NCBI GenBank assembly: GCA_025363015.1 | Contig: JANYEQ010000101.1 | Location: forward strand, 1-49,292 | Source: Bacteroidota bacterium | GTDB taxonomy: Bacteria; Bacteroidota; Bacteroidia; B-17B0; Aurantibacillaceae | Direction of reading: 5' to 3' | Length of the DNA: 49,292 nt | Part shown: piece after piece, positions 1 to 49,292 of the stretch | How the letters are laid out: the number at the start of each line of letters is the position of its first letter | How positions within the stretch are numbered: the first letter of the stretch is position 1 | Program-made: the position numbers and the translations under genes | The notes under the pieces: generated by a model | What the model saw: the letters and a program-made list of their open reading frames with translations, nothing else | What the model was told of the DNA's origin: nothing | Databases searched by the model: none

Positions 1-887
1 ATGGAGGCTAATTCTTTTCTTGGTAAAACGGTTAATTGTTTTTCTAGTTCTGATTGAATGTTTTTTAAAATTTCTTCATTAGTCGACACTAATATAACTT
101 GTGAATCTGAACCATGTTCAGCTTGCGATAATAAATCAGCCGCTACAAATTCAGGCACGCAAGTTTCATCAACTAATACGGCAACTTCTGATGGACCCGC
201 AGGCATATCAATAGCAATACCTTGTTTGTTTACTAATTGTTTCGCGCAGGTCACATATTGATTTCCTGGACCAAATATTTTATATACACGTGGAACAACT
301 TCTGTTCCAAATGCCATAGCACCAATAGCTTGTACACCCCCAATTTTATACACCTTAGTGATGCCAATTAAATTTGCTGTATATAAAATTGCTGGATTGA
401 TATTGCCATTACTATCAGGTGGAGTACATAAAACAATTTCTTTACATCTCGCTAATTTTGCAGGAACTCCTAACATTAAAATTGTAGAGAACAATGGAGC
501 TGTTCCACCTGGAATGTATAAACCTACCTTTTGGATGGCAATGGATTTCCTCCAACATTTAACACCAGGAAGTGTTTCAATAATTTTTATCCCTTCAATT
601 TGAGTTGAGTGAAAAGTTTCAATATTGTTTTTTGCCAATTGAATGGCTGCTTTTAATTCTTTTGAAATTTGTTTTTCTGCTGCAGAAAACTCATCCTCAG
701 TTACTAATGCGTTTTCAATAATTACTTTATCAAATTGCAAAGTATAGTTTTTAACCGCACCCTGTCCGTTAATTTTAATGTTGGACAATATCGATTGAAC
801 GGTAGCTTCTAATGAAGTTGTATCAATCGTTGGGCGCTTTAAAATAACGTCCCAGGTTTCTTTTTCTGGGTATTTAATTAATTTCAT
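1..887 (-). CDS. hisD: Histidinol dehydrogenase, 3' end outside the window
   Basis: Catalyses the last two NAD-dependent oxidations of histidine synthesis, histidinol to histidine, in the cytoplasm. I translated the minus strand from the ATG at 885-887 (MKLIKYPEKETWD). The open frame runs about 295 residues to the window edge without a stop, against about 430 in the family. Visible HisD signatures are GPGNQYV in the NAD-binding part, MPAGPSEV, and SQAEHGSDSQ, which holds the Gln and His zinc/catalytic residues. It lies 61 bases downstream of hisG on the same strand, in the usual hisG-hisD order, so it is very probably in the attenuator-controlled his operon. The short gap to hisG contains a copy of a dispersed repeat. 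The C-terminal part cannot be assessed. Confidence 0.95.
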   Translation of the reverse strand, partial: MKLIKYPEKETWDVILKRPTIDTTSLEATVQSILSNIKINGQGAVKNYTLQFDKVIIENALVTEDEFSAAEKQISKELKAAIQLAKNNIETFHSTQIEGIKIIETLPGVKCWRKSIAIQKVGLYIPGGTAPLFSTILMLGVPAKLARCKEIVLCTPPDSNGNINPAILYTANLIGITKVYKIGGVQAIGAMAFGTEVVPRVYKIFGPGNQYVTCAKQLVNKQGIAIDMPAGPSEVAVLVDETCVPEFVAADLLSQAEHGSDSQVILVSTNEEILKNIQSELEKQLTVLPRKELAS

Positions 888-906
888 ATTTGTTTTTTAT
901 TTTTTG

Positions 907-930
907 TTCTCGACTTCGCTCAAACTGACA
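907..930. repeat. Dispersed short repeat copy 1 (between hisG and hisD)
   Basis: The stretch contains CGACTTCGCTCAAACTGACA. It matches the core of two other sites here, inside mqnD (7511-7538, inverted) and polA (17757-17779), as TCGACTnCGCTCA. It resembles the short interspersed palindromic-type repeat often seen in Bacteroidota genomes. Function is unknown. Confidence 0.55.
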
Positions 931-948
931 AAATTTATAGATTATGTT

Positions 949-1809
949 TTATAAAATCATTTTTTCAATTGGTACCACTAATATGCCTTGTGCACCTTCC
1001 GCTTTTAGCTTTTCTATTATTTCCCAAAACATATTTTCTTGTACAACCGAATGAACGGAACTCCAACCTTTGTTTGCTAAAGGCAAAATAGTGGGGCTTT
1101 TCATACCAGGCAATATTTTACAAATAGCTTCTAATTTATTGTTAGGTGCATTTAGCAAAATGTATTTTGTGTTTTTTGCTTTACGAACTGCAGTCATTCT
1201 GAATAATAATTTATCTAAAATAACTTGTTGTTCTTTTTCTAGTTTTTTATTTGCTATTAAAACTGCTTCTGACTTAAGTATAATTTCTACTTCTTTTAAC
1301 CCATTAGTAAACAATGTACTTCCTGAGCTCACCAAATCACAAATGGCGTCTGCTAAACCAATACTTGGAGCAATTTCAACAGAGCCACTAATTTCGTGAA
1401 TCTCTGCTTTTATTTTTTTTGATTTTAAATACTTTGATAAGATGGTGGAGTAGGTAGTAGCAATTCTTTTTCCATTTAAATCTTTAATGGATTTATAGGT
1501 TTGCTCTTTTGGAATTGCCAATGATAAACGGCATTTCCCAAAGCCTAATTTTTCTACAACTTTAAGGCTTTTATTTTTTTCAAGTAAAACGTTTTCTCCC
1601 ACAATACCAGTATCCGCTACGCCATCTGCAACGTATTGAGGTATGTCATCATCTCTTAAAAAGAATACTTCTATGGGGAAGTTTGTAGCTTCTGCTTTTA
1701 ATTTATTTAATCCGTTATCAATATCAATACCGCACTCTTTTAAAAGTTTTAGTGAGCTTTCGCTTAAGCGACCTGATTTTTGTATAGCTATTTTTAATTT
1801 TGTTTTCAT
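949..1809 (-). CDS. hisG: ATP phosphoribosyltransferase, long form
   Basis: First committed enzyme of histidine synthesis: condenses ATP with PRPP to give phosphoribosyl-ATP. The 286-residue length is that of the long HisG form, which carries a C-terminal ACT-like regulatory domain (about residues 210-286) for histidine feedback and needs no HisZ. The N-terminal KIAIQKSGRLSESSLKLL and the segment with DIPQYVADGVADTGIVG are typical of the periplasmic-binding-protein-like catalytic fold. The ATG at 1807-1809 follows an attenuator: a His-rich leader peptide (1893-1970) and a hairpin terminator (1843-1868). It is the first structural gene of the operon and hisD follows. Confidence 0.95.
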   Translation of the reverse strand: MKTKLKIAIQKSGRLSESSLKLLKECGIDIDNGLNKLKAEATNFPIEVFFLRDDDIPQYVADGVADTGIVGENVLLEKNKSLKVVEKLGFGKCRLSLAIPKEQTYKSIKDLNGKRIATTYSTILSKYLKSKKIKAEIHEISGSVEIAPSIGLADAICDLVSSGSTLFTNGLKEVEIILKSEAVLIANKKLEKEQQVILDKLLFRMTAVRKAKNTKYILLNAPNNKLEAICKILPGMKSPTILPLANKGWSSVHSVVQENMFWEIIEKLKAEGAQGILVVPIEKMIL

Positions 1810-1842
1810 TTTTTGTTTGATTTTTTTAATTTTTAAAATAAA

Positions 1843-1868
1843 AAAGGCTTACCAATTGGTAAGCCTTT
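1843..1868 (-). terminator. his operon attenuator hairpin
   Basis: A perfect 26-base palindrome: 11-base stem AAAGGCTTACC, AATT loop. On the minus strand it is followed by TTTTTTATTTT, so it has the form of an intrinsic terminator. It lies between the His-rich leader peptide and hisG, where an attenuator is expected. The leader coding region contains GGTAAG (plus-strand cttacc, 1918-1923), which can pair with CTTACC in the 5' arm and could form a competing antiterminator when ribosomes stall at the His codons. Pairing was found by eye, not by folding software. Confidence 0.85.
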
Positions 1869-1892
1869 GAGAATGACAATACTTTATTTAGA

Positions 1893-1970
1893 TTATAAAA
1901 TACCTTCAACACCCTTACTTACCTTAGTAAAAGCAGAATGATGATGATGTATTTGATTTAAATTTTTCAT
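1893..1970 (-). CDS. hisL: his operon leader peptide, 25 aa, four consecutive His
   Basis: A 25-residue open frame on the minus strand, from ATG (1968-1970) to TAA (1893-1895). It starts MKNLNQIHHHHSAF, with four consecutive CAT codons at residues 8-11, and ends 24 bases before a perfect terminator hairpin upstream of hisG. This is the classic layout of a translation-coupled attenuator: scarce charged tRNA-His stalls the ribosome on the His run and should let the GGTAAG segment at residues 15-19 sequester the terminator arm. The composition and placement make a chance ORF unlikely. The peptide itself probably has no function. Gene symbol is by analogy with the enterobacterial his leader. Confidence 0.88.
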   Translation of the reverse strand: MKNLNQIHHHHSAFTKVSKGVEGIL

Positions 1971-1979
1971 TTTATTGTA

Positions 1980-1987
1980 CAAATATA
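1980..1987 (-). promoter_or_regulatory. Candidate -7 box for the his operon
   Basis: The minus strand reads TATATTTG, an exact match to the Bacteroidota -7 consensus TAnnTTTG. It ends 9 bases before the leader-peptide ATG, so transcription would begin only a few bases ahead of that ATG. No convincing -33 element was seen. Confidence 0.45.
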
Positions 1988-2148
1988 CTTTATATTATTG
2001 AATTGAAAAATTATTAAGTATTATTTATAAATAATCATTCAACGCCCAACCCTACTAAATATAAATTGTTTTGTATATTGGTAATTGTATTGATTAAATT
2101 ATTAATTTAAAAATAAGTCGCAACTAGGTTATTAACTTTAGAAAAAAA

Positions 2149-2895
2149 CTATTTTGGTGTTACCGATTTTGACTTAATAAATTCTGAAAACTCTTGTACG
2201 CGTGCTTTGCTAACCTGTACATGTGTTCCGTCGCTTAAAATAACTTCGCCCCCCTCATTATTACTGTATTCTTTTACAAACGCTATATTTATAAGTGCCG
2301 AGCGATGAATTCTAAAAAATTCCGATTCGGGTAAAATAGTTTCAAATTCCTTCAATGTTTTGCTGGCAACAATTTTCTTTTGCCCACTTAAATATAAATT
2401 GGTGTAATTATCGCTAGCTTCTAACCAAACAATATCTTTAAATTCAACCAAGGTAAAGCCTTTACTGTGATTTATTAATACAACTTTTTTATCGGCATCG
2501 TGTTTAGTGGTTGTAGACGTAGCTTTTGCCTCATAATGCTGTACCACCTTTTTAACAGCGCCTTGCAATTCGCTTAGCATTAAGGGTTTTAGTAAATAAT
2601 CAGTAGCGCCTGCTTTTACAGCGGTAATACCATGCTCGCTATAAGCCGTTAAAAATATTACACAAAAATCGCGATTATAAATGCCTTCTAACATTTGAAA
2701 CCCATTCATACCTGGCATATTAATGTCTAAAAACACAACATGGGGCTTTAACTCTTGTATCTTAAGTTTTCCCTCCATGCCACTTGAGGCCTCGCCTATT
2801 ACTTCTATTTCTGGACAGTAATTTTGTAACATACTACGAGTATTACTTCGGCTATCCTCTTCATCATCTATTATTAAGGCTTGAAATTTTTGCAT
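2149..2895 (-). CDS. LytTR-family response regulator
   Basis: A 248-residue cytoplasmic two-component regulator. The N-terminal receiver domain (about 1-120) has the acidic pair DDEE at 10-13, the phosphoacceptor Asp57 in FLDINMPGMNG, Thr83 and Lys103 (LLKPL). The C-terminal LytTR DNA-binding domain (about 145-245) contains WLEASDNYTNLYL and FFRIHRSALIN, typical of the family. LytTR proteins bind short direct repeats and in Bacteroidota are usually paired with a HisKA-less membrane kinase. No kinase lies next to it here, so it is an orphan or its partner is elsewhere. It stands alone, 253 bases downstream of the his leader start on the same strand. Targets cannot be inferred. Confidence 0.9.
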   Translation of the reverse strand: MQKFQALIIDDEEDSRSNTRSMLQNYCPEIEVIGEASSGMEGKLKIQELKPHVVFLDINMPGMNGFQMLEGIYNRDFCVIFLTAYSEHGITAVKAGATDYLLKPLMLSELQGAVKKVVQHYEAKATSTTTKHDADKKVVLINHSKGFTLVEFKDIVWLEASDNYTNLYLSGQKKIVASKTLKEFETILPESEFFRIHRSALINIAFVKEYSNNEGGEVILSDGTHVQVSKARVQEFSEFIKSKSVTPK

Positions 2896-2988
2896 ATTAT
2901 TTTTTTTCTAAACTACACATTAATATTAATTATAATTAAACAAATTAGCAAAACTATATTTTGAATGAGTAAACAAATAAAAAACGTG

Positions 2989-3954
2989 TTATTTTAATAT
3001 TAATTGTTGAGGTATTGAATATTTTTTAACAAATAAGGTTAAAATTTTGTGGGCATCATTCAGCAGGTCGCTTTCTGTTGTATTTAACTGTAATTGTTTA
3101 ATAGCCATTTCTTCAACATTATTTATTTTTTGAATATGTGTTTTTCTTATCGACTTTTCTATTAAATAAATGTTTAAACCAAGGTCTTTTATATTGCCTA
3201 ATTTTTTTATTATAAAGCTTAAGGCATAAAAAACTTTATGGTTAAAATAAATATAATTGTTTAAATTTTTTACAACGTTAAGATTATTGTAGATAGATGT
3301 TTTTTCACTTGCGGTAATAAATTGCTTTTCCCATTCATATTTGGTGGTTACCTTTTTAAGAACGATGATGCCGTTTAAACTTTGGGCATAAATGCTTAAC
3401 CAGCGTAGTTTTCGTCGTAGTTCGTGCACTTGTAACTCCATATTATTAAACGACTTTGGAAATTGACTAAAAAATTCAGAAATATAGTTTACTTCTTTAG
3501 CAATGTGTTTTTTAATTTCGTTTATAATAAGTGTATTGTTTAAGTTTAATTCATTAGCTAAAATAATTTGATTAAAAACAGAGAGGTAGAATTCTTTTTC
3601 AATTAATTTTTTATTTAGTTTATCTATTGCTTTATTTTTCTTTTTAATTAAATAATCAATTTGATTTTTTTTAATTAATTTATTTTTAATAAAACTTTTA
3701 ATTGTAACGTCATAAAAATCTATCTCCCCTAAGGCATCTTCTACTTTTTTAAACGCTTTGTGCCAGGATTCAAAATTAGGGCTTGCGTTTAAATTTACTA
3801 AAATACGCGTAACACTTTGTGCCATGAATAATGGGGTACGAGCATTATGAGTGTATAAATATAAAGCCGGATTTTTAGTTGTTTTGGCTTTTTTAAATTG
3901 TAGTAAAAGTTGCTGGCTATAAGTTTTTAGTGGATTATGAACGGTTGTAGCCAT
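2989..3954 (-). CDS. Alpha-helical protein, possibly CHAD-like
   Basis: A 321-residue Lys- and Asn-rich protein without signal peptide or membrane segment, predicted by eye to be almost entirely helical. Two stretches, THNARTPLFMAQSV (about residue 35) and VHELRRKLRWLSIYAQSL (about 177), resemble the repeated H-x2-R-x-P/K helix starts of CHAD domains, which bind polyphosphate through basic residues. The two-fold arrangement and length fit CHAD, but the match is weak and the basic face was not verified. It follows the HsdR_N gene by 30 bases on the same strand and may be the last gene of the pterin cluster. Function unknown. Confidence 0.4.
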   Translation of the reverse strand: MATTVHNPLKTYSQQLLLQFKKAKTTKNPALYLYTHNARTPLFMAQSVTRILVNLNASPNFESWHKAFKKVEDALGEIDFYDVTIKSFIKNKLIKKNQIDYLIKKKNKAIDKLNKKLIEKEFYLSVFNQIILANELNLNNTLIINEIKKHIAKEVNYISEFFSQFPKSFNNMELQVHELRRKLRWLSIYAQSLNGIIVLKKVTTKYEWEKQFITASEKTSIYNNLNVVKNLNNYIYFNHKVFYALSFIIKKLGNIKDLGLNIYLIEKSIRKTHIQKINNVEEMAIKQLQLNTTESDLLNDAHKILTLFVKKYSIPQQLILK

Positions 3955-3984
3955 GATATTTACTATATTAGTAAATCAAATATA

Positions 3985-4413
3985 TTAATAATATTCAGGC
4001 AAATCAATAATTTTATTATTACTATCAAAAACAAAATCGCTTACGCCGTTTGTTATCATTAAATAATTTGCTTTTAAAATTAAATTATAACGTTGCGCTT
4101 GTTCAATAGTAGTAATATTAAGCTCTATAAAGGGAGCTTTACATTCAATAATTAAAAAAGGAGATAGGTTTTTTTTGTAAACAACTATATCAAAACGTTT
4201 TTTTAAATCGTTTAATGTAATTTCTTTTTCAACTGAAATTAACGAAGAAGGGTATTTTTTTACGTTAATTAAATAATTTAATACATGCTGTCTTACCCAT
4301 TCTTCGGGCGTTAATACAAACCATTTTTTTCGTATATCGTCAAAAATTTCGGTTTTACCATTCCCATTTCTCACGCGTACACCAAACGATGGGTATTTTA
4401 ATTCGAGCGACAA
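3985..4413 (-). CDS. HsdR_N-domain protein (PD-(D/E)XK nuclease-like fold)
   Basis: A 142-residue stand-alone protein matching the N-terminal domain of type I restriction HsdR subunits. The core shows RFDIVVY followed, about 13 residues later, by LIIECKAP, i.e. the D...ExK arrangement of PD-(D/E)XK nucleases. EEWVRQHVLNYLI near residue 38 is the usual start of the domain. There is no helicase domain and no hsdM or hsdS nearby, so this is not a restriction system. Such single-domain proteins are common in Bacteroidota with unknown role. It starts 3 bases after folE ends, which implies co-transcription with the pterin genes. Confidence 0.75.
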   Translation of the reverse strand: MSLELKYPSFGVRVRNGNGKTEIFDDIRKKWFVLTPEEWVRQHVLNYLINVKKYPSSLISVEKEITLNDLKKRFDIVVYKKNLSPFLIIECKAPFIELNITTIEQAQRYNLILKANYLMITNGVSDFVFDSNNKIIDLPEYY

Positions 4414-4416
4414 ATT

Positions 4417-5127
4417 TTAGTAATTCGTTTTCATTTCAACGTATTTTAAAAACTCTTGTCGCGTGGCTTCTTCTTCAAATTTACCGCCATAAAAAGAACT
4501 AACGGTTGCCGAGCTATTATCTTGTATGCCTCGGCTAGAGACACACAAATGTTTAGCGTCGATAATTATAGCTACATCTTTTGTTTGTAAAATATTTTGT
4601 AATTCGATTGCAATTTGATTCGTAAGACGCTCCTGCACCTGAGGGCGTTTGGCAAAATATTGTACAATACGGTTTAATTTTGATAAACCAATTACTTTTC
4701 CATTACTTATGTAAGCAACGTGTGCTTTACCAAAAATTGGCACAAAATGATGTTCGCAATTGCTGTAAAAAGTAATATCTTTTTCAACCAGCATTTGTTT
4801 GTATTGGTATTTGTTTTCAAACAAAGCAATTTTAGGCTTGTTGGCTGGGTTTAAGCCGCTAAAAATTTCTTTTATATACATTTTTGCAACCCGTTTTGGG
4901 GTGCCTTTTAAACTATCATCTGATAAATCTAAACCTAAGGTTTCCATTATTTCCGTAAAATGAAATTCTATTTTTTTCATTTTTTCGTCATCGCTTAGTT
5001 TAAAAGCATTGGCAGACATGGGAGTTTTAATCCCAGTGCTAATATGCTCGTCGCCAATTTCATCGCCGCTTAGTTGTATTTTATTGCTGTTAAGCAGGGT
5101 ATTCAACGTAATTTCTTTCTGTTTCAT
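4417..5127 (-). CDS. folE: GTP cyclohydrolase I
   Basis: Converts GTP to 7,8-dihydroneopterin triphosphate, the entry step to folate and other pterins. The 236-residue protein has the catalytic domain from about residue 50, with GTPKRVAKMY, the zinc ligands in NCEHHFVPIFGKAHVAYI and HLCVSSRG, and QERLTNQIA. The N-terminal stretch with GDEIGDEH and TPMSANAF is, from memory, conserved in flavobacterial FolE, which supports the ATG at 5127. That start overlaps the end of the upstream 6-pyruvoyltetrahydropterin synthase gene by 38 bases in another frame, suggesting translational coupling and a joint product pathway. Confidence 0.95.
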   Translation of the reverse strand: MKQKEITLNTLLNSNKIQLSGDEIGDEHISTGIKTPMSANAFKLSDDEKMKKIEFHFTEIMETLGLDLSDDSLKGTPKRVAKMYIKEIFSGLNPANKPKIALFENKYQYKQMLVEKDITFYSNCEHHFVPIFGKAHVAYISNGKVIGLSKLNRIVQYFAKRPQVQERLTNQIAIELQNILQTKDVAIIIDAKHLCVSSRGIQDNSSATVSSFYGGKFEEEATRQEFLKYVEMKTNY

Positions 5128-5503
5128 ACAGGGTAATTTTTAGTTCATAACGGTTATCTAGTTGTTTACGAAGAATGCTGTGTATAACCATTGCAATATT
5201 TTCGGCGGTTGGGTTTAAATTTTTAAACTCTTCAGTATCTAAGTTTAAATTTTTATGATCAAATTTTTCGAGTACATTTTTTTTAATAATATCACTTAAT
5301 ACCTTCATATCTATTACATAACCAGTGGAGGGATCTGTTTCGCCGGTAATTTTTACAATTAAATCATAGTTATGTCCGTGATAGTTGGGGTAGTTACACT
5401 TTCCAAAGATGTTAGCGTTTTCTTCAGCACCTAATAAAGGATTGTTTAAACGATGTGCGGCGTTAAAATGTTCTTTTCTGTATACAGCAACTTTATTGCT
5501 CAT
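5090..5503 (-). CDS. 6-pyruvoyltetrahydropterin synthase / QueD family, paralogue A
   Basis: A 137-residue enzyme of the PTPS/QueD family acting on dihydroneopterin triphosphate. Zinc ligands are His in EHFNAAHRL and the pair in HGHNY. The catalytic Cys lies in GKCNYPNYHGH, with DHKNL and the terminal LYETERNYVEY completing the site. Five residues separate Cys and HGH, the spacing reported for the PTPS-II (tetrahydropterin-forming) type, whereas QueD proper has three. It overlaps folE, whose product is its substrate. A second homologue lies at 6070-6477. It could still be a queuosine enzyme, and the family call is firmer than the subtype. Confidence 0.88.
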   Translation of the reverse strand: MSNKVAVYRKEHFNAAHRLNNPLLGAEENANIFGKCNYPNYHGHNYDLIVKITGETDPSTGYVIDMKVLSDIIKKNVLEKFDHKNLNLDTEEFKNLNPTAENIAMVIHSILRKQLDNRYELKITLYETERNYVEYPA

Positions 5504-5648
5504 AGTTTTATTTTTAAATCATTAATAGATGGTTAGACTATTGTTTTGGTTTTTTAGTTTAAAGCATTGTTTCGAAAGTTTGTCGATTACTGGCTTTTAT
5601 AGGATAGTAAAAGTAGTAATTTTCTTACAGAATAAGTATAAAAAATCG

Positions 5649-6077
5649 TTAATCGTTTAATTTAACCATGCAGCGCAAATCTCGGCTGGTTAAATACCAT
5701 TCTAAACAAAAGCCATTAGGATTAATATTCGGTAAGGCAATTAATTTTTTAAACGTTATCTCAACATTAGGAATGTTTTTATAATAATCTATTAAATCTA
5801 TAAAGGCGTAATTTCCTTTCGATATTGTAAAAGGTTCAAGGTTAAAAAATTTTGCTTCATTTTCTATTTTTTGTTCTATAGCCGCTTTGTAAATAATTTC
5901 ACCATTTTTATTTGGATGTGATATTCCAAAAAATTGCCTGTTTTTTGAATCGGAAATTAACGCATGAAGTTGATTGTGGGTTGTAGAAACATCATTAGGA
6001 AAAATAGGCGCTTTTAAACATAAAACAGCAATATCATTAACAATAGTAAGTGTTTTCATTTGCATTAATTTACCCAA
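5649..6077 (-). CDS. Conserved hypothetical, possibly GyrI-like ligand-binding domain
   Basis: A 142-residue cytoplasmic protein with no signal peptide. The middle and end (KGNYAFIDL, an FKKLIALPN stretch, GFCLEWYL) have the rhythm of GyrI-like/SOUL effector-binding domains, in which a GxYA strand and a C-terminal ExY strand line the pocket; this is a weak resemblance. The first ATG overlaps the upstream paralogue-B gene by 8 bases. Internal Met5 and Met7 are alternative starts, and Met7 (MKTLTIV) gives the more natural N-terminus. It sits between the two PTPS-like genes on the same strand, so co-expression with them is likely. Confidence 0.6.
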   Translation of the reverse strand: MGKLMQMKTLTIVNDIAVLCLKAPIFPNDVSTTHNQLHALISDSKNRQFFGISHPNKNGEIIYKAAIEQKIENEAKFFNLEPFTISKGNYAFIDLIDYYKNIPNVEITFKKLIALPNINPNGFCLEWYLTSRDLRCMVKLND

Positions 6078-6477
6078 AATATTCTACACAAATACGCGGT
6101 GTTTCGTATAATTTTACACAATGTAAGCTAACGTTTGCGGGCAAGTGTGGTAAAATTTGTTGCCAAATAGCAATGGCCAAATTTTCGGTACTTGCCAATT
6201 TTCCATACATAAAATCAACATCTATGTTTAGGTTTTTATGATCTAATTTATCGCAAACATATTTATTTAAAATTGTACTTAAGTTTTTTGCATCCATTAA
6301 AAAGCCTGTTTCTTCATTTACTTCGCCCTTTATAGTTACAATTAAATCGTAGTTATGCCCGTGCCAATTAGCATTAGCACACTTACCAAACACTTCGATA
6401 TTTTTTTCTTCTGTCCAGTTGGGGTTAAATAGTTTGTGAGCAGCGTTAAAATGTTCGTGACGGGTTAAATAAATCAT
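6070..6477 (-). CDS. 6-pyruvoyltetrahydropterin synthase / QueD family, paralogue B
   Basis: A 135-residue homologue of the protein encoded at 5090-5503, with the same site residues: HEHFNAAHKL, GKCANANWHGHNYDLIV, DHKNLNID, STENLA and LYETPRICVEY. The Cys to HGH spacing is again five residues (PTPS-II type). All visible catalytic and zinc residues are intact in both copies, so neither looks like a decayed duplicate. The two may differ in substrate (tetrahydropterin versus 7-deazaguanine synthesis) or regulation. It is divergent from mqnB, with only 40 bases between the two starts. Confidence 0.87.
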   Translation of the reverse strand: MIYLTRHEHFNAAHKLFNPNWTEEKNIEVFGKCANANWHGHNYDLIVTIKGEVNEETGFLMDAKNLSTILNKYVCDKLDHKNLNIDVDFMYGKLASTENLAIAIWQQILPHLPANVSLHCVKLYETPRICVEYFG

Positions 6478-6517
6478 AGTGTAAAATTAAGCAGAATTAT
6501 AGTAATTTTAAACAATC

Positions 6518-7186
6518 ATGCTTAAAAAAATTTTAATTGTTTCGGCCACAAAATACGAAATAGAAATACTACTTAGTATTTTTAAAATTAACGTAAATAA
6601 CGAAACCGGATTATTTATTTCTAATAAATTTCCGCTTGATATTTCGGTTTTAATAACGGGTGTGGGTATGGTAAATACCGCTTTTTTAATGGGAAAATAT
6701 AGTAACCACAACTTTGATTTTACTATTAACTTCGGCGTTTGCGGGGCATTTAATCGTAATTTAAAAATAGGAGAAGTTGTGAATGTTACCAACGATAGGT
6801 TAAGCGAAATGGGTGCAGAAGATGGTGAAAATTTTATTAAGTACGATGAGCTAAAGTTAGGAGGAACAAACGTTTTTGAGTGTTTAATAAAAACAGAAAA
6901 CGTAACTTTAAATAATTTAAAAAAAGTTAGCGGCATTACTGTTAATACGGTTCATGGAAAGGACGAATCTATAAAAAAAACCACCCAACAATTTAATCCT
7001 GATGTAGAGAGTATGGAAGGCGCTGCTTTTTTTAGAAGCTGTAGTGGACTCTCTACTAACCACCTTCAAATTAGGGCTATTTCAAATTATGTTGAAAAAC
7101 GTGATAAAAGTAAGTGGAATATGCCTTTAGCAATCAATAATTTAAATGAAACCGCAATAAAAATAATATACGAACTTTGTAATTAG
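6518..7186 (+). CDS. mqnB: Futalosine hydrolase
   Basis: Removes hypoxanthine from futalosine to give dehypoxanthine futalosine in the menaquinone pathway that bypasses isochorismate. The 222-residue protein has the nucleoside-phosphorylase fold. ILIVSATKYEIE starts it, LITGVGMVNTAF and INFGVCGAFN follow, and near the C-terminus are VESMEGAAFF (the family Glu-Met-Glu ribose-binding motif) and the catalytic Asn in RAISNYVEKRDKSKW. The gene next to it in the same direction is mqnD, which strongly supports MqnB over 5'-methylthioadenosine nucleosidase. It has only 40 bases upstream before the divergent PTPS-like gene. Confidence 0.92.
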   Translation: MLKKILIVSATKYEIEILLSIFKINVNNETGLFISNKFPLDISVLITGVGMVNTAFLMGKYSNHNFDFTINFGVCGAFNRNLKIGEVVNVTNDRLSEMGAEDGENFIKYDELKLGGTNVFECLIKTENVTLNNLKKVSGITVNTVHGKDESIKKTTQQFNPDVESMEGAAFFRSCSGLSTNHLQIRAISNYVEKRDKSKWNMPLAINNLNETAIKIIYELCN

Positions 7187-7212
7187 TTTTTAATCAATAG
7201 ATATTCGTTAAT

Positions 7213-8094
7213 ATGCGAAATTCACAACCATCCATCATCCACCATCCATCATCCATTCGCCTAGGTTTTTCGCCTTGCCCAAATGATTGCTTTATATTTG
7301 ATGCCTTAGTAAATAATAAAATTGATACCGAAGGGCTAACGTTTAGTGTAGAGTTACACGATGTTGAAACACTAAATAAAAAAGCATTAAACAACGAATT
7401 AGATATTACTAAATTAAGTTTTAACGCCTTCGGACATGTTTTAAATAATTATATTTTATTAAGAGCGGGTTCAGCTTTGGGGTTTAATTGTGGACCATTA
7501 TTAATTACGCGTCATGCTGAGCGGAGTCGAAGCGAGCCTTTAATTATTCACGATAATTCAAAAATTGCCATTCCTGGCAAACTTACAACCGCCAACTTTT
7601 TATTGTCCTTAGCTTACCCCCATCTAAAAAACAAAATAGAATATGTGTTTAGCGATATTGAAAACGCTGTACTTTCGGGCGAAGTAGATGCTGGCCTAAT
7701 TATTCACGAAAGCCGTTTTACCTACGAACAAAAAGGCTTAAAAAAAATAATTGATTTGGGCGAGTATTGGGAATCGTTAATTCACGCCCCCATTCCCTTA
7801 GGAGGCATTGTTATTAAACGAAGTTTTGATTCGGTTTTTCAGCAAAAAGTTAACCGATTAATTAAAAAAAGTGTAGAATATGCCTTTGCAAACCCCGAAA
7901 GCAGTAAAACGTACGTAAAAGTACATGCGCAAGAAATGAATGAAGAGGTTATGCAAAAACATATTAATTTATATGTAAATAATTTTTCGATTGATTTGGG
8001 AGAATTAGGGACGAACGCCATAAATTTAATGTTTAATAAGGCGAATGAAATAGGTTTGTTTCAACAAAACAATAGTAAGTTAATAATAGACTAA
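7213..8094 (+). CDS. mqnD: 1,4-dihydroxy-6-naphthoate synthase
   Basis: Converts cyclic dehypoxanthine futalosine to 1,4-dihydroxy-6-naphthoate for menaquinone. LGFSPCPNDCFIFDAL, HDVETLNKKAL and KLSFNAFGH are standard MqnD motifs in this periplasmic-binding-protein-like enzyme, and GLIIHESRFTY is the conserved second-lobe segment. Two oddities are seen. The N-terminus is lengthened by about 15 residues translated from a heptamer tandem array (7227-7254), so the family core begins only at residue 17. Residues near 100-108 (HAERSRSEP) are encoded by a copy of a dispersed repeat and look like a loop insertion. The rest reads as intact. It starts 26 bases after mqnB. Confidence 0.92.
   Translation: MRNSQPSIIHHPSSIRLGFSPCPNDCFIFDALVNNKIDTEGLTFSVELHDVETLNKKALNNELDITKLSFNAFGHVLNNYILLRAGSALGFNCGPLLITRHAERSRSEPLIIHDNSKIAIPGKLTTANFLLSLAYPHLKNKIEYVFSDIENAVLSGEVDAGLIIHESRFTYEQKGLKKIIDLGEYWESLIHAPIPLGGIVIKRSFDSVFQQKVNRLIKKSVEYAFANPESSKTYVKVHAQEMNEEVMQKHINLYVNNFSIDLGELGTNAINLMFNKANEIGLFQQNNSKLIID
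7227..7254 (+). repeat. Heptamer tandem array at the start of mqnD
   Basis: Four consecutive 7-mers, ACCATCC ATCATCC ACCATCC ATCATCC, i.e. two identical 14-mers, followed by the partial ATTCGCC. The array starts 14 bases after the mqnD ATG and is read as QPSIIHHPSS. Seven is not a multiple of three, so loss or gain of one unit would shift the frame. Confidence 0.8.
7511..7538. repeat. Dispersed short repeat copy 2 (inside mqnD)
   Basis: GTCATGCTGAGCGGAGTCGA with flanking bases is the reverse complement of the TCGACTnCGCTCA core found at 907-930 and 17757-17779. Here it is read in frame as HAERSRSE. This looks like an element inserted within a coding region without breaking the frame. Confidence 0.7.
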
Positions 8095-8136
8095 GTTTTG
8101 AGTTTTATGTAATTTAAACTAGCAAAATTTTTTTAA

Positions 8137-8365
8137 ATGGGAGCAGTATTATTTATGACGTTGGGAGTATTAACTTTTGTTAGGCATCCCAGCTTTGGCG
8201 TATTTTCAAGCCAAGCAAATGGGTCGTAAACTCAGGCCTTGGTTTGCAATTAGTTTTGTCTTGTCCGGTATCAGTTCTATCATACTTTCTCTGTTACCCA
8301 ATTTATCTGAGGATGCTCCTAAAACAACCACAACTAAAACTTCTGAAGAGTTTTCTAATTCTTAA
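8137..8365 (+). pseudogene. Small membrane protein, apparently frameshifted
   Basis: The frame from the ATG at 8137 reads MGAVLFMTLGVLTFV, then degenerates and stops. The frame that takes over near 8180 reads GIPALAYFQAKQMGRK and continues through a hydrophobic helix (WFAISFVLSGISSIILSLL) to a TAA at 8363-8365. Dropping one base at about 8180-8182 joins them into one 75-residue protein with two membrane segments and a Thr/Ser-rich tail. The downstream frame alone could start at TTG 8177, immediately after a stop, but would lack its first helix. It is either a real single-base lesion, a sequencing or assembly error, or a TTG-started short protein. Function is not recognised. It lies between mqnD and gcvP. 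Confidence 0.5.
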
Positions 8366-8412
8366 ATAAGATATAAATTTTTTGTAAATTTACATTCTAA
8401 ATTTTCTTTATA

Positions 8413-11268
8413 ATGGCTTCTGATAAATTTGTAAATCGTCATAATGGCCCTCGCGAGCAAGAGGTAAAAGCAATGCTAAAAAAAATTGGTGTGAGTAGTA
8501 TTGACGAATTAATTTCGCAAACCGTTCCTTCAAATATACGTTTAAAACAACCTTTAAAAGTTGGGCAAGCATTCAGCGAATTTCAATACCATAAGCACTT
8601 GCGCGCCTTAGGTAAAAAAAATAAAGTATTTCGTAGCTATATAGGTTTAGGATATTACAATAACATTTTACCTGCTGTAATTCAGCGAAATGTTTTAGAA
8701 AACCCAGGTTGGTACACCGCTTACACGCCTTATCAAGCTGAAATAGCACAAGGCCGTTTAGAAGCTATTTTAAATTTTCAAACCATGGTAATGGATTTAA
8801 CCGCCATGCCAATTGCCAACGCTAGTTTGTTAGATGAGGCTACCGCTGCCGCTGAAGCAGTATTTATGTTTTACAACAATCGTAGCAAACAAAAAACAAA
8901 CGCTCATAAATTATTTGTGAGCGAAACCTGTTTTCCACAAGTAATTGATGTGATTAAAACTCGCTCTAACCCTGTGGGAATAGAGGTAATAGTTGGAAAT
9001 ATTGCAACAACAAAATTAGATAATACCTTTTTTGGCTCAGTAATTCAATATCCTGATATTAATGGCGAAGCCAATGATTACAAGGCATACATAGAGAATT
9101 GTAAAAAAATGGGTATACAAGTGGCTGTGGGATCTGATTTATTAGCGTTGGCATTACTTACTCCTCCAGGCGAATGGGGTGCAGATGTTGTTTATGGAAA
9201 TTCACAACGTTTTGGTGTGCCATTAGGTTATGGTGGCCCGCACGCTGCATTTTTTTGTTGTAGAGAAGATTACAAACGTTTAATCCCTGGGCGTATTATT
9301 GGCGTAAGTATTGATGCTGAAGGAAATCAGGCCTTGCGCATGGCTTTACAAACCCGAGAACAACATATTAAGCGCGATAAGGCAACGTCAAATATTTGTA
9401 CAGCACAAGCTTTATTGGCTATTATGGCAAGCATGTATGCGGTATATCATGGGCCAGATGGCATTCGAGGTATTGCACAAAACATTCATAACACAACCAA
9501 TACTATTGCCGAAGCATTAAAAAAAGCTGGACTAACAATTAAAACAAAAATTTATTTTGATACTGTAGTTGTGGAATGCGACGCTAAAAAAATAATTGCT
9601 ACCGCAGAAGCTAAAGAAATTAATTTTAGAAAAATTGATGATAAACACGTGGGGATTAGTATTGATCAAACGGTTGAAGAACAGGATATACTTGATATTT
9701 TAAGTTGTTTTGGTGTCGTTCAATCGTCAATTGTCAATCCTCAATCGTCAATCATTGAGTCGTCAGCAATTAACCGCCAATCCTCTTACTTAACACACCC
9801 TACCTTTAATTCGTATCATAGCGAAAGTGAAATGATGCGTTACATTAAACGTTTAGAGAATAAAGATTTGTCCTTAGTACATTCAATGATTGCTTTAGGT
9901 TCATGTACTATGAAGCTAAATGCAGCATCTGAATTATTACCAATTACCTGGCCAGAGTGGGCATCTATTCACCCCTTTGTTCCTATTGATCAAGCACAAG
10001 GTTATGCCGAAATGATTTCTATTTTAGATAAAGATTTAAGCGACATTACTGGTTTTGCAAAAATGAGTTTCCAGCCTAATTCAGGGGCACAAGGCGAATA
10101 TGCCGGTTTAATGGTTATTCGTCAATATCATATTGCTAACGGCAACGCACATCGTACGGTGGTTTTAATTCCTTCGTCGGCTCATGGAACCAATCCTGCA
10201 AGTGCATCTATGGCAGGGATGGAAATTGTGGTAACGAAATGCGACGAAAAAGGAAATGTTGATTTAGTTGATTTAAAAGAAAAAGCAGAAAAATACAAAG
10301 ATCGCTTAAGTTGCTTAATGGTTACTTACCCTAGCACGCACGGTGTTTACGAAGAAGCCATTACGGATATTACAAAATTAATTCACGATAACGGCGGATT
10401 AGTATATATGGATGGTGCAAATATGAATGCACAGGTAGGTTTAACCTCACCAGGAAATATTGGCGCAGATGTATGCCACTTAAACTTACATAAAACCTTT
10501 GCTATTCCACACGGTGGTGGTGGTCCAGGAATGGGTCCAATAGGCGTAGTAGAAAAATTAGTTCCATATTTGCCTTCGCATCCAATAGTAAATACTGGCG
10601 GCGAAAAAGGAATACACGCAGTAAGTTCAGCACCATTTGGAAGCGCATTAATTTTATTAATAAGCTATGGATATATTAAAATGCTTGGTAGCCAAGGTTT
10701 AAAAGCCGCTACCGAAACGGCCATTTTAAACGCTAATTATATGAAAGAAGTACTAAAAGACCACTATAAAATTTTATATACGGGTACTCAAGGACGTTGT
10801 GCACATGAAATGATTTTAGATTGCAACGATTTTAAAATGGCAAGTGGTGTTGAGGTAGCCGACATTGCAAAACGTTTAATGGATTATGGATTTCATGCAC
10901 CAACGGTAGCGTTTCCGGTAGTTAATACCTTAATGGTAGAACCAACAGAAAGTGAAAGCAAAGCAGAATTAGACCGTTTTTGTGAGGCGATGATTTCTAT
11001 AAGAAAAGAAATTCAGGAGATTATTGATGGCAAAGCCGATAAAGCAAACAACTTAATTAAAAACGCACCACATACAGCAAAGTTAATTATTAGCGATACT
11101 TATGATAAACCGTATAGTCGCGAAAAAGCGGCATTTCCATTACCTTGGGTAAAACTAAATAAATTTTGGCCAAGCGTTGCCAAGGTAGATAGTGCTTATG
11201 GTGATAGGAATTTGGTTTGTAGCTGTATGCCTATTGAGGCGTATATGGAGGAAGTTATAAATGTTTAG
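8413..11268 (+). CDS. gcvP: Glycine dehydrogenase (decarboxylating), P-protein
   Basis: PLP-dependent decarboxylase of the glycine cleavage system, which transfers the aminomethyl group to lipoylated GcvH. The 951 residues fit the fused, homodimeric P-protein. The N-terminal half begins with FVNRHNGPREQEVKAML and contains YTPYQAEIAQGRLEA. The C-terminal half has the PLP lysine K694 in HLNLHKTFAIPHGGGGPG and the SSAHGTNPASASMAGM segment. The linker between halves (about residues 436-460) is translated from a heptamer array at 9720-9754 and gives a QSS-rich stretch absent from typical homologues. The ATG at 8413 gives the expected N-terminus. A terminator follows at 11288-11316. No gcvT or gcvH lies in the window. 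Confidence 0.96.
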   Translation: MASDKFVNRHNGPREQEVKAMLKKIGVSSIDELISQTVPSNIRLKQPLKVGQAFSEFQYHKHLRALGKKNKVFRSYIGLGYYNNILPAVIQRNVLENPGWYTAYTPYQAEIAQGRLEAILNFQTMVMDLTAMPIANASLLDEATAAAEAVFMFYNNRSKQKTNAHKLFVSETCFPQVIDVIKTRSNPVGIEVIVGNIATTKLDNTFFGSVIQYPDINGEANDYKAYIENCKKMGIQVAVGSDLLALALLTPPGEWGADVVYGNSQRFGVPLGYGGPHAAFFCCREDYKRLIPGRIIGVSIDAEGNQALRMALQTREQHIKRDKATSNICTAQALLAIMASMYAVYHGPDGIRGIAQNIHNTTNTIAEALKKAGLTIKTKIYFDTVVVECDAKKIIATAEAKEINFRKIDDKHVGISIDQTVEEQDILDILSCFGVVQSSIVNPQSSIIESSAINRQSSYLTHPTFNSYHSESEMMRYIKRLENKDLSLVHSMIALGSCTMKLNAASELLPITWPEWASIHPFVPIDQAQGYAEMISILDKDLSDITGFAKMSFQPNSGAQGEYAGLMVIRQYHIANGNAHRTVVLIPSSAHGTNPASASMAGMEIVVTKCDEKGNVDLVDLKEKAEKYKDRLSCLMVTYPSTHGVYEEAITDITKLIHDNGGLVYMDGANMNAQVGLTSPGNIGADVCHLNLHKTFAIPHGGGGPGMGPIGVVEKLVPYLPSHPIVNTGGEKGIHAVSSAPFGSALILLISYGYIKMLGSQGLKAATETAILNANYMKEVLKDHYKILYTGTQGRCAHEMILDCNDFKMASGVEVADIAKRLMDYGFHAPTVAFPVVNTLMVEPTESESKAELDRFCEAMISIRKEIQEIIDGKADKANNLIKNAPHTAKLIISDTYDKPYSREKAAFPLPWVKLNKFWPSVAKVDSAYGDRNLVCSCMPIEAYMEEVINV
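9720..9754 (+). repeat. Heptamer tandem array inside gcvP
   Basis: Five consecutive 7-mers, TCAATCG TCAATTG TCAATCC TCAATCG TCAATCA, followed by about 35 bases of decayed similar sequence. It is read as QSSIVNPQSSI in the hinge between the two P-protein halves. It has the same unit length and design as the array in mqnD, though the unit differs. Confidence 0.8.
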
Positions 11269-11287
11269 CCTTTTTTAAATGAATATA

Positions 11288-11316
11288 GCCTTCTGCTTAT
11301 TGCCGAAGGCTTTTTT
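11288..11316 (+). terminator. Intrinsic terminator after gcvP
   Basis: GCCTTC and GAAGGC form a 6-base-pair stem around an 11-base loop, followed directly by TTTTTT, 19 bases after the gcvP stop codon. Confidence 0.75.
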
Positions 11317-11346
11317 ATTACCTTTAATAAATCTTCTATCTATAAA

Positions 11347-12816
11347 ATGAATATCAGGCGAATAGTATTTATAGTTTTCATTTCATTTTTGTACAAGCAA
11401 TTTTTTGCACAAGATAAAAAAATAGATAGTTTATTATCCGTTGCCAAAAAACATAAAAACGATACAATTGCAGCTAAAACTTATCTTAAAATTAGTGGTA
11501 TTTATTTTGATAGAGGAAATGTAGATTCGGGATTTTCATTCACAAAAAAAGCTAAAACTATATCAAGTCAAAATAAATTTATTAGAGGATTAGCCCAATC
11601 GTACAATAATTTTGGTAAATATTTTAATTATACTGGGCAGCAAGATTCTGCTATTTTTTATTTTTACAAAGCAAAAGATTATTATACCCAATTAAATGAC
11701 TCTATTCGTATAGCAGGAATTTATAACAACATTGGGGTTGTGTTCAAATCACATGGCAATATACCAAAGACTATAGAGTATCTTTTTTTGTCTTTAAAAA
11801 TAAAAGAACGCTTGCATGACTCGATAGGAATTGCAAATACCTGTCATAATATTGGAGAGTTATACAAAGATGCAAACGATACGGTGAATGAAATAAAGTA
11901 TTTACAAAAATCTCTTCATTTAAGAGTATTAATAAATGACATATCTGGCATTGGTGTTTCAAATATGGCAATTGGTTTGTATTACCAAAACTGTAACCAG
12001 TTAGAAAAAGCAATAGATTATTTCAAAAAGGGATTAAATATAGCGGAGCAGATTGGAGACGAAGAAGCAATTGCAATTGGATGTTATAATATTGCATGTG
12101 TTTATTTTAAGCAAAACAAAATAAGTGAGAGTGAATTATTATTAGAGCGTGCCCTCAAGGTTTCAAAGAAAAACAATATTAGTACAGGTGTAGCAAGCTG
12201 TTTAGAGTCGCTTGGTCAAATAGCTTTCGAAAAGCATAACGACTCTAAAAAAGCAATTCAACTTTTTGAAGAAGCTATTAAAATTGCAAAGGAGTTAGAC
12301 TTAAAAGATCTAATTAGTAATGTTTCTGTGAGGTTAAGCGAAGCTTATGAAAGGATTGGGGATTATAAAAGAGCGCTAGAGTACCATAAAGCATACAAGA
12401 CTATACAGGATAGCTTGTTTAATAAAGAAAACATAAAAAAAATCACAAGCGAAGGATTAAAGTATGAGCACGAAAAAGAAAAAATAATTTTAGAAAAAGA
12501 ACAGGAAAAAAAGGAAGCAATTGCAAAGTCAGAAGCGCTGAAAAAAGACGTAATCCTATATGCCTCTATATTGTTTTTGATAATTGTATCTGTTTTTAGT
12601 TTTATAATTTTAAAGCGCCTAAAAGAAAATAGAAAACAAAAAAATATTATAGAACAAAAAGAAAAAGAAACCCAGCTTCAAAAAAACATTATAGAAGAAA
12701 AACAAAAAGAAATTTTAGATAGTATTCGCTATGCCAAACGCATTCAAGAGGCCCACTTGCCAAACGAACAAATTGTTTTAAAAACCTTAAAGCGCCTAAC
12801 AAATAAAAAGTCTTAA
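11347..12816 (+). CDS. TPR sensor protein lacking the SpoIIE phosphatase domain
   Basis: A 489-residue protein with a signal peptide (to about residue 21, FFAQDKK), some seven to eight TPR repeats (about 40-360), one membrane helix (about 400-420, DVILYASILFLIIVSVFSFIIL) and a charged coiled coil. The order matches the protein encoded at 43981-46161, and the junction phrase SIRYAKRIQEAHLP corresponds to the one that precedes the PP2C/SpoIIE domain in the proteins at 21328-23607 and 43981-46161. Here the chain ends about 15 residues later, so the output domain is missing. It may be a truncated pseudo-sensor or may act through partners. The downstream sequence (12817-12881) shows no remnant of the phosphatase. 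Confidence 0.8.
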   Translation: MNIRRIVFIVFISFLYKQFFAQDKKIDSLLSVAKKHKNDTIAAKTYLKISGIYFDRGNVDSGFSFTKKAKTISSQNKFIRGLAQSYNNFGKYFNYTGQQDSAIFYFYKAKDYYTQLNDSIRIAGIYNNIGVVFKSHGNIPKTIEYLFLSLKIKERLHDSIGIANTCHNIGELYKDANDTVNEIKYLQKSLHLRVLINDISGIGVSNMAIGLYYQNCNQLEKAIDYFKKGLNIAEQIGDEEAIAIGCYNIACVYFKQNKISESELLLERALKVSKKNNISTGVASCLESLGQIAFEKHNDSKKAIQLFEEAIKIAKELDLKDLISNVSVRLSEAYERIGDYKRALEYHKAYKTIQDSLFNKENIKKITSEGLKYEHEKEKIILEKEQEKKEAIAKSEALKKDVILYASILFLIIVSVFSFIILKRLKENRKQKNIIEQKEKETQLQKNIIEEKQKEILDSIRYAKRIQEAHLPNEQIVLKTLKRLTNKKS

Positions 12817-12881
12817 AACTTGTTTTACTACAATAATTTATGTATTTTAGTGTGTAAATAATAACAATAAAAATATTTAAT

Positions 12882-13646
12882 ATGAAAAAATTAATTATTC
12901 TATCAGCGTTAGCTTTAAGTAGTTTTGTTTTTAAAGCGCAAGAAAACAATACGTGGCGTTGGGGAGCACAAATAGGTATGCAAGGTAACCAAGCAAAATT
13001 TGTAGGTGGAATGTCAAATGCAAATGCGCGTTTTCATCAAAACCCTTATGGTACAGGCGCTTTAAATTTTAATGTACGTTACGATTATAACCAACGTTGG
13101 GCATTTACAAGCGGTATAGGGTTTAGCAGTATTGGTTACGAATTTGCGATTGCCGAAAATTATTCGTTTTATAATTTAGATAAGCGTTACACAACAATTA
13201 ATAGTAGCGTTGGTTTAGTTGAAATTCCTGTTTTGGCTATTTATAAATTTAAACAAAACTGTAATAACTGGAAATGGGTTGCAAGTGGCGGTTTTGTTGG
13301 CATACTTTATGGCGCACAAACTAGCGATAAACAATTTAACCCTAATAACGACGGACAAACAAGCCAACCTTATATTAGTAGTACAACTACTACAAACGGT
13401 GGCGGTAACCTTCACGCTCGTTTTTTAATTGGAAAAGAAAAATTATTCAAAAACGGAAGTATTTTTAACGCTTCATTAATTTGGAATGCAGGTTTTAACA
13501 ATATGGCTACAAGTACAGTAAATTATACTATAGATGGGCAAAGCTACCAGCATAAATTTAATAACACCGGTAACTTTTTTGGGTTTAGATTTGCTTATTA
13601 TTTAAAGCCAATTAAAACATCTACAGCAAAAACCATACAAAAATAA
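12882..13646 (+). CDS. Outer-membrane beta-barrel protein (PorT-like family)
   Basis: A 254-residue exported protein: signal peptide MKKLIILSALALSSFVFKAQ, then alternating amphipathic strands rich in aromatic residues and Gly (WRWGAQIGMQGN, FNVRYDYNQRWAFTSGIGF, LVEIPVLAIYKF, FFGFRFAYYL). This is the pattern of the small Bacteroidota outer-membrane barrels called porin family or PorT-like. The C-terminus lies shortly after the last aromatic strand. Ligand or function is unknown. The gene is 65 bases after the TPR gene and 13 bases before the reductase gene in the same direction, but it looks functionally independent. Confidence 0.78.
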   Translation: MKKLIILSALALSSFVFKAQENNTWRWGAQIGMQGNQAKFVGGMSNANARFHQNPYGTGALNFNVRYDYNQRWAFTSGIGFSSIGYEFAIAENYSFYNLDKRYTTINSSVGLVEIPVLAIYKFKQNCNNWKWVASGGFVGILYGAQTSDKQFNPNNDGQTSQPYISSTTTTNGGGNLHARFLIGKEKLFKNGSIFNASLIWNAGFNNMATSTVNYTIDGQSYQHKFNNTGNFFGFRFAYYLKPIKTSTAKTIQK

Positions 13647-13659
13647 GCCCTTTCTTGAT

Positions 13660-14583
13660 ATGAAAATTTTAATTACAGGTTCTAATGGTTTGTTAGGACA
13701 AAAGTTAGTTTACAAACTTAGGAACAATGTAAACACCACTTGCATTGCAACCGCCAGAGGAGATAACCGTTTAGTAAAACAAGATGGCTATGTATATGAA
13801 ACGTTAGATATTACCAACTTGCAAAATGTTAGTAATGTTTTTACGAAACATTTACCAGATGTAATAATTAATACCGCAGCCATGACAAACGTGGATGTCT
13901 GCGAAACAGATAAAGAAGGAGCCTTACTTTTAAATACGACATCTGTTAAAAATCAAGTAATTGTTTTAGAAAGATTATCAAAAGAAAACCAAAATTATAA
14001 GCCACATTTTATTCATTTATCTACTGATTTTATTTTTGACGGCACACATGGCCCATTAGATGAAAATGAAAAACCAAATCCTTTAAGCTACTATGCCGAA
14101 ACAAAATTAGAAGCTGAAAAAATTGTTCAGGCCTCATCTTTGCACTGGGCAATAGCCCGTACCGTATTGGTGTATGGTATTGTTGATAATATGAGCCGCA
14201 GTAATATTGTATTGTGGGTAAAACAAAATTTAGAACAGGGTAAAACAATTAATGTGGTGGACGACCAGTTTAGAACACCAACATTGGCAGAAGATTTAGC
14301 GGATGGCTGTATTTTAATTGCACAAAAAAAGGCGCAAGGCATTTATAACATAAGCGGAAAAGATTTTTATAGCATCTTAGAATTAGCCAACGTTGTAGCA
14401 GATTATTATAAACTAGATAAAAGCCTTATTAAACCAAGCAAAAGTGCAGACATTAAACAGCCTGCTAAACGCCCACCTATTACTGGCTTTATTATTGATA
14501 AAGCAAAAAATGACTTAGGTTATGAGCCACATAGCTTTGTGGAAGGAATAAAAATTTTGGAAGAGCAGATTTTGGGAAAATAA
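13660..14583 (+). CDS. RmlD-like dTDP-4-dehydrorhamnose reductase family (extended SDR)
   Basis: A 307-residue NAD(P)-dependent reductase. The Rossmann glycine motif is in ILITGSNGLLGQK, INTAAMTNVDVCE is the typical RmlD strand and turn, STDFIFDG is the active-site Ser/Thr strand, and Tyr and Lys of the YxxxK motif appear in YYAETK. RmlD reduces dTDP-4-keto-rhamnose in nucleotide-sugar synthesis, but no other rml gene is nearby. Distant members of this family also act as methionine adenosyltransferase regulatory subunits, so the substrate is open. It ends convergently with the TPR/polA block on the other strand. Confidence 0.8.
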   Translation: MKILITGSNGLLGQKLVYKLRNNVNTTCIATARGDNRLVKQDGYVYETLDITNLQNVSNVFTKHLPDVIINTAAMTNVDVCETDKEGALLLNTTSVKNQVIVLERLSKENQNYKPHFIHLSTDFIFDGTHGPLDENEKPNPLSYYAETKLEAEKIVQASSLHWAIARTVLVYGIVDNMSRSNIVLWVKQNLEQGKTINVVDDQFRTPTLAEDLADGCILIAQKKAQGIYNISGKDFYSILELANVVADYYKLDKSLIKPSKSADIKQPAKRPPITGFIIDKAKNDLGYEPHSFVEGIKILEEQILGK

Positions 14584-14648
14584 GACTAATGCGCCTCCAA
14601 CCAATTTATACCAACTCCCATGCCTACCTCAATAGGTAGTTTGATTAT
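14581..14648 (-). pseudogene. Displaced or duplicated 3' end of polA
   Basis: Compared with the true polA end (15931-15998), 53 of 66 aligned bases match, including 22 in a row, at an exact offset of 1350 bases. The minus strand still reads KLPIEVGMGVGINWLEAH and a TAG stop, versus VPVEVGMGVGENWLEAH in PolA. An in-frame stop lies a few codons upstream, so this is a remnant. It lies beyond the end of the TPR gene, so the two copies flank that gene as direct repeats. Confidence 0.85.
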
Positions 14649-14776
14649 ATTATTTTATTCCGCCTTATGATTTAAGTTACTATAAAAATAACAGCATAAC
14701 GTTTAAAATCGAAAAAATATTTTCGGAAATAGGAACAGCAGTTTTAAAGGTAAAATAAGTTGTTTTATGAAAATAG

Positions 14777-15931
14777 TTATTTATTACAATATTTTGATAG
14801 TAACAAACTTACAGGCTCTTCGCCTTCTAATGGAGTAAAGCTTTTTATTTTAAACCAATCTTTACAAGCTAATTGTTTTTGATTAGTTTTATAATAACAC
14901 CAACCCCTGTAGTAATATGAATTTAAAGTTGTGCTATCGTTTTTTATACTTTGATTAAAGTCTGAAATTGCTTGTATATAATTGTTTAGTTTATAGTGCA
15001 CACAACCACGGGTGTCATAAGCTGCGCCACTTTTTGAATCTAATAAGATTGCTTTATTTGCAAAAGGCAACGCTGTTTTAAACTCTTTGTTAAGAAAATA
15101 ATTCCAACTAATTTGATTATTTAGGTAAGAAGATTTAGAGTCGAATAGTAGTGCTTTTTTATAATTTACGATGGCGCTATCGTATTTGCCCATATAATAG
15201 TAACAAATGCCAATTTTTTCTATCATTTCAGTATATGATGAATCTTTTATGTAAAGAAATTTAAAAATACTAATTGCATCTGTATATTTTTTTTCTGCTA
15301 TGGATATTTGCCCCTCTAAAAATTTGCCCCTATAATAACCACCATTTATCGTTTTAAGGCTATCTGAAATTTTTCTTGCACTAACAACTTTTCCTTCATC
15401 TAAAAAACAAAAGCCTATACTCGCAATTGCAACACTTGCATCTTCATTTTTTATTTCTGGGTTTTTCAAAGCATATCGAAAATCTGAGATAGCCTCTAAG
15501 TGTTTTTTTTGTCGATATAAACAATCACCCCTCATTAAATAAGAATCGTAAGAATCGTAATTTAATTCTATATGCTTAGTTAGAAATTCAGTTGCCCTTA
15601 GAAACTCATCTTTATAGTAAAAACAGTACCCTTTTAAATTGTAGAATGAGCTCTTATAATAAAGAGAGGGGTTCAACCCCAATCCTTTATTAATATCATC
15701 TATTGCTTTATTATAATGTTTAGAGTATAGATAGCAATTTGCTCTATCGTAGTAATTCTCATAATTTTTAGGTTGCTTTAAAATTAGTTGTGTGTATAAT
15801 TCAATAGCTTTTTTATAATTCTGCCCATAGAATAAGCTATCAGCTTCTTTTTTTAAAGACTCGGTTGTTTGTGAGGATAAAAAACCAAAAGAAAAAAAGG
15901 TAAATATAAAAATGAGCAATTTAATTTTCAT
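14777..15931 (-). CDS. Exported TPR-repeat protein
   Basis: A 384-residue protein with signal peptide MKIKLLIFIFTFFSFGFLSSQ and about ten TPR units (YDRANCYLYSKHYNKAID, YFLNKEFKTALPFANKA, YYRGWCYYKTNQKQLAC and others). An in-frame ATG further upstream at 15964 lies inside polA. I chose 15931 because it gives a clean signal peptide and sits 4 bases after the polA stop. There is no membrane helix or catalytic domain after the repeats, so it is probably periplasmic and a scaffold. The gene is bracketed by polA 3'-end sequence on both sides, which suggests that it arrived as a unit. Confidence 0.82.
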   Translation of the reverse strand: MKIKLLIFIFTFFSFGFLSSQTTESLKKEADSLFYGQNYKKAIELYTQLILKQPKNYENYYDRANCYLYSKHYNKAIDDINKGLGLNPSLYYKSSFYNLKGYCFYYKDEFLRATEFLTKHIELNYDSYDSYLMRGDCLYRQKKHLEAISDFRYALKNPEIKNEDASVAIASIGFCFLDEGKVVSARKISDSLKTINGGYYRGKFLEGQISIAEKKYTDAISIFKFLYIKDSSYTEMIEKIGICYYYMGKYDSAIVNYKKALLFDSKSSYLNNQISWNYFLNKEFKTALPFANKAILLDSKSGAAYDTRGCVHYKLNNYIQAISDFNQSIKNDSTTLNSYYYRGWCYYKTNQKQLACKDWFKIKSFTPLEGEEPVSLLLSKYCNK

Positions 15932-15998
15932 AACCCTAATGCGCCTCCAACCAATTTTCGCCAACGCCCATGCCTACTTCAACTGGTACATTTAATGG
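15931..15998 (-). repeat. polA-end direct repeat, functional copy
   Basis: The 3' end of polA plus its stop codon. It is the partner of the remnant at 14581-14648, with 53 of 66 bases identical. Together the two copies bracket a 1.35 kb segment carrying the TPR gene. Confidence 0.85.
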
Positions 15999-18785
15999 AA
16001 GGGCGTTTTTCATGTGCTGTTCAATAATTGGTTTTACAATTTCTAATTCGGGTTTATAAACATCAAAAACTAATTCATCATGTACTTGCAAAACCATTTT
16101 GGTTTTAAAGTTTTTTTGTTTTAATTCGGCAGCAATGTTTATCATAGCTACTTTAATCATATCGGCTGCACTGCCTTGTATTGGGGCATTTATGGCATTA
16201 CGCTCGGCAAAGCTGCGAACCGTTGCATTGTTACTATTAATATCACGTAACCAACGTTTACGCCCCAATAGTGTTTTTACAAAACCATTTTCGCGCGCAA
16301 AATTAATCATATCGCTCATGTATTTATCAATACTAGAAAACTCCTTTTTGTAATTATCAATAATTTCTTTTGCTTCAGTGCGACTAATATTAAGGTTTTC
16401 AGATAAACCAAACGCGCCTTGCCCGTAAATAATACCAAAGTTTACACTTTTTGCTTTGTAGCGCATTTCTTTAGTAACGTCGCTTTCGGCAATGCCATAT
16501 ACTTTTGCAGCGGTGGCCGTATGAATATCTTTATTTAAATTAAAGGCTTCGCACATGGCGGGGTCGCCACTAATACTGGCAACTACACGCAACTCTATTT
16601 GTGAATAATCGGCGCTTAATAAAATATGATTTTCATCACGCGGAATAAATGCTTTACGGATTTGCTTGCCTCTTTCGGTTCGAATAGGTATGTTTTGTAA
16701 GTTAGGATTATCGCTACTTAAGCGCCCTGTAACAGCCACTACTTGATTAAACGAGGTGTGAATACGATTAGTGTTTTTATTTACTAATTCGGGTAAGGTA
16801 TCAACGTAAGTCGATTTTAACTTTACCAATTCGCGGTAATCTAATATTTTAGAAATAATAGGATGAGTACCCTCTAATTTGCTCAACACATCTTCGCCAG
16901 TGGCATACTGACCCGTTTTCGTTTTTTTAGGCTTATCTACAATTTTTAAGTAATCAAATAATATTTCGCCAACTTGTTTGGGCGATGAAATATTAAATTT
17001 AGTGCCCGCTAACTCTTGAATTTGTTTTTCTACTTCTGTAATATCAATTTGCAGTAGTGCTGAAAATTCTCTTAACGCCTTTACATCTAAATTAATCCCT
17101 TCGCGCTCCATATCTGCCAATACACGTATTAACGGTATTTCAACTGTATTAAACAAAGTTTCTACATCGGCACTTTTTAATTCGGGCGCAAACTTGTGTT
17201 TTAATTGCAATGTAATATCGGCATCTTCGGCCGCATATTCTTTTATTAATTCAATAGGGGCTGAGCGCATACTTAATTGCTCCTTACCCTTTTTTCCTAT
17301 TAAGGTCTCAATACTTACTGGCTTATAGTGGAGGTAGGTTTGTGCTAATAAATCCATGCCGTGGCGCATTTCGGGCATAAATAAAAAGTGAGCCACCATG
17401 GTATCAAACAATTTATTTTTTATTTCGATGTTGTAATTACTTAAAATATGATAATCGTATTTTATATTTTGTCCTACTAATGTTTTTGTTTCATCGTTAA
17501 ATAATGGAATAAAAAATTGTAATTGTTTTAAGGCTTCCACTTTATTTTCGGAAATTGGGACATAGTAACCGTAATGCGCATCTATTGAGAAGGATAAGCC
17601 TACCAATTCAGCATCAATTACGTTTAAAGAAGTGGTTTCGGTATCAAAACAAAATTCACTAACGGTTTGCAGCTTTGCTACTAATTGTTGTACTTTATCA
17701 CTGTTATCAACTAATTCGTAAGTATGCTCTACATCGTTAATGGTGTTAAAAATGGTTGTTTCGACTGCGCTCAGCAACCCGTCTGGGTTTAGTAAAGCAC
17801 TAACGGCTTGCAGATTATCACCCTTATCGTCGCTAAATAAATCTGGGACAGTTGTTGCTTTTGGTTTTTCGGCTGGTAATTTTTCCTGCCCACCAATATC
17901 TTCGCCCAATATTTTTTTGGCAATGGCTCTAAATTCTAATTCGGTAAATAGTTCGCGTAGAGCCTCTTTATTAGGCTCTTCCATAATTAATTTGTGCTCT
18001 TCAAATTCAATGGGACAATCTAAAATAATGGTAGCTAAGCGTTTGGACTGTATAGCCATTTCTTTATTGGCCTCTACCTTTTCGCGCATTTTACCTTTTA
18101 TTTTATCGGTGTTTTCCAATAAATTTTCTACACTTCCAAACTCTTTTATAAATTTTATAGCAGTAACCTCGCCCACACCTGGTATCCCTGGTATATTATC
18201 TACCTTATCACCCATTAATCCTAAAATATCAATTAATTCGGAAACGTTTTTAATATCCCACTTTTTACAAATTTCACTAACGCCTTGTATCTCTACACCA
18301 TTTCCTAATCGAGCAGGTTTGTAAATAAAAGTATTCTCATCTACTAATTGCCCATAGTCTTTGTCGGGCGTCATCATATAGGTGGTAAAGCCCAGCAATT
18401 CGGCTTTTTTGGCTAAGGTGCCAATTAAATCATCCGCTTCGTAACCGGGTAAACTAATTACAGGAATATTAAAGCCTTTTACTAAATCAATTATTAGGGG
18501 AATAGATTTTTTTAAATCATCAGGCATTTCTTCACGTTGAGCCTTGTATGCAGGAAATTCGATGTGACGTTGAGTGGGCTCAGGCGTATCAAATACAACG
18601 GCAATGTGGCTGGGTTTTTCTTTATTTAAAATTTCTAATAAGGTATTTGTAAACCCAAAAATAGCACTGGTATTAAAGCCTTTTGAGTTGATGCGTGGAT
18701 TATTACTAAAGGCAAAATAAGAACGGTAAATGAGTGCAAAGGCATCAAGCAGAAATAATTTTTTAGGAGTATCTTTTGTTATCAT
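15936..18785 (-). CDS. polA: DNA polymerase I
   Basis: Replication and repair polymerase of 949 residues with all three domains. The 5' nuclease (about 1-290) has FLLDAFALIYRSYFAF and the Asp-rich PGYEADDLIG and GLMGDKVDNIPGIPGVG. The 3'-5' exonuclease (about 345-545) keeps FDTETT, NIKYDYHIL and YAAEDAD, so proofreading should be active. The polymerase domain has motif A SADYSQIELRV, motif B RYKAKSVNFGIIYGQG and motif C VLQVHDELVFD. The linker between the first two domains contains a dispersed repeat read as SAVET (about residues 336-343). The C-terminus is VEVGMGVGENWLEAH, and a second decayed copy of that end lies at 14581-14648. Confidence 0.97.
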   Translation of the reverse strand: MITKDTPKKLFLLDAFALIYRSYFAFSNNPRINSKGFNTSAIFGFTNTLLEILNKEKPSHIAVVFDTPEPTQRHIEFPAYKAQREEMPDDLKKSIPLIIDLVKGFNIPVISLPGYEADDLIGTLAKKAELLGFTTYMMTPDKDYGQLVDENTFIYKPARLGNGVEIQGVSEICKKWDIKNVSELIDILGLMGDKVDNIPGIPGVGEVTAIKFIKEFGSVENLLENTDKIKGKMREKVEANKEMAIQSKRLATIILDCPIEFEEHKLIMEEPNKEALRELFTELEFRAIAKKILGEDIGGQEKLPAEKPKATTVPDLFSDDKGDNLQAVSALLNPDGLLSAVETTIFNTINDVEHTYELVDNSDKVQQLVAKLQTVSEFCFDTETTSLNVIDAELVGLSFSIDAHYGYYVPISENKVEALKQLQFFIPLFNDETKTLVGQNIKYDYHILSNYNIEIKNKLFDTMVAHFLFMPEMRHGMDLLAQTYLHYKPVSIETLIGKKGKEQLSMRSAPIELIKEYAAEDADITLQLKHKFAPELKSADVETLFNTVEIPLIRVLADMEREGINLDVKALREFSALLQIDITEVEKQIQELAGTKFNISSPKQVGEILFDYLKIVDKPKKTKTGQYATGEDVLSKLEGTHPIISKILDYRELVKLKSTYVDTLPELVNKNTNRIHTSFNQVVAVTGRLSSDNPNLQNIPIRTERGKQIRKAFIPRDENHILLSADYSQIELRVVASISGDPAMCEAFNLNKDIHTATAAKVYGIAESDVTKEMRYKAKSVNFGIIYGQGAFGLSENLNISRTEAKEIIDNYKKEFSSIDKYMSDMINFARENGFVKTLLGRKRWLRDINSNNATVRSFAERNAINAPIQGSAADMIKVAMINIAAELKQKNFKTKMVLQVHDELVFDVYKPELEIVKPIIEQHMKNALPLNVPVEVGMGVGENWLEAH
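17757..17779. repeat. Dispersed short repeat copy 3 (inside polA)
   Basis: TTTCGACTGCGCTCAGCAAC matches the TCGACTnCGCTCA core of the copies at 907-930 and 7511-7538. It is read in frame within the polA linker between the 5' nuclease and 3'-5' exonuclease domains, a place that tolerates insertions. Confidence 0.65.
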
Positions 18786-18903
18786 AAATTTACTATAAAG
18801 TTGTATTAATTTATTTCTCGCAGATTACACGGATTTACGTAGAAACATAATATTTTATCTTGCGCCATTAGCTAAATCTAATAGAAATTACCAGTAATTA
18901 TTT

Positions 18904-19443
18904 TTAGCGATTGTTGTATTTATTTATTACCTCAGCTGCTTTTGCTTCATCAAGCACTTTGCTATCTTCATAATCGCTTACATAACCTGCGGCACCGCTC
19001 ATCATTTCACCTAATTGCTTTTTAAATTTATTGGGCTTTACATCTGTCATTTTTTTATCGCCTTTTTTAATTAAAAAATAGTCGGCAACAAAACTAGACT
19101 CGTTCATTTTTACCTCTTCAAAAATCATTTTGTACAAGCTAATTTCGCCGCGAGCAATGGCTTTATAATATTTTTCTTCGCCACCAATATCCATAGCAAC
19201 ATAATGACTTTTATCAAAACCATACGCTTTTATTTTATTAGGCTTATAGTTTTTTTGTAGGCCCTGTGCATCTTTAAAATATACCTTATTGTGGTTATCT
19301 TGTTCTTTTTTAGGATTAAATTTCACCTCGCCTTTAAGGGTATCGCCTTTTTCGTTAACAATATAGCCTGGCACAAAAGTAATTTGCGATTTTAATGTAG
19401 TAACACAAATGCATATTATTGCTGCAAATAATAGTTTTTTCAT
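18904..19443 (-). CDS. Small secreted protein, paralogue 1 of a local family
   Basis: A 179-residue protein with signal peptide MKKLLFAAIICICVTTLKSQ. The mature part begins FVPGYIVNEKGDTLKGEVKF and contains KIKAYGF and EEKYYKAIARGEISLY. The protein encoded at 30806-31411 has the same plan: an exported start, YxxxxKGDTVRGEV, KAKSYGF, EYLAKGRLNFMEY and a Lys-rich end. The GDTxxGEV hairpin and YGF motif recur in Bacteroidota proteins of unknown function. I do not recognise a catalytic motif. It is monocistronic as far as can be seen, between polA and the glutaminyl cyclase gene. Confidence 0.7.
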   Translation of the reverse strand: MKKLLFAAIICICVTTLKSQITFVPGYIVNEKGDTLKGEVKFNPKKEQDNHNKVYFKDAQGLQKNYKPNKIKAYGFDKSHYVAMDIGGEEKYYKAIARGEISLYKMIFEEVKMNESSFVADYFLIKKGDKKMTDVKPNKFKKQLGEMMSGAAGYVSDYEDSKVLDEAKAAEVINKYNNR

Positions 19444-19593
19444 AAATTAGTTCAATTTTTTATAAAGAAACTTATTTTTAGTGAGTATTAATAGAGTTGT
19501 TACAATTGTGTGGATAAAATATTACTACTCACGCCAAAGTTTTTGTAAGCGCTAATTAACCTTATTACGAGTAAATAGCGTAAAAACAAAAAA

Positions 19594-20424
19594 TTAAAAT
19601 TTGATTTCAAACATACAAGGCCACATTTTGCCTGTAACATACACTTTGTTTTGTATTGAGTCGTAGGCTATGCCATTGGTTTCTTTTGCGTAAGGATAGC
19701 GCTTTTGAGCAGTAAGGTACAACTCTTCAATATCCATTTTAGCAACTACGTTTCCGGTTTCGGGATTTATTTTTACAATTTTATGTGTAGTATAAACATT
19801 AGCGTAAATAAAGCCTTTTATATACTCCAACTCATTTAAATAGTCTAGCGCAAAATTATTTTCGCTTACGGCTAAGGTTTTAAGAATTTGTTGCGTTTCG
19901 GGGTTTAAAAAGGTTAAAATATTTGTACCATCGCTCATTATTAAATCTTTTCCGTTAGTTGTTAAGCCCCAACCCTCTTTATTTAAGTAACTAAACTGCC
20001 CTTTGGGTTTAAAGGTTTTAGCGTCGTAAATAAAGCCAACTTGGTTTTTATAGGTAAGTTGAAACACCTTATTATTTAAAAAACAAATGCCTTCGCCAAA
20101 ATATTTTGTTTTATCTAATTCGGCTTTTACAGTTATTTTTCCGGTTTTTAAATTAACGCTACCAAACAACGAGCGTGTTTGTGGCAATTCGGGTGTTGCA
20201 CCAGTGCTTTCAAACAATTGCCCACCATGTATCAAAAACCCTTCGGTAAAGGCGGTAGAGTCGTGTGGTAAGGTATTAACTACCGAATAATTTATAATAG
20301 GGGTTGTTGGTATTGTTTCAACCTTATCGTGTACTTTATCTTCGGGGCCTTCAATAGTTGGCACACCACACGAAACAAAACATAAAGTAATTACAACTAA
20401 AAAAAAGTGTTTGTTAAATAGCAT
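19594..20424 (-). CDS. Glutaminyl-peptide cyclotransferase (plant/bacterial beta-propeller type), lipoprotein
   Basis: A 276-residue predicted lipoprotein: hydrophobic leader ending in the lipobox-like CFVSC at residue 19. The rest matches the five-bladed propeller glutaminyl cyclase family: NTLPHDSTAFTEGFL, ESTGATPELPQTRSLF, YFGEGICFLNNKVFQLTY, LNELEYIKGFIYANVY and TNGIAYDSIQNKVYVTGK. The enzyme cyclises N-terminal Gln to pyroglutamate on exported proteins. In Bacteroidota many mature exported proteins begin with Gln after signal cleavage, as several here do, so these are plausible substrates. It is divergent from xth. Confidence 0.9.
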   Translation of the reverse strand: MLFNKHFFLVVITLCFVSCGVPTIEGPEDKVHDKVETIPTTPIINYSVVNTLPHDSTAFTEGFLIHGGQLFESTGATPELPQTRSLFGSVNLKTGKITVKAELDKTKYFGEGICFLNNKVFQLTYKNQVGFIYDAKTFKPKGQFSYLNKEGWGLTTNGKDLIMSDGTNILTFLNPETQQILKTLAVSENNFALDYLNELEYIKGFIYANVYTTHKIVKINPETGNVVAKMDIEELYLTAQKRYPYAKETNGIAYDSIQNKVYVTGKMWPCMFEIKF

Positions 20425-20496
20425 TTAATTAAAATTTAATGTAAAAGTATAAAATAATTTGTGTTTTTTTGTTTTCAACTAATAGGTAATAGCGGA

Positions 20497-21258
20497 ATGA
20501 AAATAATAACATATAATTTAAATGGCATACGTGCGGCTATGGGCAAAGATTTAATTGGCTGGTTAAAAATTACAAACCCTGATGTACTGTGCGTGCAAGA
20601 AATAAAAGCTAACCCAGAGCAGGTGGATGTTGCTCCGTTTGAAGCGCTTGGTTATCAACATTATTGGTACCCAGCACAAAAAAAAGGATATAGTGGCGTT
20701 GCTATTTTTACAAAACTAAAGCCCAAACATGTAGAGTATGGCTGTGGTATTGCTGAATACGATTTTGAGGGCAGGGTATTGCGTATTGATTTTGATGATT
20801 ATTCTATTATGAGTGTTTACCACCCTAGTGGTAGTAGTGGCGATGAGAGACAAGCCTTTAAAATAAAGTGGTTGGCCGATTTTAAAACCTATATCATAAA
20901 ACTTCAAAAAACAATTCCAAACCTTATTTTATGTGGCGATTACAATATTTGCCACAAACCTATTGATATTCACAACCCAAAAAGTAATGCGAATACAAGT
21001 GGTTTTTTACCCGAAGAGCGTGATTGGATGGAAGATTTTATACAAAGTGGCTTTATTGATTCATTTAGGTATTTTAACCAGGAACCTCACCAATATACTT
21101 GGTGGAGCTATCGTGCAGGGTCAAGAGGTAAAAATTTAGGTTGGCGAATTGATTATAATTTAGTTACAAAAAACTTACAAAAACGCCTTAAGCGCTCTGT
21201 AATACTGCCAGATGCTGTACACAGCGACCATTGCCCCGTGCTTTTAGAAATAGAATAA
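20497..21258 (+). CDS. xth: Exodeoxyribonuclease III (AP endonuclease)
   Basis: A 253-residue Mg-dependent AP endonuclease/3'-exonuclease of base-excision repair. Motifs of the EEP fold are KIITYNLNGIRAA (Asn), CVQEIKA (metal Glu), VYHPSG, LCGDYNICHKPID (Asp and Asn), TWWSYR and the final DAVHSDHCPVLLEI with the catalytic Asp-His. The start at 20497 (MKIITYN) is preferred over an upstream GTG at 20461, because the family core begins there and the extra 12 residues look non-homologous. Confidence 0.94.
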   Translation: MKIITYNLNGIRAAMGKDLIGWLKITNPDVLCVQEIKANPEQVDVAPFEALGYQHYWYPAQKKGYSGVAIFTKLKPKHVEYGCGIAEYDFEGRVLRIDFDDYSIMSVYHPSGSSGDERQAFKIKWLADFKTYIIKLQKTIPNLILCGDYNICHKPIDIHNPKSNANTSGFLPEERDWMEDFIQSGFIDSFRYFNQEPHQYTWWSYRAGSRGKNLGWRIDYNLVTKNLQKRLKRSVILPDAVHSDHCPVLLEIE

Positions 21259-21327
21259 ACAATAAATAGTTTTTATTTATTTTTAAAAGCACTATCTTAA
21301 CCTTTTATATAAAAATAAAACTTACAA

Positions 21328-23607
21328 ATGAAAATAGGAGTTAAGTTAACCATTACTTTTTTTTGTATTGCATTTATGGCAATGCTGGTGGCTGGTGTTA
21401 TTAGTTATGTTGATGCTAAAGCAGCCCTAAAAAAAGAATCCTTTAATAAATTAACGGCGGTTAGAGAAATGAAAGCCGTACAAATTATTAGTTATTTCAA
21501 ACAAATTAAAGATCAGCTTATTTCTTTTTCTGAAGACCCATCAATTATTGAGGCCACAAAACAATTTAAAGCAGGTTTTAAACAAATTACCACCGAGTTA
21601 ATTTTTAATGAAACTAATTTTACCAGTCGGCGTAATAAAATGGACACCTATATAGATTCTGTTTTTATACCGGAACTGAATAAAAATAGTATTGGCGTTG
21701 TAAATAAAAAAAATTTAGAACCAAAAAACCCAAATGCATTATTGCTGCAACAACTGTTTATTGCCAATAATCCCAATAAATTAGGCTCAAAACATTTACT
21801 AGATTCAATCCCACAAAATTGTACTTATAATAAAGCACACAAAAAGTTTCATCCTGTAATTCGTAGTTTTTTACAACGCTTTGGGTTTTACGATATTTTT
21901 TTAATTGATAACGAAACGGGAGATGTGGTGTACACTGTATTTAAAGAAATTGATTTTGCATCATCGTTACAAAATGGTGCCTACCGTAATACAAACCTTG
22001 CAACTAGTTTTAATAAAGCACTCAAAATAAATAATAGCGAAGATGTTGCCTTGGTTGATTATGCCGAGTACCTTCCTTCCTATAACTCGCCAGCATCGTT
22101 TATGGCCTGCCCTATTTACGATAAGGGTAAACTAATTGGTGTGCTTGCTTTTCAAATGCCGATTGATAACATAAATAATATTATGACTAATAATAAAGAT
22201 TGGGAGGGCGTTGGCTTAGGCAAAACAGGCGAAAGTTATATTGTAGGAGAAGATTTTACACTACGCAACCAATCACGTTTTTTAATTGAAGATAGTGCTA
22301 ATTATTTTAAAATGCTTTCAGAAATTGGCGTGGGAAAACTAACCATTAGTAAAATTAAAAATTACAAAACATCGGTAGGTTTGCAAGAAGTAAAAACATA
22401 TGGTACTAAAGAAGCGTTGCTTGGTAAATCAGATGCGTTAATTTTTAGTGATTACCGTGGTGTGCCTGTACTATCGGCATTTAAGCCCATAAATGTTTTG
22501 GGATTAAAATGGGTACTACTAAGTGAAATTGACGAAGAGGAAGCCTTTAGCCCAACATTAGAGTTAAGAAATAGTATTTTAAAAGGGTCAGTTTTTGTAT
22601 TATTATTTATTTTAATAATATCGTTTTATATTTCAAAAAAAGCAACCAAGCCTATTAAAGAACTAGAATTTGATGCGTTAGAACTATCAAAAGGAAATTT
22701 AGATGTAGTAATTACTAACACCAGAAAAGATGAAATTGGATCGTTAGCACAAAGCTTTCAAAAAATGCAAGCCTCTATTAACGATTTAATACACGGCTTA
22801 GAAGATAAGGTAATCGAGCGAACACAAGAGGTTGTTAAACAAAAAGATATTATTTCGCATAAACAAAAAGAAATTATTGATAGCTTAAATTATGCTAAAC
22901 GCATTCAACAAACGCTTTTAGCCAACGATACCTTTTTAAATAAATATTTACCCAATCATTTTTTAATATTTAAACCAAAAGATATTGTTAGCGGCGACTT
23001 TTATTGGGCAACAAAAAACGAAACCTGTTTTTATTTGGCTATTTGCGATAGTACTGGGCATGGTGTACCAGGCGCGTTTATGAGTTTGCTAAATATGGCT
23101 TTTTTAAACGAAGCCATTAACCAAAATAAAATTACCGAACCAAACGAAATTTTAAATCATGTACGTCAACGCTTAATAAAAAACTTATCTAAAGATGGAG
23201 GGCAAGATGGCATGGACGGTATTTTGATGAAAATAGATTTAAAAACAAAGCACCTAACCTATGCTGCTGCCAATAATGCACCTATTATTATTAGAAATGG
23301 CGAGGTTATTGAATTAGAGGCCGATAAAATGCCTATTGGTATGGGGATGCGCACTGAGCCGTTTAAACTTTATGAAGCAAATTTACAACCTAATGATACT
23401 TTTATTGCTTACACGGATGGTTTTGCTGACCAATTTGGCGGCCCTAAAGGCAAAAAACTAATGTATAAACCCCTAAAGGAAAAATTAAAAGCTTATAATG
23501 ATTTACCGCTTAACGAACAAAAAGAAAAGTTAGCGACTTATTTTGAAAACTGGAAAGGTGAGATGGAACAGGTTGATGATGTGTGTTTGTTGGGAATTAA
23601 GTTTTAA
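21328..23607 (+). CDS. Membrane sensor with HAMP and SpoIIE-type PP2C phosphatase
   Basis: A 759-residue inner-membrane protein. A first helix (about 6-28) is followed by a long periplasmic sensor region (about 30-415) resembling a double-Cache fold (GKTGESYIVG, VLSAFKPINVLGLKWVLLSEID). Then come a second helix (about 416-435), a HAMP domain (SKKATKPIKEL through DEIGSLAQSFQKM), a coiled coil and a PP2C/SpoIIE phosphatase (about 535-759). Metal-binding acids appear in IVSGDFYWA, AICDSTGHGVPGAF, FIAYTDGFADQFGG and VDDVCLLG, so the enzyme looks active. Such proteins are thought to dephosphorylate anti-sigma antagonists or act in partner switching, but no partner gene is near. It ends 14 bases from the convergent CFA gene. 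Confidence 0.9.
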   Translation: MKIGVKLTITFFCIAFMAMLVAGVISYVDAKAALKKESFNKLTAVREMKAVQIISYFKQIKDQLISFSEDPSIIEATKQFKAGFKQITTELIFNETNFTSRRNKMDTYIDSVFIPELNKNSIGVVNKKNLEPKNPNALLLQQLFIANNPNKLGSKHLLDSIPQNCTYNKAHKKFHPVIRSFLQRFGFYDIFLIDNETGDVVYTVFKEIDFASSLQNGAYRNTNLATSFNKALKINNSEDVALVDYAEYLPSYNSPASFMACPIYDKGKLIGVLAFQMPIDNINNIMTNNKDWEGVGLGKTGESYIVGEDFTLRNQSRFLIEDSANYFKMLSEIGVGKLTISKIKNYKTSVGLQEVKTYGTKEALLGKSDALIFSDYRGVPVLSAFKPINVLGLKWVLLSEIDEEEAFSPTLELRNSILKGSVFVLLFILIISFYISKKATKPIKELEFDALELSKGNLDVVITNTRKDEIGSLAQSFQKMQASINDLIHGLEDKVIERTQEVVKQKDIISHKQKEIIDSLNYAKRIQQTLLANDTFLNKYLPNHFLIFKPKDIVSGDFYWATKNETCFYLAICDSTGHGVPGAFMSLLNMAFLNEAINQNKITEPNEILNHVRQRLIKNLSKDGGQDGMDGILMKIDLKTKHLTYAAANNAPIIIRNGEVIELEADKMPIGMGMRTEPFKLYEANLQPNDTFIAYTDGFADQFGGPKGKKLMYKPLKEKLKAYNDLPLNEQKEKLATYFENWKGEMEQVDDVCLLGIKF

Positions 23608-23620
23608 TTTTTTGTAAATT

Positions 23621-24859
23621 TTATCTTATTATATTATTTGGACGAGCATAAACCATTTGCATGACGTTTATATTTCGCATAGCAAAAGCAGCTTCGCAAT
23701 AGCACAAATAGTAGTTCCACTTACGTATAAAATAATCGTCAAAACCTAACTGCTTTACTTCATTTAATTTTTCGTTAAATGCATTGTGCCAGATGGCCAA
23801 TGTGTGAGCATAATCCAAGCCTATATCTTTTAAATCAACCAAAGTAAAATCGCTTGTTTTATTTATGGCTGTATTAATAGCAGAAACGGATGGCAATAAT
23901 GATCCAGGAAAAATATGTTTCTGAATCCAATCTACTCCATTTTTAAAACTTTCAAAACGTGAGTCAGGGCTAGTAATAACCTGTAAGGCAAAAATGCCAT
24001 CTTTTTTTAAAAGTTGAGCACATTTTTTAAAATAGGTTTCGTAATACTCGGCACCAACCGCCTCTAGCATTTCTATAGATACTATTTTGTCAAATTTTCC
24101 TTCTATGCTTCGGTAATCTTTTATTAAAACGGTTATTTTATCTTCTAAATTTTCTTTAATAATTTTTTCGGTGGCTAATTTATATTGCTCTTCTGATAGA
24201 GTAACCGTAGTTACCTTGCACCCAAAATGTTTTGCCATATAAATGGCATTGCCACCCCAACCGCTTCCAATTTCAAGCACATGGTCGCTAGAGTTTAACC
24301 GAAGTTGTTGGCATAGCCGGTGGTATTTGGCCAATTGTGCTTGCTCTAACGTCATATCTTTTTCTTTAAAATAGGCCGAAGAATAAGTCATGGTGGGATC
24401 TAAAAACAAGCTAAAAAATTGATTATTCAAATCATAATGTTCGCTAATGTTTTTTTTAGAGCCGCTTATACTATTAATTCTTTTTTGATGATAATTTTTA
24501 TTAATAAATTTTAAAACATTTAAAATAAAATTAGTTGTGTTGCTACCCGAAATGGTAGGCGCATTATCTACGTTTAACAAAAACCATTTTATTAAGTTGG
24601 TAATATTATCGGTTTCCCAATCGCCATCTACATAGGCTTCTCCAAAGCCTACATCGCCATACAATACACAGCGTTTAAAAAAGGAAGCATTTTTTATTTG
24701 AATGTTAGCATTAATTTTTGAGTTGTTTTCACCCCATTGAATTGTTTCGCCATCAGGCAATGTCAAATTTAAACTTCCTAATTTCATTTTTGATAAAACA
24801 GAAATTATTAAGTTTTGGTAAAACCCGTATTTTGATTTTGTTATAGAAATTGACTGCAT
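23621..24859 (-). CDS. Cyclopropane-fatty-acyl-phospholipid synthase-like methyltransferase (412 aa)
   Basis: A SAM-dependent methyltransferase of the CFA/mycolic-acid synthase family, with an N-terminal lipid-binding region (about 1-150) and a class I fold (VLEIGSGWGG at 194-203). Aligned by eye to E. coli Cfa, the bicarbonate-site Cys139 is Ser161 (TYSSAYF) and His266 is Gln293 (ALQVIT). The Glu (Glu266, MLEAVG), Ile295 and the Tyr of DYAHTLAIW are kept. From memory, Gln at this site also occurs in the oxidase-linked plant-type CFA enzymes, so activity is likely but the exact product is uncertain. It is the last gene of the seven-gene lipid cluster, after DUF1365 and the amine-oxidase-like gene. 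Confidence 0.88.
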   Translation of the reverse strand: MQSISITKSKYGFYQNLIISVLSKMKLGSLNLTLPDGETIQWGENNSKINANIQIKNASFFKRCVLYGDVGFGEAYVDGDWETDNITNLIKWFLLNVDNAPTISGSNTTNFILNVLKFINKNYHQKRINSISGSKKNISEHYDLNNQFFSLFLDPTMTYSSAYFKEKDMTLEQAQLAKYHRLCQQLRLNSSDHVLEIGSGWGGNAIYMAKHFGCKVTTVTLSEEQYKLATEKIIKENLEDKITVLIKDYRSIEGKFDKIVSIEMLEAVGAEYYETYFKKCAQLLKKDGIFALQVITSPDSRFESFKNGVDWIQKHIFPGSLLPSVSAINTAINKTSDFTLVDLKDIGLDYAHTLAIWHNAFNEKLNEVKQLGFDDYFIRKWNYYLCYCEAAFAMRNINVMQMVYARPNNIIR

Positions 24860-24943
24860 TAGGGCTTAAAAATACATAAAATTTAACATAAAAAATAGAC
24901 GAATTAGAATCAAATTCCTTACAGAATTTAAACACAGCTTAAA

Positions 24944-25732
24944 TTATTTTTTACGAAACACATTGCGTTGTAAATCTTGATCATCTGATTTTTTTTGATA
25001 AGGAATTTTTTTTAACCACAACAATAAGGCATTCCAGTGTATTAATGTTATTATTCTCAACGTTAAAAACGGAAAACGAATGCTATACCAAAATAAATTT
25101 GCATTATTTAATATTTTTTTAGTTCCTATAAGCGTACTAACAAAAAGTCTATCGTTATTTTTTAAAGTATCTATTTTTATGTTTAATTTTTGGTTAGGAA
25201 TATATAATGTAAAATCAAAATTAGAATCGTGACTTATAAACGGCGAAACATAAAAATACTTTGTTGTGTTTAAATGAAATTTATTTTTTAAAAATAAATC
25301 TTCGCCTAAAAAATAAGGCTTCATTTCTCCAAATGTATTTCCAACTTCAGCTATTGCACAACATGGCCTGCCATCTGTATTTAAAATATAATAAAACGAA
25401 ACAGGATTAAAATTATACCCTAAAATATTTAAATTAGTGAGCAACATGATTTTTTGATTAGTATAGTTAAATCCTTGTTGTTTTAAATAATCAATAATGT
25501 GTTGTTTTATGTTTTTATTTTTATCTGGGTTATCAATAGGCAATTGTAAGTGTTCTTTATCTTTAAACGAAAAAAAATTAAATGTATTGTGGCTAAATAA
25601 TAGTAGTTTGTTTTTTAAAGTACTTAACTCATCCAAATCAATATAAAACATAAACACGTTGTAATAAAAGCTATGCGCTTTAGGGCTTAAGCGATTATGC
25701 ATTACTTGGGCTTTATATAGGCAACTGTTCAT
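24944..25732 (-). CDS. DUF1365 family protein
   Basis: A 262-residue protein with the DUF1365 signatures: CLYKAQVMHNRLSPKAHSFYYNVFMFYIDLDEL at the N-terminus (strands and the conserved R-x-P/H), LTNLNILGYNFNPVSFYYI in the middle and IAEVGNTFGE. The biochemical role of the family is not established. It is repeatedly encoded between an FAD amine-oxidase-like gene and a CFA-synthase gene, exactly the order here, so a role in modifying unsaturated acyl chains is inferred. Its start overlaps the stop of the amine-oxidase-like gene by one base, indicating translational coupling. Confidence 0.88.
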   Translation of the reverse strand: MNSCLYKAQVMHNRLSPKAHSFYYNVFMFYIDLDELSTLKNKLLLFSHNTFNFFSFKDKEHLQLPIDNPDKNKNIKQHIIDYLKQQGFNYTNQKIMLLTNLNILGYNFNPVSFYYILNTDGRPCCAIAEVGNTFGEMKPYFLGEDLFLKNKFHLNTTKYFYVSPFISHDSNFDFTLYIPNQKLNIKIDTLKNNDRLFVSTLIGTKKILNNANLFWYSIRFPFLTLRIITLIHWNALLLWLKKIPYQKKSDDQDLQRNVFRKK

Positions 25733-26976
25733 TATAGTTTTTCACATAACTCTACCGCGCTTTTAAATGCGTCTTCGTGAAAGCCGTATTTAAAATAACT
25801 TCCACAAAAATAAAGTGGGCCTGTTTGGTTTAAAATATGTAATTGCTTTTGTGCATTAATAGCGGGTATATCAAACAACGGATGCTCGTATTCTATTACG
25901 CTAATTAGTTTTGCTTTATCAATGCTGTTTGGTAATGCGTTTATTGATACAAAGTAGTTTTTGTTTTTTGAAACACCTTGTAGTTTATTCATCCAGTAAA
26001 TAGTAGTTGGTACTGGCTTTCCGTTTTGTTCTTCAATTCTATAATTCCAACTGCTCCATGTTTTTTTTAGTTTTGGCATTATACTTTCGTCAGTATGCAC
26101 AGTGGCTGTATTTTTTTCATACTTAAAAGGCGATAACAAGCGTTGCTCGTCAGCTGTTGGCGCATCTAACATGGCTAATGTTTGGTTAGCATGCGATGCA
26201 AAAATCACCTTATCAAATTCGTGTTGCGAATTATTGTTTAAAGTTATGATTGCTTTGTTATTTATGTGTTTTACGTTTACAACCGTGGCGTTGGTTTTAA
26301 TTTTATTTTTAAAGGGTGCAATTAATAGTTCGCGGTACGATTGGCTTCCTTTGTGCAACGTGTACCATTGGTGTTGCGTATTTAAACCTAAAAAACCATG
26401 ATTTTTAAAAAAACGAATAAGTGCAACCGCCGGAAAATCTAACATTTTATCGATAGGAGTGCTCCAAACAGCGGAACTCATTGGCACTAAATATTTGTAA
26501 AGCATTTCATCGCTAAATCTAAATTCTTTTATGTACTCTGCTAATGAATAGTTTTCGTATTTAGAATTATCTAAAATCTTTACACTAATTTTATTAAAAC
26601 GCGTTATTTCTTTTAGCATTTTAATGTACTTAATATTAACTATATTTTTACGTTGTGCAAATAGGCCGTTAATGCCCGAGCCGCAGTACTCAAGTCCACT
26701 GGGTGTATGTTGCACACTAAACGACATTTCTGTTTTTTTAATAGGCGCTTTTAAGTCATTAAATAATTTGCAAAGATGTGGGTAGGTTTCAAAATTAAAT
26801 ACCATAAAACCAGTATCCATAAATACGTTTTCGTTTTCTTCGTTTACCGAAATAGTATTGGTATGCCCACCTACATAATTATTTTGTTCAAACAAGGTAA
26901 TGTTATATTTTTTATGTAAAAAATGACCGCAGCCCATACCCGCAATACCAGTGCCTATAATTGCTAATGTTTGCAT
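25732..26976 (-). CDS. FAD-dependent amine-oxidase-like oxidoreductase (CFA-associated)
   Basis: A 414-residue flavoprotein. The dinucleotide motif is LAIIGTGIAGMGCGHFL, followed by FEQNNYVGGHTNTI and MDTGFMVFN. The C-terminus carries the second FAD motif, GPLYFCGSYFKYGFHEDAFKSAVE. This subgroup is linked to CFA-type methyltransferases: in plant cyclopropane synthases a homologous oxidase domain is fused to the methyltransferase, and actinobacterial 10-methylstearate synthesis also uses an FAD protein with a CFA-like methyltransferase. A role in reducing or oxidising the methylated acyl chain is therefore inferred. It overlaps the hydrolase and DUF1365 genes by one base each. Confidence 0.88.
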   Translation of the reverse strand: MQTLAIIGTGIAGMGCGHFLHKKYNITLFEQNNYVGGHTNTISVNEENENVFMDTGFMVFNFETYPHLCKLFNDLKAPIKKTEMSFSVQHTPSGLEYCGSGINGLFAQRKNIVNIKYIKMLKEITRFNKISVKILDNSKYENYSLAEYIKEFRFSDEMLYKYLVPMSSAVWSTPIDKMLDFPAVALIRFFKNHGFLGLNTQHQWYTLHKGSQSYRELLIAPFKNKIKTNATVVNVKHINNKAIITLNNNSQHEFDKVIFASHANQTLAMLDAPTADEQRLLSPFKYEKNTATVHTDESIMPKLKKTWSSWNYRIEEQNGKPVPTTIYWMNKLQGVSKNKNYFVSINALPNSIDKAKLISVIEYEHPLFDIPAINAQKQLHILNQTGPLYFCGSYFKYGFHEDAFKSAVELCEKL

Positions 26977-28109
26977 TAATGTGTTGTTACTGAATTTATA
27001 AATCGTTCGATGGCAAAAGTAGATAGTTGCCCGCTTGGGCCGCTAATATTATAATCACAACCATGTGTGGCACAGGGTAAATTTAAAAAATAGTGCTGTA
27101 CATTATTTTGTGATAGTTTTTTGTTTAACCTTACACTATGCTCATAAGCAACCATAGCATCATGTTCGCCATGAATAATTAAAGTTGGCGTTGATGTTTT
27201 AGTAACAAATTCGCATGCCGAACTTTCTTTAAATTTTTCTGGCACTTCATCAATGGTGCCCCCTAAATACTCGTTAAACACTTTGTTAGTATTTAATACC
27301 CAACTATTTACTTTTATTTTTCCGCCCCAAACCATATCTGCAGGGGCATAAAACGACACAACACCTTTAATGTTTTTGTTATTAAATGTGTAGGCAGCAC
27401 ACAAAGCAATTTGTCCACCCGCAGATCGCCCAATTAAAACGAAATTAGAAGTGTCAATATTTAATTTTTGTGCGTTTGTTGTTAGATAATTTATAACACT
27501 TTGTACGTCTTCAACGGGTGCTGGCGATTTATAGTTGGGCGCTAAGCGGTAATTTATAGCAGCAACATGATAACCTTTGTTTGCCAAATAACTATTTAAA
27601 GCGGGCAGCTGTTTACTATCGCCCTCGCGCCACGAACCGCCATGTATTACAATTACACAAGGCGATTTACTAGTTGTAGTTGATGAATAAAAATCAATAT
27701 TTAGTTTTTTTTCGGGTAAAGTTTTGTAGGTAAATATTTGAGGCGAAATAGTTTTAATGCCAATACCACTAAATAAATTAAAAAACGAAAAGGGGCTTTG
27801 TAAAAAAGTTGGGTTATTTTTTGTAGGAAATGAGATTGCTAATTCTTCCGTTAAATAATTGCCACGTTTATAGGCTTGTATAATGGGTAATAAATAAAGA
27901 ATAGTTGTAAGCCCAGCAATAATTAAAACGGGCGTTCTATAATTAACCGACCAAAAACAAAGTATAAAAAGCAATAGTGAAACTCCAAAAAATAGCTGTG
28001 GAAATTCAGTAATAGCAACAGATACTCGCCATAAAAAATTTGTTGGTGCTCTAAAAAGTACCAATAGCGAAAATAAAAATAAAACAATTAATAAAAATAA
28101 ACGCCACAT
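26976..28109 (-). CDS. Membrane-anchored alpha/beta hydrolase
   Basis: A 377-residue protein with three hydrophobic helices in the first 105 residues, then an esterase-type alpha/beta hydrolase domain. Visible are the oxyanion HGGSWREGDS, the nucleophile elbow GRSAGGQ (Ser), the acid in HGEHDAMV and the catalytic His in ATHGCD. It resembles BD-FAE/carboxylesterase enzymes that hydrolyse acyl or acetyl esters. In the lipid cluster it may release or transfer acyl groups, which is inference from location. It starts 2 bases after the CFA-like gene at 28112 and overlaps the next gene by one base. Confidence 0.85.
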   Translation of the reverse strand: MWRLFLLIVLFLFSLLVLFRAPTNFLWRVSVAITEFPQLFFGVSLLLFILCFWSVNYRTPVLIIAGLTTILYLLPIIQAYKRGNYLTEELAISFPTKNNPTFLQSPFSFFNLFSGIGIKTISPQIFTYKTLPEKKLNIDFYSSTTTSKSPCVIVIHGGSWREGDSKQLPALNSYLANKGYHVAAINYRLAPNYKSPAPVEDVQSVINYLTTNAQKLNIDTSNFVLIGRSAGGQIALCAAYTFNNKNIKGVVSFYAPADMVWGGKIKVNSWVLNTNKVFNEYLGGTIDEVPEKFKESSACEFVTKTSTPTLIIHGEHDAMVAYEHSVRLNKKLSQNNVQHYFLNLPCATHGCDYNISGPSGQLSTFAIERFINSVTTH

Positions 28110-28111
28110 AC

Positions 28112-29143
28112 TTATTGTTTTTTACAAAATAAATAATGGCTCACTATCCATTCTTTGCCCTTATTATAAGCCCATAATTCGGCACAAGCCATATAAAAAA
28201 TTCGCCAATATACCCACCATTTTATTGCATTTTCTTTGCCATAGGTTAGTTCAAACAAGGGCAATATTTCGGTTTTATGTTTATCCATGTTTTGTAACCA
28301 GGCTTCAGATGTTTTTGCATAATGCATTCCGCTTATGTGCCAATGTTTTGCAATACTTAAATGCTCGTTAAAATAAAGTAATAAATCATCGCTTGGCATA
28401 ATACCTCCGGTAAAAAAGTACTTACTCATCCAATCTGTTTCATTTATTACTTCAAATTTGTAAGCATATTCTTTATGAGTAAAAATATGTACAAATAGTT
28501 TCCCATCAGCTTTTAAAAGCGTTGCCACTTTCTGCATTAATTTTTGATAGTTACGCATGTGCTCAAACATCTCCACGCTTACAACCCTATCAAATGTTTT
28601 ATCTAAATTAAAATCGTTAATATTTATGGTAATTACCGTTAAGTTATTAATACCCCTTAGTTGCGTTTGTTCATCAATATAAATTTTTTGCGTGCGAGAA
28701 TTTGACACAACTGTAAAATTACTTTTGGGAAATTTAGTTGCCATAAATAAAGAAAGCGAACCCCAACCACAGCCTAGTTCCAACACATCTTGTCCGCTCT
28801 GTAAATCGGCTCGTTGGCAGGTTAACTCTAACATATCTTTTTCTGAGGTATCAATATCTGTAACACCTGCATTCCAATAACCGCTACTATACTTTAAATG
28901 TTTACCTAAACAATACTTATAAAATTGTGTAGGCACTTCGTAATGTTGTTCGTTAGCTTCTTGAGTGTTTATGGCAATTGGCGATGCTTTTAATTCTTCA
29001 ATTAATTGCATCAAATGTGCTTGTTGCATTTCTGTGCTTCCTTTATTTTCATCCTGCAAACGCCGTTTTAATAGTTTACGAATGCCAACACGAAGCAAAA
29101 AATCTGGAATTTTATTTTTTTCTAAAAGAGAGTTATACCACAT
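28112..29143 (-). CDS. CFA-synthase-family methyltransferase, short form (343 aa)
   Basis: A second CFA-family SAM methyltransferase, distinct from that at 23621-24859. SAM motif LELGCGWGSL lies at 121-130. The bicarbonate-site Cys of E. coli Cfa is Ser87 here (KYSSGYW), while Glu204 (MFEHM) and His219 (FVHIF) are present and the segment HYAKTSEAW keeps the Tyr. The shorter N-terminus and sequence resemble the plant coclaurine N-methyltransferase-like branch, so a cyclopropane product is not assured and N- or C-methylation is possible. It lies 2 bases before the hydrolase gene and after the DUF1295 gene. Confidence 0.8.
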   Translation of the reverse strand: MWYNSLLEKNKIPDFLLRVGIRKLLKRRLQDENKGSTEMQQAHLMQLIEELKASPIAINTQEANEQHYEVPTQFYKYCLGKHLKYSSGYWNAGVTDIDTSEKDMLELTCQRADLQSGQDVLELGCGWGSLSLFMATKFPKSNFTVVSNSRTQKIYIDEQTQLRGINNLTVITININDFNLDKTFDRVVSVEMFEHMRNYQKLMQKVATLLKADGKLFVHIFTHKEYAYKFEVINETDWMSKYFFTGGIMPSDDLLLYFNEHLSIAKHWHISGMHYAKTSEAWLQNMDKHKTEILPLFELTYGKENAIKWWVYWRIFYMACAELWAYNKGKEWIVSHYLFCKKQ

Positions 29144-29206
29144 ACAAGTTTAAATACTTAATAGTACGAATATACGAACGATGTTACTTAAATGGATTGT
29201 AAAAGT

Positions 29207-29986
29207 TTAAACTTTCTTAAACCATGGAACAAAAGAGCTAGTTGTTTTTTGATACGTTTTGTAAGCCTCGCCTTTGCTTCTTACTGCCTGTTCTTCTGTC
29301 ATAGGTATGCCAGTAACTTTAAATAATAAAAAACCAATGCTTAAAGGACATAAAATAGCTAAATAACCATAGGGGCTGCAAATAGAAAAAACGCTAACGC
29401 TTACCCAGATTAATAACTGAAAAAAATAATTTGGATGACGGGAATAATTCCATAAACCGTATTGGCACACCTTGCCTTTATTTTCGGGTTTAGATTTAAA
29501 ATAACTTAGTTGCCAATCGGCAATGCCCTCGCCACAAATAGCAATAAACCACAACGCTGCTCCAATGTATTCAATAACAGATATTGAAGGGTTTGGATTT
29601 AAGGATGTAATAAAAAAAGGCAATGCTAAAAATACATTTGAAAAGGCTTGCATTTGATAAAAACCAAAAAACTTAGCACTGCTCCATTCGGCTCTCAGCG
29701 CTTTGTATCTTCCTTCTTCAACTTTTAAATGCCCACCAACTCGTATTAGTAAATAAATGCCTAAACGTAAGGCCCATAAAGATGATAGTATAAATACACT
29801 GTTTTTTCGAGTAGAATAACCGTTTGCTAAAAGCCAAATAATAATTGCAATTACTAAAAAATTAAATGCCCAAAATATATCTACAATACCATTATTTTTT
29901 ATTTTTAATGCCCATAAATAAATGCCAGTCATTATAAGAGCAACAGCTAACCAACTTATTAAATAAATAGATAAAAAATTATTCAT
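29207..29986 (-). CDS. DUF1295 membrane protein (steroid 5-alpha-reductase-like)
   Basis: A 259-residue integral membrane protein with about six hydrophobic helices. LWNYSRHPNYFFQLLIWVSV is the hallmark Arg-His-Pro-Asn-Tyr motif of the ICMT/steroid-5-alpha-reductase-like DUF1295 family, followed by ITGIPMTEEQAVRSKGEAYKTYQ. Family members are often predicted to reduce double bonds using NADPH, but this is unproven. In this operon, next to a desaturase and two CFA-like methyltransferases, a role in reducing a modified acyl chain is inferred. Its start overlaps the stop of the desaturase gene by one base. Confidence 0.87.
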   Translation of the reverse strand: MNNFLSIYLISWLAVALIMTGIYLWALKIKNNGIVDIFWAFNFLVIAIIIWLLANGYSTRKNSVFILSSLWALRLGIYLLIRVGGHLKVEEGRYKALRAEWSSAKFFGFYQMQAFSNVFLALPFFITSLNPNPSISVIEYIGAALWFIAICGEGIADWQLSYFKSKPENKGKVCQYGLWNYSRHPNYFFQLLIWVSVSVFSICSPYGYLAILCPLSIGFLLFKVTGIPMTEEQAVRSKGEAYKTYQKTTSSFVPWFKKV

Positions 29987-30717
29987 TATTCTTGTTTTCT
30001 AAATTTAATAATGCCCACCAGGCTCATAAATTTAATAATAATATAACTTGGGTCGAGCTCAAACTTTTTTTGTGCAAAATTTACACTGTTTGGTTTTTTG
30101 TGATGGTTGTTTTGAAACAATTCGCCCAGCATTAAAAAGTCTAAAGGCAAAGTGTTTTTGCTATGGTCATCGTTATCATAATTACTGTAACCGTATTTAT
30201 GTCCGCACCAATTCACAATAGCGCCATGTAAAGGCCCCATAAAAAAATGAATTGGCAATAAAGCATATTGCCATGGAGAGGTGGCAAATTTTACATAAAA
30301 CAAAGTATATAAAACGCCAAATAAAAGTCTAACCACCCACATATCGCTAATTTTATCAAGTGTTTTCCATTCGGGGTAATTACCTCTAAAGGCTTTTTCA
30401 GGCTCAACATTATGTTTGGCATAGTTTAAATAAATATCTTTTGTATGCATGGTCATTTGCCAAACATCTTTAAAAAAATGGGGCGAGTGAGGATCTTTTT
30501 CAGTATCGCTATAAGCGTGATGCATGCGATGTAAAATGGCATAAGCACGAGGATTTAAAAAAGAAGAGCCTTGGGTTAAAAATGTAAAAAAATAAAAAAA
30601 ACGTTCCCAAAATTTACCCATAATAAACATTTTATGGGAACCATAACGGTGTAAAAAAAAGGTTTGGCAAAATAAAGACAAAAACCAGTGAGCAAGAAAA
30701 AAGAGTAGTATATACAT
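29986..30717 (-). CDS. Acyl-CoA/acyl-lipid desaturase
   Basis: A 243-residue membrane di-iron desaturase with the three His boxes HRYGSHK, HRMHHAYSD and NNHHKKP, and two to four hydrophobic helices. It introduces a cis double bond, the substrate needed by CFA-type methyltransferases. It is the first gene of the cluster and shares one base with the DUF1295 start. A TAnnTTTG box ends 6 bases before its ATG, so a very short or absent 5' leader is possible. The protein is slightly shorter than typical stearoyl desaturases but the boxes are complete. Confidence 0.88.
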   Translation of the reverse strand: MYILLFFLAHWFLSLFCQTFFLHRYGSHKMFIMGKFWERFFYFFTFLTQGSSFLNPRAYAILHRMHHAYSDTEKDPHSPHFFKDVWQMTMHTKDIYLNYAKHNVEPEKAFRGNYPEWKTLDKISDMWVVRLLFGVLYTLFYVKFATSPWQYALLPIHFFMGPLHGAIVNWCGHKYGYSNYDNDDHSKNTLPLDFLMLGELFQNNHHKKPNSVNFAQKKFELDPSYIIIKFMSLVGIIKFRKQE

Positions 30718-30723
30718 TTGCTA

Positions 30724-30731
30724 CAAATGTA
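30724..30731 (-). promoter_or_regulatory. Candidate -7 box for the lipid-modification operon
   Basis: The minus strand reads TACATTTG, matching TAnnTTTG, ending 6 bases before the desaturase ATG. The predicted transcription start would be at or next to the start codon. No clear -33 match was seen. Confidence 0.35.
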
Positions 30732-30805
30732 AGTGTAATTGTTTACAATTTTCGGTTAAACATTTTTTTAACGCTGTTCTTAAAACGACTAAAAAAGTGT
30801 TTTAT

Positions 30806-31411
30806 TTATTCCGCAGGGGTTTCGTAAAATTTATTAAACTCTTTAATAGCATTTACAATAGCTTCCTTATTAAAAGAAAATTTATCCAAATCGTTCCAGG
30901 TTACAATTTGGTCTTTCATATACGGTTTAATGTCTTTTTTATAAAACTTTTGCGAAATTTGTTTTAACTCCTTTAACTCTGCATTTTTTTCGTCAGGACG
31001 GGTGTCTTGTATAAAATAAGTGCTTTCTGTTACGGGCTCACCAGCTTTGGTATCTGGGTATTTATACTCCATAAAATTTAAACGGCCTTTTGCTAAATAT
31101 TCAATATAAATTTCGCCATTATCAAAGGGTATTACGGTAAAATGTCTGCCATTAAAACCATATGATTTAGCTTTTTTACTCGTTATGGGTGTTATTTTTC
31201 CAGCGCCAACTTTAAATGAAAAACCTTTATAAATATCGTATGGACTTTCGTTACTAACAGCCACCTCTCCGCGCACGGTATCGCCTTTTAAATTGCAATA
31301 GTATCCTTTATACAGGCTAGGAGCCATTGAAGGCTCTTTGCCTTTTTTACCTGGTTGCGCAAAAGCAAAACTTGCTGCCCCTATTAATATAACCGAAAAT
31401 AATTTTTTCAT
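30806..31411 (-). CDS. Small secreted protein, paralogue 2 of a local family
   Basis: A 201-residue protein with signal peptide MKKLFSVILIGAASFAFAQ. Its mature part contains YYCNLKGDTVRGEVAV, KAKSYGFNGRHFTVI and EYLAKGRLNFMEYKYP, which line up with KGDTLKGEVKF, KIKAYGFDKSHYVAM and KAIARGEISLYKMIF in the protein at 18904-19443. Homology is therefore likely despite modest identity. Function not recognised. It is upstream of the T9SS cargo in map order but lies downstream of it in transcription, separated by a strong terminator. Confidence 0.68.
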   Translation of the reverse strand: MKKLFSVILIGAASFAFAQPGKKGKEPSMAPSLYKGYYCNLKGDTVRGEVAVSNESPYDIYKGFSFKVGAGKITPITSKKAKSYGFNGRHFTVIPFDNGEIYIEYLAKGRLNFMEYKYPDTKAGEPVTESTYFIQDTRPDEKNAELKELKQISQKFYKKDIKPYMKDQIVTWNDLDKFSFNKEAIVNAIKEFNKFYETPAE

Positions 31412-31487
31412 ACTAACTTTATTTATGGTAAATATATTTATTGTTATTGTACTTACAAAATATGCGCCAATTATTTAATTTTTTTTG

Positions 31488-31519
31488 GCAAAACAAAACC
31501 CCACAATATTATTGTGGGG
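31488..31519 (-). terminator. Intrinsic terminator after the T9SS cargo gene
   Basis: CCCCACAAT and ATTGTGGGG form a perfect 9-base-pair stem with a three-base loop (31499-31519). On the minus strand TTTTGTTTTGCC follows. It lies 26 bases past the stop codon at 31546. Confidence 0.85.
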
Positions 31520-31545
31520 TTAGGTTAAAAAACCATTAAAAATAA

Positions 31546-34500
31546 TTAATTAACCACCACTTTTATGGTTTTGTAAATGGTAGTTGTTTTAAATACGATA
31601 TTATATATACCGCGTGCATACTTACTTAAATCAATAGCTATATTGCTTTTTGCAGTTGGTAGGGTTTGTACTACTTGCCCTATATTATCATAAATAGTAA
31701 TGCTAAAAACATCGGTTACCTCAGTAACAATATTAAACTTACCATTGTTAGGGTTAGGCACTATATAAATACCATCTTTTAAACCCGTGTTTGTTAGGTT
31801 TGAAATGCCTGTACACACTACTACAGTAACATTAGATATATTTATATTACTACACGTTCCATCGCTACCTGTTACCGTATAGCTTGTGTTCGATGTAGGA
31901 CTAACTACTAAATTACTACCCGTTGCACCAGTACTCCAGGTATAAGATATTGCACCATTCGCATTTAAACTAGCAGCGGTGCCAGCACAAATAGTTGTAT
32001 CGGCTGTACCCACATTTGGTAAAGGGTTAACGGTAACAGTAGTTGTTTTTACTGCTTTACAAAATCCTGTAGTGCCTGTAACTGTATAAACCGATGTAAA
32101 ATTTGGTAATACCGAAATAGAATTTGAAGAGGCGCCTGTGCTCCATGAATAAGTACTAGCACCACTTGCATTAACCGTAGTGTTAGAACCATAACAAATA
32201 CTTGGACTTGTTACCGCTAAGGTAGGTGTTGCACCTACTGTAATGGTTTGAGACATGGGTGCACTATTACCATTACTATTTGTAGCCACCAAGGTTACCA
32301 CATAATTACCAGCCGCTGCATAGCTTACCGTTGGGTTGGCTGCAGTTGAAGTGTTGGGTGTGCCCCCCGTCATTGTCCAGTTGTAAGAGGTAGGTAAATT
32401 AGTACTCATATCGGTAAGGTTTACTGCCTGCCCGCTACATGGGTTACTGGCGGCATAAGCAAAGTTTGCTGTAGGGGGCAAACCAGCAACAGCACCCGTA
32501 ATGTTAATATTATCAATATATAAACCTTGCCCATAACGTCCTCTGTTTTGCAGGGCAATCATTACGTTACTATTACCCGCATACGATGTCAAATACACAG
32601 TATCGGTACGCCATTGTGCTGCGGTTGGTACAAACAGTGCGGTTGAATAATCAGGGGCGGTAGATAAAGGAACACCACCTTTTAAATAAACCTGTGTAAA
32701 GGATAGCCCACAATTGGTAGAAACCATTACTGCTAATGAATCGCTGTATTGTGCATCATATCGGGCGTAAGCTACATCAAAATACATTTTAATAGTGGTG
32801 TACCCTGTAAAGTTGTATTTTGGCGTACGCATTTCGTCTCTAATACCAGCCGAATTTAAATTGTAATTATCGTAAAATAATGAGGCTGTGCTTGCTTTAC
32901 CAACGCTTGCATTTTTTGTCCAAACTAAACCATCGGTTCCAGCATCGTAATTTTGCCAATTTGTTGGTGGAAAGGCTACTCCTTGAAAGCCCTCAACTAA
33001 AGGTAAAATGTTATTTGTAGGTGACACGGTAATGTACACTGTTTTTGTCATTACACTTGTGCCATTAACATTAGTGGCCGATAGTGAAACACTGTAGGTT
33101 CCGGCAGTATTGTAGGTAATAGAGGGATTTTGTAGGGTTGATGTAGCTGGGGTTCCGCCTTGAAATACCCAACTCCAACTTGTAGGTACAAAGCTAGATA
33201 AATCAGAAAAATTTACAACGTCGCCTGGGCAAATAACTTGTTTGTTCGACCCAAAATTTGCAATTGGTGCAGATGTACCGGTGTTATATAAATCAGCCTC
33301 CCACACACCGCGCCCATAAGTGGCTGCGCGTAATTTACCCAAAGGATAAAATATTGCTAAATCTTGTACCATTGTATTTGGTAAACCAGCATTATACAAT
33401 ACCCAGCTTGCAGAGGCTAAGTCTCTAAAATATACGCCTACATCACAACCAACATACACAGATCCTGCCGTACCGTTCCAGTAAGTAACACAATTGGTTG
33501 GTAAATTTGGTAAACCTGTTGAATAGTTTACCCAAGTTGCGCCACCATCTGTCGTTTTAAATACCTTGTTACCTGCTGAATAACCCGAAAAAGTAACAAA
33601 TACTGTGTTAGGGTCGGTATCTTTTATAGCAAGCCATGTTAATTGGGCGCTACCAGTTGGTAAAGTACCTGTAATGGCTGTCCAGCTTGTGCCACCATTT
33701 ATAGTTTTATAAAGTGCGTTGCCTTTTATAACATAAATAATTTGTGCGTTTGAAGGTGCAACTGCAAATTCAACAATGCTTCCACTGCCACCCATTGTGC
33801 CTATTTGTGCCCAATTTGTACCTTGGTTAGTTGATTTAAATAATTCATTTCGACCACCATAAATAGTATTTGCTACTGTAGGATCTTGATGCCAAGGAGT
33901 AACCCAAGCACCACTTCCAGTCATTCCGGTTGTAATTGCTGCCCAACTTGCGCCGCCATTTGTACTGCGATTAAATGAGCCATTATATTGTTCTCCATAC
34001 ATAACCGAGTTGTTAAATTGGTCAATAAAACAATTCATGCCATCGCCACCCATTGTTTGATTCCAACCACCCGAAAATAAATTAGTGCCATTATCTTGAT
34101 GCCCAGTAATGGCTAAACTATAAGTGTTTGCAGATAAACCAATTTTATAAATTTGCGAAATATTCATATTACCGTTAATAGCGTTAAATGATGCGCCACT
34201 ATTGTTGGTATAAAACACACCACCATCGCAACCTACAAACAAAGTAGTACCGTTTTTGTATATTAAATCATGAATATCAGCGTGCACATAAGGCGCTCCA
34301 GAGCCCGTCCAATGACCAAATAAATTCCAGCTAGTACCAGCGTTTGCGGTATGCCACACATTTACGCCACCCACTACTACTTCGTTTGCATTTGTTGGCG
34401 AAGCGGCAATAGATAAAGTGTACCAGCCTTGTCCTCCAGCCGCTACATCAGTACCAGCACTAGACCAACCTAATAAGTTTAACGATGTGGGTTTAGCAGT

Positions 34501-35637
34501 AAATGTAGTACCGCTATTTGTAGATTGATAAAAGCCTAAAAAACCACTGTTTGAAGAGCTACTTGCTACTACATATACATAGGCCGAATTGGCTGGTGTT
34601 ACAGCAATTGCCAAGCGATTGTTAGATGCGGCAGTTGGTAAACCACTGGTTATTGTAGTAAATGTAGCGCCATTGTTTGTTGACATAAAAAAGCTAGTGC
34701 TTACGGCATAAACTGTGTTTGGGTTACCAGGCATAAACTCCACGTCCACAATATTACCTGCCTGAACTGTTGCCCATGTGGCTCCTCCGTCTGTTGAACG
34801 AAGTAAACCTATGGTTGAGGCTGCAAAAATATTAAGATTATTACTTGGGTTAATTAATAGTTTGCGTATTCTTCGACCTTGTGAAACTGTCCAAGCTAAA
34901 CCTGTTGCAGACCATGTTGAACCACCATTGGTAGATTTTAAAACGCCTGTACTATAAGAGTCACCAGCATCGCCATCGCCTGTAGCTAAATACATTACTA
35001 AAGGATTAGTAGGATCGAACACAACATCAGAAGTACCAATAACACTAAGTTGGTCGGTAGCTGTACTCCAAGATGAGCCTAAATTTGCCGAACTCCATAA
35101 ACCACCAACGGGTGCACAACTCCATAAGCCGTTTACGTTTGATGGGTCAAATCGCACGGCGTTTATACGGCCAACGTTACCCCCAGAAGGATCACCAAAG
35201 GGGCCAATGGGTTGCCACGTAGCCGATAAAACAGAATTACTGCTACCAATATTTTTGTTTTGAGAGTTAGATGCACTTAATTCTTCGGCATATTTTTGAT
35301 ACTCTTCATAAGCGCGTGAGGCCAATGTTTTATCGCCACTTGGGTACACGCGTGGTGCCATAAAATTTTCCCAGCGCTTGTATAATTCAAAACCAGCAAG
35401 CTCTTCTTCTTGCTCGGCACCAACGTTTAGTTTACCAACTGAACGGGCTTTTTCTTCGCGTTCATGCTCTAATTCTTTAGTGTATTTTTTAAAATGTTTG
35501 TTTAAACGTTTTTGTGTGGTGTAAAAGTTTTCAGACGCATCGCCATAATTAAAATTAGCGTTTTTTTGAGCTTTGCCCGAAATTAAAAATGCTGTAAATA
35601 ATACAACCGTGATTAGGAACCGTAAGTTTTTTACCAT
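31546..35637 (-). CDS. T9SS cargo protein: BNR/sortilin-like propeller, PKD repeats, type A sorting domain
   Basis: About 1363 residues from the start I chose at 35637 (MVKNLRFLITVVLFTAF), which gives a signal peptide ending near SGKAQ. An in-frame upstream ATG (35766) would add 43 residues and hide it. Residues about 137-790 hold many Asp-box/BNR motifs (STNGGSTWS, STDGGATWA, KTTDGGATWV) as in sortilin-like propellers. PKD domain 1 is at about 790-875, a jelly-roll/choice-of-anchor region at about 877-1049, PKD 2 at about 1054-1135, two Ser/Thr-rich repeats, then a type A T9SS sorting domain in the last 75 residues (IVPNPNNGKFNI, IYDNIGQVV, YARGIYNIVFKT). The protein should be exported and attached to, or released from, the surface. 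Function unknown; sequence gives no catalytic domain. Confidence 0.88.
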   Translation of the reverse strand: MVKNLRFLITVVLFTAFLISGKAQKNANFNYGDASENFYTTQKRLNKHFKKYTKELEHEREEKARSVGKLNVGAEQEEELAGFELYKRWENFMAPRVYPSGDKTLASRAYEEYQKYAEELSASNSQNKNIGSSNSVLSATWQPIGPFGDPSGGNVGRINAVRFDPSNVNGLWSCAPVGGLWSSANLGSSWSTATDQLSVIGTSDVVFDPTNPLVMYLATGDGDAGDSYSTGVLKSTNGGSTWSATGLAWTVSQGRRIRKLLINPSNNLNIFAASTIGLLRSTDGGATWATVQAGNIVDVEFMPGNPNTVYAVSTSFFMSTNNGATFTTITSGLPTAASNNRLAIAVTPANSAYVYVVASSSSNSGFLGFYQSTNSGTTFTAKPTSLNLLGWSSAGTDVAAGGQGWYTLSIAASPTNANEVVVGGVNVWHTANAGTSWNLFGHWTGSGAPYVHADIHDLIYKNGTTLFVGCDGGVFYTNNSGASFNAINGNMNISQIYKIGLSANTYSLAITGHQDNGTNLFSGGWNQTMGGDGMNCFIDQFNNSVMYGEQYNGSFNRSTNGGASWAAITTGMTGSGAWVTPWHQDPTVANTIYGGRNELFKSTNQGTNWAQIGTMGGSGSIVEFAVAPSNAQIIYVIKGNALYKTINGGTSWTAITGTLPTGSAQLTWLAIKDTDPNTVFVTFSGYSAGNKVFKTTDGGATWVNYSTGLPNLPTNCVTYWNGTAGSVYVGCDVGVYFRDLASASWVLYNAGLPNTMVQDLAIFYPLGKLRAATYGRGVWEADLYNTGTSAPIANFGSNKQVICPGDVVNFSDLSSFVPTSWSWVFQGGTPATSTLQNPSITYNTAGTYSVSLSATNVNGTSVMTKTVYITVSPTNNILPLVEGFQGVAFPPTNWQNYDAGTDGLVWTKNASVGKASTASLFYDNYNLNSAGIRDEMRTPKYNFTGYTTIKMYFDVAYARYDAQYSDSLAVMVSTNCGLSFTQVYLKGGVPLSTAPDYSTALFVPTAAQWRTDTVYLTSYAGNSNVMIALQNRGRYGQGLYIDNINITGAVAGLPPTANFAYAASNPCSGQAVNLTDMSTNLPTSYNWTMTGGTPNTSTAANPTVSYAAAGNYVVTLVATNSNGNSAPMSQTITVGATPTLAVTSPSICYGSNTTVNASGASTYSWSTGASSNSISVLPNFTSVYTVTGTTGFCKAVKTTTVTVNPLPNVGTADTTICAGTAASLNANGAISYTWSTGATGSNLVVSPTSNTSYTVTGSDGTCSNINISNVTVVVCTGISNLTNTGLKDGIYIVPNPNNGKFNIVTEVTDVFSITIYDNIGQVVQTLPTAKSNIAIDLSKYARGIYNIVFKTTTIYKTIKVVVN

Positions 35638-35812
35638 AATAGTTTGTTTATATAATATGAAGATATAGAAAAAAATATGCGAAAACCAATAATTTTGACG
35701 AATGGCAATATTTAACCGATAAACAGTAAATTTTAACATAGGTTTTTTATTTTCAAAAATAAACAAACGTTTTCTTCACTATATTTACATCATTAGATAA
35801 GGTTTAATAAAT

Positions 35813-36463
35813 ATGAATTCAGCAATTGCATCACTTGGAAAAAACTTATTATTACTTGGCGTAGTTGGTCTATCGGCAATTAATTTTTTTTACAGTTGGT
35901 TTAGCTTTAAAGATTTAGTGGGAATACAGCTAATCGCAGGCTTAGCCTATGTTTTTTTAAGTTGTTACGAGGTATTAAACGCTTCCTTTAAAGCGGCACT
36001 ACCAGTAATGCGCTTTAGTTATTTTACAAATAGTTATGTTATGTTTAGGGTCTTAAAAATAGGAGTGTTTGTTACCTTTGCCATAATGCTTTATACATCG
36101 CAAACGCGCATACAGTATTTATACCCCATTTGTGTAATTATTGCTTTAACCGAAAGTATTGTAACCTATTTAAAATACAAAAAGCAATTGTGTTTTGTAA
36201 GCATTTATGCTAACTATATTTTATTTGTACAAACAGGTTTTGTAAGGGTATTTGCAAGCCAAATTGCTTTAGTAGAGTTTAGGCACGATATTTTTTACTT
36301 TATAACAAAAAACAAAAAGTCGCATCAAATAAAATTAACACATATAACCAATAAACAACAATTTTTTATAGCACTAACCGAGTGGATTAACCGAAACAAA
36401 CTAAACGTTAGTACCGAATCTAAATTAAAAATAGATACTCTGGCGCTCAGTAATTTAAATTAA
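35813..36463 (+). CDS. Four-helix membrane protein with cytoplasmic tail, unknown function
   Basis: A 216-residue protein with four hydrophobic helices in the first 120 residues (LLLLGVVGLSAINFFYSW, LIAGLAYVFLSCYEVL, VFVTFAIMLYT, YPICVIIALTESIVTYL) and a soluble tail of about 90 residues (YILFVQTGFVRVFASQIALVEFRHDIFYFITKN) that looks like a small beta sandwich, perhaps PH-like. I recognise no family. It is divergent from the T9SS gene and 85 bases before the ALDH-like gene. Confidence 0.6.
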   Translation: MNSAIASLGKNLLLLGVVGLSAINFFYSWFSFKDLVGIQLIAGLAYVFLSCYEVLNASFKAALPVMRFSYFTNSYVMFRVLKIGVFVTFAIMLYTSQTRIQYLYPICVIIALTESIVTYLKYKKQLCFVSIYANYILFVQTGFVRVFASQIALVEFRHDIFYFITKNKKSHQIKLTHITNKQQFFIALTEWINRNKLNVSTESKLKIDTLALSNLN

Positions 36464-36548
36464 ATGTAAGGCTCCCTTTCTCTATTCCCAAAACATAGGG
36501 GTTTAAATTTTATTATTATATTTAAATTCTAAAAAACAATACCACATT

Positions 36549-37430
36549 ATGGCACGATTAAATGTTTTAAAAACTTACAAAATATATATTGGTGGCGCTT
36601 TTCCGCGAACTGAAAGCGGACGTTATTACGAATTAAAAAACAAAAAAAATCAAACCATTGCCAACGTTTGTTTATCTTCTCGAAAAGATTTTAGAAACGC
36701 AGTAGTTGCTGCACGCGGAGCATTTGTTGGTTGGAGCGGCAAAAGCGCATTTAACCGTGGCCAAATATTGTACCGCATTGCAGAAATGTTAGAAGGCCGC
36801 AAAGCCCAATTTATAGAAGAACTAGTAACACAAGGTATTACCACAAAAGCTGCTGAAACCGAAGTGTTACAAAGCATTGATAGATTAGTACATTACGCTG
36901 GTTGGTGCGATAAATACATGCAATTATTTAGTGCCGTAAACCCTGTGGCAAGTTCGCATTTTAATTTTTCGGTACCTGAGGCAACAGGCGTTGTATCGGT
37001 TATTGCGCCCGAAAATACTAGTCTGTTAGGGTTGGTAAGTACTATAAGCCCTATTATTGCTGGCGGAAACGTTTGTGTGGTTTTAGCATCCGAAAAACTG
37101 CCGCTGTGTGCCATTACCCTTGCCGAAGTATTGGCAACAAGCGATTTACCAGGCGGCGTTGTAAATATTTTAACCGGAACTTGCAGTGAGTTACACAGCC
37201 ATTTCTCAAGCCACATGGATGTAAACGCTGTGGTGTATTGCCGCGACAATAAAGAGGAGACAAAAACAATTGCAGAAAACGCTTCTTTAAATGTAAAGCG
37301 CCCATTTTTTTGGGATAAAGATTGGACCAAAGACGAAAACCAAAACCCTTATTTAATTTTAGATTTACAAGAAATTAAAACCACCTGGCATCCTATTGAA
37401 AACATTGGTATTGGCGGGGCTAAGTATTAA
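36549..37430 (+). CDS. Truncated aldehyde-dehydrogenase-like protein without catalytic half
   Basis: A 293-residue member of the aldehyde dehydrogenase superfamily. It has the N-terminal region YIGGAFPRTESGRYYELKN, ARGAFVGWSGKSAFNRGQILYRIAEMLEGR and the NAD-binding VPEATGVVSVIAPENTSLLGLVSTI, LPGGVVNILTG. It ends shortly after the position where ELGG would be and lacks the catalytic-Cys domain, so the length is about 60% of a full ALDH. The stop is clean and the tail (HPIENIGIGGAKY) is not ragged, so this may be a maintained NAD-binding partner or regulatory protein rather than a fresh pseudogene. A full ALDH is encoded 3 kb away at 40433, but the two do not look like a split gene. Confidence 0.8.
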   Translation: MARLNVLKTYKIYIGGAFPRTESGRYYELKNKKNQTIANVCLSSRKDFRNAVVAARGAFVGWSGKSAFNRGQILYRIAEMLEGRKAQFIEELVTQGITTKAAETEVLQSIDRLVHYAGWCDKYMQLFSAVNPVASSHFNFSVPEATGVVSVIAPENTSLLGLVSTISPIIAGGNVCVVLASEKLPLCAITLAEVLATSDLPGGVVNILTGTCSELHSHFSSHMDVNAVVYCRDNKEETKTIAENASLNVKRPFFWDKDWTKDENQNPYLILDLQEIKTTWHPIENIGIGGAKY

Positions 37431-37440
37431 TAATTTTTTT

Positions 37441-37740
37441 CTCATTTACTATTTTATTTTCTTACCTCACATGCGCAACGTTGCGTCAGCCTCACGCTCT
37501 ACATCCATCAAATTAACCGCTACGCAGGTTTTGTAAACCTGCGTTGTTATATTGTTTGTATTCATATATTTATTTTTTAAAGTCTTTTACTTTCTTTTTT
37601 CTTAAATAAAAAAGAAACAAAAAATCAAGGCGTTTCAATCTGCCTGCCCACACTTAATTTTCAAAGAAAAATTAATTCCCTCAAACGCACGCTCAGTGAA
37701 ACGCCCTGCCACCCCACCTGTGTATAACCGCACTTTTAAT
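37441..37740. repeat. Non-coding block with nested inverted repeats
   Basis: The 365 bases between the ALDH-like gene and pirin hold no ORF. They contain a 12-base palindrome CGCAACGTTGCG (37474-37485), a 10-base-pair hairpin ACGCAGGTTT...AAACCTGCGT (37522-37544), an arm pair TTTCTTTTTT...AAAAAAGAAA (37591-37617), and GGCGTTTCA...TGAAACGCC (37629-37637 with 37697-37705). It has the look of a composite intergenic repeat (REP/IMU-like), not of a terminator alone. Whether it recurs in the genome cannot be seen here. Confidence 0.55.
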
Positions 37741-37795
37741 TCTATCAGGATATAAAAGAAATAACGATTACTAAATTTATTGAGGAATTAAAAAA

Positions 37796-38509
37796 CTAAC
37801 CCATAGGCAAATCCATCACCAAAAATTCTGAGTTTTCCTCTGCTTTAATTGTAACTAATTCTGTATTGCTAATTGCAATAGCATCTCTACGTTCTAATGC
37901 TTCGCCATTAACCTGTATGTTTCCACTTAACACAAAAATATAAACACCATTTGTTTTTTGTTTTAAACTATGTGTTACTTCTTTACCACTTTCTAACTCA
38001 CTTAAATAAAACCAGGCGTTTTGGTGTATCCACACGCCATCATCGTTTTGGTTGGGCGATAAAACTTGTTGTAAATTATTTTTTCTATCAGCTTTGTTTA
38101 AAGAAATTTGTTGGTAACGTGGGGTTACATTTTTTTGGTTAGGAAACACCCAAATTTGCAACAGCTTTACGGCTTGGTGTGGTAAATTATTTACCTCGCT
38201 GTGTTGTATGCCTGTGCCAGCACTCATCACTTGCACATCGCCCGCTTTAATTACAGCGCTATTTCCCATACTATCTTGGTGCTTTAATTCCCCTTCAAAC
38301 ACTATGGTAATAATTTCCATATTACCGTGTGGGTGCTTACCAAAACCCATGCCACCATCAATGGTATCGTCGTTTAAAACCCGCAACACGCCAAAGTGCA
38401 TACGCTCAGGGTTATAATAACTTGCAAAACTAAATGAGTGATAAGCGTTTAACCAACCATGGTTGGCGTGCCCGCGCGTATTGGCTTTGTGTATAACAGT
38501 AGTTGACAT
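37796..38509 (-). CDS. Pirin-family bicupin protein
   Basis: A 237-residue bicupin of the pirin/YhhW group, Fe- or Ni-binding and in some members quercetin dioxygenase. Metal-ligand motifs are FGKHPHGNMEIITIV (His, His and Glu of the first cupin) and GTGIQHSEVN, preceded by FGVLRVLNDDTIDGG. The conserved start RGHANHGWLNAYHSFSF is a pirin hallmark. The second cupin (about 130-235) is degenerate, as usual. No neighbour suggests a substrate. It is convergent with the repeat block and on the same strand as the next two genes. Confidence 0.9.
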   Translation of the reverse strand: MSTTVIHKANTRGHANHGWLNAYHSFSFASYYNPERMHFGVLRVLNDDTIDGGMGFGKHPHGNMEIITIVFEGELKHQDSMGNSAVIKAGDVQVMSAGTGIQHSEVNNLPHQAVKLLQIWVFPNQKNVTPRYQQISLNKADRKNNLQQVLSPNQNDDGVWIHQNAWFYLSELESGKEVTHSLKQKTNGVYIFVLSGNIQVNGEALERRDAIAISNTELVTIKAEENSEFLVMDLPMG

Positions 38510-38570
38510 AAATTATATTTTAAACAAATTTCGAGATTAAAAATTAAAACGGATGTTAAAAATTACAATA

Positions 38571-39116
38571 TTATTTTTTAAATAATTGTGATAGTACATA
38601 ATCGCCATCAAACACCAATTGTTTAAAGGCTTTTTTGGTTTTAATAATTAATTGGTTGGTAGTATATTTTGTAATTGCAAAATCGTATTCAGTTGTTTCT
38701 CTTCCTTTAGTTTCAAGGGCTACTAAATATTTTAAATTGGTTGGAGTTAAAACAAACTCAGTTTCTTTTTTAAATTCCCAATATTTTTTTTCTCTAATTT
38801 TTAAACCCGAAAATTTACGGTTAGGAAATGCCGTTAACGATGATGTATAATAACGTACTTTGTAATTTACCGAATCGGTTTTTATAACTACAAATTTTTC
38901 GGTAATAGTAAATTTTTGTGGCTTAGAGGTTATGGTTTGCCCACTAGCGGTTGATAGTTGCTGTATCGCCTGTTCTACATGGCATTGGTAGTAGGTAGCA
39001 GAATCGTTTAAAGGCAAACTATGAAGTAAGCTATTTTGTGGTACAAAAAAGACACCAACGGTTTGCGACTTTGTACTTAAATTAAAAATTAAAAACACTA
39101 TAATTATTTTTTTCAT
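38571..39116 (-). CDS. Hypothetical exported protein
   Basis: A 181-residue protein with a signal peptide ([18 protein letters not shown]) and a Thr- and Lys-rich mature region of alternating strands ([62 protein letters not shown]). It has no recognisable motif. Its ATG overlaps the purT stop by 4 bases, so it is translated with purT even though it looks like an envelope protein. It ends 61 bases before the pirin gene. Confidence 0.65.
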
Positions 39117-40294
39117 ACACTTGTTACCTCTATTTGTTTAGATAGTTGAATTGCTTTTTCTTTAACTGAGGTTACATTTTCGGTTATTGAACCATTACAA
39201 AGTACAACCGCCATTCGTCTATAAGGCCTTGTGCTGGGCTTGTTAAACACCTTAACATCTGTATTGATATTTTTTAAAACGGCTTCAATGCCAGTAAAAT
39301 TAGGATTTGTACCCTCATCAGTAGCTAACACCACCGCCGATGCCCCTACATTTACTAAATTAATTTGAGGAATGGCGAGGCCTAAAATAGCACGGGCATG
39401 TAGTTCAAATTCGTTATAGTTTTGTGTATTGGCAAGGGTTACCATGCCTGTATCGTGTGGGCGCGGTGATAATTCACTAAAATAAACGCCTTTTTGTGTT
39501 AAGAAAAACTCTACTCCCCATAAACCAAAACCAGTTAATACTTGGGTAATTTTATCGGCCATGTGTTGTGCTTCTTTTAAATCTGTATCGCTTATGACAC
39601 AGGGTTGCCAGCTTTCTTGGTAATCGCCCCGCTCTTGTCTATGCCCAATGGGCGGGCAAAACAAAGTAGCACCGTTTTTTTGAGTAACGGTTAACAATGT
39701 AATTTCAGAATCAAAAGGAATAAACTCTTCTACAATAACTTCTTTATAATCACCTCTCGAACCTTCCATGGCGTAGTTCCAAACTTTTGCTAAAGCCTCA
39801 GCAGTGATTTCCTTTAAAACACTTTGTCCTTTGCCACTACTGCTCATTAAAGGTTTTACCACACAAGGGATTCCTATTCTTGTAACAGCAATTTCAAATT
39901 CTTCTAAAGTAGTTGCATATAAATAATTGGCGGTGCGCAAGCCTAATTCTTTTGCTGCTATATCACGTATGGCTTTTCTATTCATAGTAAAATTGGCAGC
40001 TTTAGCACTTGGCACTACTGTTATGCCTTGTTTTTCGTAATCGTAAAAACGTTCAGTACGTATGGCTTCAATTTCGGGTACAATTAAATGGGGTTGGTGC
40101 TTGGCAACTATTTTATCTAAAGCGTCGCCATCCAACATATTAATAACTTCAAACTGGTGGGCAACTTGCATGGCGGGCGCACCTTCGTAATTATCAACAG
40201 CAATTACATATTGCCCCAAGCGCTGTAAAGCAATTACAAGTTCTTTACCCAACTCACCGCTACCAAGTAGCATTATTTTTTTTTGATACAACAT
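39113..40294 (-). CDS. purT: Formate-dependent phosphoribosylglycinamide formyltransferase
   Basis: An ATP-grasp enzyme that makes N-formyl-GAR from formate in purine synthesis. The 393 residues have [55 protein letters not shown] (ATP-grasp), [26 protein letters not shown] and [11 protein letters not shown], all standard for PurT. The folate-independent step would spare one-carbon units. It is the first gene of a unit with the exported hypothetical protein, which overlaps its end, and is divergent from the ALDH7 gene. Confidence 0.95.
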
Positions 40295-40406
40295 ATATAT
40301 TTACACAGCATTTAACTATCAAATTTACAATTTAAACAATACGCTATTACAAGCTATTATTAAAAAACTTGTTAGTATATAAATTTTACTAATTAAAACA
40401 AAAGCA

Positions 40407-40414
40407 TAAATTTG
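40407..40414 (+). promoter_or_regulatory. Candidate -7 box for the ALDH7-type gene
   Basis: TAAATTTG, an exact TAnnTTTG match, ending 18 bases before the ATG at 40433. No strong -33 element was found. Confidence 0.35.
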
Positions 40415-40432
40415 AGCTCACAATAAAAAATT

Positions 40433-41959
40433 ATGCAAAACGTATTAAAAGCTTTAGGCTTAAAAGAAATAAATAGCGGTTGTTCTACTGGTCAAAACTG
40501 GTTTGCAAATGGCCCTGAATTGGAATCGCACAGCCCTGTAGATGGCAAATTAATTGCCAAAGTGAAAACAGGTACTAAAGCCGATTATTTAAAAATAATT
40601 TCTACAGCTAATGATGCTTATGCACATTGGCGCTTAATTCCAGCACCAAAGCGTGGAGAATATGTGCGACAATTTGGTGATAAATTACGTTCAAAAAAAG
40701 CCGATTTGGGAAAACTAGTTTCTTACGAAATGGGGAAATCGTACCAAGAAGGTTTGGGCGAAGTGCAGGAGATGATTGATATTTGCGACTTTGCTGTAGG
40801 CTTATCTCGCCAATTATATGGTTTAACCATTCAAAGCGAACGTGCCAACCACCGTATGATGGAGCAATGGCACCCTATTGGCATTGTAGGCATAATTTCT
40901 GCCTTTAATTTCCCTGTAGCGGTTTGGGCTTGGAATAGTGCCTTGGCATGGATTTGTGGCGATGTGTGTATTTGGAAACCATCTGAAAAAACCCCATTAT
41001 GCTCAGTAGCTTGTCAGCATATTTGGAACGAAGTTGCTAAAGAAAATAATTTGCCTGAAGGGATTAGTAGTTTAATTAATGGCGATGGAAGTATTGGCGA
41101 ATTATTAACCACAGATACAAACGTGGCTTTAATAAGTGCTACAGGTAGTACAAGAATGGGAAGAATTGTTGGGGCAAAAGTGGCAGAGCGTTTTGGTAAA
41201 TCTATTTTGGAATTAGGCGGTAACAACGCCATTATTATAACCGAAAGTGCAGATTTAGATACAACCTTAATTGGCGCTGTATTTGGTGCTGTAGGTACTG
41301 CTGGGCAACGTTGTACCACTACGCGCCGTTTAATTATTCACGAGAGTATTTATGATAAAGTAAAAGAAAAATTAGTAAAAGCATATGCCCAATTAAAAAT
41401 TGGCAATCCTTTATTAGAAACAAATCATGTAGGTCCATTAATTGATAAGGACGCTGTAAAAGGCTATTTGAATGCCCTAGAGCGCGTAATTAGCGAGGGT
41501 GGAAAAATTATTGTTGCCGGTGGAGTGCTTGAAGGCAATGGTTATGAAAGCGGTTGTTATGTAAAACCAGCAATTGCCGAAGCTAAAAACGATATGGAAA
41601 TTGTACAGCACGAAACCTTTGCCCCTGTATTATACATTATGAAATACAAAACATTACAAGATGCTATTGCCATGCAAAACAATGTACCGCAAGGTTTATC
41701 AAGCGCTATAATGACTTTAAACATGCGCGAAGCAGAGTTGTTTTTAAGCGCTAGTGGAAGCGATTGCGGAATTGCAAACGTAAACATTGGCACAAGTGGT
41801 GCCGAAATTGGCGGTGCTTTTGGTGGCGAGAAAGAAACAGGCGGTGGCCGCGAAAGTGGTAGTGATGCTTGGAAAGCTTATATGCGTAGACAAACTAATA
41901 CTGTAAATTATGGCAACACCTTACCGTTGGCACAAGGTATTAAATTTGACTTAGGTTAA
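40433..41959 (+). CDS. ALDH7-type aldehyde dehydrogenase (alpha-aminoadipic semialdehyde dehydrogenase-like)
   Basis: A 508-residue NAD-dependent dehydrogenase of the antiquitin/ALDH7 group. The start, LGLKEINSGCSTGQNWFANG with SHSPVDGKLIAKVKTG, is typical. NAD-binding FNFPVAVWAWNSALAWICGD and STRMGRIVG follow, then the catalytic Glu in LELGGNNAI and the catalytic Cys in GTAGQRCTTTRRL. SGAEIGGAFGGEKETGGGRESGSDAWK near the end is an ALDH7 trait. In bacteria the family oxidises L-2-aminoadipate-6-semialdehyde (lysine catabolism) or related aldehydes. Substrate not certain: no other lysine-degradation gene is adjacent. A terminator follows. Confidence 0.92.
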   Translation: MQNVLKALGLKEINSGCSTGQNWFANGPELESHSPVDGKLIAKVKTGTKADYLKIISTANDAYAHWRLIPAPKRGEYVRQFGDKLRSKKADLGKLVSYEMGKSYQEGLGEVQEMIDICDFAVGLSRQLYGLTIQSERANHRMMEQWHPIGIVGIISAFNFPVAVWAWNSALAWICGDVCIWKPSEKTPLCSVACQHIWNEVAKENNLPEGISSLINGDGSIGELLTTDTNVALISATGSTRMGRIVGAKVAERFGKSILELGGNNAIIITESADLDTTLIGAVFGAVGTAGQRCTTTRRLIIHESIYDKVKEKLVKAYAQLKIGNPLLETNHVGPLIDKDAVKGYLNALERVISEGGKIIVAGGVLEGNGYESGCYVKPAIAEAKNDMEIVQHETFAPVLYIMKYKTLQDAIAMQNNVPQGLSSAIMTLNMREAELFLSASGSDCGIANVNIGTSGAEIGGAFGGEKETGGGRESGSDAWKAYMRRQTNTVNYGNTLPLAQGIKFDLG

Positions 41960-41979
41960 TACACTAAATTATAAAACGC

Positions 41980-42011
41980 AAAAAGGCCATATAAAACTAT
42001 ATGGCTTTTTT
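41980..42011 (+). terminator. Intrinsic terminator after the ALDH7-type gene
   Basis: GCCATATA and TATATGGC form an 8-base-pair stem with an AAAC loop, flanked by AAAAAG and TTTTTT. It lies about 20 bases after the stop and 16 bases before the next ATG on the same strand. Confidence 0.75.
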
Positions 42012-42026
42012 AATTATTTTAAAACC

Positions 42027-43970
42027 ATGCTAAAAAAAGTTACTTTATTTTTTCCTGCGTTTATAATTACATTTTTAAAATTGTTTTTACTTCAGTTTGG
42101 CATTTTAACTATTTGCCGAATATGTTTTTATTTTTGTTTTAAAACCATTGATAATAATGCCATAGATGGTGCCACTATTTTAAAAGCGTTTAAAATGGGT
42201 TTAGAGTTTGACATGGTGGCAAGTACTTACGCTTTATTTTTACCAACCTTACTATTATTTTTAACCCAATTGTTTTATAAAAAAACATTAGCATTTCATA
42301 AAATTAGCTTTGTAGTTACACTTTTAATTTTTTGTATATATGCTTTGGTATCAGCCGCCGATTTCCCTTACTACAAACAATTTAATAGCCACCTAAATAA
42401 ACAGGCTTTTTTGTGGGCAGCATCACCAAGCTTTGTTTTAAAATTAATTTTTGGTAATATTTCTTACTACGGCTATTTGTTAATTTTTATTTTGATGTGT
42501 GTGTTAATTTATAAAATTTTAAAAAAAGTATTTAAAACACATATTTTATTATTGCATCAAAATACCTGCAAAGTGTTTAAAACAAGTATTTGTTTTGTGC
42601 TATTAATTCCGTTTTTAATTTTTGGTGCACGGGGCAGAATATCTGGTAAAAGTACTACCCACGAGGGCTTGGCAATTATAAGCGATAATTTGTTTATTAA
42701 TCAAATTGCACTCAACCCAAACTTTACTTTTTTTAGATCTGTATTGTTTCAAAAAACTAAAAACTATATTGTGCCTGCAAATATTGATGAGTGTATTGCT
42801 ACTGCAAGAAATTATTTAGGAATTTTATCTCCTTATCAAAAAAACATTAACCGTGTTGAAAATAAAGATTCTGTTTTTAAACCCTACAACGTTGTTATTA
42901 TATGTATGGAGAGTATGAGCACTTACAAAATGGGCGCTAATGGCACCGAAGTGTTAACACCTAATTTTAATAACATTGTAAAAGAATCGGTTTATTTTGA
43001 TCGCTTTTTTTCATCGGGTATTCACACCTTTAATGGGTTATTTTCAACAGCTTCGGGCTACCCAAGTATGCTTGTTGAACATGGTTTAAGGCGTTATACT
43101 AAAAAACCATTTATCACCTTAGGTAATTTATTGGAACAACAAAATTATCAAACATTTTTTTATTGTACCCACGACCCACATTTTGATAACATGCAAGGTT
43201 TTTTTACTCAAAATGGCTATAAAAAAATATTCAGCTCAGATAATTTACCAAAAGAAAAAACATTAAGTGCTACTGGTGTGCCTGATCACGAATTGTATAA
43301 TTTATTTTTTAATACCACAAATAAAACAGATTCATCAACACCTTTTTTAAGTTTTATTATGACGGGTTCTGACCACGGTCCGTGGGCAATACCAAAAAAT
43401 ATACCATTTAAACCAACGGCAACTACCGAAGAGAAACGCGCCACACAATATGCCGACTGGGCATTAGGGCAATTTATGCAAACTGCAAAAAAACAATCCT
43501 GGTACAACAATACACTATTTGTGTTTTTAGGCGACCATGGTTATGCTACCGATGGCTGTTATGAGATGCCATTAAGTTTTCATAACATACCGCTTGTGTT
43601 ACACAAACCAAATACATTATTACCCAATACAAACCATAATGTAGGCTATCAGCCTGATATAATAAGTACGGTAGCAGGACTATTAAATTTACAATTTACC
43701 AATACAACGTTTGGCATAAATATTTTAAAACAAAAACATCCCTTTGTTTATTTTAGTGCTGATGATAAAATTGGTTGTGTAACAAATGATGGTTTCTTTT
43801 TTTATGAGTTAATAACACAAAAAACAAAACGGTTAAAACAATTTTGGGATTTAAACCCACAAGATTATTATATAAGAAATAAACCAAAAGCCGATTCGTT
43901 AGAAAAACAAACGAAACAATTATTAAATGCTGCTGAGTATTTTATAAGGAAAGATTATTATAGCTACTAA
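42027..43970 (+). CDS. LtaS-like phosphoglycerol transferase / sulfatase-fold membrane enzyme
   Basis: A 647-residue protein with about five membrane helices in the first 210 residues and an extracytoplasmic alkaline-phosphatase-superfamily domain after residue 280. Active-site features: the metal Glu295 in CMESMS, the nucleophile Thr334 in SSGIHTFNGLFS, the metal sites TGSDHGPW and FLGDHGYATDG, and His in SFHNIPLVLH. In Gram-positives LtaS makes lipoteichoic acid. In Bacteroidota homologues more likely add phosphoglycerol or phosphoethanolamine to envelope glycans or lipids, which is inference. It begins 16 bases after a terminator. Confidence 0.88.
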   Translation: MLKKVTLFFPAFIITFLKLFLLQFGILTICRICFYFCFKTIDNNAIDGATILKAFKMGLEFDMVASTYALFLPTLLLFLTQLFYKKTLAFHKISFVVTLLIFCIYALVSAADFPYYKQFNSHLNKQAFLWAASPSFVLKLIFGNISYYGYLLIFILMCVLIYKILKKVFKTHILLLHQNTCKVFKTSICFVLLIPFLIFGARGRISGKSTTHEGLAIISDNLFINQIALNPNFTFFRSVLFQKTKNYIVPANIDECIATARNYLGILSPYQKNINRVENKDSVFKPYNVVIICMESMSTYKMGANGTEVLTPNFNNIVKESVYFDRFFSSGIHTFNGLFSTASGYPSMLVEHGLRRYTKKPFITLGNLLEQQNYQTFFYCTHDPHFDNMQGFFTQNGYKKIFSSDNLPKEKTLSATGVPDHELYNLFFNTTNKTDSSTPFLSFIMTGSDHGPWAIPKNIPFKPTATTEEKRATQYADWALGQFMQTAKKQSWYNNTLFVFLGDHGYATDGCYEMPLSFHNIPLVLHKPNTLLPNTNHNVGYQPDIISTVAGLLNLQFTNTTFGINILKQKHPFVYFSADDKIGCVTNDGFFFYELITQKTKRLKQFWDLNPQDYYIRNKPKADSLEKQTKQLLNAAEYFIRKDYYSY

Positions 43971-43990
43971 TAACGTTTTGTTACGTTATT
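43969..43990. terminator. Possible bidirectional hairpin between convergent genes
   Basis: AATAACG and CGTTATT pair around an 8-base loop across both stop codons of the converging genes. A T-run follows on the plus strand. The stem is short and AT-rich, so the call is weak. Confidence 0.35.
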
Positions 43991-46161
43991 TTTACTGCTA
44001 GTAAACACACATCATCTTTTTGTTCGTTAGCACCTTTCCAATTTATAAAGGTATTGCGCAGTTCTATTTTTTGTTGCGCCATAGGTAAATGGTAAATGGC
44101 TTTTAAATGTTTTATTAAATTTAATTTTAAAAATTTTTTGTTCTCTAATCCACCAACTTGGTCTGCAAAGCCATCTGTAGTTAAATACAATACATCATCT
44201 TTATTTAAAACCGTTGTGTATTCGGTAAATGTAAATTCGGGCAAGTAGCCAATAGAATATAAATCTACTTTTAATTCTTGTACTCCATTACTCATTTTTG
44301 TAATAAGAAGAGCGTTTTTGGCTCCAGCATACGTTAACGTGTTATTTGTTTTATTAATACAAACAAGTAATACATTCATTCCGTTTGTTGATTTTTGAGA
44401 TGTTTTATCTGTATTAAAGCTATTATATATTTTTTTATTAGCAATAGATAAAAAATTACTCACTGTAATGTCGGGTTCTTTATCGATGATTTGATTAAAA
44501 ACATTGTTACACAGAAGTGTCATTAAAGATCCTGGAACACCATGCCCTGTGCAATCAGCAACAGCAATATATATGTTGTTTGTTACTTCGGAGGTATGTA
44601 CCCAATAAAAATCACCACCAACAGCTTCTTTAGGGTTGTTTATTACAAAAAAATCATTTAAGTTTTTACTTAACACTAATTCGTTATGTAAAATAGATTG
44701 TTGAATAATTGCAGCATAATCAATGCTTTCTTGTATTAAATTATTACGCTTAATTAATTCTTTATTAGTTTGTGTAATAATATTTTTTTGCACCTGTAAT
44801 ATATCGTTTGCTTTTTTCTTTATTCTATAACGATTAATAAATATGAACAAGCTAATCATTGATAAGCCCGCAATAATAATAGCACCAAGTATTATAAGTT
44901 TATTTTGTTTGCTTTCACTATCAAATACTTTATTTTTTTCATTTAATAAATTTATTTCTGTATCTTTTTTTTCGGTTTCGTATTTTGCAAGTAGCTCTTT
45001 TGATGCTTTATCGTTTTGCGTTTTAGTGATGGTATCGTTAATAGCAATAGCTTTTTTGTAATAAAATAAAGCACTATCAGCCTGATTTATTTTGACATAA
45101 CAGTCAGAAAGGCTTGTATATAAAATTTGAATATTTGACCTTTCGCTGATTAAACCTTCTGTTGTTTTAAGTTGATTTAAAGCTAATCTATAATAATCAA
45201 TCGCCTGTTTTATGTTTTCTTTTGTAGAGGTTAAATCGCCCGAAGTTAAAGAGGTTTTGTTTTTGAATAAATCGCCACTAAGCCCATAAATATTACTAAT
45301 GGTTATTTTATCTAATGGTTTTGAAAAAGCTTTAATAATTCTTTTACAGTTTGCTAATCGCATTTCTGCCTCGCCAAATTTTTGTTTATTAATAATTAAA
45401 TAATCAATTAATAAAACGTTATCACTTAAAAAAGTAGCGGTATCGCCAAAATTAGATAATGCAAAATTTGCCGATTCGTTAAAATAAAAAATACAACTAT
45501 CGTTTTCTAAATTATAATAAGCGACGGCAATATTATGATATACCTGGTTTAAATCCTTATATAATTTTCGTTCCTTAAATTGGGTTACAAATGGTTTTAA
45601 AATACTTAGGGTTTTTCTGTATTCGTTTGATCGTTGGTATATCCTAATTAAGCGCTGATCGATAGCAAATAAGTTTTTTACGCCTGCTAAAATAAAGTAT
45701 TTCTTGGCTTCTAAATAGTAGTTTAATCCTTTCTGAATATCCGAATCGGCCGCCTCATCACCTATTAACACATAATACTTGGCGTTTAATCGATTGTTTT
45801 TTTGTGGAAAATAAGTGCTTAGTTTTTGAATAAGTTTGGTATTAGAATCTATACCTTCGGTTGAATACAGCCTTGCAAAACAGTAATATTTATTTATTAA
45901 AGTTTCTAAAAACAGGGTATCATTATGTGCTAAACGCGCATTTAATTCAGCTTTAGAATAAAACGCCAACGCCTTTTCAAAATCGCTTTTATTTATTAAA
46001 TAAACCCTACCTAACTTAAAACAAATATCTGCCTTTTTACTAGTATTGTTTGTTTTTGATAGCTCTATTTTTAGGCTATCAATATTGGTTTGCGCACTGT
46101 TTTTTGGTATAATTATAAAAACAATTACAAAAATAATAAACCATTTTTTATACATAATCAT
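43981..46161 (-). CDS. TPR sensor with SpoIIE-type PP2C phosphatase
   Basis: A 726-residue protein: signal peptide (to about residue 23), about nine TPR or TPR-like helices (about 30-410), a coiled coil with one membrane helix (about 430-450, LIILGAIIIAGLSMISLFIFI), a second coiled coil (LIQESIDYAAIIQQSIL) and the PP2C/SpoIIE domain (about 510-726). Metal-binding acids: AVGGDFYWV, AVADCTGHGVPGSL, LYLTTDGFADQVGG and KDDVCLLAV. The repeats should lie in the periplasm and the phosphatase in the cytoplasm. It has the same plan as the phosphatase-less protein at 11347-12816 and shares the output domain of 21328-23607. No partner anti-sigma genes are in the window. Confidence 0.9.
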   Translation of the reverse strand: MIMYKKWFIIFVIVFIIIPKNSAQTNIDSLKIELSKTNNTSKKADICFKLGRVYLINKSDFEKALAFYSKAELNARLAHNDTLFLETLINKYYCFARLYSTEGIDSNTKLIQKLSTYFPQKNNRLNAKYYVLIGDEAADSDIQKGLNYYLEAKKYFILAGVKNLFAIDQRLIRIYQRSNEYRKTLSILKPFVTQFKERKLYKDLNQVYHNIAVAYYNLENDSCIFYFNESANFALSNFGDTATFLSDNVLLIDYLIINKQKFGEAEMRLANCKRIIKAFSKPLDKITISNIYGLSGDLFKNKTSLTSGDLTSTKENIKQAIDYYRLALNQLKTTEGLISERSNIQILYTSLSDCYVKINQADSALFYYKKAIAINDTITKTQNDKASKELLAKYETEKKDTEINLLNEKNKVFDSESKQNKLIILGAIIIAGLSMISLFIFINRYRIKKKANDILQVQKNIITQTNKELIKRNNLIQESIDYAAIIQQSILHNELVLSKNLNDFFVINNPKEAVGGDFYWVHTSEVTNNIYIAVADCTGHGVPGSLMTLLCNNVFNQIIDKEPDITVSNFLSIANKKIYNSFNTDKTSQKSTNGMNVLLVCINKTNNTLTYAGAKNALLITKMSNGVQELKVDLYSIGYLPEFTFTEYTTVLNKDDVLYLTTDGFADQVGGLENKKFLKLNLIKHLKAIYHLPMAQQKIELRNTFINWKGANEQKDDVCLLAVKIT

Positions 46162-46205
46162 GTAAAGATTGTAAATAAATTTAAACCAAATACTAATATT
46201 ATTTT

Positions 46206-47351
46206 TTAAATTTTATCGGCAGCTATTTTGCCTACTAAACTACCAATAGCAACGCCCATTCCGCCCATTCTTACAGCGGCAACAACATTTGTGCTAATAT
46301 TTTTAATAATGGGTTTTTTTTCGGCCCCTACACCCATTATCCCGCTCCACCTATGCTCAATTTCAAAAACAGTGTTTGGTAAAATGATAGTTTTTAAAAG
46401 TTCTGTTAACTTGGCTTGAATAGTGTTATTTAATTGTAGTTCAGTAGTTGTTTCGCCTTTAAAATCAAGGTTTCTACCGCCACCAAATAAAACACGGTTA
46501 TGTATGTTTCTAAAATAATAATAACCTTGTTGATAGTGATAAGTACCTTTAATTTTTAAATTTTTAATGGGCTTTGTAATTAATACTTGCGCCCTAGCGG
46601 GTTTTACATCTTTTATGTTTAATAGTTGTGTGGCAAAGCCATTGGTAGCCACTACTACTTTTTTAGCTTTAAAAGCACCTACATTACTTAAAATTTCTAC
46701 CACGTTACCTACATCATTTAATGCAGTAACGCCTATTGAATTTAAAATTACAACTCCTTTTTGTTGGGCTAATAAAATCAAATTTTTCATCATTAAACCA
46801 GTATCTATTTGCCCTTCGTATTTATTTTTTAAAATACCAGTAGTAGTAGCAAAATAATTTATTTTTTTAGTTGCATTACTGTAACAATTTGTTTTACCAA
46901 TAATTTGTTTTATGTTTTTGTTTAAATAATCTGTTTTTTCAAGGCATTCGTTTAAAAGTTGTGCGTCATTAAACAGTTCAAAACCGCCATAAGGTTTATA
47001 ATCAATATTTTTTTTACCTAAACGTTTTTGTAGCAAATTTAAACCATCGCAACGCATTTTTACAGTTTGCCATACTACATCTTCATTAGTGTTTTTTATA
47101 TCATTTAGTAATTCGCTTGGGCTACCAAAACAGGCAAAGCCAGCATTTTTTGTACTTGCTCCGCTTGGCAAAATACCTCGTTCTAACACTAAAACGGTTG
47201 CGTTTTTATACTTTTCTAAAAAACTTATTGCGGTGCTTAAACCTACTATTCCACTTCCAATTACTATTAAATCGTAAGTTTTAAAATATTGGTTTAGTTC
47301 CCAATAACTAAAAATTGCAGTTTTTTTTATGGAAGTATTATTTTTTGGCAT
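46206..47351 (-). CDS. FAD-dependent oxidoreductase, DAO family
   Basis: A 381-residue flavoprotein. DLIVIGSGIVGLSTAISFL is the FAD-binding motif at about residues 27-46, LERGILPSGASTKNAGFACFG the second part, and KKVVVATNGFATQLL and RWSGIMGVGAEKKPII the DAO-domain C-terminal features. It resembles gamma-glutamylputrescine oxidase/amino-acid oxidases such as PuuB-like enzymes that transfer electrons from amino compounds. Substrate cannot be fixed. It lies 44 bases upstream of the TPR phosphatase on the same strand, and is divergent from the repeat protein at 47573. Confidence 0.87.
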   Translation of the reverse strand: MPKNNTSIKKTAIFSYWELNQYFKTYDLIVIGSGIVGLSTAISFLEKYKNATVLVLERGILPSGASTKNAGFACFGSPSELLNDIKNTNEDVVWQTVKMRCDGLNLLQKRLGKKNIDYKPYGGFELFNDAQLLNECLEKTDYLNKNIKQIIGKTNCYSNATKKINYFATTTGILKNKYEGQIDTGLMMKNLILLAQQKGVVILNSIGVTALNDVGNVVEILSNVGAFKAKKVVVATNGFATQLLNIKDVKPARAQVLITKPIKNLKIKGTYHYQQGYYYFRNIHNRVLFGGGRNLDFKGETTTELQLNNTIQAKLTELLKTIILPNTVFEIEHRWSGIMGVGAEKKPIIKNISTNVVAAVRMGGMGVAIGSLVGKIAADKI

Positions 47352-47572
47352 CTAAAGTGTAAGAGTTTGTTTAAGTTTATTCTTTGTTTTGTTTTTTTAG
47401 CGAGGCTAGCTGTATATTTTCTATTCTGTAAAGATAGTGAAGCTAACTATTTAAAACAATTTAACGAATTTGTAGTCAAAAAGCGGTATTCAAAAATAAT
47501 TAGATGAATTTTAAACACGCTCTAAGTAATTTTATGTAAATTTATTGCTAATTTAATGAACTTGAAGTTTTT

Positions 47573-49292
47573 ATGAACTTAAAACAATTTTGCTACATAT
47601 TTTTTTTGTTAATTGCCACCCCTACTTGTTTTGCACAACAAAAAGTTAATGTAACCATATTAGGCGAAGTTACCGACGAAACTGGTAACCTGAGCGGGGC
47701 GGCTGTTTTGGTTACCCAAAGTGGTAAAACCTTTATTAACACGACAAGTGATGGTAGTGGTAAATATAGTTTTGAAGTACCCTTAGGGGGCGATTTTTTG
47801 GTTACTGTTTCTAAAGATAGTTATGTTTCTAAACGATTTACTATAAATACCCAAGGCGTACCCGAAGAAAAAAGTCTAACTAAATTTGGCATTATTGAAG
47901 CTAGTTTAAGCCTAAATAAACGTTATGAAGGAGTTGATTATTCTCTTTTAAATCAACCAATGACTAAGTTTAATTACATTCCAGCTAAAGATAAGTTTGG
48001 CTATGATGCTGCTTATCTAGATCAAATGTTAGCAGGTTTACAAGCCATAAAAGAAGCCGAAAAAGTAGCAAAAAATAAAGAAAAAGAAAAAGAGGCAAGT
48101 TACCAAGCCGCTTTAAAAAATGCAGATAAAGCATTTCAAAAAAAAGAATGGCAAAACGCGGTAGCCGGATATAAAGAGGCCTCCGCACTTAAACCAAGCG
48201 AAGCTTATCCCAAAGAGCAAATAGTAAACATAAATAAAATAATTGCCGATGCAGAAGCACAAGCAAAGGCTGATGCTGCTGCAAAAGCCAAAGCTGATGC
48301 CGAAGCCAAAGCTAAAGCGGATAAAGAATTAGCCGATAAATTAGCGAAAGAAAAAGCGGAAGCTGATGCCAAAGCCAAAGCAGAAGCTGAACGATTGGCG
48401 CGTGAAAAGGCTGCCGCAGATGCCAAAGCGCTTGCGGATAAACTGGCTAAGGAAAAAGCGGATGCCGATGCAAAGGCAAAAGCGGAGGCGGATAGATTAG
48501 CAAAAGAAAAGGCTGCCGCAGATGCCAAAGCACTTGCCGATAAATTAGCAAAAGAAAAAGCAGATGCTGACGCTAAAGCTAAGGCAGACGCTGATGCTAA
48601 GACAAAAGCCGAAAAAGAACTAGCGGATAAGTTAGCCAAAGAAAAAGCGGATGCTGCCGCAAAAAAAGCAGCTGATGAAGTAGCAGCAGCCAAGGCCAAA
48701 ACCGAAAAAGAATTAGCAGATAAATTAGCCAAGGAAAAAGCAGAAGCCGATCGCTTAGCGAAAGAAAAGGCTGACGCCGATGCGAAAGCAAAACTAGAAG
48801 CTGATAAATTAAATAAAGATAAAGCAGCAGCAGATGCCAAGGCCAAAACCGATAAAGAGCTGGCCGATAAATTAGCAAAAGAAAAAGCGGATGCTGATGC
48901 TAAGGCAAAAGCCGAAGCAGACAGAATAGCCAAAGAAAAAGCCGATGCTGCCGCAAAAAAAGCAGCTGATGAATTAGCAGCAGCCAAGGCCAAAGGCGAT
49001 AAAGAATTAACAGATAAATTGGCCAAGGAAAAAGCAGAAGCCGATCGCTTAGCAAAAGAAAAGGCCGACGCCGATGCGAAAGCAAAACTAGAAGCTGATA
49101 AATTAAATAAAGATAAAGCAGCAGCAGATGCCAAGGCCAAAGCCGATAAAGAGCTGGCCGATAAATTAGCAAAAGAAAAAGCCGAAGCAGACAGAATAGC
49201 CAAAGAAAAAGCGGATGCTGCCGCAAAAAAAGCAGCTGATGAATTAGCAGCAGCCAAGGCCAAAGGGGATAAAGAATTAACAGATAAATTGG
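47573..49292 (+). CDS. Exported CarboxypepD_reg-like protein with long Ala/Lys/Asp/Glu coiled-coil repeats, cut by window end
   Basis: Read by translation from the ATG at 47573 (MNLKQFCYIFFLL, signal peptide ending near CFAQ) and open for 573 residues to the window edge. Residues about 28-105 form a carboxypeptidase-regulatory-like/CNA-B beta sandwich (ILGEVTDETGNLSGAAVLV, DGSGKYSFEVPLGGDFLVTVSKDSY). Residues about 165-205 read as a TPR-like turn (ADKAFQKKEWQNAVAGYKEA, LKPSEAYPKEQ). From about 219 the chain is an uninterrupted charged helix built on ADAKAKAEAD-type units, like TolA or M-protein rods. A 98-residue block is repeated with near identity. An upstream ATG at 47556 stops after six codons. 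A role as an envelope-spanning spacer is inferred. Confidence 0.8.
   Translation, partial: MNLKQFCYIFFLLIATPTCFAQQKVNVTILGEVTDETGNLSGAAVLVTQSGKTFINTTSDGSGKYSFEVPLGGDFLVTVSKDSYVSKRFTINTQGVPEEKSLTKFGIIEASLSLNKRYEGVDYSLLNQPMTKFNYIPAKDKFGYDAAYLDQMLAGLQAIKEAEKVAKNKEKEKEASYQAALKNADKAFQKKEWQNAVAGYKEASALKPSEAYPKEQIVNINKIIADAEAQAKADAAAKAKADAEAKAKADKELADKLAKEKAEADAKAKAEAERLAREKAAADAKALADKLAKEKADADAKAKAEADRLAKEKAAADAKALADKLAKEKADADAKAKADADAKTKAEKELADKLAKEKADAAAKKAADEVAAAKAKTEKELADKLAKEKAEADRLAKEKADADAKAKLEADKLNKDKAAADAKAKTDKELADKLAKEKADADAKAKAEADRIAKEKADAAAKKAADELAAAKAKGDKELTDKLAKEKAEADRLAKEKADADAKAKLEADKLNKDKAAADAKAKADKELADKLAKEKAEADRIAKEKADAAAKKAADELAAAKAKGDKELTDKL
48653..49292 (+). repeat. Higher-order tandem repeat in the coiled-coil gene
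   Basis: The phrase GCTGCCGCAAAAAAAGCAGC occurs at 48653, 48947 and 49217, giving periods of 294 and 270 bases (98 and 90 codons). The shorter unit lacks 24 bases (8 codons) present in the previous one. Conservation is close to identity across the units, including synonymous sites, which indicates recent duplication. The array continues beyond the window. Confidence 0.85.

Follow-up and report, generated by a model that had tools for sequence, protein, structure and literature searches.

A seven-gene operon likely to encode dimethyl furan fatty acid biosynthesis in a Bacteroidota bacterium

Main finding

Seven genes at 23621-30717 of the window, by which we mean the whole 49,292-nucleotide stretch of Bacteroidota DNA analysed here (contig JANYEQ010000101.1, assembly GCA_025363015.1), most probably form a furan fatty acid (FuFA) biosynthesis operon of the dimethyl type. 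We put the probability of this reading at roughly 0.83, based on sequence comparison, and the likely product is a dimethyl furan fatty acid. Methylated furan fatty acids are membrane lipids tied to singlet-oxygen stress. A puzzling operon thereby becomes a testable claim: it would be a self-contained dimethyl FuFA set with its own desaturase, outside the Pseudomonadota in which the pathway was worked out. A thin literature search over titles and opening abstracts found no report of this pathway in Bacteroidota.

The preliminary description of this DNA had proposed a methyl-branched, cyclopropane or further oxidised fatty acid made with two non-identical methylations. The direction was right and furan acids were mentioned; a second methylase, FufM, which methylates the furan chain, is known (PMC7380195). 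The statement that no nameable pathway fits has to be withdrawn for four of the genes, which correspond to ufaM, ufaD, ufaO and fufM (PMC7380195), but it holds for the seven as a set: together with DUF1295 and the hydrolase they are, as far as we found, not a described pathway.

Organisation of the operon

The seven open frames run in one direction and occupy exactly this interval, as first described, and the gene families assigned then are borne out by Pfam (FA_desaturase, DUF1295, short CMAS-like, BD-FAE, amine-oxidase/NAD_binding_8, DUF1365 and long CMAS). All lie on the minus strand:

29986..30717, minus strand: FA_desaturase, DesA-like, 243 aa, membrane protein (Pfam)
29207..29986, minus strand: DUF1295 protein, 259 aa, probably membrane protein (Pfam)
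28112..29143, minus strand: putative FufM orthologue, second C-methyltransferase, 343 aa (identity to Rhodopseudomonas copy, tree)
26976..28109, minus strand: alpha/beta hydrolase of the BD-FAE family, 377 aa, hydrophobic stretch at the N-terminus (Pfam)
25732..26976, minus strand: putative UfaD orthologue, FAD-dependent methyl-fatty-acid desaturase, 414 aa (identity to Rhodopseudomonas copy)
24944..25732, minus strand: putative UfaO orthologue, DUF1365, furan-ring forming oxygenase, 262 aa (Pfam, identity)
23621..24859, minus strand: putative UfaM orthologue, first methyltransferase on the unsaturated acyl chain, 412 aa (identity, tree)

One-base overlaps are present, at three junctions and not at the four claimed before: desaturase/DUF1295 at 29986, hydrolase/FAD protein at 26976 and FAD protein/DUF1365 at 25732. 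The remaining gaps measure 2 bases (short methyltransferase/hydrolase), 63 bases (DUF1295/short methyltransferase) and 84 bases (DUF1365/long methyltransferase). The four pathway genes belong to the same operon, in which the hydrolase gene alone separates ufaD from fufM. The operon is flanked by a SpoIIE-type protein on one side and by a protein without Pfam match on the other. A promoter scan was uninformative, with 33 sites found against 50.3 expected from shuffled sequence.

Proposed pathway

The desaturase would probably supply the substrate by introducing a cis double bond into the acyl chain. UfaM would then methylate this double bond with SAM, and a shift of the bond would give a methyl-alkenoate, from which UfaD would take off hydrogens to yield a conjugated methyl-diene. 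UfaO would add oxygen from O2 and close the furan ring, and FufM would attach the second ring methyl. The steps of UfaM, UfaD, UfaO and FufM have been demonstrated for the Rhodobacter/Rhodopseudomonas proteins, not for those of the window (PMC7380195). A chain length and a ring position other than those of 9D5-FuFA are expected, as both would be set by the local desaturase and acyl pool.

The four window proteins match copies in Rhodopseudomonas genomes where the genes are arranged as in the tested RPA2571-2569 and RPA0924 (PMC7380195); these reference proteins are orthologues by gene order and not the assayed CGA009 proteins. With identities of 33-44%, the distance is large enough to allow altered substrates or products. 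One of the seven Rhodopseudomonas genomes searched, that of R. rhenobacensis, has the ufaD-ufaO-ufaM run and no match at the level of FufM.

Distribution of the gene set

Of 392 genomes from the phylum to which the window belongs, 11 encode FufM, and exactly these 11 also encode DUF1365. The window's own genome is among them, and in all 11 UfaM is located with UfaO and FufM. Within 9 kb of FufM, UfaD is found in 31, UfaO in 29 and UfaM in 28 of 32 phylum loci, a count that includes the window and loci at contig ends. The grouping of these genes exceeds chance. The exact seven-gene set occurs in four of the 32 loci, the window, L051, L054 and L056, the last of which leaves its contig inside the long methyltransferase gene.

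The hydrolase and the desaturase are optional members. A desaturase lies near fufM in 18 of 32 phylum loci and a BD-FAE hydrolase in 14 of 32, the window counted in both cases; in Mesorhizobium, too, a BD-FAE hydrolase adjoins DUF1295-fufM. The window's desaturase scores 118 bits with NCBIfam DesA_fam, below the cut-off of 400.

Regulatory neighbours elsewhere place the pathway in a light or singlet-oxygen context, which we count in favour of the furan reading. In Mesorhizobium and Shinella the pathway genes adjoin those of a sigma factor and a ChrR-family anti-sigma factor; in Burkholderia they adjoin a sigma/anti-sigma pair, and two loci from the window's phylum have B12-binding MerR regulators. 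The comparison for FuFA genes is R. sphaeroides, with its singlet-oxygen control through sigma-E/ChrR. Among the immediate neighbours of the window's operon there is no sigma-E/ChrR pair.

The long methyltransferase

From its closest match and its position in the tree, the long CFA-like enzyme is assigned as the UfaM orthologue. It shares 37% identity (294 bits) with the Rhodopseudomonas protein encoded alongside ufaD and ufaO, compared with 32% (227 bits) for the Cfa of that same genome. In the tree it falls into a UfaM group of 28 rows (support 100/99) that includes the Rhodopseudomonas orthologues. The FufM group of 7 rows is separated from UfaM and Cfa with 100/100, and the 9 Cfa rows lie outside both groups and need not be one clade. 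Labels in this tree were assigned from gene neighbours, except for the Rhodopseudomonas and window rows. The preliminary description would have been refuted by a placement of both enzymes in ordinary Cfa with independently assorting neighbours; the tree and the neighbourhood counts showed neither. The two are not odd Cfa enzymes, and each belongs to its own well-supported group.

Both methyltransferases carry Ser at the position of E. coli Cfa Cys139 and the long one carries Gln at His266, as had been noted. These residues are a signature of the UfaM clade rather than unusual, with Gln266 in 28/28 and Ser139 in 25/28 rows. At Cfa positions 139/240/266 the long enzyme reads S/A/Q and the short one S/H/H, so that the latter retains the His of position 266. 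Tree and residues together rule out an ordinary Cfa pair. A loss of catalysis through Ser139/Gln266 is rejected, because four Rhodopseudomonas UfaM orthologues have the same two residues.

The UfaM signature alone is compatible with a cyclopropane product, since plant cyclopropane synthases are similar in sequence. The long enzyme, a member of the CMAS family, could be a cyclopropane synthase of the plant type whose FAD domain has been split off, and plant synthases of the AT3G23510 type do make cyclopropane acids. Arabidopsis AT3G23510, classed as a cyclopropane synthase, resembles both UfaM (34%) and UfaD (38%) (PMC10940516), and another study describes cyclic acids detected beside the methyl-alkenoate when Halomonas UfaM was expressed in E. 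coli (PMC12089945). However, UfaM is accompanied in the window and in the 10 other FufM-bearing genomes of the phylum by UfaO and FufM, neither of which has an evident use in cyclopropane formation, and the long enzyme clusters with Rhodopseudomonas UfaM, not with Cfa. We consider an operon yielding cyclopropane instead of furan acids quite improbable.

The short methyltransferase

The furan reading assigns the short CFA-like enzyme as a FufM orthologue that would add the second methyl and is expected to methylate the monomethyl furan. Its identity to the Rhodopseudomonas copy adjoining DUF1295 is about 44% (43.6%, 294-295 bits). It is also similar to a plant coclaurine N-methyltransferase (39.5% identity by BLASTP, about 256-265 bits), and the FufM group is not cleanly set apart from plant N-methyltransferases (separation support 47/70), so that one might suspect an enzyme acting on an amine and merely located in a lipid operon. 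The short enzyme is nevertheless closer to Rhodopseudomonas FufM (294 against 256 bits), its distribution over the 392 genomes coincides with that of DUF1365 (11 genomes), and FufM has been shown experimentally to methylate the furan chain (PMC7380195), which makes N-methylation of an amine very improbable.

UfaD and UfaO

Both assignments rest on pairwise identity and neighbourhood, the tree having covered the methyltransferases. The FAD protein, with 35% identity (278 bits) to the Rhodopseudomonas copy, is assigned as the UfaD orthologue. UfaD has a single match at E<=1e-15 in each of seven Rhodopseudomonas genomes, and this match adjoins UfaO/UfaM in all four genomes whose region was examined. 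Against solved structures, its profile gives the amine oxidase LkcE as best match (E 6e-61), which is no guide to substrate. The DUF1365 protein (Pfam 238 bits; 33% identity, 130 bits to the Rhodopseudomonas copy) is assigned as the UfaO orthologue and is the only DUF1365 match in the window's genome. Its profile had one match among solved structures at E 0.15, which we count as none.

DUF1295 as an additional component

DUF1295 appears to be a further conserved component beyond the published pathway, perhaps a reductase. The window protein scores 218 bits with Pfam DUF1295 and 29 bits with Steroid_dh, above the cut-off of 22.6, and is the single match in its genome. All 21 of 21 DUF1295 copies tested match the steroid 5-alpha-reductase family at E<=0.01, and 17 also match ICMT and 11 PEMT. 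The profile has one match among solved structures, an ICMT (E 2e-4) covering the C-terminal third, so that both a reductase and a methyltransferase are compatible with the data. A single-sequence structure prediction (mean pLDDT 45.5, pTM 0.25) was not used for fold search.

DUF1295 is present in all 11 FufM-bearing genomes of the 392. Among 50 fufM loci from the window's phylum and Pseudomonadota, 40 have DUF1295 immediately upstream of fufM, and in the other 10 it is non-adjacent. These 10 loci and its presence in 25 of 381 phylum genomes negative for FufM/DUF1365 speak against a strict link. We dropped the idea that it belongs only to FufM, because Legionella, Streptomyces and Rhodococcus plasmid stretches combine UfaD-UfaO-UfaM with DUF1295 and have no FufM match. 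In Azoarcus, UfaD-UfaO-UfaM occur with no DUF1295 match within 15 kb, and no DUF1295 relatives were found in viral contigs. R. palustris strains lacking RPA0923 are listed by Lemke 2020, in the main text only among strains and plasmids (PMC7380195). RPA0923 is probably the R. palustris DUF1295 gene, since in three Rhodopseudomonas genomes the gene immediately upstream of fufM encodes a DUF1295 protein.

A reading that we regard as unlikely, although worth stating, makes DUF1295 a core enzyme of furan fatty acid biology that has so far gone unrecognised, in the boldest form through furan recycling paid with NADPH. Steroid 5-alpha-reductase, of which DUF1295 would be a relative, reduces the C=C of an enone using NADPH. 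Singlet oxygen would open the furan to an ene-dione, whose C=C would be reduced by DUF1295; this would detoxify the electrophile and give a 1,4-dione able to re-close to the furan. If true, the membrane would have a renewable singlet-oxygen quencher at the cost of NADPH. The tight linkage of DUF1295 and its match to a C=C reductase family would suit a pathway ending at a saturated mid-chain methyl acid, with the methyl-alkenoate or diene reduced and furan a minor product, but this is highly unlikely, as UfaO, conserved alongside DUF1295, would be idle and FufM, directly linked to it, follows ring closure in the R. palustris pathway (PMC7380195). Within the dimethyl FuFA reading, DUF1295 stands out as a candidate for testing, a little-studied membrane protein that accompanies furan fatty acid genes in very different bacteria.

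Comparison with known systems

The window's long enzyme shares the CMAS family with E. coli Cfa and retains Glu239, Ile268 and Tyr317, but differs in Cys139 to Ser, His240 to Ala and His266 to Gln and lies outside the Cfa rows. C. elegans FCMT-1 is described as C-methylating a cis double bond in the manner of UfaM; in contrast, it is an animal enzyme and feeds beta-methyl acids (PMC10876521). In Chlamydomonas, the SAK1-dependent genes CFA1, CFA2, DUF1365, DUF1295 and DUF2177 represent the window's families and are co-induced by singlet oxygen, the evidence being co-expression only (PMC4067076). The plant lipid-droplet proteins AT3G23510 (UfaM-/UfaD-like), AT1G30130 (DUF1365) and AT4G33110/LIME1 (FufM-like) belong to the same families by their descriptions, but are encoded by separate genes, one of which fuses UfaM and UfaD parts (PMC10940516). 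The closest counterpart is the FuFA pathway of R. palustris and R. sphaeroides (PMC7380195): all four of its enzymes have putative orthologues in the window, and both methyltransferases cluster with the Rhodopseudomonas orthologues. Whereas the Rhodopseudomonas genomes examined keep ufaD-ufaO-ufaM apart from DUF1295-fufM, the window, which belongs to another phylum, unites them in a single operon that also includes desaturase and hydrolase genes.

Operon layout and methyltransferase placement

The operon probably holds a known pathway, in a phylum that appears to be new for it, with its genes placed together with a desaturase, and its predicted product is a furan fatty acid. The preliminary description had named seven gene families with one-base overlaps at four junctions. 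The seven open frames and their families stand, but the overlaps occur at three junctions; the remaining ones are gaps of 2, 63 and 84 bases. The operon is real, and this one detail is corrected.

23621-30717, minus strand: desaturase, DUF1295, FufM (short CFA-like methyltransferase), alpha/beta hydrolase, UfaD (FAD protein), UfaO (DUF1365) and UfaM (long CFA-like methyltransferase)
31546-35766: protein with a C-terminal T9SS type A sorting domain (26 bits against a cut-off of 23), a mark of Bacteroidota and the ground for assigning the window to that phylum

In the pathway described in PMC7380195, UfaM methylates cis-vaccenate and shifts the double bond, UfaD yields a methyl-diene, the furan is formed with O2 by the DUF1365 protein UfaO, and FufM adds the second methyl. 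Of seven Rhodopseudomonas genomes searched, six give a FufM-level match and R. rhenobacensis gives none. The three for which both regions were retrieved each have a ufaD-ufaO-ufaM run and, apart from it, a DUF1295-fufM pair; a separate Cfa was also retrieved from two of them. This layout agrees with RPA2571-2569, RPA0924 and, more tentatively, RPA3082. Against the proteins of R. pentothenatexigens, positional orthologues of the assayed enzymes, the window's UfaD shows 35% identity (278 bits), UfaO 33% (130 bits), UfaM 37% (294 bits, compared with 32% and 227 bits to Cfa from that genome), FufM 44% (295 bits) and DUF1295 38% (165 bits). Our 45-row tree, labelled from gene neighbours except for the Rhodopseudomonas and window rows, places the window enzymes in a UfaM group of 28 rows (support 100/99) and a FufM group of seven (100/100). 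The nine Cfa rows fall outside both groups, and the tree does not show them as a single clade. When two plant N-methyltransferases are included in a further tree, their split from FufM is not firm (47/70). Ser and Gln at E. coli Cfa positions 139 and 266, previously flagged as unusual, are carried by the window's UfaM but are no oddity. At 139/240/266, Cfa rows have C/H/H (9/9), and UfaM rows have Ala240 and Gln266 throughout (28/28) and Ser139 in 25 (Ala in two, Cys in one). This pattern is therefore a UfaM clade signature, common to orthologues of a working enzyme. Directly behind UfaM on a plasmid of Rhodococcus erythropolis lies another CMAS-like frame with no listed gene (L217:7116-8048); it carries Ser139 and Gln266, yet sits on a long branch among the Cfa rows.

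Co-occurrence and gene neighbourhoods

FufM (E<=1e-50) and DUF1365 are each present in 11 of 392 genomes of the phylum as the search tool groups it, the window's included, and the two sets of 11 coincide. DUF1295 occurs in 36 of the 392, including all 11 (Fisher p about 8e-13, to be read with care because the genomes are related). Within the window's genus (37 genomes, its own included), FufM as full-length matches is found in 18, UfaO in 18 and both in 17; a weaker hit in G028 corresponds to that genome's UfaM and is excluded from the count. All 19 genus genomes with FufM or UfaO have DUF1295, as does one other, G010, where it is a fragment at a contig end in an assembly with 6% contamination. 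Their patchy presence within the genus suggests that the genes were gained or lost together. The locus of one relative, G026 (L225), is a partly lost pathway: desaturase, DUF1295, fufM and ufaD are kept, the fetched stretch contains no ufaM, and the genome gives no DUF1365 match.

Our set of 50 loci with FufM takes in the window itself, 21 relatives and 10 wider-phylum loci (all other FufM genomes in the respective searches), 5 plasmid loci hand-chosen from 44 records, 3 of 6 from Rhodopseudomonas, and 10 from other Alphaproteobacteria (all others of 11 FufM genomes in 289). DUF1295 lies directly upstream of fufM on the same strand in 40 of the 50 and within 7 kb in seven, and is absent from the fetched stretch in three. 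In one of the latter, G155, DUF1295 is found on a different contig, next to a DUF1475 gene and remnants of a desaturase. Among the 32 phylum loci DUF1295 is adjacent in 26, a desaturase is near fufM in 18 and a hydrolase in 14, and the exact seven-gene set is together in four, which makes hydrolase and desaturase optional members; of the three extra genes, DUF1295 is the most constant.

Further genes were seen at individual loci. Small genes of two kinds, which we take to resemble four-helix-bundle (S23) and GxxExxY proteins, lie inside the operon of eight relatives, in the ufaD/ufaO interval of seven (L038-L042, L048, L056) and in the fufM/ufaD interval of L052; in one relative, repeat-like sequence lies in the ufaO/ufaD interval (L056:1802-2119). 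A protein of about 110 residues lies upstream of DUF1295 in L068, L069, L072 and L228 and upstream of fufM in L074 and L076, and matches DUF1475 in both copies tested (L074, L228). In L072-L076 a protein of about 240 residues occupies the hydrolase's place between fufM and ufaD; the two copies tested (L072, L074) gave no Pfam match. Seven of the 44 fufM-bearing plasmid records are from Acinetobacter, and one such plasmid, pYUSHP14-1 (L077), has a full furan fatty acid cluster with desaturase and DUF1295, and a photolyase gene nearby.

DUF1295 and singlet oxygen

These data are a strong pointer to DUF1295 as an unstudied companion protein of the pathway. Each of the 21 copies in the alignment hits the steroid 5-alpha-reductase family at E<=0.01; ICMT is hit as well by 17 of them and PEMT by 11, and the sole solved structure reached by the search is an ICMT. 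A reductase is thus the better-scored reading from family matches, and a methyltransferase also stands as a candidate. According to PMC7380195, FufM from cell-free extract is active in vitro and R. sphaeroides RSP1087-1089 are dispensable for the monomethyl furan, so DUF1295 seems to be unneeded for the furan chemistry as such, assuming that R. sphaeroides has no DUF1295 elsewhere. This would be in keeping with a DUF1295 that handles the product of the pathway or the compound formed when that product is oxidised. From general furan and reductase chemistry, DUF1295 might reduce the ene-dione of a furan opened by singlet oxygen to a 1,4-dione, which could re-close.

The stress context comes from organisms and loci other than the window's own operon. 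In Mesorhizobium and Shinella the genes are flanked by a sigma factor with an anti-sigma of the ChrR family, and in Burkholderia by a sigma/anti-sigma pair; in L074 and L076 their neighbours are MerR regulators of the B12-binding type. Chlamydomonas DUF1295 responds to singlet oxygen along with CFA1, CFA2, DUF1365 and DUF2177, and this induction depends on SAK1 (PMC4067076). DUF2177 is also next to DUF1295 in one genome of the phylum that lacks DUF1365 (L229:6126-7297). Two Cfa-family proteins of Rhodococcus erythropolis increase 22- and 44-fold over 40 h of light (PMC9416670), and a plasmid from this species carries the ufaD, ufaO and ufaM trio with DUF1295. According to PMC6852236, singlet oxygen promotes the destruction of furan acids, and the genes for these acids are part of the core sigma-E/ChrR regulon.
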